NCBI GenBank assembly: GCA_027596075.1
Contig: JADGJC010000139.1
Location: forward strand, 35,864-99,863
Reading direction: 5' to 3'
Source: Rhizophlyctis rosea
Lineage: Eukaryota > Chytridiomycota > Chytridiomycetes > Rhizophlyctidales > Rhizophlyctidaceae
Length of the DNA: 64,000 bases
Shown: one piece after another, positions 1-64,000 of the stretch
Layout: every line of letters begins with the position of its first letter
Position numbering within the stretch: the first letter of the stretch is position 1
Notes under the pieces: generated by a model
What the model saw: only the letters and a program-made list of their open reading frames with translations
Database searches by the model: none
Told to the model about the DNA's origin: nothing
Program-made: the position numbers and the translations under genes

Positions 1-2101
1 CGGACATCCGTGAACCCCAACGATGAATTCAACAACCGCAAGGCAGCTTCTTGTGACTGCCAAGGCTTCCTATCATGCTTGGCGGTGTGCTCGTTGGGTT
101 TCAGCCGAACGGAGGACGGGTCAAAGGTTCCCTCAAAGAGGCCAAACTGTCGAATACCGTCACTTTGACCCGCGTCCACATGTTTCATATCCTGCTAAGA
201 GCGTTATATGTGTTTGCTTACGAATGGTTCACACCATTACGCACCTTCTCCAGCACTATAAGTCGTTCGAACCGAGCCGGGCTAGCGATGCGAACTGGCT
301 GGTACGGCTGCATGGAAGTGACAAGATTACGCAGTGTGTGTATGATCTCGACATGCCTTCTATCGTCCATGGCCTGCAACACCAGTCTATTGGGCTGCAC
401 GAAACCCCACAAAGGGCCAATGACCTCTTCGGGAGTGAGGCGAAGATCGAAAGTTGATAACATGACTCTCATCTGCATCTCTTTGTGCTGTCCCCAAGAA
501 AGCAACGTCCTCTGATCAATCGTCTCTGCAGAAAGGATGAGCTTCGTGTTGACACAGCATGGCTAGGTTCTCAGCAAACTTTCCATCCTTACCTGTCAGC
601 ACCATGAGATTATTTGGATCCGTTTTCCATTGCTCAATGACATTGACGACGTCTCCACCGGCAAGTAATGGATGCCCAACAAAGACGACGTATGGCCCTT
701 GGTGTTGAAATACCGATGCAATGTCGTGATGCACGAACAGAAGACGCTGGTCCATAAGATTCTGATGTTCTAGAGGCATCTCCGCTTTGAACACTTTTTC
801 GTGCTTGTCGGCACTCATCCTGATTGAATATCAGCTGTCATAACGCGATTCTCAACAAATTGACATATGCGCACACACCATTCACTCCGAATATTGGACA
901 ATGCTAGCGATTGTTTGGCCACGGGAGACACGAAGTGGATGGGCAGTGTTGTCAAACCAGCTCTGCTCATACCGCTTCGGACGGTTCGCAGAAGTTCATA
1001 TATCGAGCCGATAGGGTGTACGGGGAATAATACGTTGCCACCGTTGCTCAGAGTTTCGGCTGAAGTGAAAGGATCAGACTGCACACATGCCATGATGAAA
1101 TCCGGTGGTTACTGACCAACTTCTTTGTGCATTCGGGAGAGTTGTTCCTGCACCTCAACATCCGCCATCTTGATATTGTTCAAGATGAGAATGTCCGCAT
1201 TAGCCAGGAGCTTGTTGTCAATGACTCTGGAATGGCCCAGCGTGCTGCCGGATGCTGATGACATATACACTAGCTACATGGGTATGAGCAAATCGAAAGC
1301 AAAGAACATTCCCAGCGGACGATCCCAAAGAGCTTACCTTCGCATTGATGCTTTCAACCAACCAAAATGCGCTGCCCAGTGAGAAACCAGAGCTCCCTGC
1401 GGTAAATTGCATCTGGTCCAATACCTGTCAACAGCGTTATGAGATTACATCATCGTGTTACGTCGTTGCTTCGCCAATACTCACTATCCGTTCCATGAAT
1501 CGGACAGGCTGTATCCGCTCCAAGCAGCGCCTAATGTCTGCTTCGGTGTACATAGGAGTCCAACTATCATTGAAACTGACTATTGGCTTCGAAACCGACC
1601 TTCCAAACATGTTTAACCACTTGGCCCGCAAAAGCAACATGGTCATTTCTCTCACTTTGAATACGAATATACGAGCTCTTGCATCAAAAATCTGTTCGCA
1701 TCCATAGAACATAAATGCATGAACCGTTGCCCTGATCAAAACAAGAAGCACTTCGCACCCTGCACAGTCAATTGTGGGCTCCGTGGCAAGGATCTTCCCC
1801 TTGAACCCGGTGTACTCGGTAATATACGGCAGTGCCAACGCATGATGTGCATTTGAGAGCAGAATCACGTCCACAGTGGATATGTCAATCAAAGAGAGTT
1901 TGGGCACACGGAAGTGTGGAGGAGTGTTCGATTGTGCCCGTACAACTTCCAGTGAGGTATCCAAGAGCACCCAGATGTTATGCAACTTTAGCAAGACACA
2001 TGGGTATTGTTCTTGCTCTGTGAGGGCAATCTGCAAGTATGACGTTCAATAGGCGGAATGTCTGAAACTGGAAGGGTCGTCGTACTGCCCACCAGCTGCA
2101 T
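1..2101 (-). CDS. INTS9: Integrator complex subunit 9 (partial, C-terminus outside window)
   Basis: INTS9 is the catalytically inactive metallo-beta-lactamase/beta-CASP partner of INTS11 in the Integrator complex, which cleaves snRNA and other nascent RNAs in the nucleus. Residues such as LIDISTVDVILLSNAHHALA and LPYITEYTGFKG match the animal INTS9 N-terminal fold closely, and the later SGGNVLFPVHPIGS-like and VFVGHPLLAGGDVV segments match its beta-CASP part. The zinc-binding HxHxDH motif is absent (SNAHHALA instead), as known for INTS9. I place the start at 2101: a 9-nt first exon (MQL), intron 2092-2031, then exon 2 from 2030, giving the same spacing to the conserved Pro-Cys as in the animal protein. 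Several short introns follow down to the left edge, where roughly the last third of the protein is cut off. It diverges from the acidic-tail gene to its right. Confidence 0.85.
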
Positions 2102-2448
2102 TTTTGGGTTAGTTGGATGTCAGATCTGTTTTTCCGTGAAAATACAGTTCGTGGAATCGTGGGAAAGGTTGGGAGGAAGACTGCAGCCCTGCATGCTGCA
2201 GCCTACTGCTCGGGTCCAAGCCACTTTCGGTCGGCTTGTGCTGCGCGTCTCAGGGTCGTTGCAATCTCGTGTCGGGTCAAGCAGGAGTTTACTCCACTCA
2301 AGTTCACGCGTGTTTCCATGAAGTTTGACATCGAAGATTTTCCCCTCCCCTATTATATCGGAGCCAAGCGCGCAAAGCCAGCATTTTCAAATACCGTCAA
2401 GCATTAAGATCTTCTTAAACTCCTCATTCATCACTTGCCTGAAGTTCA

Positions 2449-3085
2449 ATGTTGAGTCCCATGCCATCCGTATCGAACGGCGCGCTGAACGGTACCACCA
2501 GAATATCAAGAGAGAACGTGGTAAATTCTGGAAACGAAGGCTGGACAAGCATAGGCGGCCATATCCTTACATTTTTCAATTTGAAGCAGGGTCAGCAAAG
2601 CAAGGACGCGGGACGTGAAGATGAACTGCTGCAATTGCTGCAACAGGTATGTTCTGCAAAGTATGCAGCGCATCAAACACTTCTGACAGACCCAATTAGT
2701 TTCTGGCACATATAGCAACTCATAAGTACGAAGAAGCACTAACAGTCTCCAGTCAGAGTGTGTTCGCGTCAATTTCTTCATAAATCACGCGTTAGTATGC
2801 TAACCGGCGTGCTATCGTTCGACAGTTTTGAAACTCGACCCGTCCAATGGACTGATTGCAGAGTACCAGCCTGTTCTAAGAGAAAGATTGACTCAGTTGG
2901 CGGAAGGATGCAATGATGAAAATTCCGATGATGAGGAGGATGACGAGGAAGGGGACGACGAGAATGACAATGATTCTGCGGATGATGGATCTCAGACCGA
3001 CGAACATAGCAGTGACGATGATAGCGAGGACTCTGATAGCGACACAGAATCGGAAAGTGCACCACATTCAGACGCTGAGCACTGA
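2449..3085 (+). CDS. ERICH2-like protein with acidic C-terminal tail
   Basis: A small spliced gene. Exon 2449-2645 ends in a Leu/Gln helix (DELLQLLQQ). After an intron to about 2699 comes FLAHIATHKYEEALTVSSQ; a second intron (about 2757-2824, with a TGCTAAC branch site) joins it to ILKLDPSNGLIAEYQPVLRE, followed by a tail of about 60 residues rich in Asp, Glu and Ser. The 'FL..I...KYE.AL..SSQIL.LDPSN....E..P.L.E' pattern resembles the C-terminal TPR-like helices of glutamate-rich protein 2 (ERICH2); this is from memory of the family and is tentative. The start may lie further upstream (ATG at 2319), and a possible 69-nt frame-preserving intron at 2521-2589 cannot be excluded. Function unknown. 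Confidence 0.5.
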
Positions 3086-3257
3086 CGTCACTTCAAAAAT
3101 ACATGCAATGTACGCAGAAAGATATATTTATACTTGGTACAAACGCAAATTTTGTGCAAGAAATGGGAATTGTGCAGATGGTGAATTGTTCTTTGAACGT
3201 GCGGTCCTTACCATTCGTCTGATGATATTGTGCTGCTTCCTCATCAAACGGGACACT

Positions 3258-4784
3258 TTATTCCTTGGCGTCGCCAATGCCATCCGCATTGATCGCAAAG
3301 ACGGCTTCCGATTCGGGGAGACTGGGAGAATCGTAGATTTTGCAGATGCGCGTTTCACCCCGGCCTTTGCGTAGGTAGAGACTGTGCGTGAAATACATAT
3401 TAGTATGGGCGAGAAAGACGGGATGGGAAATAACAAGATATTACCGGGTGGTTGATGAGTGTGCCATGATATTTCCACCGATTGGTTTCCTCGGGTCGGC
3501 ATTGAACATGGATGCCGCGCCGTCGACCTGCGCAACCACTTGATTCGTGATCACCACGGCGCAACCGAACTAATAGAAGGGATCAGTAATATATTCTGCG
3601 ATGCCGAAGGAGCTGGCACCCACCTCATCAGCCAATCGAGCCAGCATTCTCAGGAATTGTGCAAGGTGCATTTGTCGTGCGGAGAGCTCTCCTCGACCCG
3701 AGTAGTCCGTCCGGTAGAGCGCGGTGGCGCTATCGACAATCACGAGCGAGTACCTGAAAAGAGGGATCAATGGATTGAGTTATGAGAGATGCGTTTGGAC
3801 CGCAGAAGCTTTCACATGCTCACCTTGATTCAGCCATCATGGCTGCCGCCGTTCCCAACAGTGACTTTTGGTGATCCGTGTTGTATGCTCGTGCGTATGC
3901 GACGTTGTCCAGGACTTCCTCTCCATTGACGCCGTAACTGGTATAAGAGTTCGATCAGCCAAGAGTAACTTCATATGAATACCTTGCACGAAAGAATTTG
4001 ACACAGAAACTTACCGCTCTGCAATGGCGAGCAACCGTTCAGGCCGGAAAGTCCCCTCCGTGTCGATGTAGACGCATTTGCCTGCTCCTCCGCCCATCTC
4101 CATGGGGAGCTAACAAACACTTCAGAATCTGTGGTGCTACCATTCTAAGGAAGACATTGGACTAACCTGACACATGACGGCCAATGTATGGCACAGTTGC
4201 GTTTTGCCCGTCCTGAATTCCCCGAACAACTCCGTGATGGACCCTGTCTCGATGCCGCCTATTCGGAAGGTTGAGACATCCAAAATAAAATTGCAGCAAA
4301 GTCAGGACTGCACTTACCTCCAAGCAACTTGTCGAGCTCCTTTGAGCCCGTGCTGATGTTGATGATTTCGGCGCGTCGTTGGTGGAACTCCGTTGCGGTG
4401 GTGAATCCGAGTGGGACGAGTTTCGCAGCTGCAAGGTATGATCAGCGAAAGGAGGCAAAAGACTTTCAACACCAGTAGAATGACATACCTTCCGCAAGGA
4501 TCTTGTCTGCCTTCGCTTCGGAGATGCCCTTGATGAGGAGAAGCGCCTTCTTGGGAGTGAAAGCGATGGACTCAACCGTGTGATACCCAGCTGTCGACAG
4601 CTTTTGGATATCACCCGAGCTGATGCCAAATTCCTGTGCGCAACAAAGTGGTGAGACTACTATCTGTCATAACCTGCGCGTGGAGTGGCCGATTTACCTC
4701 CAGCTTTTGCACTCTGGTGGGCCCGGCGTCCTCCTCCTCCTCAATCTCCACATCCTCCTCTTCGTGCGTAGCTGTGGCGCTCAT
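3258..4784 (-). CDS. RAD51: DNA repair recombinase RAD51
   Basis: Eukaryotic RecA-family recombinase that forms filaments on single-stranded DNA and carries out strand exchange in homologous recombination. Nine exons join in frame: 4784-4698, 4633-4489, 4428-4318, 4258-4167, 4109-4015, 3937-3824, 3753-3624, 3569-3445, 3381-3258, giving 340 residues, almost the same as human RAD51 (339). An acidic N-terminus precedes the helix-hairpin-helix region (about residues 30-80). The Walker A motif GEFRTGKTQ (about 127-135), Walker B LVIVDSA, the signature [20 protein letters not shown] and the C-terminal [20 protein letters not shown] are all intact. Introns are 54-77 nt. It diverges from DHX8, with 570 bp between the start codons. 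No defect was seen. Confidence 0.98.
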
Positions 4785-5354
4785 GTTGAAGTCTTTTGAT
4801 TCTTGTTTGTGATTCTTTGTGAGTTGCGACCGAATTGCGTGGGAAAGATGACTGAGCAGCCGAAGAGAAGCAGAGGTTGCTATTGGTTGGTCACGTCTCT
4901 TCTGCGTGTGAGAATATTTGTGAGGGTGAGATGAGGAGCGCAGTCACGTCGTGGATGATATGAAAATTCTACACGCAGGATCGACCAGTATGTCTTCTTT
5001 TGGCATCCACAATTGGTCGGACATTCGGACAGAATAAAGCATGTGACTTCAATTTGTATTCATTTGAAATTAGATGCCACGTGGTTTTGTAAACTTGCAA
5101 CCACCTTCCCACATGGACGAATTTTAGGCTCTTTCGACTGCGCTTTCTGAGCCTTTCTCCTCCACTATCTTCGCCTCAAAGTTCCCATCGGTTTTGCCAG
5201 CTTTTGTTGTCACTTCTGGCCTAGATAATTGACTCTCCGTTCGTTACTCACTCACTCACTCACTATCTGCAAACCGGCCAACCACATAATTCCTAACCTC
5301 CTGCACTACACGGTAAACAACACACTCTCACGGTACCCCCAACGAAGTGCAAAC
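4785..5354. promoter_or_regulatory. Divergent intergenic region between RAD51 and DHX8
   Basis: The 570 bp between the start codons must hold both promoters. A palindromic CCACGTGG (5077-5084), the class B bHLH E-box, is the only clear element I see. No MluI-type ACGCGT box was noticed. The last part, from about 5229, is a pyrimidine- and CA-rich leader of DHX8. Confidence 0.4.
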
Positions 5355-9117
<3,763 letters not shown>

Positions 9118-9702
9118 AGGTCTTGCGGCCGTCTGTTGGGGTTGTATTTCATCGGCCGTGTTCGGGTTTCGGCGAGGGTTGGAGCGGGACGGCTTTGTTA
9201 GAGTTTGTTGTACAGATATTGCATGTTTGGAAGGAGGGATATGTGTGTAAATACTTAGTGATTGTTTCGAGATCTTTAATGTGGCTCGCACACTGAACGC
9301 CGCGGCCTTGTAAGGGATGTGATTCTTGTTGAGCTCAATTTGCGTCAGGTGTATCGGGGTAACGGTCCCCCATTTGAGTGCGCGATCTCGTTAACGTTCT
9401 CTTTGTTGAAGTAGGCATGCAGACCGATGCAACTGGATTGATGCACAAATGAAGGCAACAACCACAAGTCCATCAAAACACACCGAGCAGATGTAACAGG
9501 AGGTCCACATATTGCCAAAAGATGGTGGAGACTGACATTGACACGACTTCAGCAAGTGCGAAGCCACAACTTCAAACATATCTACAACGTGATACTGCAT
9601 GAATGCTGCTCCAAACCGCTCGCTTCTTAACTACTCTATGATCAACAATGACCCCTCCACAGTAGCACATTCTTGTGTATGCACTGGCAGCACACGTTTC
9701 CT
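9118..9702. other. Intergenic region, no gene seen
   Basis: Lies between the 3' ends of DHX8 and the F-box gene, so it is a convergent interval of 585 bp. Nothing recognisable beyond 3' untranslated sequence. Confidence 0.5.
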
Positions 9703-10731
9703 TCACATTCCCTCCCTTCTTTTGTCAGCACATCGCTGGAGATATTGTTGCCATCTGCGTCGTTCATGTTCCAATTCCCTGAAGAGGACGCTGGTGATGT
9801 GAGATAAGGGTATACGGAAAGGCGGGATGGAGATTTGGGAAAGGTAGTCATCATCTGTGAGGACGTTGTTGTCGCAAATCGTGAAGTCTACTGTCGAACT
9901 CCCCACCGCCAGCGATTCAGAGTGTTCAGAGGCTTGGAATGGAATGTTTCGGGTGAACAGCTCCAGTGTAGTGAAGCCGGAGTGTCTCCAAAAGTCATCG
10001 TCGGGGTCCGTGTTTATGTTCGGGACGGTTGCTACTAATTGTATCCCAACACCATCATACCCGACTCCAAATGGCACAACCCCATCTGGACAAGTGAAGC
10101 GCACATCCTCTCCGTCTCGAGCTACCTCTAATTTCCAGCGCATCCCCTTCCCCATAGTTGCATCATGATATACATCCACTTCACACCATCTAGCTCAAAC
10201 ACCCCACGTAGGGATTCCCGCATCCCACCCCCTCAGCCAGCTCGTATCGCCCTCCGCCAACTGATCGAAAAGCTCTTCCAACCCATCATTCAAGCCCTTC
10301 CCCTCTGTGTAAAGCTGATGCTGTATTCTCTGCAAATCAGACTGCAAATAATTACGCAACCATTCTCGCCGGTGTTCGAATGATAGCGGACATGTAAGCG
10401 CCAGTTTCCGGAGGACGTAATCGTAAAAGGTATATCCCCAATAATGATAATCAAAATTTACGTCCCACTTCTCTTCGTTGAAGCCCTTTGGGTTCAAGGT
10501 GAGGGTCGCCGAGAGATGGGTGAAGATGACGTGGATGAGAAAGGAGGTTGCGACGGACTGGAAGGTTTTGGATGCTGTGCGGAATGTGGGGAGTTCTGGA
10601 AGTGGGAAAAGGTGGAGAATCCTCTCTAGGATCTCGACGGGTAGTTGGGGAATTGATGTCCTACAAGTTTTGGGACAATGTGAGTGAGTCCAGGAGGTGG
10701 GACCAGAGGGAACTTTGGTGAGGGCTCACAT
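9703..10731 (-). pseudogene. F-box protein gene with an in-frame stop
   Basis: F-box proteins are substrate receptors of SCF ubiquitin ligases. The N-terminus reads IPQLPVEILERILHLFPLPE followed by LPTFRTASKTFQSVA, a typical fungal F-box. About 250 more residues follow, with no domain I recognise but plausible protein (DFDYHYWGYTFYDYVLRKL-like and MRWKLEVARDGEDVRFTC). The main exon runs 10660-9703 in one frame, but a TGA interrupts it at 10197-10195, and the same frame continues for about 160 residues. The most likely start is an ATG split by an intron: AT at 10731-10730, intron 10729-10661, then G; a longer N-terminus reading through the upstream exon is also possible. A 39-nt intron could remove the TGA (see findings); otherwise the gene is broken or the base is an error. 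Confidence 0.6.
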
Positions 10732-11135
10732 GGCGATCAATGGATGTGGGTGGAAATACCGAACACGCAAAATCAAGTTTGCAACAGATTGTGCATTCAA
10801 GGGGGACAAGTGGAGCAAGCTATTGGCTGTACACATCTGTTGCAACTTCAACTTGCAAGCCTGGGCGGTTCGGTTCAAACCAAGCCCGGGTTCAAACACA
10901 CCCTCCATCTTGGCGCCTTGCTGCGGGTGGCGCTGCCATCGTAGAGTTCAAAGTGGAGTTTTCAACATCTTCCCCCATTGCCGTTGACAGCATTTCAATC
11001 TTGCTCCCGACTTTTATACACAACCTCTTCCAATTATTTTCACAACGCTTTCTCACAAAAAAAAAAGATACAATCAAAAATATACAAATCTGGCTCTTGC
11101 GAAATGCTCAATCCCCATCAATCATAGCCAGACGA
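10732..11135. other. Intergenic region upstream of the F-box gene
   Basis: About 400 bp between the F-box gene and the 3' end of the SERINC gene. If the F-box protein has a longer N-terminus, the part to 10908 would be coding in the minus strand. Otherwise nothing but an A-run near 11050 was seen. Confidence 0.4.
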
Positions 11136-12963
11136 TCAACTCCAGTCGCGGTCAGGCAACACAATCGGCGCGACCAGAGTCCATCTGTCCAAAAAAGAGA
11201 TGTCAGCATCATGGAAAGCAGAGAACATGCAAATGGTTGTTGTAACTTACGCATACAGCACCAAAACAACCCAGCTAAAACATGAACACATGTCAGATGG
11301 TAGTTGAGATAGTACGATGAAGATTCAAGTGTTGGACATACCTTGATACCACTTTAACCCATACAGCCGCCATGCTCCTTCCGACTGCAGCAACAGCCTT
11401 GCTGAGCGTTTCAACTTCACCAGTCTTCTCCACAGTTTGCCACTATCATAATGCCAAAATGGTTCAGAATCAGCATTAATGCATGGAAGTTCAGGAGCAG
11501 CTTCCGGTGGAACAACTCACGTTTGTGATCAACATCGCCAAGTACATGGCCGCAAGCGCAAAGATAAGATGGAAGAAAGAGTAGTTGTACTGCACTCCAT
11601 CCTGCTCATCATCCGCCGGACCATTCTCATCGTCATCATTATCCAAAGCCCGACTCGACAATGCACCACTGTCGACCGCATCACGAACCCGGTCGCTGTT
11701 CCCCGTCAATGGCAAACTGGATTCATCTGATTTGTTGAGCATAGCATACGCTGCTCTAGACGTGCTGTACGCGAGCGCAAGGAAAGTAAACAAAGCTCCA
11801 AGCACAACAGTGGTCGTCTGCGTCTTGCTTCCCTCATTAATGGGGTTGCACTTGTTGTTGTCGTCCTCAACCGGTTCGCTGGTGATGGCACTCGCGATCA
11901 GGTAAGTGGAGTAGATGGCTACCATGGCGGCTTGTGCGAGCCCGCTCTTTGGGTTTGCTTCCTGGATTTGTGGCCAGATTGCTAGTGCGCACACACAGAG
12001 GCAGAGAATGAGGTTGAAGGAGATGAAGAATTGGTTGAGTTTGCAGGCGGAGGAGCCGAAGTAGGCGTATAGGACTCCGGTTAGGGCTATGGCGCCAATC
12101 AAGGCGCCGAAAGTGATGATCATGAGGAAAACTAGGTAGGATTTGTCTTCTGTTGTCTCGTAGCGTTCTGCATGGAAGATGTTATGGAGGATGTGACAGG
12201 AGCACACAGTCCATTCCAGACATACCCAATAGGTTCTCACTGAAAGTGTACGCGAAGTCAATCAACAAGACGATTTGGATCAGAATGAACAATGCCGCGC
12301 CAGGCATGTCGACTCCTTTCGCCCAACCCATGAAAAAGCCGTTCGGAATGAAGAATGCTAGAACCGCCAGCCCCACCCAAGCGAGTAGCTTCCAAAACCA
12401 AAAGCCGTTCTGGATGGAGGACCGGATGTCTCGACTGCTTTGCACGTTGATCATGAGGAGGGAGAATAGGATGTGCTGCGAAGGTTTATGAGCATTGGAA
12501 ACATAGTCATCAAACAAACTATATTTAGTCCTTACGAAGAGTGACGTGGCAAAACATATGCGGTAAACCGCTAGAACACCATAGCACGACCCTTGCGGAC
12601 AACTGATTTTCAGATATCCATGTGTGATTTCCCCAAGTTTTTCGTCCACCCATTCCGTGGACATGAGCTGCAGAGCAACGAAGGTGAATAAACAAACGCA
12701 GTCTGCAATTTGAGACCATATATTCCGTCCCTACCCAAGATATTGTTGCTGTCAATAGAAACATGAGTGCATAGCCAACACGGGTAGCTGTGGAACTAGT
12801 AAACAGAGTTGTGTTATAAATAGGCACATTAAACAGTATGCACAGCTGACGGGTTGTTTCAAGCCCACCTTCGCGAGCCGCATATGTTGGCCGCACAGCT
12901 GCACGCAGCTTTTCCGAAGCAGCACGCTAATTGCGTTGCGAAGCAGCTAATTAAACCCCCCAT
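11136..12963 (-). CDS. Serine incorporator family membrane protein (SERINC/TMS1)
   Basis: Multi-pass membrane protein of the SERINC/TMS1 family, linked to serine-derived lipid synthesis or lipid scrambling in animals and yeast. Eight exons (12963-12869, 12795-12735, 12667-12536, 12475-12226, 12167-11521, 11442-11342, 11274-11251, 11184-11136) give 452 residues, near yeast Tms1. The N-terminus has the family's Cys-rich block (ACCFGKAACSCAANICGS) just before the first membrane helix. Many hydrophobic segments follow, including LFILIQIVLLIDFAYTFSE, and the C-terminus ends WTLVAPIVLPDRDWS, the family's hallmark ending. A variable acidic loop (DNDDDENGPADDEQDG) lies before the last two helices. 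One internal exon is only 24 nt. The gene diverges from the USP48-like gene 275 bp away. Confidence 0.96.
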
Positions 12964-13238
12964 TGCTACTCGGTTGTAAAAATATAGTTTTAAGAAGAGT
13001 TCACCCGAGGAAAGTCCAGCAGCAAGTGAATGAATGGTGAATGGGAAAGTGGGAATGACGGTGTGTTTCTGGAACCGCGGTCAAGAGAGCGCAGGAGGCG
13101 CTCTCGGACTGACGCATGGTGACCCACGCGTTCGCCGTCCGCAGCCGCAGACACTTGTGTACGCCCTCAAGACTTTGGACCCTGAAACAACCTGTCAAAC
13201 TTCTTTGCTCCTTCACTCTCAGGACGAACATAACTAAT

Positions 13239-16200
13239 ATGGCACAGTCGAGGTTAGAAAACTTCTTTGAGAAGAGAGAGGACGACCAGGTCGGCTCTTC
13301 CAACAATGCAGGAAGAGCTATCCTGTCCCTTGCATCGGTCAAACCAGCCTACCAACAGCTATGGAAAAGTCTGCTAGTGAGTGATCTAATCACAATGGAC
13401 AAACTTTTGAAGGGCTTTAACTCAAACTTTGCAACTCTTCAGGACCATCGGCCAAAGGACATAACGCGAGAAGATTTGAACTCAGTCTACCTTCTCACCC
13501 CAAATGACTGCTGTCCCTACTGCGAGAATCAGTTTCGACAGCTTGTGCAACAAATTGCAGACGAGGAGTCAAAGGTTGCCGAAGCGGAAAACACTGAAGA
13601 CGGTACAGCTCTCGCAGGTGGTCAAAAAACTCCGAAGCGGGCACAAACGCCAAAAAAGAAAAACGCCAAAACGTCCAACACACCTCTGAGGACATGCACC
13701 TCTGTCAAGTGCAAAGCCAACCCAAACTGCTTGAATCACCTTGGGGCGGAGAAGTGGTTGGCTGAAGGTGCGTAGAAGTAGAAAGGGAAAGCATGATGAA
13801 GGCTACTTGCGCCATATTTGCTTACGGACGTTTCCACTGCTTCTTGAAGACGCTTTTGACGGCTATCGGGAAGTTCACGATCCGAGCTATAATGACCTGC
13901 ACGTGCGAAGTAGAGAAGAGAATGTACCAGTTGGACTGAAGGTACCTTTCGGAAGTGCGCCGACTGATGCAGTCACATTACTAACATTCCAAAGAATCTG
14001 GGCGCTACATGCTATCTGAACACACTGCTGCAGGTATGACACATCTAGGCACCTTGCCAGCCGGACGTTCTCTTCAAGTAGCCCACACTAACGTCAAATT
14101 CAGGTGTGGTACTCCAATATTGCATTCCGCGAAGGCGTCTTCAAATACCTGCCAAACCATCATGATGCACATGTATGTACCACGTTGGACTTTTGGGTAA
14201 TATGCTGGCACTGACTGCAGATCTGGTGTAGGTATCACCGTGCAGCCAACTGCAACGCGTATTTGCTCACATGCAGTTTGGCAAGCAAAGCTACTACGAC
14301 CCTTCAGCATTTGTCGAAAGCTTGGAATTGAAGAAGACGGAGCAGCAGGATGCACAAGAGTGGGGCACACTGGACATTTGTCATTCTTGAGGCGCTTACT
14401 TAAATCCTCCGTCAGATTTGCCAAGCTGTTTACTGGTCTTATAGAGCAGCACTTTTCGGATCAGCTGGATCCGAACGTTCGAAATTTGATCAAAAATCAG
14501 GTAAACATCATTCATGATTGACCAATTAGTTGTGTTCTCATCTGCGTAGTTTGAGGGCGAAGTTAGTTATGTCACACAATGCAAAACTTGTAAGAAGGGG
14601 TCAATTAGAGGATGTGCTTTCCATGAAGTTGAACTGCCAATACCGGTAAGTGCTCTCTCAGAAAACGTTGAAGAGTTGGCCCTGAACCCCGCCAACAGAA
14701 CAAAACCAACACATTGAACTCATCCCTCGAGCAATATCTGGCCGAAGAGGAACTCGAAGGAGACAATCAATATAACTGTGATTATTGCGGCGAGAAGCGT
14801 GATGCAGTCCGGAAAGTTCAATTCGAAAGATTGCCGCCAGTATGAGTGTTCATGGGATTGCTCTCCTGTGACATCAACTGAACAACCCTCTCAGGTTTTG
14901 AACTTCCACGTGATGCGCTTCGTTTACAATGCTAAACGGAATGCGAAGAACAAGAACAAGGCTCCGATCCAGTTCCCCACTGAGGTTGACATGGCGCCTT
15001 TCTTGGGTAACAAGGGTGATATTGGGCCGCAATGGTATGATCTGAGAGCCGTGCTACTGCACCGAGGGGCGTCTGCCAATGCAGGCCATTACATAGCACG
15101 GATATTTGATGAGTCGTAAGTGTCGAACATTTCACCATCAGAGCATCTTTTCTGACAGCATGGACAGGTCCAATACATGGTTTGATGTGGATGATGAAAC
15201 TGTGACGCCGATGCCCAACGTTTCATTTGAGGTGGAGGAGACGGGAACGAAGAAGCAGAAGAAGGAGAAGGCGGATAATGGCGATTCGCAGTGAGTAGAT
15301 TGTGTCTCGGTCATTACAGGACATGCGATCTCATTATCAGATATAGGCTTCACACATCTCAATCGGCTTACATGTTGGTTTACTTCCGGCGGGACGCCAA
15401 TCGTCCATCGATACCAAAGCCTCCCAAAGAAGCAATGGACGCTGTGGATGCATCCAACAATGAGTTTGAGGAGACATTGAAGAAGCATAATGAGCGGTAC
15501 GCTTCAGACAATCATGGAAATGAAAATGTACATTTGGGGCTGACCAACGGAATCAACAGATTGGACATGCTGCGGAAGGAGTTTGAGCAAAAGAAGGCGG
15601 AGCGCGTCCAAGTTTGCACTCAATGGACTGTTTCTTCCGATGAAGTAGGTCCCGATGGGATTCAATCTAGTTGAATTGTCAAATCTGACATGTCATCTGG
15701 AAGGAATTCAGTCATTATGTAGACGCGGCGAGCCTGATTCGCTGGTTGCAAAAGGACATCGTGAAGCCGAAAGATGATGTGCAAGCAGCTGAGTGGAAGA
15801 CGGCTGATCCCATGGTTTTTGACAACCACGGGATTGCTTGCAAACATGGAAGATTGAGTCCCGTTGCAGTATGGAAGGCGAAAAGGATTAGTCAGGTACA
15901 TCATTATTGGTGCCGTTGATTTGTCAATGGTGTACGTTGACATTTGGGACCAGGCTGCTGGTAATTGCTTGCGAGAGCAACTGGTCTATAGTTTGGCGCC
16001 AAGCTTGACGACGAATCATATGTGCGAGGAGTGTGTGAACGAAGTATTGGACAGTGAGTTAAAATGAAGCACTGTTGCGTGCGCAAACCATCACGAGCAT
16101 CCACAAACTCATTACTTCCTAGGCCATAATAAGAGCCAAGATCACGAACAGGAAGCGGCTTTCATGAAGGCGCAGGTTCGCAAGGGTAATCAGGAGGGCG

Positions 16201-18215
16201 ACCGATATTGGCTTTCCAAAACGTGGTGGAATGGTAAGATCCAGTGTCGGCAATTTTTCCATGTATTGATGTGAAGCATTAACCTTGGCCGAAGAATGGA
16301 AGAAGAAAACTCCAACCTTCCCGGACGGGATCACGCCAAGTCCTTCCCATGAGCGTTACAGAGCTGACGTCTTCTGCCCTCATGGCAATTTGACATTGGA
16401 TGCGGATCGTTCGGCAGTTGAAGTCTCGGAGGAGGTGAGGCCAGTGATATGAATTTGATCAAAAGTTTAACAGCCCAAAGCTGATGGGCGCCAATAAGGG
16501 CTACAACTTCCTGAAACAATCATTTCCCGATTTTTACACCCGTCGGCATGATGATGCACCTTGTTTGATATGCTCCCGGATTGAGGAGGAAGAGCACGAT
16601 GCTGCTAGGGAATTTAGAGATCGAGCTGCGGAGGAGAAGGTGACAGTTCATTCAATTCGCCCGTTGACTGGAACGACTGACTCACACTTCATTTGATGGA
16701 TGCAGAGCAGGCTTCCTCGGTTGTTCCAGAAGCAACCGAGAACCAAGATTGTGGAAGTAGACAATTATTACTTGCTTCCTGGTGGTAAGGACGATTTTCA
16801 GCGAGGCTTTTCAGCATTGCGGATCAGTCTGTTCACAATTTTGGTAATGAACATCAGCTTTTCTTCACGCATGGCGGATCTTCATCAACGACCCATCGGC
16901 TAGTACTGCCTTCGATGTGTTGGATAACTCACCCTTGTTGTGCGAGCATGGGAAGATGGTGTATGATGTGACGCAAGAGGGCGAAGGGATTGGGGAAGAT
17001 TTTATACTTGCAAACGAGGAAGAGTGGACCTGGCTGTCGAAGTGGTGCGAGTTTGTTTGTCGCTATGCTTTTGTAAGTGAAGACACGGACTTATGCGCGG
17101 GTACAGGTATAGATGCGATAACCCCATTCGCGTACTTCTGGCGGAAGATGATTTAGAAATGGTCGGGACGGAGCCTTCCGTATGTGAGAGATGTCGGGAG
17201 TCAAGGTAAAATCTCACATCAATTACATCTTTGTTCTCAGACGCCGTGTTCATGATATGGCCCACAGATTACTTGATTGGACCAAAACATGGCTTTTCGT
17301 TTCCAAGAAACTCCCAAGCAGGGAGCAATCCAAGGAGAAGGAGGATGACGACGACAAGGAGGACAAGAGCGAGGATTATATGACGCTAAGAGGGGCCAAC
17401 GGTACTGATCGGATACCAAGGAAGGGCAAACGACCCGCCCCAACAGAGACACCGACACCAGTGAGGCAAAGCAAACGGTTGAAGGGGAAGCGCGATGCGA
17501 GGATAATCATCACGAAGGAGATGAAGCTTAGAGATTTCAAATCTGAGGTGCGTTTCCGGATTTATTGTTGTTCATGTGGCTATGAGATTGAGTTTGTGAA
17601 AAACAGATCACTTCACAATTCAATATTCCGCCATACTTGCAACGCATCTACGTCTTACGGAATGGTACGGAATTGGTGGATAATGATGCAACGATGAGCT
17701 TGGCGAGAATAAGAAAGCAGGAGAGGATATTGGTGGAGGAAGTGTCTAAGGATGGCGACGGAGAGTGTAAGTGCCAGTTGCTTCGGGTTGGTAGAAGGGT
17801 TGTGGTAACACTCCGATGACCAGATGGGAAAGGAGGGAAGGAAGAAGGATTTGCGGGGACTGGATTAATGGGATGGCATGCCCCGAAGGGAAGTCATGAG
17901 GGTAATAGGTATGTGACCGTAGCATTTTTTGTCACGTTGCTCCAGCATCTCAATCCGCTCACGTCATCCAGTGCGGGCCAGGCAACAGATATGGATGTCG
18001 ACCATATCCCTGAGAAGACGGAGGAGACGCTTCCTCTTGCCATGGGCCATGGCGCGGATTGGGCATGCGGAATGTGCACTTTGGTTAATCCCGCAGAGAT
18101 GGCGCAATGTGCAGCGTGCGAAACACCAAAACATCCGCATTGGGAATGTGGGACGTGTACATATCAGAACGAGAGTGGGGCTGTGAAATGTGAGGTTTGT
18201 GGGGTGGGGAGGTGA
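13239..18215 (+). CDS. USP48: USP48-like ubiquitin-specific protease with C-terminal NZF-type zinc fingers
   Basis: Cysteine deubiquitinase of the USP48 type, with roughly 18 short exons. The catalytic Cys box is assembled across introns as NLGATCYLNTLLQVWYSNIA. Zinc-ribbon Cys pairs (CKTC, CDYC) lie between the Cys and His boxes. The His box LLHRGASANAGHYIARIF closely matches USP48. Upstream is PNCLNHLGAEKWL, as in USP48. Downstream are DUSP-like segments (around 16130-17160, with two CxxC pairs) and a ubiquitin-like domain (around 17500-17766). The final exon adds two RanBP2-type fingers, DWACGMCTLVN...CAAC and HWECGTCTYQN...CEVC, joined through an inferred 222-nt intron (17767-17988) that keeps frame. 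Start: first ATG of MAQSRLENFF. The C-terminal fingers are not part of human USP48 as I know it. Confidence 0.85.
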
Positions 18216-19428
18216 AGGTTGTATATATGTTTTTAGTTCTGTAATAGTTTGGCTGTAGATACTTTTATTTGGTTAGAGTGCGGTGAAGGAGCTTGAATAT
18301 AAACGGGGCGGTGCGAAGTTTGCGAGCCACTTGCTGCAGAAATGGAAGCTAATGAGTTTTTGCTGCACGGATCAGTAGAAGCTGGCGAGCCACGTGGTCA
18401 TGTCGATGGTTGACTCTGACCCGTCAGATTCACTTCGACGATATGGCTAAAAGCATCACAGGAATGCTGCGATGTGAACTGATCATAAGGGAAACAGTGC
18501 TGTTGACATGGCCGATTAGTATCGGAAATCCCCCTCTGCCTTCATCCTGGCTTGGGACAGGCAATGCGCATCCCAGGATAGCACATTGGCGGCATTGAGA
18601 TCCCATGTTCCTGAAAGAGTATATCAAGTCATCAAGTCATACGCATTAAACTCGCCTGCAACGGGTCGATAGTGGTAGCAAGAAGGTGGCAGACAAATTG
18701 AGAGGCGGGTTCTTGAATCTTGTATAATCGTCTTGCAACCCCAATACGTGAAGTAATCGCAATTGAGCGCAACCCCATCTCGCTAGCGGTGTCAAGGGCT
18801 AACTGGCCCGTCGAAATATCCCGCACGCCGGAACCCAAAAAGGGTACATCTTTATACGGACAGAGGGGATCTCCAGGGTGTTTCCGACCTGACGGTCGGC
18901 CTTTCGTCCTCACCTGCATGGCTACCCTCTGATAGTAACCAGTGTATGTAGCGTGGACAAGTCCTGAGGATAAAAGGAACGGTCAGGAATGAGCGAGATG
19001 GGATAGCCATATTATGGGTGGAAGGTTTGCGGGTTGGTGCGGAGACAACGAACCTGATCAGTTGAAAGCAAGTGCTTCGGACTGTCGTCAGGAGTGTGCT
19101 GAGAGGGGTGCGGAGGGGTTCCTCGCAACTCAATGCTTCGACCACAGAGGGGAATGAGCAATTCCCGCCGTGCCTGCCACCATGACCGTACGTGAAGAAA
19201 TCCTAAAAAAGAAGAGGGCGGGGAAGAGAAGAAACTGGAAAACAGTTTTTGACTTGGTACTCTTGGTTGAGATTGCAGCATCATGCATGTGGCTTAGGTA
19301 ATTGCATAAGATGTTGGGGAATTGGGAAACCACTTGCCTCGTGTCCGTATTTACAGTTTGCATTGGTCTTCGACTTGAATTCCACTTCTCTGCTGCTTCA
19401 TTCACAACGTACTCAACGTCATAGCGCA
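18216..19428. other. Intergenic region, 1.2 kb, no gene recognised
   Basis: Open frames here are short and overlap on both strands; the longest minus-strand one (18919-18632) has no recognisable motif. It presumably holds the 3' end of the USP48-like gene and the promoter of the CBS-like gene. Confidence 0.45.
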
Positions 19429-21159
19429 ATGGCTATTGCTGAAGGTCCGTGATAGTTCTCCCTTTATGACAGCTTTGGCCTATGGCAACTCACTTGCTCG
19501 ACAGCACCCCCTACCCCTCTGCAGCTTCTGTCGTCAGTGGGAGGAACTGAAATCTGTACGCTTTATCGCACTTTATCATACACTTTTTTCTCGAGTCGTG
19601 ACCTCTTTCAGCAACAATATAGACGCGAAAGTGGAGTTCCTCGGTCGCACGGGGTCACTGAAGGATCGGCTGGCTGCAGGCGCATTCGCGACGATAGCTG
19701 GAGGACCGTCAAAAACAATCGTTGTCGGCTCTAATGCGGACTTTGGTATGGTGGCTGTAGAAATGGCTGTCAATACCTACCGAGAAACATCTCACACTAA
19801 GTCCTTGTCATAGCTGTCAGCGTTGCTGCGGCCACCGCGGGCTCAAGACGCAAACTTATCACGGTGATCCCAGAAACAATCGGCAATGAGAAGATACACT
19901 TATTGAAAGCGTTTGGAGCGGACATCGTGAGAACACCTGCCGGAGCGCATCCGGATGCGCCGGAATCGGCTGTGTCAATGGCTAAGAGGATCGCGTCGGA
20001 AACTGCGGAGGCGGTTCTGATGACTGAAGATGTGAGCTGCTGATGGGATGTTGTGCCTTCCCATATTGTGCTAAAGCTTCCCTGCCTCAGGACTGGTCAG
20101 AACCAGGATATGATGGACTGGTGCAGGAGCTTGCAGATCAACTGAAAGGGAAAGACTTGGAAACGCTAGTCATCTCAGGTCACATTTCACATACGCGATT
20201 ACAGTCCGCACTAGCGAAGAAGTTTCCAAATGCAAAGTTGATCTGGGTGCCTGGGCCAGAAGTAGACGCGGATTGTGAAGGATTTGGAGAAGGGGGCCAT
20301 ATTGGGTTCGGTGGAGCGGGGCACCATGTGCATCTGCGGGACGCGTGTGTGGCGGCAAGATCGGCAATACGGAATCATGGATTACTTTGTGGGATCGCTT
20401 CAGGGGCGGCCTTGGCTGCTTGCTCAACCGTTGCCGCTTCATCGGGGAGCAAGCTGGTGGTCGTTGTATTGGGAGATTCGACGAAAGATTATTCGTCGAC
20501 ATTACTGAAGTAAGAAGAGGAGATTTCTTTATATTTCGGTCGTAGATACTCACCATGCCCAATAGTGACGACTGGCTGCTTCAGCACGGTATCGCGTCGG
20601 ACCAATCAAAAGAAGAAGCGATTCGGAAGTTCCGAGGTGCCAGCGTTGAGGATTTGCAGCTTGGAGTATGTGAAATTTTGCATTCACGATAGTCCTAGCC
20701 TTTGTTTACTAACAATGGGATTGCAGGAAGCGGTTTCAATCTTTGACAGCCATCCGGTTGGCGAAGCCATCGAGCTCATGGTTTCTCGGGACTACTCGCA
20801 GTTGCCGGTCGTCAACGCGAAACGGAAAGTGGTGGGCCTGATTTCGTCGGGGAAGTTACAGGCGCATATTGCGTCAGGGGATTTGCGGAATATGGGGGAA
20901 AGTGTTGCGAAATGGATGGTTTGTGAATGCAATTCGTGTCTGGATGCAGTCAGTTTTCTCACAAGTTTCGGATCTGCAGTACTCGTTCCAAAGACAAAGG
21001 AAGTTTGAGCTGATCACACCCAACACTCCGCTGGCGGAGCTTGACGCATTTTTTGATCGACATCCGGCTGCCTTGGTCACGGATGAGAGTGGAAAGTTCC
21101 CTCTTGCGGTCGTGACGAAGTACGACTTGTTGCGGTTCATTGCTAAACGTGGAGCTTGA
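19429..21159 (+). CDS. Degenerate cystathionine beta-synthase (CBS-like, probable pseudoenzyme)
   Basis: Cystathionine beta-synthase normally condenses serine and homocysteine using PLP. Exons resolved from the 3' side: up to 19745, 19814-20031, 20091-20509, 20566-20665, 20727-20918, 20980-21159. The exons before about 19620 are uncertain, so the start at 19429 is provisional. Homology runs the full length: GSLKDR (PLP lysine region), ADIVRTP, HPDAPESAV, GLLCGIASGAALAA, then DDWLLQHG and a Bateman (CBS-pair) region (VGEAIELMVSRDYSQLPVV; DAFFDRHPAALVTDE; VVTKYDLLRFIA) resembling yeast Cys4. However, the substrate loop TSGNTG is GSNADF, and the phosphate-binding loop GTGGT is replaced by GHISHT. 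The catalytic-type lysine remains. It is probably a catalytically dead or repurposed paralogue; that is inference. Confidence 0.8.
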
Positions 21160-21563
21160 ACAGCTTTCAGGTTCATTTTGATTTGTACATAATAGTCATT
21201 GTATTTTGCTGATCCGATTGCGATATGATATTTTTCACCCGAGACGATTCAAATATCAATGGTCTTTTTGTTGAGGAACCGAGTGATTACATTACTGTCT
21301 TCACAAAGCACCACAAATGGTAATGTTCACTGAGTGCCGGAGCAGTTCCCCACAAAAGCATCCGTTCCTCCACCTACAAATCCGTTTCAAGATATCCTCT
21401 ATCACCAATCAATCAAATATCCTGGAAGCCATCCATCTTTAGAACAACAAAGTCTAACAAGTGAAAGACGACAAAAATTGCTCACCTTTTGTACAAAAAT
21501 GAAAGCAAACCAAATATTCTACATGCGAAAAGCGTGGCCAAAACGGGCGGCCATACAATGATC
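21160..21563. other. Convergent intergenic region
   Basis: Lies between the 3' ends of the CBS-like gene and LTO1. AT-rich 3' untranslated sequence; nothing else seen. Confidence 0.5.
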
Positions 21564-22137
21564 TCAAAAGTTGTACTTGATTTCTTCAGCAGCGGCTGGC
21601 GGAACATAATGCTGAGCAGTCATTGCAGTTCCCATGGACGCCGATGTCAATTTGTAGCGGGCACGCAGCTGGTCCAAAGCTACTGTGGGGTCCGCCTCTG
21701 GATTGGTCGAATTTTGTAAAGGAAAAGATGTGGATTGAGATTGGAGAGATTGCAGATTCTTCGAAGATCTGCAGCATTGATCACAAATGCAAATTAGCCT
21801 TGCGCACACTTGGCAAGAAAAATGCCATAAATATTCACCTAGCCGAAAGAGCAACCATTCCACGTTTCGCAGCCAGAAGCCATAACATTGCAACTCCGCC
21901 GTAGAAACCAGCTTCACGTGCTAGTTGAAAGCCGCGCTCGACGCCTGAGACGCGGCCTTGCACGGCGCCGGAGTGGAAACCGTCACGGATACCGTCTTCT
22001 CGGCCCAGCTCCTCGAACCTGTGAAGGCGTGAGGAAATTTGGACAAGTTGAAAGGGCGAAGACGGGAAAACTCACATTGTCTCCAAATGCACGAGGTTTT
22101 CGATATCTGCTGCGCTGGTTGGTTGGGAAGTGGACAT
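21564..22137 (-). CDS. LTO1: LTO1/ORAOV1 deca-GX3 protein
   Basis: LTO1 works with Yae1 as an adaptor that brings the Fe-S ABC protein Rli1/ABCE1 to the cytosolic iron-sulphur assembly machinery, needed for ribosome recycling and biogenesis. Three exons (22137-22076, 22018-21839, 21768-21564) give 148 residues, similar to the human protein. The diagnostic glycine-every-fourth-residue motif is clear in exon 2: GIRDGFHSGAVQGRVSGVER then GFQLAREAGFYGG, preceded by FEELGREDG. The C-terminal part (DPTVALDQLRARYKL) matches the family's final helix in position. The start ATG sits 343 bp from the RPS11 start, on the opposite strand. Confidence 0.85.
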
Positions 22138-22480
22138 TTTAGTGACGGCGGGGTAATGTTGGTATATGTGAATGTGTGCAAAGTGTAGAACAATTGCCGA
22201 TGAATGGAGGTGGAGACCAGGGGCAAGAGACTGGGGCAAGGGAGAAGGACAAATCTGGGAGGCCAGGACTGGTGGCACAGCCCATACCGCGCCACGACAT
22301 CAATAAGCCCCATTTTTTATGGAACTGTTCCCCAAGCTTGCGCCACTCGCGTGCTGAAAAGAAAACGACTGGGACAGTGGCAGCCTTTGATACCCCTCCC
22401 TTACACTTACGGTCGGTTACCGTCCCATTTCCTACTCCCACGAGGATTAAACAAACGCCGACCACAGCACCCCAGTAACA
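22138..22480. promoter_or_regulatory. Shared divergent promoter of LTO1 and RPS11
   Basis: 343 bp between the start codons of a ribosomal protein gene and a ribosome-related Fe-S adaptor gene. Contains pyrimidine-rich tracts before the RPS11 ATG (around 22395-22440), usual for ribosomal protein genes. No specific factor site identified. Confidence 0.5.
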
Positions 22481-23471
22481 ATGGCTGAACAGGTGTGTTG
22501 ACACTACTGACGAGTGTGAACATTTAGAGGGTGGTCATGATGCATGCAGAGGATTTCCAGTTTAGCAGAAGGCGGGTAGAGAACTTGACGAGCACGAGCG
22601 GCGAGACGGTCCGGTCGGAATTGCACCTCATAATACGTCGGCAGCGAAATCACCAAACTCGAGAAGCGAACGTTGGACGAGGTGGAAAGGGCCCGGAATG
22701 GAGATTTGCCCTGAATCACACACCTTCAATGCGAAGACGCTGACAGTCAGACCTGGAATTAGGATAAAGGGTGGAACCGAGGTTGGAGATCATGAGCCGA
22801 GTGTTCACATAGCGGCGGCAAAGGGAAATTGGGACTCGTGCGAGGGGATGAACTGGACCTCTGCATGCATTATGGACCTGGGGCTCTTTATTTATGTCGC
22901 AATTTACTCATTGGCAACCACCTCCCCCAACAGTCCGAAAAGGCTTTCCAAAAGCAACTTGGCCTCTTCACCAACGCCAAGGTGAAGGTCGGCCGCAAGG
23001 CCACCACCAAGCGCTGGTACCAGGACGTCGGATTGGGCTTCAAGACTCCCCGTGAAGCCATCGAGGGTCACTACATCGACAAGAAGTGCCCCTTCACCTC
23101 CGCCTCCATCCACATCCGTGGCCGTATCCTTACCGGTGTCGTCGTCTCCACCAAGATGAAGAGGACCATCGTCATCAGGAGGGAGTACTTGCACTTCATC
23201 AAGAAGTACAACCGTTACGAGAAGAGGCACAAGAACTTGGCTGCCCACTTGAGCCCGGCGTTCATCGGTGTTGAGGCGGGGGATGTTGTTACTGTTGGGC
23301 AATGCAGGTGGGTCTTAGATTTGGGATTATCGGGATGGGAGTGAGGGTTCCTGGAACATTTCGCTGATCATTATTTGGTTCTACAGGCCCATCTCCAAGA
23401 CTGTCCGCTTCAACGTCCTTAAGGTCCAGAAGCAACAGGTTAAGGGCGCCAAGACCTTCGCTAAGTTCTAG
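22481..23471 (+). CDS. RPS11: 40S ribosomal protein uS17 (RPS11)
   Basis: Component of the small ribosomal subunit. Exons 22481-22492 (only MAEQ), 22934-23307 and 23387-23471 join in frame to 156 residues, the normal size. The sequence is highly conserved: [60 protein letters not shown], and [18 protein letters not shown] across the second intron. Codon use is strongly C/G-ending (AAG, ATC, CGC), as expected of a highly expressed gene. The first intron is 441 nt, far longer than the window's typical 60 nt. Long first introns are common in fungal ribosomal protein genes; I searched this one for a box C/D snoRNA and found none convincing. Confidence 0.98.
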
Positions 23472-24015
23472 ATCAGTTCCACCCTACCTCCTTGTACATC
23501 ATTCAAACATGCGTCGGTCTTTGTTTAATCATACGGGGATCTCGATGTGAGCAGGATCAGTCGTGGAGTGGTTTTAAATAGTGGACGCTTGGAGTTGAGA
23601 GGGGTGAAGAGCAAGGGCACTTTCAGGAGGGGAAGATGGGATGATGAATGTTGCTGATTGATGAAAATCATGATGATGGGATTTTTTCTTTGAGAGCTGG
23701 CGAGGAATTGGACGTGAGGGGTTTGGGGCTGTGGAGGACTGCAGGCGTTTGCACCGCGTGGACTCTCGAGGTCCGTCTGTCCGCGCATTCAAATTCATGG
23801 GGTCGTACGCATTTGCAGCGATCATTTCGGATGATCCAATCCAGGGCTCGTTATTTCCAGATGGTTTCAAAGGTGCAAACTCTCCACCATGATTACTGCA
23901 CTCCACAATGAGATAAAATTTGAAGCCGCGTCAACAGAAATTCTTATCATTCCAAAACTTGCGCATAATTATGTGCTACAGAGATCACACACTCATCGAT
24001 GTCTTCTACTTCCCT
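23472..24015. other. Intergenic region 3' of RPS11
   Basis: No gene assigned. A minus-strand open frame at 23906-23574 has a protein-like start (PSGNNEPWIGSSEMI), but I could not join it in frame to the neighbouring upstream open frame. Confidence 0.35.
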
Positions 24016-24309
24016 TCATGGACCCAACCCAAACTGCAAAAGCCCACCCGTCGCATACAAATCCTGCCCCTGCGCGTGACCCTCCCCTCCCTGCTGCTGA
24101 TGTTGTTTGACTTTGTTCAGATCCGGTGTGACTGGAGCTTCGGTGAGAGCTTTCTGCTTTTCCTTTTGAGTTGCTGGACCATCGTGGTGAGCGTGCGCGG
24201 TGCGGGCGGGCGGGTCGGTTGGGTTCAAAGAGTCGACGAAGGTTTGGGGAGTGTCGGTGTCATTGGAGATGGTTTCGAGATAGGTTGTGGTTGGTTGTGC
24301 TTCGGACAT
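24016..24309 (-). CDS. Hypothetical protein exon
   Basis: An open frame starting MSEAQPTTTYLETIS and rich in Thr, Pro, Gln and Ala; no family recognised. A good-looking donor (GTGGGC) lies near its end, so it may be the first exon of a gene continuing toward 23600, but I found no acceptor that keeps frame. It could equally be chance coding potential. Confidence 0.25.
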   Translation of the reverse strand: MSEAQPTTTYLETISNDTDTPQTFVDSLNPTDPPARTAHAHHDGPATQKEKQKALTEAPVTPDLNKVKQHQQQGGEGHAQGQDLYATGGLLQFGLGP

Positions 24310-25159
24310 TGCGAACGAGTATGTGAGGAGAGTCAGCAAGAGGATGAGGTGGCTGTTGAGATGATGGGCGTGCGTTGTATGTGCGTACGGGATGATATGC
24401 GAGAGGAGTTCAGTAGGTATCAGTAATTACTTCTTTACAGGAATCGAGTTGCCTACCTTTTGATATGCATTCACTTTGTAGTACGAAAGTGACGTTGAAA
24501 CGAACCTTCTCAATTTGCACAAAGCTTTCGAAAGTCAACGGCGCTGAAGCAAATCTGCTTTGGGGCTGGGTACAATTACGCAGGTGCCCAAAACCGTGGA
24601 CGAAGTCACGAAGGGGTGTGGGGAAGTCAAAACCGGACATGGTGAAACATGGAAAGGGGCAAACGAGATGACATCACATACGCGTCAGGTCGTAAACAAA
24701 CCGTGTGGCGCAGTTAGCCAAGAGAGTTGATGAAACCATCACATGGCATGGGCAGTACAGGAATCATGTCAACGCTCCGAGGGTATCATGCTATACAACA
24801 GTTTGCTAAGTGTACAACTTTCATCCAACAACAAAAGGGCCAATGACATCTTGTCAGCTGAGTCATGAAATGATAGTGGTCCGCTCGGGTGAGAAGGGAC
24901 AGATCTATAAAACCTCCGTATGCATCGCCCTTCTCTCCTGTCCCACTACAAACTCCGCATTGGTAATATCCAAATGTAAGTATTCGGTCTCATGAAACAA
25001 AACCCTTTCCTACGCAGAACTCCTAGAGAACTCACACTGTTCACGTTTCCAGCCATCACAACCAAACAACACCGCACCACCAGCCAGTGATTCAATACCA
25101 AACCGCAAATCGATCAATCGATTCCTTCCCACCCATCAAAACAACACAAACCACTCAAA
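24310..25159. promoter_or_regulatory. Upstream region of the small Cys/Gly protein gene, with TATA box
   Basis: TATAAAA at 24906-24912 in a compact promoter-like context (CTATAAAACC followed by a pyrimidine-rich stretch), about 250 bp before the ATG at 25160. The leader may itself contain an intron (a GTAAGT lies near 24976). A short minus-strand open frame at 24640-24410 starts MSGFDFPTPLRDF; no family recognised. Confidence 0.4.
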
Positions 25160-25414
25160 ATGGGAGCCGTCTTCTCGTGCCTTGCTGGAATCTGCAATGC
25201 TATCGCGAATGGCATCAACACCGTCTTCAGTGCCATTGCATCATGCTTTATGGGTATGTACTTTCCGCAAACGTTCGGCTAATGACGCGATCACAATTTG
25301 CAAATACTGATCATTCCGCGTTTCATATCTGCAACAGGCCTCGTCAATGCCGTGAGGGAGTGCTTCGTGGGAACGTTCAGGGCAATCGGGAGATGTTTAA
25401 GATGTGGAAGATAG
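25160..25414 (+). CDS. Small Cys/Gly-rich hydrophobic protein
   Basis: Two exons (25160-25253, 25338-25414) join in frame to 56 residues beginning MGAVFSCLAGICNAIANG and ending RCLRCGR. The pattern MGA(V)xSC followed by repeats of small and hydrophobic residues with scattered Cys is like a widespread family of very short fungal proteins of unknown function. The N-terminal Met-Gly with nearby Cys suggests possible N-myristoylation and palmitoylation, which would put it at a membrane; this is inference. A TATA box upstream and the intron with perfect frame support that it is a real gene. Confidence 0.65.
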
Positions 25415-26203
25415 AACGAGAGGGGACGGGTATGGTGGGGTAGGCATTGGAAGGGGTAAAAGTGTCGGTGAAAGTTCATCTATGACGGGATCGGTAATGG
25501 GCGGAGTGGCTGGAAACACAGATACCACCATTGTATATATTGGTTTGCTTGTATGCGAAATACATTGATGTTGTCCATGCTATGTAGTACTTGAGGAGTT
25601 GTCAATGATTTTGTGAATTTCTCTCGGTATTGATGGCATAAGGGTGCTTTACTCATGCATGCGCATAACTCAGAAGGCTACTGTAGTTCTTCAGCATGCA
25701 GACCGAATCGGGGGACTCCTGTGACATGAATCATCGTCGGCGTGTTCTGAAATCCAGTTGACATGCGCAACGGCATTCGTATGAAACGATAGACCCAAAC
25801 CATCCGCGCCCGTGCAGCGGGTTGTATTATTGTTTGCACGCTGGCGGCATTCAGTAATCTGCACCCGAAGGATGAGAAGTGTCAGTTTGAGAAAATTCAA
25901 AGTTAGGAGGTCACTGTGCCTCCCATCAATTCTAGGATCAGGTGGTCCCGCAGCAGCCCAATTTTGGCCGACTCCCGAAAGCTGGGTTGACAGTTTCCCA
26001 AGTCACAATCTCATTCCCACAGTTACTGCAGTTGCCAACAATCGAAACACTTCACTTCACACCTCAGAAATCAATACTATCACTGAAGATATTCTGTCAA
26101 CTTTAACCTATCAATTTGGGAGTTGGCATTGAAATGTCGTAAATCGTCCCTCTATCGACCAACTCAGTCAACTCGCCAACCCTGCAAAATCTCCTGCGGA
26201 CCA
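25415..26203. other. Intergenic region, no gene seen
   Basis: 3' region of the small protein gene and upstream region of the Clr2-like gene. No conserved protein recognised; only short open frames. Confidence 0.45.
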
Positions 26204-29200
26204 ATGGAGCGGTATCACAGCGAAAACTTCTTCTCTGACGGCATACACAGTGCAGTGGAACAGTACATCCGCACCATCCCGGGTGGGGAGTACTTTTACC
26301 AGCGAGCGGACCGGAATAACGGCACCCGTCAACACTGGTTGTCCCAGCTGGGTCAGGCGTACGGAGTTCTGAGAGAGGTCAGTTTTGGAACCATCTTGGG
26401 AGTGAAACTTTTTTAACGCCGGTGTCTGTAGAGAGTCGCCAATGGCGAGGACGTCAGTCGTGCTATCCTCAGCGAATACGGGAAAGGGTGGCTAACTGGG
26501 AAACGTTTCCGCCCATTGGATGATTTTCCAAAGGAGTATGTCCTGTATCGACACCATGTAGGTTTCTGGTTGAAACGTCTGCATGCATGGGAAGAGCGCC
26601 GAATAGCTAATGCTGCATCTTAGTTTGTGACGGAGAAGACTCGAAAGGAAGAAGCCAGAGGCGAAGACGTAAGTCCGGGTTCTAAACACGACCAGCACAG
26701 GATGGCGTAAGTATGCTATTTTGGCGGACCTGATGCCATGGTGATGTTGACGGTCATTTTGTTGGATATCAGGGAAGTTAATGGTCGCTGGTACCGAACA
26801 GATCCTTATCTCTATGGGTATGCAACACATATCTCGTTTCTTGTCTTGCGTGCTCCTGCTGATGGCATTATTGCCGACAGATTTCCCGGACATATCAAGT
26901 TCCGCTCGGTGCCCGAGTTTGTGCAACACTCCTTTGGTTATCCTTGTGCCAGATGAAGCCATACGAGGAACGGTATGAGTGAAAGCAGGCATCCACTTTT
27001 GCGTTCATCTAGATTCTCATTCCCTTCCTTAGTGATTACCGGGACTGCACTTGCCTATACTGCCCATCCCTTCTCGGCCGAATGGAAAGGTTATACTTGA
27101 GCACTACAAGACCAAAGTTCTGGCAAACCTCCAAAGGACGCACCAGCGCACCGGCCATCTCCAACATAGCTGAGGCACCGGCTGTCATCTTCCGCGTCGG
27201 AGAAATCGTGTGGGTTCCGGTGGCCGTTTCTCTCGACGATACCAGCCAGGTGAATGACGGCTCCGAGTTTTGGAAAGCGTACAAGCAGGCGGAGCGGGAC
27301 GAAGAATATCCTCAGGCAGTCAGCTACAACATCCAACAAAGGAAGCTAGACTGTCTCCGGCGGATATTCTATTGGCCTTGCCAGATCAAATCCCGCACAA
27401 TCAGCCTGATCGTGGAGAGGCGCGACGGCGATCTTCGTGCCATCATGAATGTGGCAGCTGCAGATATGCCGCATCTTCTGAAGGTGTTGTGACGGGGTTC
27501 AACATCCGGTACCAGGTACATCTGTTGGGGACACCGCAGGGTACGCCAGAATGGAATATCGATCAAGACTGTATACAACCATATCTCGCCTTCCCGAGTA
27601 CCCATGTCACGGAGCTTCAGTCAAATTTGGTGCGGGTGCACGAGCGCGCACACGCGGAGGCGGACAATATTTCTAAAACGTACTTTCCCATGGGAAGGTG
27701 AGAAGTGTTAAGTGGCCATTTCGTTGATGCGTACTAATTTCGTATGAAGATACATGGCCGTACCTGACTACAAGTCCTTCGAGGATAACATGTCTCCCGA
27801 CCAGACGTTTTCGACAGAAGCGTTGGCTCATTTCTCCGCCGTAAGCTTCGGGACAGAAATCATACGCGTTGGAGATGTCATTCGTGTGAAAGCCCCTGGT
27901 TTTCCGGAGTTGCACGTTCTGAAAATCACTGCAATCATCGAAATGGAAGGGAGCATCAAATTTGTGGGAGCACTCTGGACGCGTCAGGTATGTGGACTAA
28001 ACTTTTTAAAGTCTGCCGACATGCACATCCTGACGGTCCCTTTCCGCAGACCCAGTTTTGTTTCGAGTATGAGAAGTATGAGACCAAGATGAACGCCTGG
28101 GTTCCCATGAATCCTTCAACAAAAAGACATATCATCGATATCGAGGAAGTGGCCGGTCGCTATTATCCAATCTTGTCGCCGACCATCTTCTACAAGGACG
28201 AACACTCGCCGCTGTACCCGCCCAGAAGCTACTGGTACGATTGGGTGCTCCTTGATCAAGCGGGGCGAGACATGGTCACCATGCCAGTTGACTTGGCGAG
28301 GAAAATAGACCGGTTTGGGGACCCTCACTTTGGCGAAAAGTATCGGGATGATTCGGATGTCGTGCAAGTTGTTAAGGGTGTTCGTATCAGGCATGACGAC
28401 GTCCCGGAGTTCCAGCTTGTTCATCGACGTAAGGCTATGTCTACTCCGTCGACGTCGACATCTCGGAAGCGCCTAGCAATCGAGTCCGGCCGAGGTGGGG
28501 AGACCGCAAAGCAAAGGGGCAAGAAGAAGAAGAAGAGGCGGGTGGAATCGTTGCAGGATGCTCTTCAGGACCGTGGGGGGTCGACTTCGACTATGAACAG
28601 AGCAATGACCGAAAAAGAGATGAACAGAGCTTTGGGATTAGACTCTGATGAGGAATTGTCGGAAGTTTCTCCGCAAAATTCATCAGAAGAGGAAGAAGAA
28701 ATTGCAAGTGGCAGAGTACAAAGGATCGTCGAACTGCCTGACGAACCCGACCTTGGTGCACAAATTGGCACGGTTGCAGCTTCGTCCTTGTCCGCATACA
28801 GCAACGCGCTACTCCGTGCATGGCAGCAGGATGTCCATCCCGACGACCCGACCGGCTTGACCGGCCAAGAACCCGCCGTCCTTACCACCGTCGTGAACAA
28901 CATGCTCCGGCATCGCCACGGAGTCATGTTTGCCAACCCCGTTGACCCCATCGCCGACCATGCGCCGGACTACGATGTGGTCGTCAAAAATCCGATGGAT
29001 CTGGGGACGATTCAAAGCAAACTTGGGGCACGCCCACTGGAAAGCGTTTACAAGAGCGTCGAGGAGCTGCTAGAGGACGTGAAGTTGATGTTTGAGAACT
29101 GCTTCTTGTACAACATGACGACCAATACGTTTCATGTTATCGGGAGGGAGCTGGAAGCCTTTTGGCATCAGCAGGTCCAGACGATCGTGGATCCTGTTAG

Positions 29201-29354
29201 GAGGCAGGTTCCGAAGCGGGGGATGATTGAGAACGGGGTTGGTGGGCATCCAGGAGTTCAGGAGCCGCCTCAGGACGCCATGGATGGGGTCGATCGGGTG
29301 TCGCCCGACGCGATTGTGATTGCGGCGCTCTTCAACTGGGCTCATGTTATGTAA
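26204..29354 (+). CDS. Clr2-type silencing factor fused to a bromodomain (apparent frameshift)
   Basis: The N-terminal half matches the fungal Clr2 (cryptic loci regulator, SHREC histone deacetylase complex) layout: DDFPKEYVLYRHH, then DPYLYG..GHIKFRSVPEF, then LLWLS and a CTCLYC zinc-type pair. A second Clr2-like module follows, with FRVGEIVWVPV, FYWPCQI and YQVHLLGT, plus a BAH/Clr2-like region (RVGDVIRVKAPGFPELHVLK). The last exon, from about 28050, carries a Lys/Arg nuclear-signal tract (KKKKKRRVE) and a bromodomain (MFANPVDPIADHAPDYDVVV, KNPMDLGTIQSKL, LMFENCFLYNMTTNTF) with the acetyl-lysine-binding Asn. Two places break frame: 26927-26929, where conserved segments lie in different frames without room for an intron, and about 27480. 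Either the assembly has single-base errors or the gene is decaying. Confidence 0.75.
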
Positions 29355-29628
29355 ATAATCCTTGCACAGTCCAGAACAGAAAAGTTGATGTCTTGCTGTA
29401 TGCCGCTGTTTATTTGAGTGGCGTGTGTGGTATGAATGCTGAAAATCTCTTTCTGTCCCATCGCCGAAATTTCATCCGTGATTTCCACTCAATAAGTACC
29501 TAAACAACTTCAAGATGATACGGCACGATGTCGTTGACCAATAATCGGTCACTCACCGCCCATAGTCGGGCAAGCGATACTTCTATTCGTTCTTCCAACG
29601 AAAAACACCTTCTACAAATATTAAATTA

Positions 29629-31100
29629 TCATGCAGGCAACAACCCCACCCTCCTCATCTCATCCGCATATCGGTTCTCCCGTGCAAACTTGAACGGTGT
29701 CTTCACATCATCAGGCTCAAGTCCCAACGCTTTACAAGTCTCCACGTATGTTTTCAAGTCCTGTATAAGTGCAAAAGATGAAACGATTTCAGAAACCATC
29801 GTGGCATTTTCCAAGGCATCCTTCGACATCCAAAAAGTCCAAAAAGAAGATGACGGTTGGCCCTTACCACGCGTCTCAAGTACCGCAATATTTTGAACCG
29901 CCTGCCCTCCAGTTTTCCCATACGACGTTTGGTCCAGATGTCCTTACGCCGGACACTACGGCCCGTGTTGCCGTTGGCGCCGTCAAGATGCTCTTGCATG
30001 GCTTTGATCCGGACAGTTAGGACAGCGACTGGATGGTTTTGATCAATTAGTTGGTTGCACATTAAAAATGACCAATTGCATCTTTTTAGATTCAGATCCT
30101 CATGGAAACGTACTCTGAGCGGCCGGACTTCCCGAATCACCAGGCTTCCGCCCAAACAGCTCCAACGCTCGCGCAATGTTGAACTTCTTCATCTGCCTCA
30201 CGTTGGCGTTCTCCATGGTGAGGATGCGACGAAGCATCTCGGCCTGCTGGTTGGGTGTGGTTCCGGATGCTGATCGTCGGGTTGGGTTGAGCTCGTCAGC
30301 TTTTGGAACATCTCGAAGGAGGAAGGCTGCTTCTGTCGGCGTTACGTGGTAGGCGTAGTAAGGGCCTGTTGTTTGTGGAAGGGAGAGTTTCTTTGCTGCG
30401 TCGGTTTCGGCTAGGACTTCGGGGAGGACGGGGGCGGGTGGTGGGGTGGGGATAGCGTCTTCGGGCAGGGAGAGTGTGCCAGTTTCTTTTGGCTTTTCGG
30501 CGAAGCGGGCAAAGTTACCCTTTAGGAGGGCGTCTTTTGAGCTGCTAATTTTGGCTGCGGCTTCACGAGCTGCTTCGTCTTCTCTGAGCTTGTCTTTGAT
30601 GGAATCGATTGTTTGTTTGACGTCTCGGGAGATGATAGGTTCCGGTTGCAGTCGCTTTTTGGAGAAGAGGAAAGGCTCGATCTTCATTGGCGGTGGTGGT
30701 GTTTTAGGGGGTTGGGAGTCAGTGGTTGAAGATCGGCGTTCGGTTATGGGAGACCGCCGTTTGTCTCGACCGAGTGGCCGGTACCGCGGTCCAAGGGCTT
30801 TCTTCAGTTTCTCGATTTTGTCTAAATTTCTCGCCCATGCTTTACGGGTGATGCGGACGGGTAGCTTAGGTAGACGACTAAGGGCGGGTAGTGTTGTGTG
30901 GAGGTTGCGTGAAAGGGGTGATAGGTAAGGGAGAGGTTGTCGTTGCACAGGGAAGGAAGCTGGGGATTTGTAAACAAATGAGTCCTTGAACAAACGAACG
31001 CAAAAGACCGCAACAACATACAAGGGAGAGGGAATCGCGGAGTTGCCAGCCCACCACTGCCTTGTATTAGCGAGCATATTGCGAATGGTCTTAGCCGCAT
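29629..31100 (-). CDS. MRPS15: Mitochondrial ribosomal protein uS15m
   Basis: Small-subunit protein of the mitochondrial ribosome. Exons 31100-31022, 30959-30114, 30028-29868 and 29760-29629 join in frame to 405 residues. Exon 1 encodes an Arg-rich presequence (MRLRPFAICSLIQGSGG) suited to mitochondrial import. The S15 core is at the C-terminal half: FGRKPGDSGSPAAQ, then IAVLTVRIKAMQEHL and RRFKILRYLRRVDLKTYVET, continuing KALGLEP. The long N-terminal extension with Lys/Arg- and Pro-rich parts is usual in fungal uS15m (yeast Mrps28). An apparent ATG at 29829 just upstream of the last exon is intronic. The gene diverges from the proteinase inhibitor gene. Confidence 0.9.
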
Positions 31101-31578
31101 GGTTGTTTGTGACGGTTGACGATGGGTGATCTAGGCAAATGGAATGTCAAAAACGCACGATGAAATTTGGGGAGGAGACATTTCTCGTGTGGCGTCGTGT
31201 GGCGTTGTGGCTTCAGCTTCATCGTGCATCCGATCAAGTGCGAGTGATCTCAGTGCCGATGCAACTTTGCCACAATACCAGCCGGTAGTCGGGGGGAGTC
31301 TGAGCCACATCACACATCAGCCGGGGTCTCCAATGTGACGCAATCCAAGCACCGCCGCCAGACATGCCTTCTGCCCGCCTTTGCCACGCCAAATGACCTT
31401 CCTTCGCTTCCTCGCAACTCTTAAAAGCTCACGCCATCTTGTCCTTCTGTCAATACCACCACCTTCCCACCACCATTCGTTCAAGTTAGCAACGGCCTCT
31501 ATCTCGTCCCAAAAGTTGTATAGTCACTCACAACCAACACCTACACCTACACCTACTACACCCATCTCTATTTCAAGC
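31101..31578. promoter_or_regulatory. Divergent region between uS15m and the Pbi2-like gene
   Basis: 478 bp containing both upstream regions. The part before the inhibitor ATG is CA- and CT-rich (31440-31575), a typical fungal leader. No specific site identified. Confidence 0.4.
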
Positions 31579-32190
31579 ATGTCTGGTAAGTGTTCGAACT
31601 CCGTAGCTTAGGAAGTTTTGAGGTTTTGCTGGACAGTTCCACAAGGGGTTTCCTGTCATTTGGGCCATCTGTTCAATTCATTCAATGGTCAATGATTCTC
31701 AACACCATTATGATTCATTATACTGATTGACTTACTTTTCATATGAACAGGCAAGTACATCGTTGTTTTCAAGGACGGCACCTCCCAAGACGTCATCAAC
31801 GCTGCGGAAGCGGATGTCACCCGTCAAGGTGAGGAGGTTGTCTTTTGGGGTTCAGTGAAATGCTCTGTTCCGTGATGATGGCTTTCAGTGGCTCCCGTTG
31901 GATTGGAATTTGTTGTTTACCAGCAAGCAGCATAACCAATTTTGGTCCCATGGTCCCAATCAGGCGGTAAAATCACCCAACGTTACACTGCTACTTTCAA
32001 GGGCTTTGCGGCTGAAATCCCTGACAATATCTTGAGTAAGTTTGGATGATGTGCTTCGATCGCCATCAACTTTTCCCTGATGTGGCGTTCATTCCCATCA
32101 GGCACATTCACTACCAACGCGCACGTCGACTCCATTGAGCCCGATGGCGAAGTTTCCATCTATGCGAAGGAGCAGCTTGCTAAGAAATAA
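31579..32190 (+). CDS. Proteinase inhibitor I9 / Pbi2-like protein
   Basis: Small cytosolic inhibitor related to subtilisin propeptides; yeast Pbi2 inhibits vacuolar proteinase B and takes part in vacuole fusion. Exons 31579-31585 (7 nt), 31751-31828, 31964-32035 and 32102-32190 join in frame to 81 residues (yeast Pbi2 is 75). The fold's sequence is clear: GKYIVVFKDGTSQDVINAAE, GGKITQRYTATFKGFAAEIP and HVDSIEPDGEVSIY. There is no signal peptide and no attached protease, so it is a stand-alone inhibitor. A tandem paralogue lies 517 bp downstream. Confidence 0.92.
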
Positions 32191-32707
32191 GTTTTTGGCC
32201 TATGGGTCATTCCAGGCATTGAACTGACTTTGCGTATGCCGTGATTCGGTACTGTTGTCACTATCCTTTTGTATAAGTTAGGTTGTTAATATACATTGAT
32301 TGTATATATGAGCGACAAGTGTTTGAGGCCCGTGAGGCGAACGCAACCAAAGTCCATGTTATGCCAAATATGAGGAGATGGTGAGAATGCAGGGCGCGAG
32401 CATACCAAGCACATTTGAAATCATGGCCCGTTTTGCCGTACAAGCCGAACTGCCGGAGGTTGAACCTTGACCGACGCGTTTTGACTGCGGAAGGGGCCAA
32501 TTCGTTGTCTTCCTCCTTCACACCCCAGAATTTCAAAAGTTAGAATCCATTGCAAATTCCATTGGCTTCAAGTGTGGGATAGGCTTAGTGTATTGCATTA
32601 CACAAACTCGTCACAAATCTCGCATGGTCATCATATCACATCTCGATAAATACCTGGGAATCTAGGACTCACATTCGAGCCGCTGTCAAAGTGAAGAAGC
32701 AGCTGCA
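32191..32707. other. Spacer between the two inhibitor genes
   Basis: 517 bp holding the 3' end of the first inhibitor gene and the promoter of the second. No other gene seen. Confidence 0.5.
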
Positions 32708-33439
32708 ATGACAGGTATGGGGATGCTGTAGGATTGATGGTATAAGTATGACCAGCGAGCTTCAGGAAAGAACGATGTACTACATGCATGACAGCATTTT
32801 GGCACTGCCTGGCTTCGGGTCAACAACAAGAGGAGACCCGTGACCAAGATTCTTCAAAAGCTCTATCAACATGCATCCCAGGAACTCTAGCACACTACTG
32901 ACTACATATCTCTGGACTCAGCAGGCGTATACCTTGTAAAGTTCAATGCCAACGCGTCTGACGTGGAACGTAACAAGATTGCCGAGTCCATTGAAAGTCA
33001 GGGTACGTACGGCTTCCTCCAGCATTGCTTTCTCAGTTTTCTGCTGTTCGTCCCGAAGCAGTGCGACAGCAGGACATTACCACCACATGGATTAAAGAAC
33101 AGCCCATTCCATCCAGGCGGCGTTATACTAGTCCATTTGCCATGCATGCCAGGCTTCTCCGCCCAGATTCCCGACAATGTGCTCGGTACGTACGCTTCAA
33201 GCAAGAACGAATCTTTGACTTGACTTCGCACTTATCACCCCCATACCGCCCACAAACGATTTCTCAAATCATCACCCTTGCCACCCCTTGCAGCAACGCT
33301 GACGTCAAATGCGCACATCGACTCGATGGAATACGAAGGGCCTGCGACAGGGTCCGATACCCAATCAAAAGCTGCCCAGGAGGAGCTGCAGCGGCGGGGA
33401 TGGAATGGTGGAAGTCAATGCTGGAAGGGGTGTCATTGA
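32708..33439 (+). CDS. Diverged tandem paralogue of the I9/Pbi2-like inhibitor
   Basis: Exons 32708-32714 (7 nt), 32925-33002, 33117-33185 and 33294-33439 join in frame to 99 residues. Exon 1 (7 nt) and exon 2 (78 nt) have exactly the lengths of the first gene, and all introns fall at the same places and phases. The protein reads TGVYLVKFNANASDVERNKI, GGVILVHLPCMPGFSAQIPD and NAHIDSMEYEG, aligning with the neighbour throughout but highly diverged. It has a Cys-containing C-terminal extension of about 30 residues (GSQCWKGCH end) not present in the first copy. Introns are longer here (210, 114 and 108 nt). Open frame and intact splice sites suggest it is functional. Confidence 0.75.
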
Positions 33440-33839
33440 ACTTTTTCCCGCTAAAGGGATGGTATTTTCCCATTCTCAAAGAAATATGTAAATCTTCGAC
33501 CTCTCTATCCATGGGTGGTCGAAGTACATTTGTTTGTTTCCATCTTTGCTCTTGTGCGGCAGCACGCCACCTGATGGACAGGCAAGGAAGTTTGGACAAA
33601 TCCACTGGAGCATGACTTGCTGCTTCTCAACATCGTTTCCTGGCCATCCAACCAAAGTCCAAAAAAATGCTTATTTCACAAAAAGAAAAGATTCCATCTT
33701 TATTCTTTGTTACTATACACATTGTTTAACACGTTGACTACTACGACCCTACTTCAGCACCAACTAGGCGTTTCTGCGTAACCAACCAGTTCCCAATTTG
33801 CTATTTTCAAAACCATCCACAAATGCACGACCCAAAGTT
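33440..33839. other. Convergent intergenic region
   Basis: 400 bp between the 3' ends of the inhibitor paralogue and the HSF-type gene; AT-rich around 33660-33740. Nothing else seen. Confidence 0.5.
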
Positions 33840-36471
33840 TCAGCACTTGACCATCCCACCACCCCTTTCACTTCCGGGAGTCCTGTTCTGGTACGAAGCA
33901 GCACCCCTTACACCAGTCACACCTTGCTGATGTCCTTCTTGCTGGTTATCAGGATGTGCAGGTGCCAATCCAGACCCCACTCCATTGCCAATCTTGCTCC
34001 ATGCCTGAGCAGCGCTCTGTTGAGCATCACTCTGTTGAGCATCACGAGGAGAGTAGACGTAGGTGGGGAGTGACCTGCCATATGGACCATGGTCAGGACC
34101 GCTGCCGTGCGCAGCATAGGGGTTCTTGGAAGGGATGTACGTAGGGAGAGGTGTTGTCGTGAGCATACCAGCGTACGGAACATGGGAGGAATAAGGTGAC
34201 GTGGATGCTGTTGTTGACGGTCGGAAACGGGAGATGGTCGACTTGACGTCGACGTCACTGTCCATGTCCAATTGTGATGTTGAGCGGGTCGGAGGACTGC
34301 AGGACGGGAGGGAGGCGGACGGTGGTCTTGTCATGTCGCGAAAACGGTATGCGTAGGAGGAGGGCGGGAGGTGTGGGTATCCTTGGGCTCTGTGGGTATA
34401 GGTGGTGGGAGGTGAGGCGGGGTGGTGGGAGCAGGAGCAGCTTGGAACGGTGGTGGGTATTATCGGTGCGGGCATGGGTGAGACCAAAGATGGTGCTGAC
34501 GTATTTGGCACAACAGGGTATGCTGCTCCCCATGGCTTCGTTGCCATAGGGGTTGTGATGATGCCCAGGTGGGAATGTGTCTGCGGAGCTGGTGTTGGGA
34601 CGGGATAGGGGATGGATGGGACGGTAGTTGGTAGAGTTGGTGTGACGGAGGAAGAAACCGAGCGACGAGGAACAGTTGATGTCAATGTTGGCATCGTGTA
34701 TGGTGAATGGTATTCGTCCATCTCATCTTCGCTGACGGTGTCATTCGATACGCAAGGTGGGGCACTGGAACTTCGTCGCATACGACCTTCGCTATCTGCC
34801 ACCAGTGGTATCAGGGACTCGGGGAAGGGAGGCAAGGGAGGGAAAGGTGATGATTGCAGCGTCGAACGTTCTTCTGCTTGGACTCTTGTCGTTGCCGCTA
34901 TTAAGGATCTTGGAGAGGAATCGGGATGTGCGGGTGCGACGCGACAGGTCATAGCTGTTCTGTCTGATGTTCCGAACCGGGTCTGCGAAGATGGAGATGG
35001 AAGAGGCGACATGGCGGACATATCCTGCGGGTCAGGGTAGGGTCTCACTCTCTCCCCGCTCAAGTACCCCACCACACAAGCAACTCGCCGCCGTTGGTCC
35101 TTGAACTTCTCCGAAACCTGTCTGATGGCAGGCCACACCGCCGAGCCAACGAAGGCGTCCAACGTCGCAGTAGCATTCAACAGGCCACGGTAGTCCTGCG
35201 TCAACTTGCTCAACGCCGTCGGACTGACATCTCCAGCAGTAGCACTAGCAGCAATGTCACTTGCTGCCGTCTTCTCCTGCCCAAAAGGAGCCAACAACGC
35301 ACTATCAGAGTTCACCCGTGCCATTCCCCTCTCCTCACTCGCAACCCTCCTCACATTCCTCGCCGACGACGACTGCCCAGCAGTTCTCGTCCTCTTCCGT
35401 GGCGACCCGCTTCGTTCATGCTCTTCCTTAACCCCATCACTAACACTCCCAACATCCATTATGTCACTACCTTCCTTTTCCTTCCGTTCCCTCTTCCGTC
35501 CGACGCTGCGGACAATCCGTGTCAAGAGTTCCTTCTTCCCGCGCTGGAAAAGGGGATGAGAGAAGACGCAGGCGTCTTTGCTGCGGACGTGGATGGATTT
35601 GCGGGTGTTGGTTGCGCGGTAGAAGCCGTAAATCTGGTTGGTGCAAAAAGGGTAACAAATGGGTCGTCAATGATTGGGGTATTACATGCAGTTAGCAGAG
35701 CAGATAGGTGAAGACTTACGTTAAGTTGACGAACAAAGGACTGGAAACGAGCGTGTTTGAAGTATTTGGGGAGTACCTAAATTCAACAACAACAGACAGA
35801 GCCAATATAAGTACCGGAACTATCAATTGTGTCTGTAATAAACATATCACTCACAACTTCAGCAAACTCATCAAAATGAAAAACCACAAACGCGTCCCCC
35901 GCGTCATTCCACTGAACATATTTTTCATATGCCGGTGTCTCGACGATTCTGAAAACGGATGGGGGCGGAAGTGATCAACATTTGGTGTAACCTCAGAGGA
36001 AGACATGGATGTATGGAAAACTCACTCATACAGCTTCTCGACGAACCGTGGTACAAGTCCGCAACCACCGGTTCCAGATTCGGGTTCCATATGGCCGTGT
36101 TCCCGCGGCGACCCGGACGTAGGTTGGTACTCATCATCGACTTGCGGTCTTAACGAAGGGGATGTTGCCGGTCCAAAGGTGCCGTGTAATGATGGATGAT
36201 ACCCCGGTACATGAGCTTGGTCGCGCTTCAGGGGCAGGCCAGGGGGAAAGTCAGGAGAAGCTTGAGAGTGGGAAGACGACGCGTCGGCATCGGTATCCAT
36301 GTCTGCGTCCATTTCCATGTCCAAGTCGAGGTCGAGGTCGAGGTTGAATCCCATGTCGCCAAAGAGTGGGGAGAGTGTAGCGTCGGATTCGGAGTCGGAG
36401 AATGTGAAATGGGAATGTGGGGTGGTGGTGGTGATGATGGGAGGAGCGTTGAGGAGGAAATTATTAGGCAT
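33840..36471 (-). CDS. HSF-type transcription factor
   Basis: DNA-binding transcription factor of the heat-shock factor family (Hsf1/Sfl1/Skn7 group). Exons 36471-36026, 35948-35855, 35776-35720 and 35633-33840 join in frame to 796 residues. The winged-helix domain (about residues 138-245) spans all four exons: VPRFVEKLYEIVETP, VLPKYFKHARFQSFVRQLN (exactly one 57-nt exon), IYGFYRATN and HPLFQRGKKELL. The N-terminus carries a strongly acidic run (DLDLDLDLDMEMDADMDTDA), possibly an activation segment. A basic nuclear-signal-like stretch (GRKRERKEKE) follows the DNA-binding domain. The rest is low-complexity Ser/Pro/Thr. I see no clear heptad-repeat trimerisation zone, so assignment to Hsf1 itself is not justified. 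A longer N-terminus lacks an ATG. Confidence 0.92.
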
Positions 36472-39400
36472 GTTGTTGCTTGTTGGTGTGAGGAGGAGGT
36501 TGGTTGTATATGTATGTTGTGTGGGGAAACAACTTGATAAATTTGTTGGTGATGATGTGAGTCGCAGACGGTTTGGATGTAGATCCCAAGTGGGTGGATG
36601 GTGCAGGTGCTTTGCGTGAATGACTTCGTAAGTGTAGTTGGATGCCGAACCGTGGTAAGGCTGATGCTTGCTGCTGTAGTCATTGAATATAGGGTGGGAA
36701 GGTTTGTCAGTTTGCTGAATAGAACCCACTACGCCTCCCTCCGCACTACTCTCCGTACACACGTCATGACCCCCCAGACTTCATAACTCCAGTAGCTCTT
36801 GAAACTCACCTGGAGCTGCGCTATAGCTATTGGTACTCCTGGTGTAGCATGTAATGCCCCAACAACTAGGATCGCAGATCGTTAATGACTAAGCTAGTGC
36901 CGATTCACGATTCGCTCCTTGAAACGTTCTCGAATGCGTGACGTAGATGCGTGGGTTGCACTAGCAGGTGTGGGTATACGCAGCGTAGCGAATTGTCGGA
37001 TCAGCCTAACAGCCACCGTATCGAGTTGCCGGACTAGAACGTAAGAGCTCCAATACTAGACGATTCTCCAACTAGCTGGATGGTCGATACTCGGAAGTAA
37101 CAGGCAAAACTTTTTTCTAAACCACCGCAGATGACAAAACAAAGATGCAGAGGGAACGAAGAGAAGAAGATGTGAGGAATCCCGGAATACAAGATGGTTG
37201 AAAAACTTCTTTCGCTACGCACTTATTGCGATGAGTATGATCTTCGCGTGCCTCTATTCGTTGGAGAAATGTGGGATGAATGGAAATGGTCCGGGTGGAA
37301 CTGGTCGAGAACGGGTGTCTGGACGGAACAACGTTCTTTTTATCCTCTTCTCTGTTTCCGCCAGACCGACAGGCACGTCCTCGTGAATCGATCCTTCAGA
37401 CCAACAAGGTTGGCAAAGTAGATGAGACTGAATGGGTGAGGCTAGTCGGCAATTCGAGTGGCCCGTTGTGTCAGATGTCTTAATCGGCTTAACAATCTTC
37501 TTTCCCCTTGGCTGAGAGTGGGATCGGTTATAAGAATCTGATAATGAGGGTGGCCCCGTGTTGCTTACAAGCGATCACGTCTAACAGGAGTGCATATAGG
37601 GGAGTTCAAGATGTAAGGCAATTTCCTTTAAGTGGGAATGAATACCCCTAGTTGGAGTCAAAGTTGAGTTCTTCGCGAGAGGAGAAAGGAGGATGGATGG
37701 AGAGGGGGTGGTTTGCTAATAAAGAAAACAGATGACGGTGTGATGCGGGGATCGGGGTGAGGGAATATGTTTAGGATGGCGAGCTGCGCATGCAATCCGC
37801 AGCAGAAAGACCGCGCAAGAATGCAGGGAGAAATGAACCCGGAGGTGGATGTCTTTGATCGTGTGCGTATCTCTGCAGCCAGGCTTAGATGCTCTTTGGA
37901 ATCAATGACCTCCAATGGCAGCTAGCGAAAATACGAGAGATGCAAGTGGGCTATGTTGTTAGGCGGTAGGCAAGGCGTGTGGGCCCAATGCTCATTGACG
38001 ACGACAGGGGTGAATGCGACGCGACGGACTGTGTTAATTTGACCAGATGCCTGGAGCAGTTGGAATCTTTGGCGGAGGCCACGCAATGTTCGTACCAATA
38101 AATCGTTCCAGCTTATGCAGACAACTTAGACACAAAGCCTCGCCGGAAGGAGACGCAGGGGAGGAGTTGATGAGCACTGCTGACGAGTAGCTAGTGGGGC
38201 GACTGTCGTCAGAACATGCAGAAAGTAGTGCGTGCCGGACTGCAACTTGGGTCATCTATAGGCCAAGCAGGCATCCCACCTTCTGACGCCAGTACCCATC
38301 CCCGGCATACCCCGTTCATATTTTACGTCCATGGTCAATTTCTGACTTCGGTTGAAGGCGCTGAGGCTAATGTCAACGTGGGTCCAAGATTTTGCCTAGT
38401 TCACAAGCTTTCCAGAGATCCCAGTGCAGAACGATATGAATTTTTGATCCACCCGCATGACTCCGTCGACCCCTGCTGTTGCTGGCAACATCACTGCCGC
38501 CAAGGGTCTGATGCATAATGGCTGAATGAACTTTCAACATATCTACATTCAAATTTGCGTCCAATTGCAAATTCCCGTCAGATGCATTACAGCACGATAT
38601 CATGATGAATAAGTCACAGCTGATCATGATCGAGTCGCCTTTGAAGGATGGGGAATGCATGGTCGGAAAGGAGGTTACAAAGGTGAACGAAGGCGAACAC
38701 GGCCGCTGTGAATGTGACACCATATGGAGATACGTTTTACAGCAATGCTCCATCCACAAAGGAGTTGCAACAAGGCAGAAGAATGGTTTCATACATGCAC
38801 AGTAGGGGATGGCTTATCCGCAGGAGATTTACCCCATTCGCATCACACACGCTCACCAGCGAATGGGAAGCTTGGAACTCGTTTGGCAGCTTCGGTAAGC
38901 GTGCCACCAACTCCTCCTGATAATAAAGTCGATTGGAGTTCCCCGCAGGAGAGGGGTGCCCCGGAGAGCCGGAGGGCTAAACGTCGCAAGCCCAATCCCA
39001 ACTGCAGCAAACCCATCAACTATTTTGATGAATTTTCGGTTCTCGGATTGGTTTGAATGGACCCTTGGCCTAGTTGCAAGGGGCATTTGGTAAATGAATT
39101 GCACCCGCGGGACCTTTTCTTATACCATCTGAGCCTTTGGCACATGGCTCATTGTGTTTTTGCAAGGAGGTGGCTCATGAACGAGATCTGCTCCTCCGGG
39201 AGCTGGCAGCTTGGAAAAGTTGGCATATTGCATCATGAGCTCAGAATTTCATGGCTCTTGCGGAGCTGATGGCGCAGTGAACGCTGATCTGAGCGGTCAA
39301 TCTCTAACCAAATCCCCGCTTGCATGTAAGACGCCCAAGTTCAAAGACCGGGCGGCCAAACCTTAGGACACTCCGAATTTCCTCGTGAGGAAAGTCCCCG

Positions 39401-42261
39401 CCACACTGACCCATCAAAATGAGAATCATTTTTGATGATTTCGATGATTGAGGAGAGTGTAATAGCCCACGTGATATCAGATCAAACATCAGTGGTATCA
39501 AAGCCGGCTTGTCATACAATTTGGCATCCGGAGAGATTGGCGTTAACTAAGGTTTGCTTCCCCGGTCTTCCAAATCGCCGCAACGCCCAGCCTTGAGGAT
39601 GTCAACCACAGACAAGCATACCATCGCCTGCAGAGCTGGTCTGGATGGTGCAGATTTGGGAAGGGATGTGTTTGGCGGCGTTTCGTGCTGGGTTAACCGG
39701 GCTTTCGATATTGCGCTTACCTAAAACCCCATTTCCTGGCCCACAGAGTGGCAACCCCACACTGCCCGACATGCTGGGTAATAAACATGCAGCCCAGTTG
39801 GTGATCTTGGGTGGAGACTCTCAACGACGCAAGTTGCTTGGTGGCTCAGATGTGATCTCTTCGCAGATAAAGTAAAAGATTTAAAAGGCCAATGCGCAGA
39901 ATGAGCTACAAATTTCCACGGACTTCCAAGCAGCCGAATTTATGGGTTCAACTTCCCGTTGATGTGGTGGCACCAGCCTTGCACTTCCGGTCCCCGGACT
40001 CACATTTGAACGCGTTTTCAACTGGGCCAGGCGGCAACGAAGCCACACAGAGTCTGGCAGTGGTTGCTTGCTTGAATATAGAAATATGTAAGTTGGAGTA
40101 GTCAGTTCTTTCAGATCTTTTTGCACTGGTGGACCATTTCTGAATGGGACGGAAGCGAGGAAATGCATTGCCTATTTGCTTCATTGCAAGAGATAACCAG
40201 CTGACATAGATTGAGAAAAGTGCACTTCGGTCGTTGAGATTTCTGAGTGGCATCGCAGAATTTCCTTTACAAGCCCCTCAATCTCTTCGCGGACCACCAC
40301 AACCATCAGCCATCAGCCCTCCTTCGGATCAAGGACTCTCTCGGATCATCTCGGGTTCAACATTCAATTGATACAAGTCCAGACCCGAAAGCGTGCTTGC
40401 GGGCTGGTTGTCCCGTCAGGTCAGGCAGCGATGTCACAGCTGCCAACGTAACAGTACAATGTGCCTACGGAACTGTCCGCATCAATGTCAGAAAGCGTCC
40501 AGCGAAGCTCTACATACAAGAACTCCACATACGGATGGTTTGCTACAAGTTTTTGGTGACTTGTTGCAAGCTGTCGAGTTCTGGGTTGATACCTGATAGA
40601 AAACAAAGTCGTGACGTGTACATACCTCCCCGCCCACGACCAAAACCAACAATCCGTTCCAGGGAATCCAGATCATCCAGCACACCACCACAACGACCAG
40701 GTCCGAACACCTGCGGCCCACGCATTGGGAGGGCAGGAGTGTCTGCAAATTTGACCGGCGGGCTCCAGACTTCTCCTTGAACACAAAGCTCGATCGTGTT
40801 CCCCTGTAACACTATTGCCCATCCTGCAATTGATCGCATGAAAGACGGTTCATTGATCGCAGTGAAATATGCTGAGCCTCACGAGAAAGCTGAGCCCTTG
40901 CATGAAGGATGTGGAGAGAATTCACCCGCGGTGAGTCGTGACCCACGGGGCCTTTCAATTCTCCTCACCTTGGACCGAATGTTTGGGCGTGCACTTTAGT
41001 GCCATGGGCACGGATCAGTAACCCGAGTCTCCAAAGTTTATCTGTTGACTTCACCCTGTCTTCTTCGCAGCCTATCTGGGTTACGTTTTATGCCCATTCA
41101 CGTTTTATGAACCCCCAAAGGCGAATAAGCTTTAAGGGACAACAACCAACCAACAGCTCCCACTAGTCTCGTGCTGCAGCACACAGCCTTCACCTCAGGA
41201 CAAGGCTGTGCTGCCTGTGCTGCAGATTCGTAGTGTTTGATGACACGTAGGAACCCCTGTCATCGACGATTTCTAAGCCGGTAGGACACGTCGTCCTCTC
41301 ATGAGCTTGGACCCTTCATCTGCAAATGTCCAAAGTGTCCCTGTCGTACACTTCGAAGATTCATCGGAAACAAACTAAAACAAGGTAATCAGGACCGTAG
41401 CTGACTCCAATTTTGTTGTCGCGACTTTGTTCATGCGTCTGTTGGCATGTTCATACTATCAAGTTGCGGAGTACAACTTAGAAAGCTTCATCGACAGTGA
41501 CCGGCAGTCCATATATTGCAAGCCGTGATGTGAGGAGAAATACTGTTTGTAAACAAATCATGATTCCTTTGGAGATCAATTTCTGATGGCGTGAAATCAT
41601 GCAACTCCTGGTTGCTGCTCATCCGTTTCCACGTTCCCATGTGTTTGAACGTGAAAGTGCCTACCAACATCCTGCTTGGACTGCTCCCCATCAAAAGCGC
41701 GTACAGGTGAGGAAATTTCAGAGTTCATGGAAGTGTTACCTCTGGATTTGTGACATCAATCGCTAATAGGGTCATTTGAGTAGTAGTCGCGGTCAATGCA
41801 TGCTTAGGCGATATGCATGCTTAGGCGATGATGGACTGATATTTTGCGATAAATGGCGAGACATTTACCCCTTCATCGCGGACACATTACAGTTGACCGC
41901 TTCAATAATGGAGGAGGGAGGAAAGCCTTTTGGTTCTGGCTGGGGTTTTTGATAATTGGAATTACACCATTGGAAATTTTACATCTGTGCGCCAATGGAT
42001 GGCAATCAGACGGGGTTGATGAGTAAGAAGAAGGGAAGGATAATGGGAGGGCGACAACCAGCTTGACGCGCTTCAGGGTCCTTTAGGCCGCCAGTGCATT
42101 AACGCTGACGTAATGGTTAACGGTGGCACATTTCTCATGACGGCGGCGGTGTTAACCTAGCCACCCTTCCTTCTCCACCAACAGGCAAAATTGCAATTTC
42201 GAATGATGATAATAGTGAATAGCATATACAATATCAACAAGCAAAACATTCGATCTATGCT
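36472..42261. other. 5.8-kb gene-poor region
   Basis: No gene recognised. Open frames are short and overlap on both strands; the longest (40247-40780, plus) has an unremarkable composition and no motif I know. A few phrases look protein-like (38870-39056, Lys/Arg-rich) but are unsupported. It contains a 17-bp tandem dupl. at 41796-41829. It lies between the divergently placed upstream region of the HSF gene and the 3' end of the PARP gene, so it is unusually long for this compact genome and may hold regulatory sequence, decayed mobile DNA or noncoding RNA. Confidence 0.4.
41796..41829. repeat. 17-bp perfect tandem duplication
   Basis: ATGCATGCTTAGGCGAT occurs twice head to tail. Each copy contains the self-complementary ATGCAT. 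Confidence 0.85.
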
Positions 42262-45200
42262 CTAGTCATCATCAGACCCATCGTCAGATCCGTCATCATC
42301 ACTATAGTCATCTTCGTCCTCTTCCTCGTCATCCACGGTGTCCTCCACCTCCTTTTCTTCTTCTACTTTCTTCGTTTGTGGGCAGATATGGTTGTATTTC
42401 TTGGCGTGCTCTTCGAGTCGCTGTGTTCTGCAATTGGAGCCCCACCAGCAGTCTGGACGATTGACGAGTGGTCCTTTATGATTTCAAATTAGTATGAGTT
42501 TGCTGGACGAAAATCTGGGGTCCATGGACTTACCCGGGAGAGTCCCGTCCTCACGTCCCGACTTCACAACATCATACAACATATCACTCAACATTAAATC
42601 GGCACAGTCGCCGCAGATGGGACTCTGCATAGTCAAACTAGTGACCGGTTGCCAGCGCTTGACTGTATGAAACATAACTTCAGCATCAACCGACTTTCGT
42701 CAACAATCATCTCCAAGTAAACAAATCAACTTACGATAACTCTTCTCCTCCACCACCTTCTCAACATTCTCCTCCCACACGCGACGAACCGTCTTCTTCA
42801 TCGCAAACAATGCACCCTTTGCAATCGCTTGTTCGAACGTGTTGCCTTCCAAGACCGCATTGGGCAGCTTTCCAACTCCGAACTTTTCTTCATCAGTGCC
42901 AGTTTTCTTCTCCTCATCGTTCGCAGGGCCGTATCGTTTTGCATACTCGGATACATGTTGAACAGATTTCCGGTGATTGCAGAGGAAGCATTGTGATCGG
43001 TTGCGAACGAGGACGACGTAGCGGATGCGGACTTGAGCGGCGTTGTAAACAATGTACTGCAAGGAGAGAGTTTTAATGGCTTGACCTAAATAGGAAAACG
43101 GATTAGGCGGCCCTTACCTCGTTGTGCTGGAGATATCTTTCCTTGTCTCTTCCATTGTCTCCTTTTCGAAGCCTACTTCTGACCATCGGGTACCGGGGAA
43201 CTTGCACCTACAGTCCCGCAAGTCAGGAAAGAACCATTGCTTGCGTTGAATCAGTGTCAACCAACTCACCCCATCTTCACACAAGACCACTTCTCCACTT
43301 GGCTCCCATTGACCAAGACCCTTGGTGCTGTCAAAACCATCTGGAGCCTTCTCCATATATTCTGCATCCTCCCTCTCGTATGGCTTGCCGACTGCTACCT
43401 CGCATAGCAAGAGACATGCATAAGCGTCCGTTCCGCTGTTGGCCATGTTGGAGTATGCGTAGCCGATGGACTTGGCGAAGGTGTCTGCGAAATAGATCCT
43501 ATGTGATGGTAGAATGTCATTGATGAGTCGTTCATCAAATGAAATGCAACTAAGCGGTAACTACTTACCCTTTACCAAACATATAGCCCTGTTTTTGAAA
43601 AGAAAAACACGCCAACGCGCCATGATGAGAAATTTGCGGATATTCTCGGCATAATGATGCAAACATACCGTAACAGGCGCCTCAATAGGTGCAACTCTCA
43701 ACCCCTGCCTTAAAATTCCCATAAAGTTACTCAATCTCGATCCATGCCACAACAACTTTCTCCCTTCCGTTTCTTTGAAATCCGCAAACCGTTCGACCTC
43801 TCCTGCTCTATCCGCTCGGAAAAGGGACACAATGTCGTAGTTTTCTCGGAAATCGTTCCCACCTGCTGGTTCAGATGTGGGACGAATGAATTCGTCAATG
43901 AGGGCGAATTCATCGGGGTGGGATGATGAAGGGACAGGAGTGAGTGTGCAGGACAAGCCGTGGGCGATGTAGTCCAGGGGGTTGAGGGTGGTGCGTCGGG
44001 CGTAAGCGGCAAGAAGGAGGTTGGAACCGGAGTCAAGGTACATTAGGCTTGTCATCTGAATCATCATGCGTTTCATACTTCAGTACATGTCAAGACAATG
44101 GCCTTATGCGACAATCAAGGTCAAAGTAGCGCTCAAACTCACCTTAACCATCTCTTCGTTCAACTTATCCAACCTCAAAATAGGTTGAATCCCACTCCTA
44201 GCATCATGCTTCGCCGGAACCAAGGAGTAGTACTTGTTGCTCAAATCCACTAACGTGTACTTCAAAGTCTTGATGGCATTCACATCCGGAACCAAAGTCT
44301 TCTTGTTCTCCTCATCCAACTCCTTCACCTTGTCCCGAATCTCCAAGAGCACATCATATGCTTGTTTCACAACCTTAGGTTCCAGGTTGCCCAATGGTAG
44401 ACCGACGTCCGCTTCGTTGATCGCTCGGTTGAAGGTGGGAACGTTGGTGATGATTTTCATGAAATCTTGGACTGGTGAAGGGAGGTTCGATTTGGGAGCT
44501 TTCAAGAGCAGTTCTCCGTCGAGAGGTTTGACGGCGACGTTTTTGCGTGCGACGATCCTTTGAGGAATGTATTTTCCGGGTTTGGGAATAAAGGTATCGG
44601 TGCCTCGGTCCTTCCCTATTGACGAGTATCCATTGTTAGATTCGCTTCATAATCTCCATTTCGAGTTCTTCTTACTTACAAGCATTGCCCGTTTTTGATT
44701 TGAAGATCTTCTCAAATTCTTGGACGCACTCCTCCTTCGTGTTGTATGGCGTTTTCTGGAATACGATGCGTAAGGATCAATAAGAGGTCTATCAGTGCAA
44801 CCATTCCGTTCGCACAACGTACCTGGAACATGCCAATTTCGCCCACAGCTCCCCACCTTGTCCACAGGACATAGAGTTCCTGAAGGCGGTGATACACAAC
44901 CTGGAACTTGTAGAACATGTTGACGCCGTACATCCCCTTTTCAACATCGGTCTTCGTCATTAACATATCATACACGTCCTCCTCGCCATCCTCATTCGTT
45001 TCCCGCAAAACATTTGCCACGTCACTTTTCCAGCCAATGTTGGGGTCCACCGGCACCGCCTTGAGCTTGTCCTCCTCATCGAGCTGCTCAAGAGTCATCT
45101 TCCGAGTCGCTGCAAGCCTTTGCCGTTGCCGCAATTCCTTCCCTGCTTCTTCAGCCAAGATCTCCTCGCGACCTCTGTCAGCGTCATTGTTGATATCTAT

Positions 45201-48200
45201 GTCTGGTACGGCAGTGGCCCCTTCTTCCTCAATGTCCATCCGATCCACCACAAGAGCCTCCTTACTCTCCACATCCCGAGCCCCAAGCTCCAGCAACGCC
45301 TTGTACATTTTCTTGCTCCACTGCTTCCACGCACAATCAATTGGCCGTTGACCATCCATATCAGCTCTCTGTAGATCCGCTCCCTTCTCAACCACAAGTT
45401 TCAGTAACTCAACATTCTCGAAAGATGCTGTTTCGCGAGGAGTTACAATGTGGTGTAAAACGGTTTGACCATTGATGTCCGTTGCATTGACATCGACCGG
45501 GATGGTATGGTTCAGGATCATGCGGAAGGCTTGGACGGAGTTGCTGATGGCGCATTTCATCAAGGTGGTAAGTTGCTTAGGGTTGACTTCATGAAGTGAG
45601 CGAACATTCGCATCCGCACCCATGCCAAGGACCTGCTTGAGTAAGTCCAGATCCCCCTGTTCCACCGCATAGTCAATCAATGTAAGGCCGGTGACGTTGT
45701 CGTGTTGATCGACATCGGGTTTGCCTTTCCCTAAGAGCTCCAAAACGTTGGTCCTCTGCGCGAAGAACGCGATTTGGAAAGCGCTGCGCTTCTTCTGTGG
45801 CTCCACCAGGTTGACGTCGGCTCCATGGTCCACCAAGGACTTGATTTCCGCCAAGTTGTTTGAGGCGAGCGCCATATGCAGGGGAGTTTGTTTGGATTCG
45901 GGATGGATAGGATCTGGTTTAGCGCCGGCGGCCAGTAATCGCTCAATCAACAGGTTTGACCGTCCCTTATCTGACTTGACTGTCTTGCCCAATGCTTCAA
46001 ACAACGGAGCGACCAACACCTTCCTCTCCTCTCCCTTATCCGTCACCTTCAGCATGGACTCGTCATTTACGTTCGCGCCCCGTTTAATCAGAGAAATAAC
46101 TATCGCAAAGTGCCCTCTTCGAATCGCCGAACCCAAAGCAGTGGTCCGTAACCCAACGTCCAAATTTGGAGATGCGCCGCGTTCAAGGACCGTTTTGACA
46201 ATCTCTTTGTTTCCAGTCTCCACCGCCCTTCTGACCACCGACACGTTCCTCCCGGCATCATCAGAAGTGACGTCCAATCCAGCGTCGAGCACTGCCGTAA
46301 TTGTTTCCACAACCTTGCTCGTAAGTGCATACCCAACAACGGATACCCCTTCCCCATCAACCTTGTAATCTTCCGCCTTGCTTCGCTCAAGCATCCACTT
46401 GACAAAAGCTGTCTGCCCGTATTTGGCAGCGTAGTGCAAGGGAGTTCGCCCATGTGCATCTGGTCGGGTGATTTCTGCCTCCAGACCAGCACCCAACAAC
46501 AAGTCTGCAATTTCGAGACTGTACTCTTCCCAAGCGATACGGTCGGATGGCGGGAAATCGGCGGCGATATGGACGAGAGATTGTTGCGAAACTGGGTCCC
46601 GTCGGTGGAGGACTTCACGTGACGACTTGGAGATGAGGAGCACTGCAAGGTGATATTTACCTGCGGAAAGCATGGTTACTATGGATTGACGCAATGATGC
46701 ATACCATATGCTAGCTTACCAGTGCAGAGCGCATCATGAACAGCATTCATGAGCTCTTGACCTTTTTCCATTATGATGTACGCCAAGCTCATGAACTTGT
46801 GCATCAGCGAGTACTTGAATATGGAAAGCTTAGTGCCTTCCGCCTGAGTGATGTCACGCATGACTTCGGCACCTCGGTTTGCCAACATGACGGCATAGTC
46901 AATGTGCCGATACAACAAGGCGACTTGCAAAGGTGTATTCTGTTATGGATTTGCATGAGAAAAAATTTGATGATGGTCCAAAGTTCAGTTTGACCCACCT
47001 CGTCACGATCAACAGCGTCAATCCCAGCTCCACGTTCCAATAGATACGAGGAACAAGTGAAAGCGCCCATCCTCCCAGCGTAGTGCAAGGGGGTCCTGCC
47101 AAACTTGTCCGCAAGATCCAACTCAATGCCCGGCAACTCCACCAGCCAGCTGAGCACTTCGATGGGATCACCCTTGACTTTCCCAACCTCCTCATGTCCT
47201 TCCCACTTGCCCGTATGCCACTGTGCTTCATCACTGCGTTCATCCATAATATCCATCACCTCCTTCAATTCCCCTTCTCTTTTCTTCCTCTCGATCTCAA
47301 CTTCGGGAGCAGCAAGCCATCGTTCCAGCTCCTCATCTCGACCTCCATCTACTGCCTTCCAACGTTCTTCAATCTGCTTGCGGCGCTTCTCCGCCCTTCC
47401 TTCAGCATCCAATCTTTTCTGATATCGTTCATGTCGCTTCTTCTCCTCAGTTGCAATGTGCATCCGTGGGATCAGGCCGGTGTCAATGAACGTGATATGG
47501 AGTGCGGAACGACCTTGATAATCAAGGGCGTTGATTGGTGCATGATGTTGTACGAGAAGTCGCTCGATACGAAGTGAGGTGTTGATTGCGTGTTTGGACG
47601 CTTGGACAGCAAGGTGCATGGGTGTTAGGCCGTGCTGAAAACCAGAATGTGGTAAGTCAGAATTTGGCATGCACAACAGAGCATCTTTCTACGCACCTTC
47701 TCTGTTGAACTCGGATCAGCACCAGCCTCCAACAAAGCCTTTACACACTTCGGATCATCATTTTGCTGTGCGTAACCGATTCAGTAAATACCAATCAAGT
47801 CACAAAGTCGATACCAACAGGTTACTCACCACAGCATAATGGATCGCCCACATTCCGCTCTCATCCTTCACATTCACCTGAGCACCAGCTCGTACCAAGA
47901 TTTCTACACATTCTTTGCTCTTTGCTTTCACCGCCCACAATAGTGCGTCGGTGCCTTCAGCTCCCTTCATTGACACATCTGCTCCACCACGAATGACCTC
48001 GTTAAGAATGTTCTCATCTCCTTTATAGGCAGCAATCATCAACACTGTTCCCTTCCTCTTGTTGACCAAGTTGACGATTTCCCCCAGTGTCCCCTGTGCT
48101 CGGGCACATTCAATAAGATACATCGCGACATCGCGTAAACCCGCTCTCGCCGCAATCATCAGAGCTGTGTCACCGTCAGCGTTTTGCACCGCCAAAGGAG

Positions 48201-51200
48201 CCGACCTCTCCTTGTCAGAATCGACAACGCATTTCACCATCTCCAACACCTCATCCTGAGTTCCAACAGCCGAAACAGCCAAATGGGCCACTCCCATCCC
48301 ACTCTTTGCAATCCGACTCAAATCGGCATTCTTCTCCACAACCCGTCGAACCATCTCCAAATCCCTCCGTGTAATGAAATGCATGACTGGAGTAAGGCCG
48401 TCCTTCAACGAGATGTTGACCGCTTCCCCAGATGTCTTGGCAATCATGGCGCGCACAATCCGTCGAGAGGCAAAGTTCCATCTTGTTGCAGTATCTGCGT
48501 CTTGCGGAGTAGCTTCCGCTTGTGCGTCCCGTGAAGGAGGTGCTGGCGCAATTCGAACCGCCTTCAAAAGTGGTGTTTCCATACCATCGTCTCCGCGGTC
48601 AATCAACTCATCCACATTTGCTTCTTGCGTCAGAAGTGCAGAAAGGGTAGATTCCCAACATTCGTCATAAGGCTTGGACACATACTTGACGAAGGCGGTG
48701 GAGTTTTGGGTGGCGACTGGTACTTCCAGGTCGCTGGGCTTATCGAGGGCAAGGTAAAGAGCAGAAACCGGTGACTTCCCGCCAAGAATGTTGACATTAG
48801 CTCCATTGGAGCAGAGGAACTGCACAAGGGCATAGCAGCGGCTGTCCGCAACTGAAATGCAACGATCAGAAATGACAGATCCTGGGCAGCATAGACGTAA
48901 AATCATCAATCAACTTACCAAAATGTAACATGGAATATCCAACTTCTGCTGGCTCTGGCAACTTGTTCGGAGTGGAAAGGCTTTCCAAAACGTTTTTAGG
49001 AAGTTTCACCGTGGCGTTCAACGCCGTATCCGCACCGGCATGGGCAATCACATGCTTCAAGAATTCGATCTTTCAACCAAACAAAATAAAGTGAGTATCC
49101 ACCACATGCGTAACCATTTCCCCTCGGTTTTGAATTGAAAAATACTTACCAAGGTGTCCCACTGATATTCAACAGTAATTTCAGCAGGCTGTGCTGGCTT
49201 CACTGCCTGTCCATAATAGTATTGGTTGTTCTTGATATTCGTAACCTTCTGATAGCTCGCAGTTTTCTGCTTTTCGACCGCGTCCTTAACCACTTGGAGC
49301 AAGGCGGTGTAGCCATCGTCGTTGTATTGAGCGACCTGGGGGAAAGAACAAGTTTGGTACGTTCCCTTCATGCGGAACGAAACGATCATTCGGGCAACTT
49401 ACCATATCCTTAATACTAACACCAACAACCCTATCCACAACCTCCCACACCCGAGCAAAATCGGCTTTCTTTTCAAGAGCCTTTTGCTGTCCCTTGATGC
49501 CACCATCATAAATCCTCGGCCACGAGTCGGTCGTCTCGTAATCATGAATATGCGCATCCGCTTCCAGAGCGAGAGTCCCCAGATACTTAATGAGCTGGAA
49601 GCCATTAGTGGAAACGTCCACACCGTGGTTGAGGAACAGGATCACCAAGTCGTGGCTGTTGAACCTCATGGCGACATCGAAAGGTGTTTCACCGGATTTG
49701 TCACGTTGGTTGGGTGTTGCACCTATATTTTGAGATGGTGAATGTCAACAAGGAGGTTCACATATCGCCTTGAACGAACGTAAAGATGCAATTGCAAACA
49801 AAACAATCGAGACTCACCATGCTCAAGCAAAATCTTCCCAATCTCAACCCTCAACTCCACCAAATCATCCTGCCAAAACCCTTCCTCTACCTCCTGCTGC
49901 TGCTGCTGACCATCTCCCACATCTCCACCATTCGCAACCTCCTTCCCCTTCCCTTTCCTGCCCCCCGGCCTCTCAGCAACCTTCCCAACCTGCTCACACA
50001 ACAAATGCAACGCCGTCTTCTCCTCCAAATTCCCAACCTTCGGATCAGCCCCCCTCCCAACCAAAGTCCTGGTCTTCTGCACCAACCGCTCCGCATCATA
50101 CCGCGTCGTCGGCAACGCCTGTGCACAATAATGAAGAAGCGTCAAGCCGTCCTTGTCACGGAAGTTGGCTTGGATATCCGCTTTAGAGAGGAGTTGGTTC
50201 ACGATTTTCATGTGGCCTTTCAAGTCCGCCACCATGAGTGGGGTGAATTTCCAATTGTTTGTGGAATTGAGTTCGGCGTTGCCGTAGATTACGAGGAGGT
50301 CGACAATGGAGGGCCAGCCGTAGCCGGCTGCGTAGTGGAGGGGACGGTTGTCGCTGGAGTCGCCCTTTTCGGCGTCGGCGCCGCGTTCGAGGAGGAGTCT
50401 GACGATGTCGAAGTGGCCGCTTTTGGCGGCGAGGGTCATGGGTGTTCGGCCCATTTTGTCGACGGCATCCATGTCCACTCCTGGGTGATCCAAGAGGACC
50501 TCGACACATGCGAGGTGGCCCATCCGCGCCGCGTGATGAAGAGGTGTGGATTTGAGCTTTTTGTCGAGCTGGCTTGCGTTGGCACCGGCTTCCAGAAGAG
50601 CTTTCACAACCTCCTCGTGACCGTAATGGGCGGCGAAGTGCAAGGCCGTGTACCCATCTTTCATCAATGTGTAATCTGCCCCGACACCCATGGCAGCAAC
50701 AAGGATGGGGACGTTCTTATGCCGGCCTATCAGTGAAAGAGAATTATACCATATTCAGTTTGAGCAGCCTATTTCCCCCCTCTTCATAAGAACCAACTTG
50801 GTAACTCACCATACTTAGCCGCCAACTGCAACGGTATAAACTTGAACGCATCCCCAACTTTCACATCAACACCTTTGGCAATCAACCACTCCAACGGCGC
50901 CGTTTCACGACACCCCGCAGCAAAATGCACAGGCTGGCGTCCAAAATTATCCGGCTCCGTCGTCTCCGGAGCTGAAAGTGCGTCATAAAGTTCCGCAAGT
51001 GCCGTCGTGTCCGGGTTGATTGCCGCCATTCTGGATTGGTAACCAATGTGAGTAAGGAAACAAACAACATCCATGACAAGGAAACGGCAACCGTAATAGA
51101 AAAGGGAGAGGTAAACTCACTCCAAAGGCGTAATCCCCCCATTCCCCGTAGCCTTCTTCAACACACTCGGCTTCCTAAAACTCCCCAACGTCTCCCCACT

Positions 51201-53316
51201 CTTCAATTTCAACGCCTCCTCATGCAACCCATTAAACCCAAACCCACTCCCCAAAATCTCAACAACGACCCTCGCCAATTCCACATTCCCGCTCGCACAT
51301 AACTCGTATACTCCAAAATCACCCAAAACCTCCTTAACACCCGGCCACTCCATGATGAGATATTCGATCATTTCCTTCGTGAAGCGGGGGTCGCGGAGAC
51401 AGTGTTCGAGTGTTCGGTGGAGGTCACTGTTGCCGCCTGGTGCTAGGCGGAGACGGGTGTTACCCGATATAGGAGGGGCGGTGTAGTCCGTGAAGGGGTC
51501 GACGGAGGTGTAGTTGTAGAACGCGTTGTTGCCTTCGCGGTTACCACGGGACTCGTTGACGGTTTTGATTCGGTGACCGAACGTGCGGGCACCAACGTAC
51601 CCCGTCGACGCGGTCTTCATATACTGTTCCGGAGCGCCTACACGAGATTGAGAGAGAGATTCTTTGAGGACCTTAACAGCGCGGAGGTCGTTGCGTAATA
51701 TAGCGTTCCTCAACGCCGTGTCGTGGGGGAGGTCGGGTTTACGTCCGTACACGTATGCGCACATTCGTTTAGTTTCTTCCACACAGGATTGGAGGAGGGT
51801 GTAGTCTCCTGTTGCGACTGCGCGGTTGAATTCGCGGGCGGAGCAGAGGAGGCAGCAGGATGTGTCGGGGGTGTGGGGGTGGGTGGGGTCGTGGTCGTAG
51901 CCGGTGTAGGTGGGTACGTCCTTTCCGGCGAGGGCGGCGATGCGGGATTGGCGTTCGGCTTCGCGCTCGGCGGCGAGTTGGGCTTTTTTGCTCAGTTTTT
52001 TGACTTTCGGGGCGGCGAGTTTGCGTTTTGAGGGTGCTTTGGTGCTACCACCACCGTCTCCGGAAGCCTTCTTCTTCCGTGGAGATTTGGTCTTCTTCAC
52101 CGGCGACCCATCCTCTTCACCTCCATCCTCATCACCCTCCCCCTCCTCTACATCAGACCCACTCTTCTTCTTCCTCTTAGGACTCCCACCACTACCACCA
52201 CTCTTCCTCCTCCTCTTCTTGCCCCCCTCCTCCTCCTCATCAACCATCCAAGCCATCTCATCCCCATCCATGTACGTCTCATCTCTCTTCAACGTCACCT
52301 TCTTCTTCCCCTTCCCAGTCTTGGTCTCCCAATCTTGAATCAGTAACACATCAACTTCGGCGGCGATGACCCACTCGTTGGCGTCATGCGGGAGTCCTTC
52401 CCATTTGATTAAGTACTGTTTTTCGCCCTGTGGGAGGGTGCACAAATCAGGGGCATTGGTCAATAAGACAATCTACTACCTACACTCGTCCTCAACCCCC
52501 CCAAACTCCCACAAAACTCAACCCACACCAACCTTGCGACTCCTCTCATCCAAAATCTTCTCCGCATACGTCGTATCCTCGTCACTCTCATCGTCAGAAT
52601 CTTCATCTTCATCTTCATCCTCGTCATTCTCGTCTTCGGAATATTCCTCCTCAATTTCACCATCGTTGTCTGCTGCGGCGCGGTGAGACTCGGCCACAAC
52701 GACTTCGACGCTATGTTTTGGGAGCTTGCGGGGGGAGACTGGATGTGCATTGGTGGGGGGAAGGATGGAATGAGGAAAGGAGAGGGGGTTAAGTCATGGT
52801 TGACGGGAGGAGGGCATGGAAGGGTAATCAACTGCCCACACCCCCGCCCACACACGCAATCCACCAATCCCACCAACTTCCACCTACCATCCTGCGAACT
52901 ATACGCACTATCGTTCCTCCCACCACCATCATTCCCCTTCTCCTTCTGCTTCCGCGCAGCGACAGCGGCGGCGGCAACAGGGTACTTCGCAGCCAAACTA
53001 ACGTCATCATCTTCATCCTCCTCCTCACTCGCTACAGCCACCACACTGGACCGCGGCGACGTCTTAGGCGTCCGCCCCGCACGCTTGTAAGTGTTCTTCA
53101 ACTTGTTTTTGGGCGTGGCGAGGGGAACGTCTGTGTCGGGGAAGTCGAAGGGGTTTGGCTGGTGGGAGGGGATTTACGATGAGATTGGAGGATGTAAACA
53201 AATGAGCCGTGACGGGAGAGACTTACAGCCTGCGAAGACGACCCCGCGTCCACATCGACCACATCGACAGATGACGCGGGTGCTGCCGTCGCTTGAGAAC
53301 GCGTAGTTCGCGGCAT
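42262..53316 (-). CDS. Giant chromodomain-ankyrin-WGR-PARP protein with PBZ-like finger
   Basis: Poly(ADP-ribose) polymerase of about 3138 residues. Twenty-three exons join in frame: 53316-53227, 53158-52888, 52738-52533, 52427-51121, 51030-50810, 50726-49818, 49722-49403, 49335-49150, 49069-48919, 48851-47830, 47765-47697, 47634-46999, 46939-46720, 46678-44823, 44755-44680, 44615-44143, 44055-43669, 43588-43569, 43498-43270, 43207-43118, 43056-42735, 42677-42534, 42473-42262. Order: Ser/acidic N-terminus; chromodomain-like segment (about 176-220, YAEKILDERSRKGEKQYLIK then WEGLPHDANEW); Lys-rich linker (KRRRK, KKTKSPRKKK); about 25-30 ankyrin repeats (about 630-2290, such as GYTALHFAAHYGHEEVVKAL); WGR domain (about 2410-2535, LWTRWGAVGE); PARP regulatory helices (about 2557-2690); catalytic domain with the H-Y-E triad (LLWHGS, GKGIYFADTF, LQHNEYIVYN), typical of polymer-forming enzymes; Cys/His segments; PBZ-like finger; Asp/Glu tail. 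Confidence 0.93.
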
Positions 53317-53963
53317 TGGGATTTTGCGTTTCTTTTTTTTTGGTTTTAGGTTGTTTGCTGTCAAAACGATGCCCACTCCAATGGGAAAAATTGGATTTGG
53401 GGGGTTAGTAAAGGAGGGTCGACGCTTCGAGCGAAGCAGCCCTTATAAGGAGAACCGTTGTTGTTCTCCAGCAGGCCTGCCTTCACTACGGCAGATTACT
53501 TCTTCCTCGACCAAGATGTCAAGTTGGTGGAGACAGAAATGAAGGGGAGCAGGGCAACATCTTCGAGACGCGATGGAGGAGGGATCCGGGCCAACCGGTG
53601 GCCGCGTGGGGTGCCAACAAAGTCGGAGGTGTTGCTGCGGCAGGAAGGTTTTTGCTCAGGCGGATGTCAAAACATTCGCAGCCACGATTGATCTGAGCTC
53701 CGGCCTTGCGAGATCTGTGTTGGCATCACTCATTCACCCTATTGTGAATTTTGGTATGTATGATGGTAAAGAAAACATCTGAGCGGTCATAGCAACCCTA
53801 ACAATTTCCGCAACAATGACAACAAATTCAGAACATCCTCGGTCATCAAGACCATCTCACACACTACTAAATTACAAAAAAATGGCTGCGAAATAGATAC
53901 AAAACCTCCCCTCTATCAAGCTCCAAGTTCCCAAAACCCCTCACATCAACACACTCCCTCACC
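53317..53963. other. Region between the PARP gene start and the OLA1 3' end
   Basis: Presumably holds the PARP promoter. A perfect 6-bp inverted repeat with a 2-nt centre (GCTTCG-AG-CGAAGC) lies at 53424-53437. No gene seen. Confidence 0.45.
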
Positions 53964-55699
53964 CTATTTCTTCTTCTGCACCTGCCCAGCCTTAAAGTAC
54001 ATAATATCCCCATCAACAACTACATACTCCCTCCCCTTCTGACTGTACTTGCCCGCAGCCTTGACTGCCGCCTCGCTCCCCAACTCCTTCAAATCATCAT
54101 ACTTCATAACTTCAGCCATAATAAACGCTTTCTCAAAGTCCGTGTGAATGACACCAGCAGCTTGTGGTGCTTTCGTGTTTTTGCGGATCGTCCAGGCGCG
54201 GACTTCGTCGTCTCCGCCGGTGAAGACTGTGGGGGTGGAGGTTTAGTTGGTGGAATGGAAAGAGGGGGGATGATGGGAGAAGAGGGAGACTTACAGTAAA
54301 TCAATTGAAGGGCGTTGTAACCAGCAACGATGATCTTAGGCAAAACACTGGTCACGGGTTGCGGGATCTCATATTGTGCCTGCAACTTCTTCAACTCCTG
54401 TTCCCGCTCGTCTTGGATCATGCCGGAGAGTTTGTTTTCGAAGGAGCCGGAGTAAGGGATGAGGAGGTCGCCTGGGTGGTTGGCGTCGATCCAGGCTTTG
54501 ATTTTGGGGAGCCACTTGTTCTTCTTGCGGACGTAGTCGCGTTCTGAGAGGTTGCACTGTTTGTGATTTGGTCATCAGTTTTCGCCCTTTGATAGTAGTA
54601 GCGGCAGCGAGCAGGAGCGGACAAATATAGCACGCAACCCAACCAACCCAAGCAACCCAACCAACTCATCCCCAACAACCCCATTGAACATCACATGCCC
54701 CCTCCCCTTCTGACTGCGCTTGCCCGCCTTCCCTCACACAAACACACACACAAGCGTAAACAAAACATATGCACAAGCACACATCTCCCCTCACTTCCCC
54801 AATCAACGCCATCCTCCAGAACAAGAGCAAAACGCAGCACAACTCACCAAGTATACGACGGGCTTAGCGGTGATGAGTTGCAAAGTGTTGATAATCTCAA
54901 TCTCCTTCCCGTTCCACTCCCCATCCCTCGCATCCTTCTTATCCTCACACACCCACTTGGCAACCTTACACAAAATCTCATACTCCTCCTTCTTCGCCTT
55001 ATCCGCCGCACTGCCCCCCTTACCCAACCGCTCCACCTCCCTCCTCTTCCCGTCAACAGTCTTGTTCAACAACTCCTCATCCTTCAACCGCAACTCGTTG
55101 TGGATAATTTCCAAATCACGCACGGGGTCCAAGTCGCCCTCGACGTGGATGACGTCGGCGTCGTCGAATGCACGACAGAGGTGGAAGATACCGTCGACGG
55201 CACGGATGTGGGATAAGAAAGCGTTGCCGAGACCTTGGCCTTCTGCGGCGCCCTTGACGAGACCGGCGATGTCGATTACTGTGAGGTAGGCGGGGACTTT
55301 GGAAGGGGGTTTGTAGAAGTCGCAGAGCCAGTCGAAGCGGGGGTCCGGGACGGCGACGCGGGCTTCGGAGGGGTCGATGGTACAGAAGGGGAAGTTCTGT
55401 GGTGGGGTAGGGGCAAGGGTGTCAACCAGGAGTTCCTCTCTGGAAATGTTTAGCGAAGAGTGACATACCTCAGAAGGGACGGCACTGTTTGTAAGAGCGT
55501 TGAAGAAGGACGACTTTCCGACGTTGGGAAGACCAACAATACCCTAAAAACACCGAATAAACAAACATAAGTTTGTGCACTGTGAAAGTGATCTAGGCTC
55601 GCCTGACCAGCCCCAAACGCACAAACCCACCATCTTCAAGTTGTTACCAGGCCGACCCAAAAGGGGCTTCTCGACGGTAGCGTTCTTCTTTGGCGGCAT
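53964..55699 (-). CDS. OLA1: Obg-like ATPase OLA1/YchF
   Basis: Conserved P-loop ATPase of the TRAFAC class that binds ribosomes and affects translation and stress responses. Exons 55699-55631, 55543-55469, 55396-54848, 54556-54295 and 54226-53964 give 405 residues (human OLA1 is 396). Key parts: [20 protein letters not shown] (P loop; exon 2), [34 protein letters not shown] (switch region), [17 protein letters not shown], and the C-terminal TGS-type domain [20 protein letters not shown] and [13 protein letters not shown]. The normal G4 NKxD motif is replaced by NLSE, the family trait that explains ATP over GTP preference. The third intron is 291 nt, longer than the others. Confidence 0.97.
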
Positions 55700-56253
55700 T
55701 TTGACTTTCTTCTGTTGACCGAAGTATGTGCGTGTGAAAGTGAGGGTTGCAGGTAAGGCGGGGAGAGTGAGTGGTGTGGCCGAAGTGAATAAAGCAGTAG
55801 TATGTGAAGGACAGCGGGATATGAGTGCGGTCCTGAGGGTTAAGAGATGCATACACTTCTATCTTTGCAACTAGCCACTTCCTCCCTAATTATAGATGTA
55901 GGAAATGGGAAGTGTTTCGAGCCACCAATAGTAACAGTATCTAATAATAACCACACTCCATTCCTCATTGTGAAACTGACCCGCCCCCCAATTTGGGCCT
56001 CAAAAATGTGCGCCGTGGCTGAAGTGTGGCTTGGGGGCTGATGAAGGCTTGCTCAGCGCCACATGTAACGATGCCCAATATCACACAGCCATCACGTTGA
56101 TCCCTCCCACCTCTCTCTTCACCCTCCCTTTCACCTTCAACCTCAACACCACCAACTACATCGCCGGAAGGTAGGTTGTAACCCACCCCCGCCGGTTGCA
56201 GCAAAGGCACCCAAGTACGAAGTCTGGAAAGTTGAACGCATATCCCTTTGTAA

Positions 56254-56283
56254 CCCGGGTGGGGGTATCCACACCCACCCGGG
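56254..56283. repeat. 10-bp perfect inverted repeat (hairpin)
   Basis: CCCGGGTGGG pairs with CCCACCCGGG around a 10-nt loop. GC-only stem in a noncoding interval. Confidence 0.8.
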
Positions 56284-56703
56284 GAGCTGAATGTTCTTGT
56301 CCCCTTTTTGAGGGACGCCCTGACAACTTCCCCCTCAACGACGGGGACCTCAAGGGTTGTTAGAAAGGGTGAAAAGGAACCTCTGCGCCAATGGACCTTT
56401 CTTCTGAAGCTGGCCTTCCGGCTTAGGTTCTGTATGGCAATTGTGGACGTTTGCACTGGTGAGTTGTTGTTATTCCTTTTGCCTGCATGCTTGTTACTGT
56501 GGATCTAACTTCTCCCGTTACGCAGTTAAAGATAAGTATCCAAGTCTGCTCCGGGTGCACAGTCAAGGTATTGAGTCGAGTACGTGCCGACTGGTGCTAG
56601 CTTCCACTGGTTCATAGGGCTGATGGCGGGAGGTGTCCACGACATCGGTGTCTAAGCTATCCTCCGGAGGAGACTGCATACTAAACCAGTTTTCTCCCGA
56701 CAG

Positions 56704-56778
56704 GTAGGCGTTCGGCTCTCCGCCCCGCAACAATAGAGAGCCACCGCCCCTCGAGGCGCTTCTAAGCGTCGCGCCTAC
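56704..56778 (+). other. Possible structured RNA, 75-nt three-way junction
   Basis: GTAGGCG (56704-56710) pairs with CGCCTAC (56772-56778). Nested inside are GGCTCTC (56714-56720) with GAGAGCC (56736-56742), and GGCGCT (56755-56760) with AGCGTC (56765-56770, one G-U). The size and nesting recall a tRNA, but there is no T-loop, no 5-bp anticodon stem and no A/B box, so it is not called a tRNA. Either strand could be the transcribed one. Confidence 0.35.
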
Positions 56779-57632
56779 GTACGTACCCGGCATTGCTTTC
56801 CGTGGTCTATTGATTGTCGTCTATTTCAGAAACCCCCCAACATCCAAGGTACAGAGCAAGGCACGGTGTAGTCATGTCCTTCGGGTCTGGCTCTGGCGAC
56901 ACTTTTTAGTGTCGTAATCGTGGTGTACGGCATGCGCATTAGGCACCGGCACCTCTGAGGCGGCCTCCATGGGTGGAGAGTTATGTACGGGGTAGGGGGG
57001 AGTAAACTTTTTTGTACGTAAAACTCCTTCAAGTCATGCTGGCACTTGGGCGTGTAGCAGTCCTGTATACCTTTAAAACTGTTTTTTGAAGTAACAATCT
57101 ATTCAAATCTATCTCCGGACCCTTCCTATGTGCATTCACGTTGATCATAATCCGGTTTTCGCACTGGCAAGAACTGTGTGCTAGAGACGATCTCTTCTTG
57201 AAATCCTCATCTTTTAAACATATCGAGTACTCTCAAAAACCTGTCTTTTAACTCACAACCAAGTCCAAAATCGTCAAAAAAAAAAGTTGCAAAGAGAAAA
57301 AAAGAGAAAGTATTATATTTTTCCTACACATCATGAGAACGCTGGCTATTTCCTCATTCCCCCTTCCCTCACACATACACAACACATACACACAGACAAG
57401 AAAAAAGAAAGAAAAGAGAAGAAAGAAAGAAGCTACACTGAATACACACAAAGCATAAAACCCGAAAGCCGCAAACATACGCTAAACCGCTACCCTGCTG
57501 CCCGTCCCCAGAGACTTTCCCGCTACCAAACTTCTAAAAAGCTAATGTACAAAGAAAAGAAAAAGAAACGGCGAAACAAACAAAAAGAAAGAAAGATATA
57601 TCAACTACCCCAAAACCCACCCACAACCCCAC

Positions 57633-59194
57633 CTAGCCCCTCCCCTGCTCCCACTCATCAACCTCCACATGCCCCTCCCCCGGCCCAAGCGGCTGCACAC
57701 TCGGCAACTCCACCGGCGTGCCCAAAGGAACACTCAACCCCAACACCCCCTCATCCATCCCCAACTGCCCTAAACACCTCCTCACAGCCTCTTCCAACTC
57801 GGCATTCCTCTCCACCTGCCGTTCAGCAAATTGCTGCATCTGCCGAATGTATTCTACCGAGCGGCGTAATATGACGCCCTTGTTAGGTTTATTCTGCGCG
57901 TCGGCTTGGAATTCCGGTAGGAGAGTGGCAAGTTCCTGGATTTTCTCATTGATGTTGTCGCGTCGACGGCGTTCGACGGCGTTGTGGGATTCGCGGCGGC
58001 GGCGGCGTTTTTCGTTTAGCATTTCTAGTCTGTTTTGTTGGGAGACGGCGGTTATTATTGTTCCATTTTTTTTTTTTTTTTTTGCGTAGACTTTGGTTTG
58101 ATTTCGGTGGGACAGATATTTTCTTCCTTCAACGCTGATGGGTTTGTAGACCCCCCCTCCTCTATTTCCCGTCTCCCTTTGCCCACCCACCCACCACCAC
58201 AGAAACAGGTAAAAGACAATAAATACTCACTGCTGCTTTCCATCCTCGTCCAAATTGTCGAAACCCATGTTGTTACTGCCGTACGCCCCAAACGATGACG
58301 GCTGAGATCCCATGAGTTTTGTTTGGTCGATGGCGCCAAAGCCGGCGGTCGGGTGCACGGGCATGGACATAGAATAGAAGTTGCCCGGCATGTGAATGCC
58401 TGGTGTTCCTATGTTAACAAAGGAGGGTATGGGTTGAGCTTTTTATTGACATTATCTTCACAAACTCAAACTTCGCCAACAGATAACATCCCAAACGCAA
58501 GGCAAAGAAAGCAAACAAACGGAGAAAAAGAGAAAAATAACATACCATACGGCGAATTATGCAAACTCCCCGTCCCCCTCCCCGAATAATCCTCATGCAC
58601 AACCTCAAAATCATCCAACGGCGAACTAGACAACGGACTCATCATCGACGTCGGGTCCAAACTCCCATTCCCCGTTGCACCCGTCCCAACCGGAATCCCG
58701 CCCCCACCACCACCTCCTCCCATCCCACCACCCCCACCAGTCATATCAAAATCATTCTGCATCATAAACTCCCCGGCATCAATCTGCTCCTGCTCAGCTT
58801 TCATCGGGTTCTGGCCGTACCCCACCGGCACAGCAAGAAGCGACGGGTCGATCGTTCCTTGCTGGTGTTGCGGCAATTGTTGCGGTTTTTGCTGTTGCAT
58901 GTGGTATTGCGTTGGGTTTGCGAGGCGGGATTGTTGGTGTTGTTGTTGCGGGTGTTGCTGGTGTTGTGGGTGGAGCTGGTGTTGGTGTGGGTGGTGGTGG
59001 TGGACGTGTGGGTGTGATTGTTGAGGTGGGGAGAAGAAGCCTTGTTGCATCATGGCGGATGGGTCGTTGGTTTGGTGGGAGACGAGCATTTGCGGGCGGT
59101 GGTTTCCTCGGTTGAGGGCTATTGGTTGGGATTGGGATTGTGGGGAAGGGTTTCCAAACTGTTGAGGAGGACGTTGCTGTTGAGCCGGTAACAT
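57633..59194 (-). CDS. bHLH transcription factor
   Basis: Three exons (59194-58546, 58408-58231, 58029-57633) join in frame to 407 residues. The N-terminal half is low complexity (Gln/His/Pro, then poly-Gly), a likely activation or scaffold region. The basic helix-loop-helix domain is in the last exon (about 277-355): KRRRRRESHNAVERRRRDNI, then NEKIQELATLLPEF and VILRRSVEYIRQMQQFAERQ, running into a short leucine-rich coil. The basic region has His, Glu and Arg at the class B contact positions (H-x3-E-x3-R), which predicts binding to CACGTG. The loop includes NKGVILRRSVEYI as in USF/TFE/INO-type proteins; I cannot decide which. The second intron contains an 18-nt T run. Confidence 0.92.
58066..58083. 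repeat. Poly-T tract
   Basis: 18 T residues inside an intron of the bHLH gene; on the coding strand it is poly-A. Confidence 0.8.
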
Positions 59195-60812
59195 TTGTGA
59201 TTTGTGGTGAGCGCGATGGGTCCCGCGCTTTTGTTTAAGGTGTTGTTAATTAATTTGGAAAAACCAGTGGTATGTGGTGGATGAGTCGCTATGCCAACGA
59301 AAAGGAGTACTGGCGACTGTTATACAGCGATATTTGCTGGAATGGAGTAAACATGTCAAAAAACCATGAGGCGATCAGATAGGCCTCAAAATGAGATACG
59401 CACTGTAGCCTCCGAAAAGTGGGTATCTCCTAGCGGTATCCGAGCAATTATTGAAGTCGCTGAAACTATAAACAACCGGTAACGATAATGATAAGCCGCT
59501 TTGCCCCAAATATAACAGTCGATTTTGGCAAGTTCCCACGCCGACTGAATTGCCCAGTCACATATAATAAGAGAGTCAAACCTACTTGTTTAGTATCAAA
59601 AAGTGAACAACAGCGAAAGGTGCAGGAGCGTGGAACGGAACCGGATGCAAATACAAAAGCGTTGGAGTGAGCGGTTGCTATTTGCGCAAGCGTGTGTACG
59701 AGTGTGTATGGGAAAATATGGCTGTCAAGGGGTTGTGCCGTATGGCCAGGTCACGCAAGGTGCTTCTAGAACAAGCAGCTTTAAAGTTGTCAGCTGCGAC
59801 TGGTGCAGCAAAGAAGTATTATTGTTGGGCTGGCGTTGAGAGCCTCGGTGGTTGCAGTACTGATGGACTACCAATATGCGCAAAGAGATACGGTGTGTAA
59901 GATAGTTCTGTGGGTAATGCGAGTGAGCGTGTGTATGGGAAAATACTGTCTTGTCAAAGAGTCGGAGAATGAGAAGAGAGCAAGGAGAGCCAGGTTGGGT
60001 GACTGCCTGGTGCAAGCCCCTGTCCACTGTCCAGCTAGCTGTGTAGGATGCAATTATGGAAGGGTGTCCCTCCCTCTCTCTGCTTGCTTCAAGCTTGGCT
60101 TTGCAGGGGCCTGCCAGTCCAGCCCCTCCAGCCCCGGTCTTTGGGATACGGTTCACACTTGAATCACTCATCATCCATTCTGGTAGCAGGGTCGACCGCA
60201 TTCATTTCCACGCAATGGCACGCATTCAACATGCATGCAACCCTGCAACCCCCGGCTGCATACCGCATGAGCGGGATCCGATCAAATGTCGATTGACTTT
60301 GATCTCCGCCTTGAGGTGCCACTTGCGAGCCACTTTGGTGTCGCGGTGACTAGAATAGGTGTCAGAGCCAATGAGGTGTTGCTCAAAGGAGGTGCCTCTG
60401 TAAGCCACTGGGCCATAAACAAGTTTCCAGGCGATCGGGCTTTGCTTCCCACATAGCCAATGAATACCCCGAAACGTGGACCCCATGTCACTGCCCCCCG
60501 ATCTGGTCGGGTCGCAATTTATCCCAAAATAGAGTTGACAATTATAAATAGCAGGTGAGACTGCAAGCCACGTCATTTCCATAGGACCCTGGATACAGGG
60601 ACGTGTGCTTCCTTGAAGTCCGTTCTACCGGTGCTCCCCATGTTTACTGGCGAAAAAGGGTTGCATTTGGTGGGTGCTGTTCCTCGAGTTGTATAGCATG
60701 ACGTTGATCAACAACCAAAAGAGCCCATGACACAGACATGAAAGAATAAGAGCAACCTCATCTATTGCACAAGATATACTATGTAAATCAAACGGGTGTC
60801 AAAATCCCACAA
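59195..60812. other. 1.6-kb intergenic region
   Basis: Upstream of the bHLH gene and 3' of the GPCR gene. GTGTGTATGGGAAAATA occurs twice (59702-59718 and 59929-59945) within a diverged direct repeat about 227 bp apart. No gene recognised. Confidence 0.45.
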
Positions 60813-63800
60813 TCACGCATCCCCAGACCGCCTCCTCATCTTCAAATAACTCTCCTCCAACTCATCCTTAAACGTATCCCCATCCTCCTTCACCCCCATC
60901 GCCATATTAAAACTATCCTCCCCAACCACATGACTCTTCTGTATCGTTCCCCTCCCTCTACTGATCGCACTCCCAGCACCGACAAGTCCAACCACACTAC
61001 TAGGTCCCTTCCCAAATATCGTCCCACTGGTATTCATAGATCCTCCCGTTCTATCTGATTTGTAGGAGTCATCCGTCCGTTTGCCTGTTGCTCCCACGGT
61101 TGAGAGGGCGTTGGGCAAGACGCTCATGACTTTGAGGTTGTCGTCGTAGGACATTATGTCGTATGCTACGAGGAGTTTGGGGATCGCGAAGATGCAGATG
61201 GGGATCACGGCGCCCAGTACTGTTCCCAGGGAGATTAACAGGTAGCTGTGTGTGTGGGTGGATAAGTGTATTGAGTGTGTGTGTTGGATGTGTGTTGAGT
61301 GTGAGTGTGGATGGGTGTGCGCATTGTGTGAGTGTTGTGTGAGTCGGAGTGTGTGTGTGAGTGGGGGTGGGTGGGTGTCGGTGTGCGTGTGCGGGTGAGG
61401 GGGGCAGGAATGGGTGACGAGCCGGAGTTGGGTGGGGGGTTGAAGATGAGAAGAAAGGGATTAGTTGTCAGTCAAAAGCATGATCACAGTGCGGTGGGAT
61501 CATGTACAAAGCACTCACGATGCAACTGGCGACGAAATGATCTGCAAAACGGGCACAATGACAATCGAAACGATGGATATGACGCCTATGGCTGCCACAG
61601 TGAAGATGTTCTCGTTATATGCTAATTGGCGGGAAGAAGAACATGAGAGTTTGATTGGTGAGCGCGGGGAAGAACAGCAGCTTCTGCAATGCTCCAACCC
61701 CCGTCTTACCTGAACTAACTTTCCGCGTTCTGAACGAAAAGATCGCCGCAACGAGAATCAACCCTGCGTTCCACTGCCCGTTGCAAGGTCAAGGGATTAA
61801 CAACAACCCACGAACAGAACTAACAGAGAGCCACTAACAACCGGAAGCAGAACCGAACAACTCCCGCGAAACTCCACTGAAAACATACCACATACAACAA
61901 CACACTCGGCACAATATGCACTTTCGGACACGACACTTGCTTCACTGTCCACCCCGTCGACATATCAATCACAACATCCGTCGTCTGATTGGGATCTCCC
62001 AACCAAAACTGGAGCATCTATACATTGACACAACGGCGGGTCGAAAAGGAGTTGATCGGGTTTTGAGTCAAAAAAGTGAAGCAGAGAGGCGTACAAAACC
62101 CTCCTTTTCCCAAACACAGGAGAGAGAGAAAAAACACACAGAAATCCAAACACTAACCAACAACAAAACAACTTCCACAGCCACAATACCACCCAACAAC
62201 CCGAACAGCTGCGCATCAGCAATCTTGAATCCTATCTCCTTGTTGCGGAAGATTCGGTCGATGCGGTAGGTTTTGACGAAGAGGGAGCCGAGGACTAGGG
62301 CGTAGCCTATTGCGAAGAACCAGTCTGTTCGGGAGGGAAGGGGTTTGAATGAATTTGGGTGTTGTGGTGGTGGGGCTACGATGATGAAAAGAATATGAGG
62401 GAGCTTACAAGCACCAAAACATTCGGACCAACCGAGGTGGTCGTCGGATGCTGTGCGCATGAGGACGGATGAGAGTGCTATTATGCCGCCTGGTTGTGGA
62501 TCGTCAAGGAATAGGAAGATTTAGACTGCTTTATGTCAAGGAAAGAATAGTGCTACCAAACAACTGCTCATTGCCAACATAAGTGCCCCCCTCCTCCTCT
62601 CATCTCCCTCCCCGCTCACAATAACATATCTGAAAAACCTCCTTGCTCATCCCGTGCCCACAACAACAACAACCACCCAAATTCCTCCCCCCGCCCTCCT
62701 CAAAATTTAAAAACGAAGCCCGCCCCAAAGAAAAAAACTAAAAAAAAAAAACTCACCCAACAAAATCAACCCCGAAAAACTTTTACTCGCAGCTTTCACA
62801 ACCGGCGAATCCCTCTTCCCCACAAACAACACAAGCAACACAACATTGACCACCATACCCGCTCCCGCGATGCCCGTCATGCTCTTCCCTATCCCACTGC
62901 GGACTGACACGTATGGTGTAGAGATGACGTTCTTGAGGGAGGGAAGGAGGGTTTGCGCGCTGGGGATGTCGTGGCGGCAGGCGGTCTGTGGTGGGGGGTG
63001 AGTGTTAGGAGGGGAAAGGGGGGGAAAGGGAAAGGGGGAGGGAATACGCACGACGTTAGCAGCCCATCGGTACACGACTGTAGCGGTATTGGTTGTTGGG
63101 TCTTCTTCTAGATAAGGTTCCATTTCGTAGTGACTGCAAGGGGGGCGGGTTAAGTCGTTTATGATCTGAAATGTGTGTGGATGATGTCGGTTTGGGTGAG
63201 TACATTCCCGCCCCATGAACCTCGCAACATTGCCGAAACAAAAGAAAAGCAGCAACGCCCCACCACACAAGATCGTTCTAAAGCCCTCTTGACGGACAAG
63301 TTCTGTAATGGTGAAGAGTGTTAGACACAAGTGCGTTTCGCTTTCCTTGAAAGACCGAGCTGTCACATAAGTGATTCGAAACACCCACCTTATACAAAAT
63401 CTCATTAAACGCCAACTGCACCGGATTGGATCCTTCGATCTCGCCATACGAAGTACCTTGCGCTACGGGCGCGCCGGCGAACATCCCGTGTTCTGCGTAA
63501 TATTAGACAGAGGGGGAATGTGTCTGTTATTCAGCAACCAGAGTTGACCACGTGGAAGGGGGGGGGGGATGAAGAATGACATACCAAGTAAACTATTATA
63601 AAACGTTTTGCCCGATATCTACTTAAACATAATAATCAGAAGAAGGTGAAAACCAAACTGCATCCACGAACCACCCCCCGGACACAAAAAAGCCAAGTCC
63701 CCACACATCCACCACACCTCCCCCCCCCCCCCCCCCTCCACCCACCTTATACATAGGCGTATACGCCACACTACTCCACCCCGTCACGCCCCCCCTCCCA

Positions 63801-64000
63801 TTCCGTTCCGGCGCCGGCGCATTAGTCTGGTACCTCTCGTTCCGCGCAAACGCCGTCATGAGGGCGTCGTATGCCCATTCTGGGTCATGCGCTTGTTTGC
63901 TGATGCCGATGATGAGCGCTTTGACGGATGCGACGCCCGTGGGGGGGTAGATTTGGACCTGGGGGAGGGGTGGTCAGGAGGGGAGGGAAGATTGGGGGGG
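60813..64000 (-). CDS. Class C (GABA-B-like) G-protein-coupled receptor, N-terminus outside window
   Basis: Plasma-membrane receptor of the metabotropic glutamate/GABA-B class. Resolved exons, 3' to 5': 60813-61245, 61519-61621, 61710-61773, 61889-62017, 62158-62324, 62409-62489, 62757-62985, 63052-63133, then (frame link unclear around 63140-63330) 63389-63492, 63585-63618 (34 nt) and 63746 to the edge. Seven membrane segments are visible, including GIAGAGMVVNVVLLVLFVGK, GGIIALSSVLM, FFAIGYALVLGSLFVKTYRI (class C TM3 and loop), LFGLLGGIVAVEVVLLLV and LLISLGTVLGAVIPICIFAI. The C-terminal tail is cytoplasmic and Ser/Gly-rich. The ectodomain part (DPEWAYDALMTAF; GEIEGSNPVQLAFNEILYK) resembles a bacterial-type extracellular solute-binding protein fold. 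The 5' end is truncated by the window. Confidence 0.85.
61246..61405. repeat. Imperfect GT/GTGA microsatellite
   Basis: About 160 nt of TG-rich simple sequence inside an intron of the GPCR gene (CA-rich on the coding strand). It makes this intron 273 nt. Confidence 0.8.
63720..63736. repeat. Poly-C tract
   Basis: 17 consecutive C in a GPCR intron (poly-G on the coding strand). Its length may be unreliable in the assembly. Confidence 0.8.

Follow-up and report, generated by a model that had tools for sequence, protein, structure and literature searches.

The chytrid Rhizophlyctis rosea encodes, on a single chain, a fungal form of the Clade 1A PARPs (ankyrin repeats, WGR, regulatory and catalytic domains) which has a chromodomain, lacks the arginine of its WGR domain and carries a CHFR-type cysteine-rich domain (CRD) with a PBZ zinc finger directly after the catalytic domain. 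From these sequence features, we consider it rather probable that the protein is a chromatin-tethered writer of poly(ADP-ribose) (PAR) equipped with its own PAR reader, working in a feed-forward manner and not directly switched by a DNA end.

Gene, domain architecture and relatives

The window, i.e. the whole 64,000-nucleotide stretch analysed, contains the following features.

42262..53316, minus strand: whole gene, 23 exons, 3127-aa protein HDV00_001875 (exon search and deposited protein)
52311..52583, minus strand: chromodomain, aa 173-228, encoded partly by exon 3 and partly by exon 4 (Pfam and 1KNA)
51345..51629, minus strand: conserved block around a SRG.REGNNAF core, aa 456-550, exon 4 (profile built from the block's own hits)
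45264..50942, minus strand: ankyrin repeat array, aa 655-2335, exons 5-14 (Pfam and repeat count)
44602..44987, minus strand: WGR domain, aa 2428-2512, exons 14-16 (Pfam 2.1e-16 and genome search)
44847..44849, minus strand: codon of Ala2474, which occupies the site of the WGR arginine, PARP1 R591 (alignment)
43969..44496, minus strand: PARP regulatory (helical) domain, aa 2548-2694 (Pfam PARP_reg 1.9e-17)
43003..43911, minus strand: PARP catalytic domain, aa 2714-2925, with H2769, Y2803 and E2907 (Pfam PARP 3.8e-54)
42547..42972, minus strand: second half of a CHFR-type cysteine-rich domain, aa 2936-3053 (CHFR match)
42474..42533, minus strand: intron 22, phase 1 (exon model and CHFR comparison)
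42376..42462, minus strand: PBZ PAR-binding zinc finger, aa 3062-3090 (Pfam zf-CCHH)
42262..42375, minus strand: acidic C-terminal tail (sequence)

The initial annotation had described one gene of 23 exons encoding about 3138 residues. An independent exon search recovered a single minus-strand gene of 23 exons with exactly the same bounds, 53316 and 42262, and the deposited protein HDV00_001875 (P0001) can be recovered letter for letter from the window as 23 exons with GT-AG introns; the exon number is therefore retained and the length corrected by 11 residues to 3127. Our exon model, after one acceptor choice, has 3122 residues and differs from the deposited protein at junctions 2/3 and 3/4 only. 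For intron 22, a 60-nt intron ending in AAG was chosen among the acceptors listed and kept, in agreement with the deposited protein and with the intron of CHFR; another acceptor for the last exon would remove the PBZ cysteines. Exon 14 holds ankyrins together with the first part of the WGR domain, and exon 21 holds the last catalytic strands together with most of the CRD. Although the gene is large and has 23 exons, a fusion of neighbouring genes by the annotation is practically out of the question, given these domain pairs within common exons, the identical domain order seen again in other fungi, and the next frames upstream, which by eye we take to be OLA1/YchF GTPase-like. Rfam at gathering scores gave no match anywhere in the window.

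Pfam search of the joined protein matched the chromo, ankyrin, WGR, PARP regulatory and catalytic domains read earlier from the letters. The ankyrin array, matched by several Pfam models, comprises 21 clear and 5 weak repeats, to be compared with the previous estimate of 25-30. The H-Y-E triad is intact, as initially read, and is present in 38/38 of the fungal rows listed. In a fold search with a 678-aa model, the structure predicted for the helical and catalytic region agrees with PARP1; the 50 entries listed were PARP catalytic domains only, CHFR being absent there.

Relatives were searched with a query containing the CRD-PBZ, which may favour relatives having this module. Among the 192 proteins found, counts cover the 120 listed, 38 of them fungal by source names and 82 others, where unnamed rows were placed; rows are proteins and not species, several genera being present twice or more. 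The conserved SRGGREGNNAF block is common to the R. rosea PARP and most relatives listed (102 of the 120 with the self-built profile), and no Pfam model matches there. In a tree of 122 rows, obtained by a quick search with no bootstrap, with three PARP1/2-type proteins as outgroup and few outsiders, the R. rosea PARP falls among the ankyrin-WGR PARPs, those of Dictyostelium and Paramecium included, and separately from the PARP1/2-type enzymes.

The association of ankyrins, WGR, regulatory and PARP domains was taken as new in the initial annotation. This part of the claim is rejected, since Citarelli et al. 2010 (PMC2964712) already describe it as Clade 1A, fungi included, and Perina et al. 2014 (PMC4245714) as ‘Clade 1-ank’. 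The R. rosea protein is a fungal form of this clade, displaying the same order of ankyrin array, WGR, regulatory and H-Y-E catalytic domains as C. elegans PME-5 and the Dictyostelium and Paramecium members. It differs from them by its chromodomain, and the fungal rows by the CHFR-type CRD-PBZ that follows their catalytic domain and by the absence of the WGR arginine. Tankyrases (Clade 4) share ankyrins and PARP; the R. rosea protein is, as first proposed, not one of them, having WGR and regulatory domains between ankyrins and PARP instead of SAM, for which Pfam gave no match. Compared with PARP1, PARP2 and PARP3, it is devoid of the WGR arginine and has ankyrins, chromodomain and PBZ in addition; no PARP zinc finger or BRCT was matched on it.

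A chromodomain and a WGR domain without its arginine

The chromodomain is recognized by Pfam Chromo (E=3.1e-8 in the 3122-aa model, 4e-11 with the deposited splice) and by the HP1 structure 1KNA (E=2.5e-7); among proteins of known structure, HP1-type chromodomains are the closest to it in sequence. Among the matches listed in open-licence PMC literature, which in places covered 12 of 800 or 10 of 42 hits, none reported an ankyrin-WGR PARP with a chromodomain. At the three positions which we assume to form the HP1 aromatic cage, R. rosea reads T, W and L; one of the three methyl-lysine cage positions is thus kept. The same columns read W, W and Y in Endogone, with a Pfam Chromo score of 4.5e-13. 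Besides Endogone, nine Mucoromycota rows have a chromo-like match, of which six are scored by Pfam, and the domain fades in Mucorales (no Pfam match in P0035, E=0.1 in P0044). It is quite conceivable that the R. rosea chromodomain is a degenerate protein-binding fold which would no longer read a methylated histone, chromatin targeting being ensured by other parts of the protein. The cage residues, at these assumed positions, and the fading in Mucorales are in line with such a degeneration, whereas the Endogone cage and score, and the identity between two R. rosea assemblies (67% for the chromo block, 57% for the ankyrin array), argue against it. This possibility is compatible with a chromatin-tethered writer and reader, and chromatin binding by the R. 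rosea PARP is here inferred from its sequence.

In the WGR domain, the arginine is replaced in 38/38 fungal rows and kept in 77/82 others among the matches listed. When this arginine is mutated to alanine, PARP1, PARP2 and PARP3 lose their DNA-dependent activation (PMC4081085); alanine is the residue found at position 2474 in R. rosea. The two other WGR-PARPs of the R. rosea genome both have the arginine. Consequently, the direct response to DNA breaks that the initial annotation envisaged becomes doubtful. On that view, binding of the WGR domain to DNA ends would release the helical domain, in the manner of PARP2, and the CHFR module would contribute to retention only. We regard this as unlikely in view of the missing arginine, even though the WGR, helical and catalytic domains remain recognizable by Pfam, with a predicted helical and catalytic part that fits PARP1. 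The WGR tryptophan is kept in 33 of the 38 fungal rows listed (F in the other 5), and the residue equivalent to N567 is Asn in 31/38 fungal rows and in 35/82 others among the matches listed. The WGR domain may therefore have retained DNA binding and communication with the helical domain. Moreover, in human cells PARP1 R591A continues to form foci, though of lower intensity, and XRCC1 foci are only moderately reduced (PMC7515702), and the ankyrin relative PME-5 of C. elegans is damage-induced and chromatin-associated (PMC2964712).

A CHFR-type module after the catalytic domain

The CRD starts almost directly after the last catalytic strands and is followed by the PBZ. This C-terminal part was unmentioned in the initial annotation. 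A CxxC pair (aa 2930-2933) stands just before the CRD and a second one at aa 3031-3034. The PBZ zinc ligands C, C, H, H have PBZ spacing (R-P-D-C-W-W-G-S-N-C at 3063-3072, H3080 and H3086). Pfam zf-CCHH scores 29.1 bits (9.3e-7) on the PBZ piece alone, against a cut-off of 22.7, and 21.4 bits (2.5e-4), slightly below it, in the whole chain. The strict consensus [K/R]xxCx[F/Y]GxxCxbbxxxxHxxx[F/Y]xH (PMC4030884) is not followed at the first F/Y (W) and at the two basic residues (T-Q); R. rosea CHFR departs from it at the same places.

The second half of the CRD and the CCHH PBZ are homologous to the CHFR structure 2XOC, in sequence as well as in predicted fold. Modelled on its own, the C-terminal piece retrieves CHFR in the fold search, at a mean pLDDT of 70 and below 50 at the PBZ end, which reaches ~84-88 in the 678-aa model. 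Intron 22 is identical in position and phase to an intron of R. rosea's own CHFR gene, the first PBZ cysteine being the ninth residue counted from the codon that it splits. Sequence, predicted fold and common intron together establish the relationship of the module with CHFR. In contrast to CHFR, an FHA-RING ubiquitin ligase, the R. rosea PARP has no Pfam match for FHA or RING, and one CxxC pair replaces the first part of the CRD.

Among the matches listed, obtained with the CRD-PBZ in the query, a CCHH PBZ is present in 33/38 fungal rows and in 0/82 others. The most parsimonious account is that the C-terminal half of CHFR was acquired, directly behind the catalytic domain, in an ancestor of these fungi; the presumed direction of transfer is from CHFR to PARP, searches for CHFR-type proteins having returned three in one case and their own query alone in another. 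PBZ and PARP are likewise found on one chain in Dictyostelium, Entamoeba, Capsaspora and lancelet according to Perina et al. 2014 (PMC4245714), who could not find PBZ in fungi; compared with the PARPs named there, the fungal PBZ is C-terminal and accompanied by the CHFR CRD.

A proposed feed-forward logic and its meaning

In the reading we favour, the chromodomain, the charged N-terminal part and the ankyrins would hold the PARP on chromatin and partners. The PBZ, whose PAR binding we infer from its sequence, would bind PAR made by the protein itself or by the other two WGR-PARPs that R. rosea encodes, and this binding would keep or activate the enzyme at the site. The retained PARP could then extend or spread PAR without a direct DNA-end switch. 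Against this feed-forward logic, arginine loss and CHFR gain on the same branch count as one coincidence and not as repeated evidence, the WGR domain may still bind DNA, PARP1 R591A still forms weaker foci (PMC7515702) and the chromodomain keeps a single cage position. The PBZ may also serve only retention or turnover. Alternatively, and less likely still than direct break sensing, the CRD-PBZ could be a self-restraint or turnover module, which binds its own PAR and folds back or recruits partners, the automodified enzyme being held or removed with no activation. The close succession of last catalytic strands and CRD in exon 21 would suit such a role, as would the control of CHFR stability via PBZ binding of PARylated PARP1 (PMC4741567); with no RING or FHA match, however, a ubiquitin link would need another protein. 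A search for HPF1 gave no match, the control likewise matching nowhere.

The chromatin-tethered writer and reader can be extended, tentatively, to an early-fungal PARP lineage that would have changed its trigger: with the WGR arginine lost and the PAR-reading module of CHFR gained, PAR, together with chromatin, would be the activating input and not the DNA break.

A PAR writer and its putative reader are joined on one chain across many fungi, with a PBZ in a kingdom where the 2014 survey (PMC4245714) could not find any. The CHFR-PARP fusion can be assigned a position in fungal phylogeny, and its human counterparts interact through PBZ and PAR. These proteins offer a natural experiment on PARP switching, the arginine mutated in human PARP studies being missing in 38/38 of the fungal relatives listed. 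If the trigger has indeed changed, each of them would be a naturally occurring single-chain amplifier of PAR, working by feed-forward.

Gene model and domain composition

A de novo exon search of the window, in which relatives were not used, recovered a minus-strand gene of 23 exons spanning window positions 53316-42262. The Rhizophlyctis rosea genome (Chytridiomycota, Rhizophlyctidales) comprises 44.1 Mb in 634 contigs. With the last acceptor chosen, the model encodes 3122 aa; the deposited protein HDV00_001875 (3127 aa), 100% identical across the searched region and encoded exactly over its whole length by the window, differs at junctions 2/3 and 3/4 only. Introns 8 and 22 end in AAG, not C/TAG. 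The chromodomain, ankyrins, WGR, regulatory and catalytic domains of the initial annotation were all matched by Pfam in the protein; two domains directly following the catalytic domain had escaped it, a CHFR-type cysteine-rich domain (CRD, zf-CRD) and a PAR-binding zinc finger (PBZ, zf-CCHH).

Domains of HDV00_001875 (Pfam unless stated)
Chromodomain: E=4e-11 with the deposited splice
Pre-ankyrin block, window 51345-51629, aa 456-550: core TG......[YF]G...R....SRGGREGNNAF
Ankyrins: Pfam; 21 clear and 5 weak repeats by iterated repeat profile
WGR: E=2.1e-16
PARP regulatory domain: E=1.9e-17
PARP catalytic domain: E=3.8e-54; triad H2769, Y2803, E2907 by alignment with PARP1
CRD: 5.5e-8 on the C-terminal piece; 9.3e-6 in the whole chain, at cut-off
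PBZ: 9.3e-7 on the C-terminal piece; 2.5e-4 in the whole chain, just below cut-off

No Pfam model matches the pre-ankyrin block in a scan of the chain. An iterated profile detects it in 102 of the 120 Clade 1A relatives among the matches listed, including ciliates and animals, and in 28 of the 38 fungal ones; it may be a signature of the family or a fold that has no name yet.

Other frames of the window resemble, by eye, the proteins given below; among the frames read, none looks PARP-related.

Neighbouring frames, presumed identity
5229-8945 (+): DEAH RNA helicase
11494-12730 (-): Serinc-like membrane protein
22796-23341 (+): uS17 ribosomal protein
54104-55543 (-): OLA1/YchF GTPase

The whole architecture had been thought undescribed. 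Its ankyrin-WGR-regulatory-catalytic set is, however, that of the Clade 1A PARPs, as presented in passages of PMC2964712. Neither the chromodomain nor a CHFR-type CRD is described on a PARP among the matches listed from the open-licence PMC literature. Passages of a 2014 survey report proteins combining PBZ and PARP from Amoebozoa, Filasterea and lancelet, and give PBZ as not detectable in fungi (PMC4245714).

Distribution of the CRD-PBZ module and the chromodomain

All counts of PARP relatives rest on the best 120 of 192 proteins found, of which 38, assigned by name, are fungal (chytrids, Mucoromycota including Endogone and Umbelopsis, and Entomophthora). Among these matches, a script found both CxxC pairs in 35 fungal proteins and PBZ ligands in 33, and neither feature in any of the other 82. 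The alignment displays both pairs in P0032; PBZ is lacking in P0005, P0010 (a record marked partial), P0025, P0029 and P0060. A maximum-likelihood analysis of the stretch from WGR to the catalytic domain, with SH-aLRT support and without bootstrap, places the 38 in a single clade (SH-aLRT 95). Its sister P0065, on a long branch, keeps the WGR arginine and has no CRD-PBZ. In two other ankyrin-WGR-PARPs, P0071 (residue 2074 of 3675) and P0111 (796 of 2438), a PBZ-like finger lies upstream of the catalytic domain, so that PBZ may have joined such proteins more than once.

Elsewhere in the R. rosea genome, PBZ matches above cut-off occur at five places (C206, C222, C367, C308 and the CHFR locus, C258). 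C367 carries three PBZ, and one of the four non-CHFR proteins has ankyrin-like sequence; these four contrast with the survey's finding. The deposited CHFR record P0121 (308 aa; L025) begins downstream of an FHA- and RING-like part, readable upstream of its start in the same locus.

Chromo is annotated in 8/38 fungal proteins and 0/82 others, and an iterated profile built from its own hits reaches 17/120, all fungal, among the matches listed. Of six further N-terminal pieces, those of Umbelopsis (2.5e-5), Phascolomyces (5.4e-6), Apophysomyces (3e-5) and Chlamydoabsidia (7.9e-5) match Pfam Chromo, Phascolomyces alone passing the curated cut-off; Mycotypha gives E=0.1 and Mucor velutinosus no Pfam Chromo match.

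By sequence, HDV00_001875 does contain a chromodomain, whose best matches among solved structures are CBX5 and HP1 chains. At the three methyl-lysine cage positions of HP1, this alignment reads T, W, L, and methyl-lysine reading by this copy is therefore doubtful. In the alignment of the profile hits, the six other chytrid proteins keep the cage W with F or Y at the third position, and Endogone has W, W, Y. The R. rosea genome holds 38 chromodomain matches, several in frames >350 aa, perhaps retroelement integrases; searching it with the HDV00_001875 chromodomain returned nothing beyond its own two exons.

The WGR arginine and a proposed mechanism

The third letter of WGR (PARP1 R591) is Ala2474 in HDV00_001875. 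Among the matches listed, this position is non-Arg in 38/38 fungal proteins (G 11, A 8, S 6, D 6, P 3; Q, T, K and Y one each) and Arg in 77/82 others. Both R. rosea WGR-PARP paralogues, which we read as one SAP-type and one BRCT-type, retain it. The PARP catalytic model gives 27 exon-level matches in this genome (E up to 0.001), many on contigs other than those of the three WGR genes, a large PARP-like repertoire.

According to passages of PMC4081085, alanine at this arginine abolishes DNA-dependent activity of PARP1, PARP2 and PARP3; in PARP2 and PARP3 it lowers DNA affinity to about one quarter and leaves DNA-independent activity unaffected. PARP1 R591A in human cells still forms foci, which are weaker, and XRCC1 foci are reduced only moderately (passages of PMC7515702). 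The WGR tryptophan is W in 33/38 and F in 5/38 fungal proteins, and the N567 equivalent is Asn in 31/38 against 35/82 others, among the matches listed. The fungal WGR is therefore not dead; one coupling residue is lost. That HDV00_001875 is itself a direct break sensor is a rather unlikely rival reading.

The other rival, that CRD-PBZ is a self-restraint or turnover module, is likewise rather unlikely.

The best reading overall, which we hold as probable, is that HDV00_001875 is a chromatin-held PAR writer with a PAR reader in cis. It draws on the architecture, its conservation, the intact triad, the CHFR kinship of the CRD-PBZ module and the absence of the WGR arginine. There are precedents: CHFR's PBZ binds PARylated PARP1 (passages of PMC4741567), and for human PARP2, activation by PAR and the formation of branches are described (passages of PMC6089979). 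The two other R. rosea WGR-PARPs would supply the break signal, the PBZ would bind PAR, and PAR would retain or activate the enzyme.
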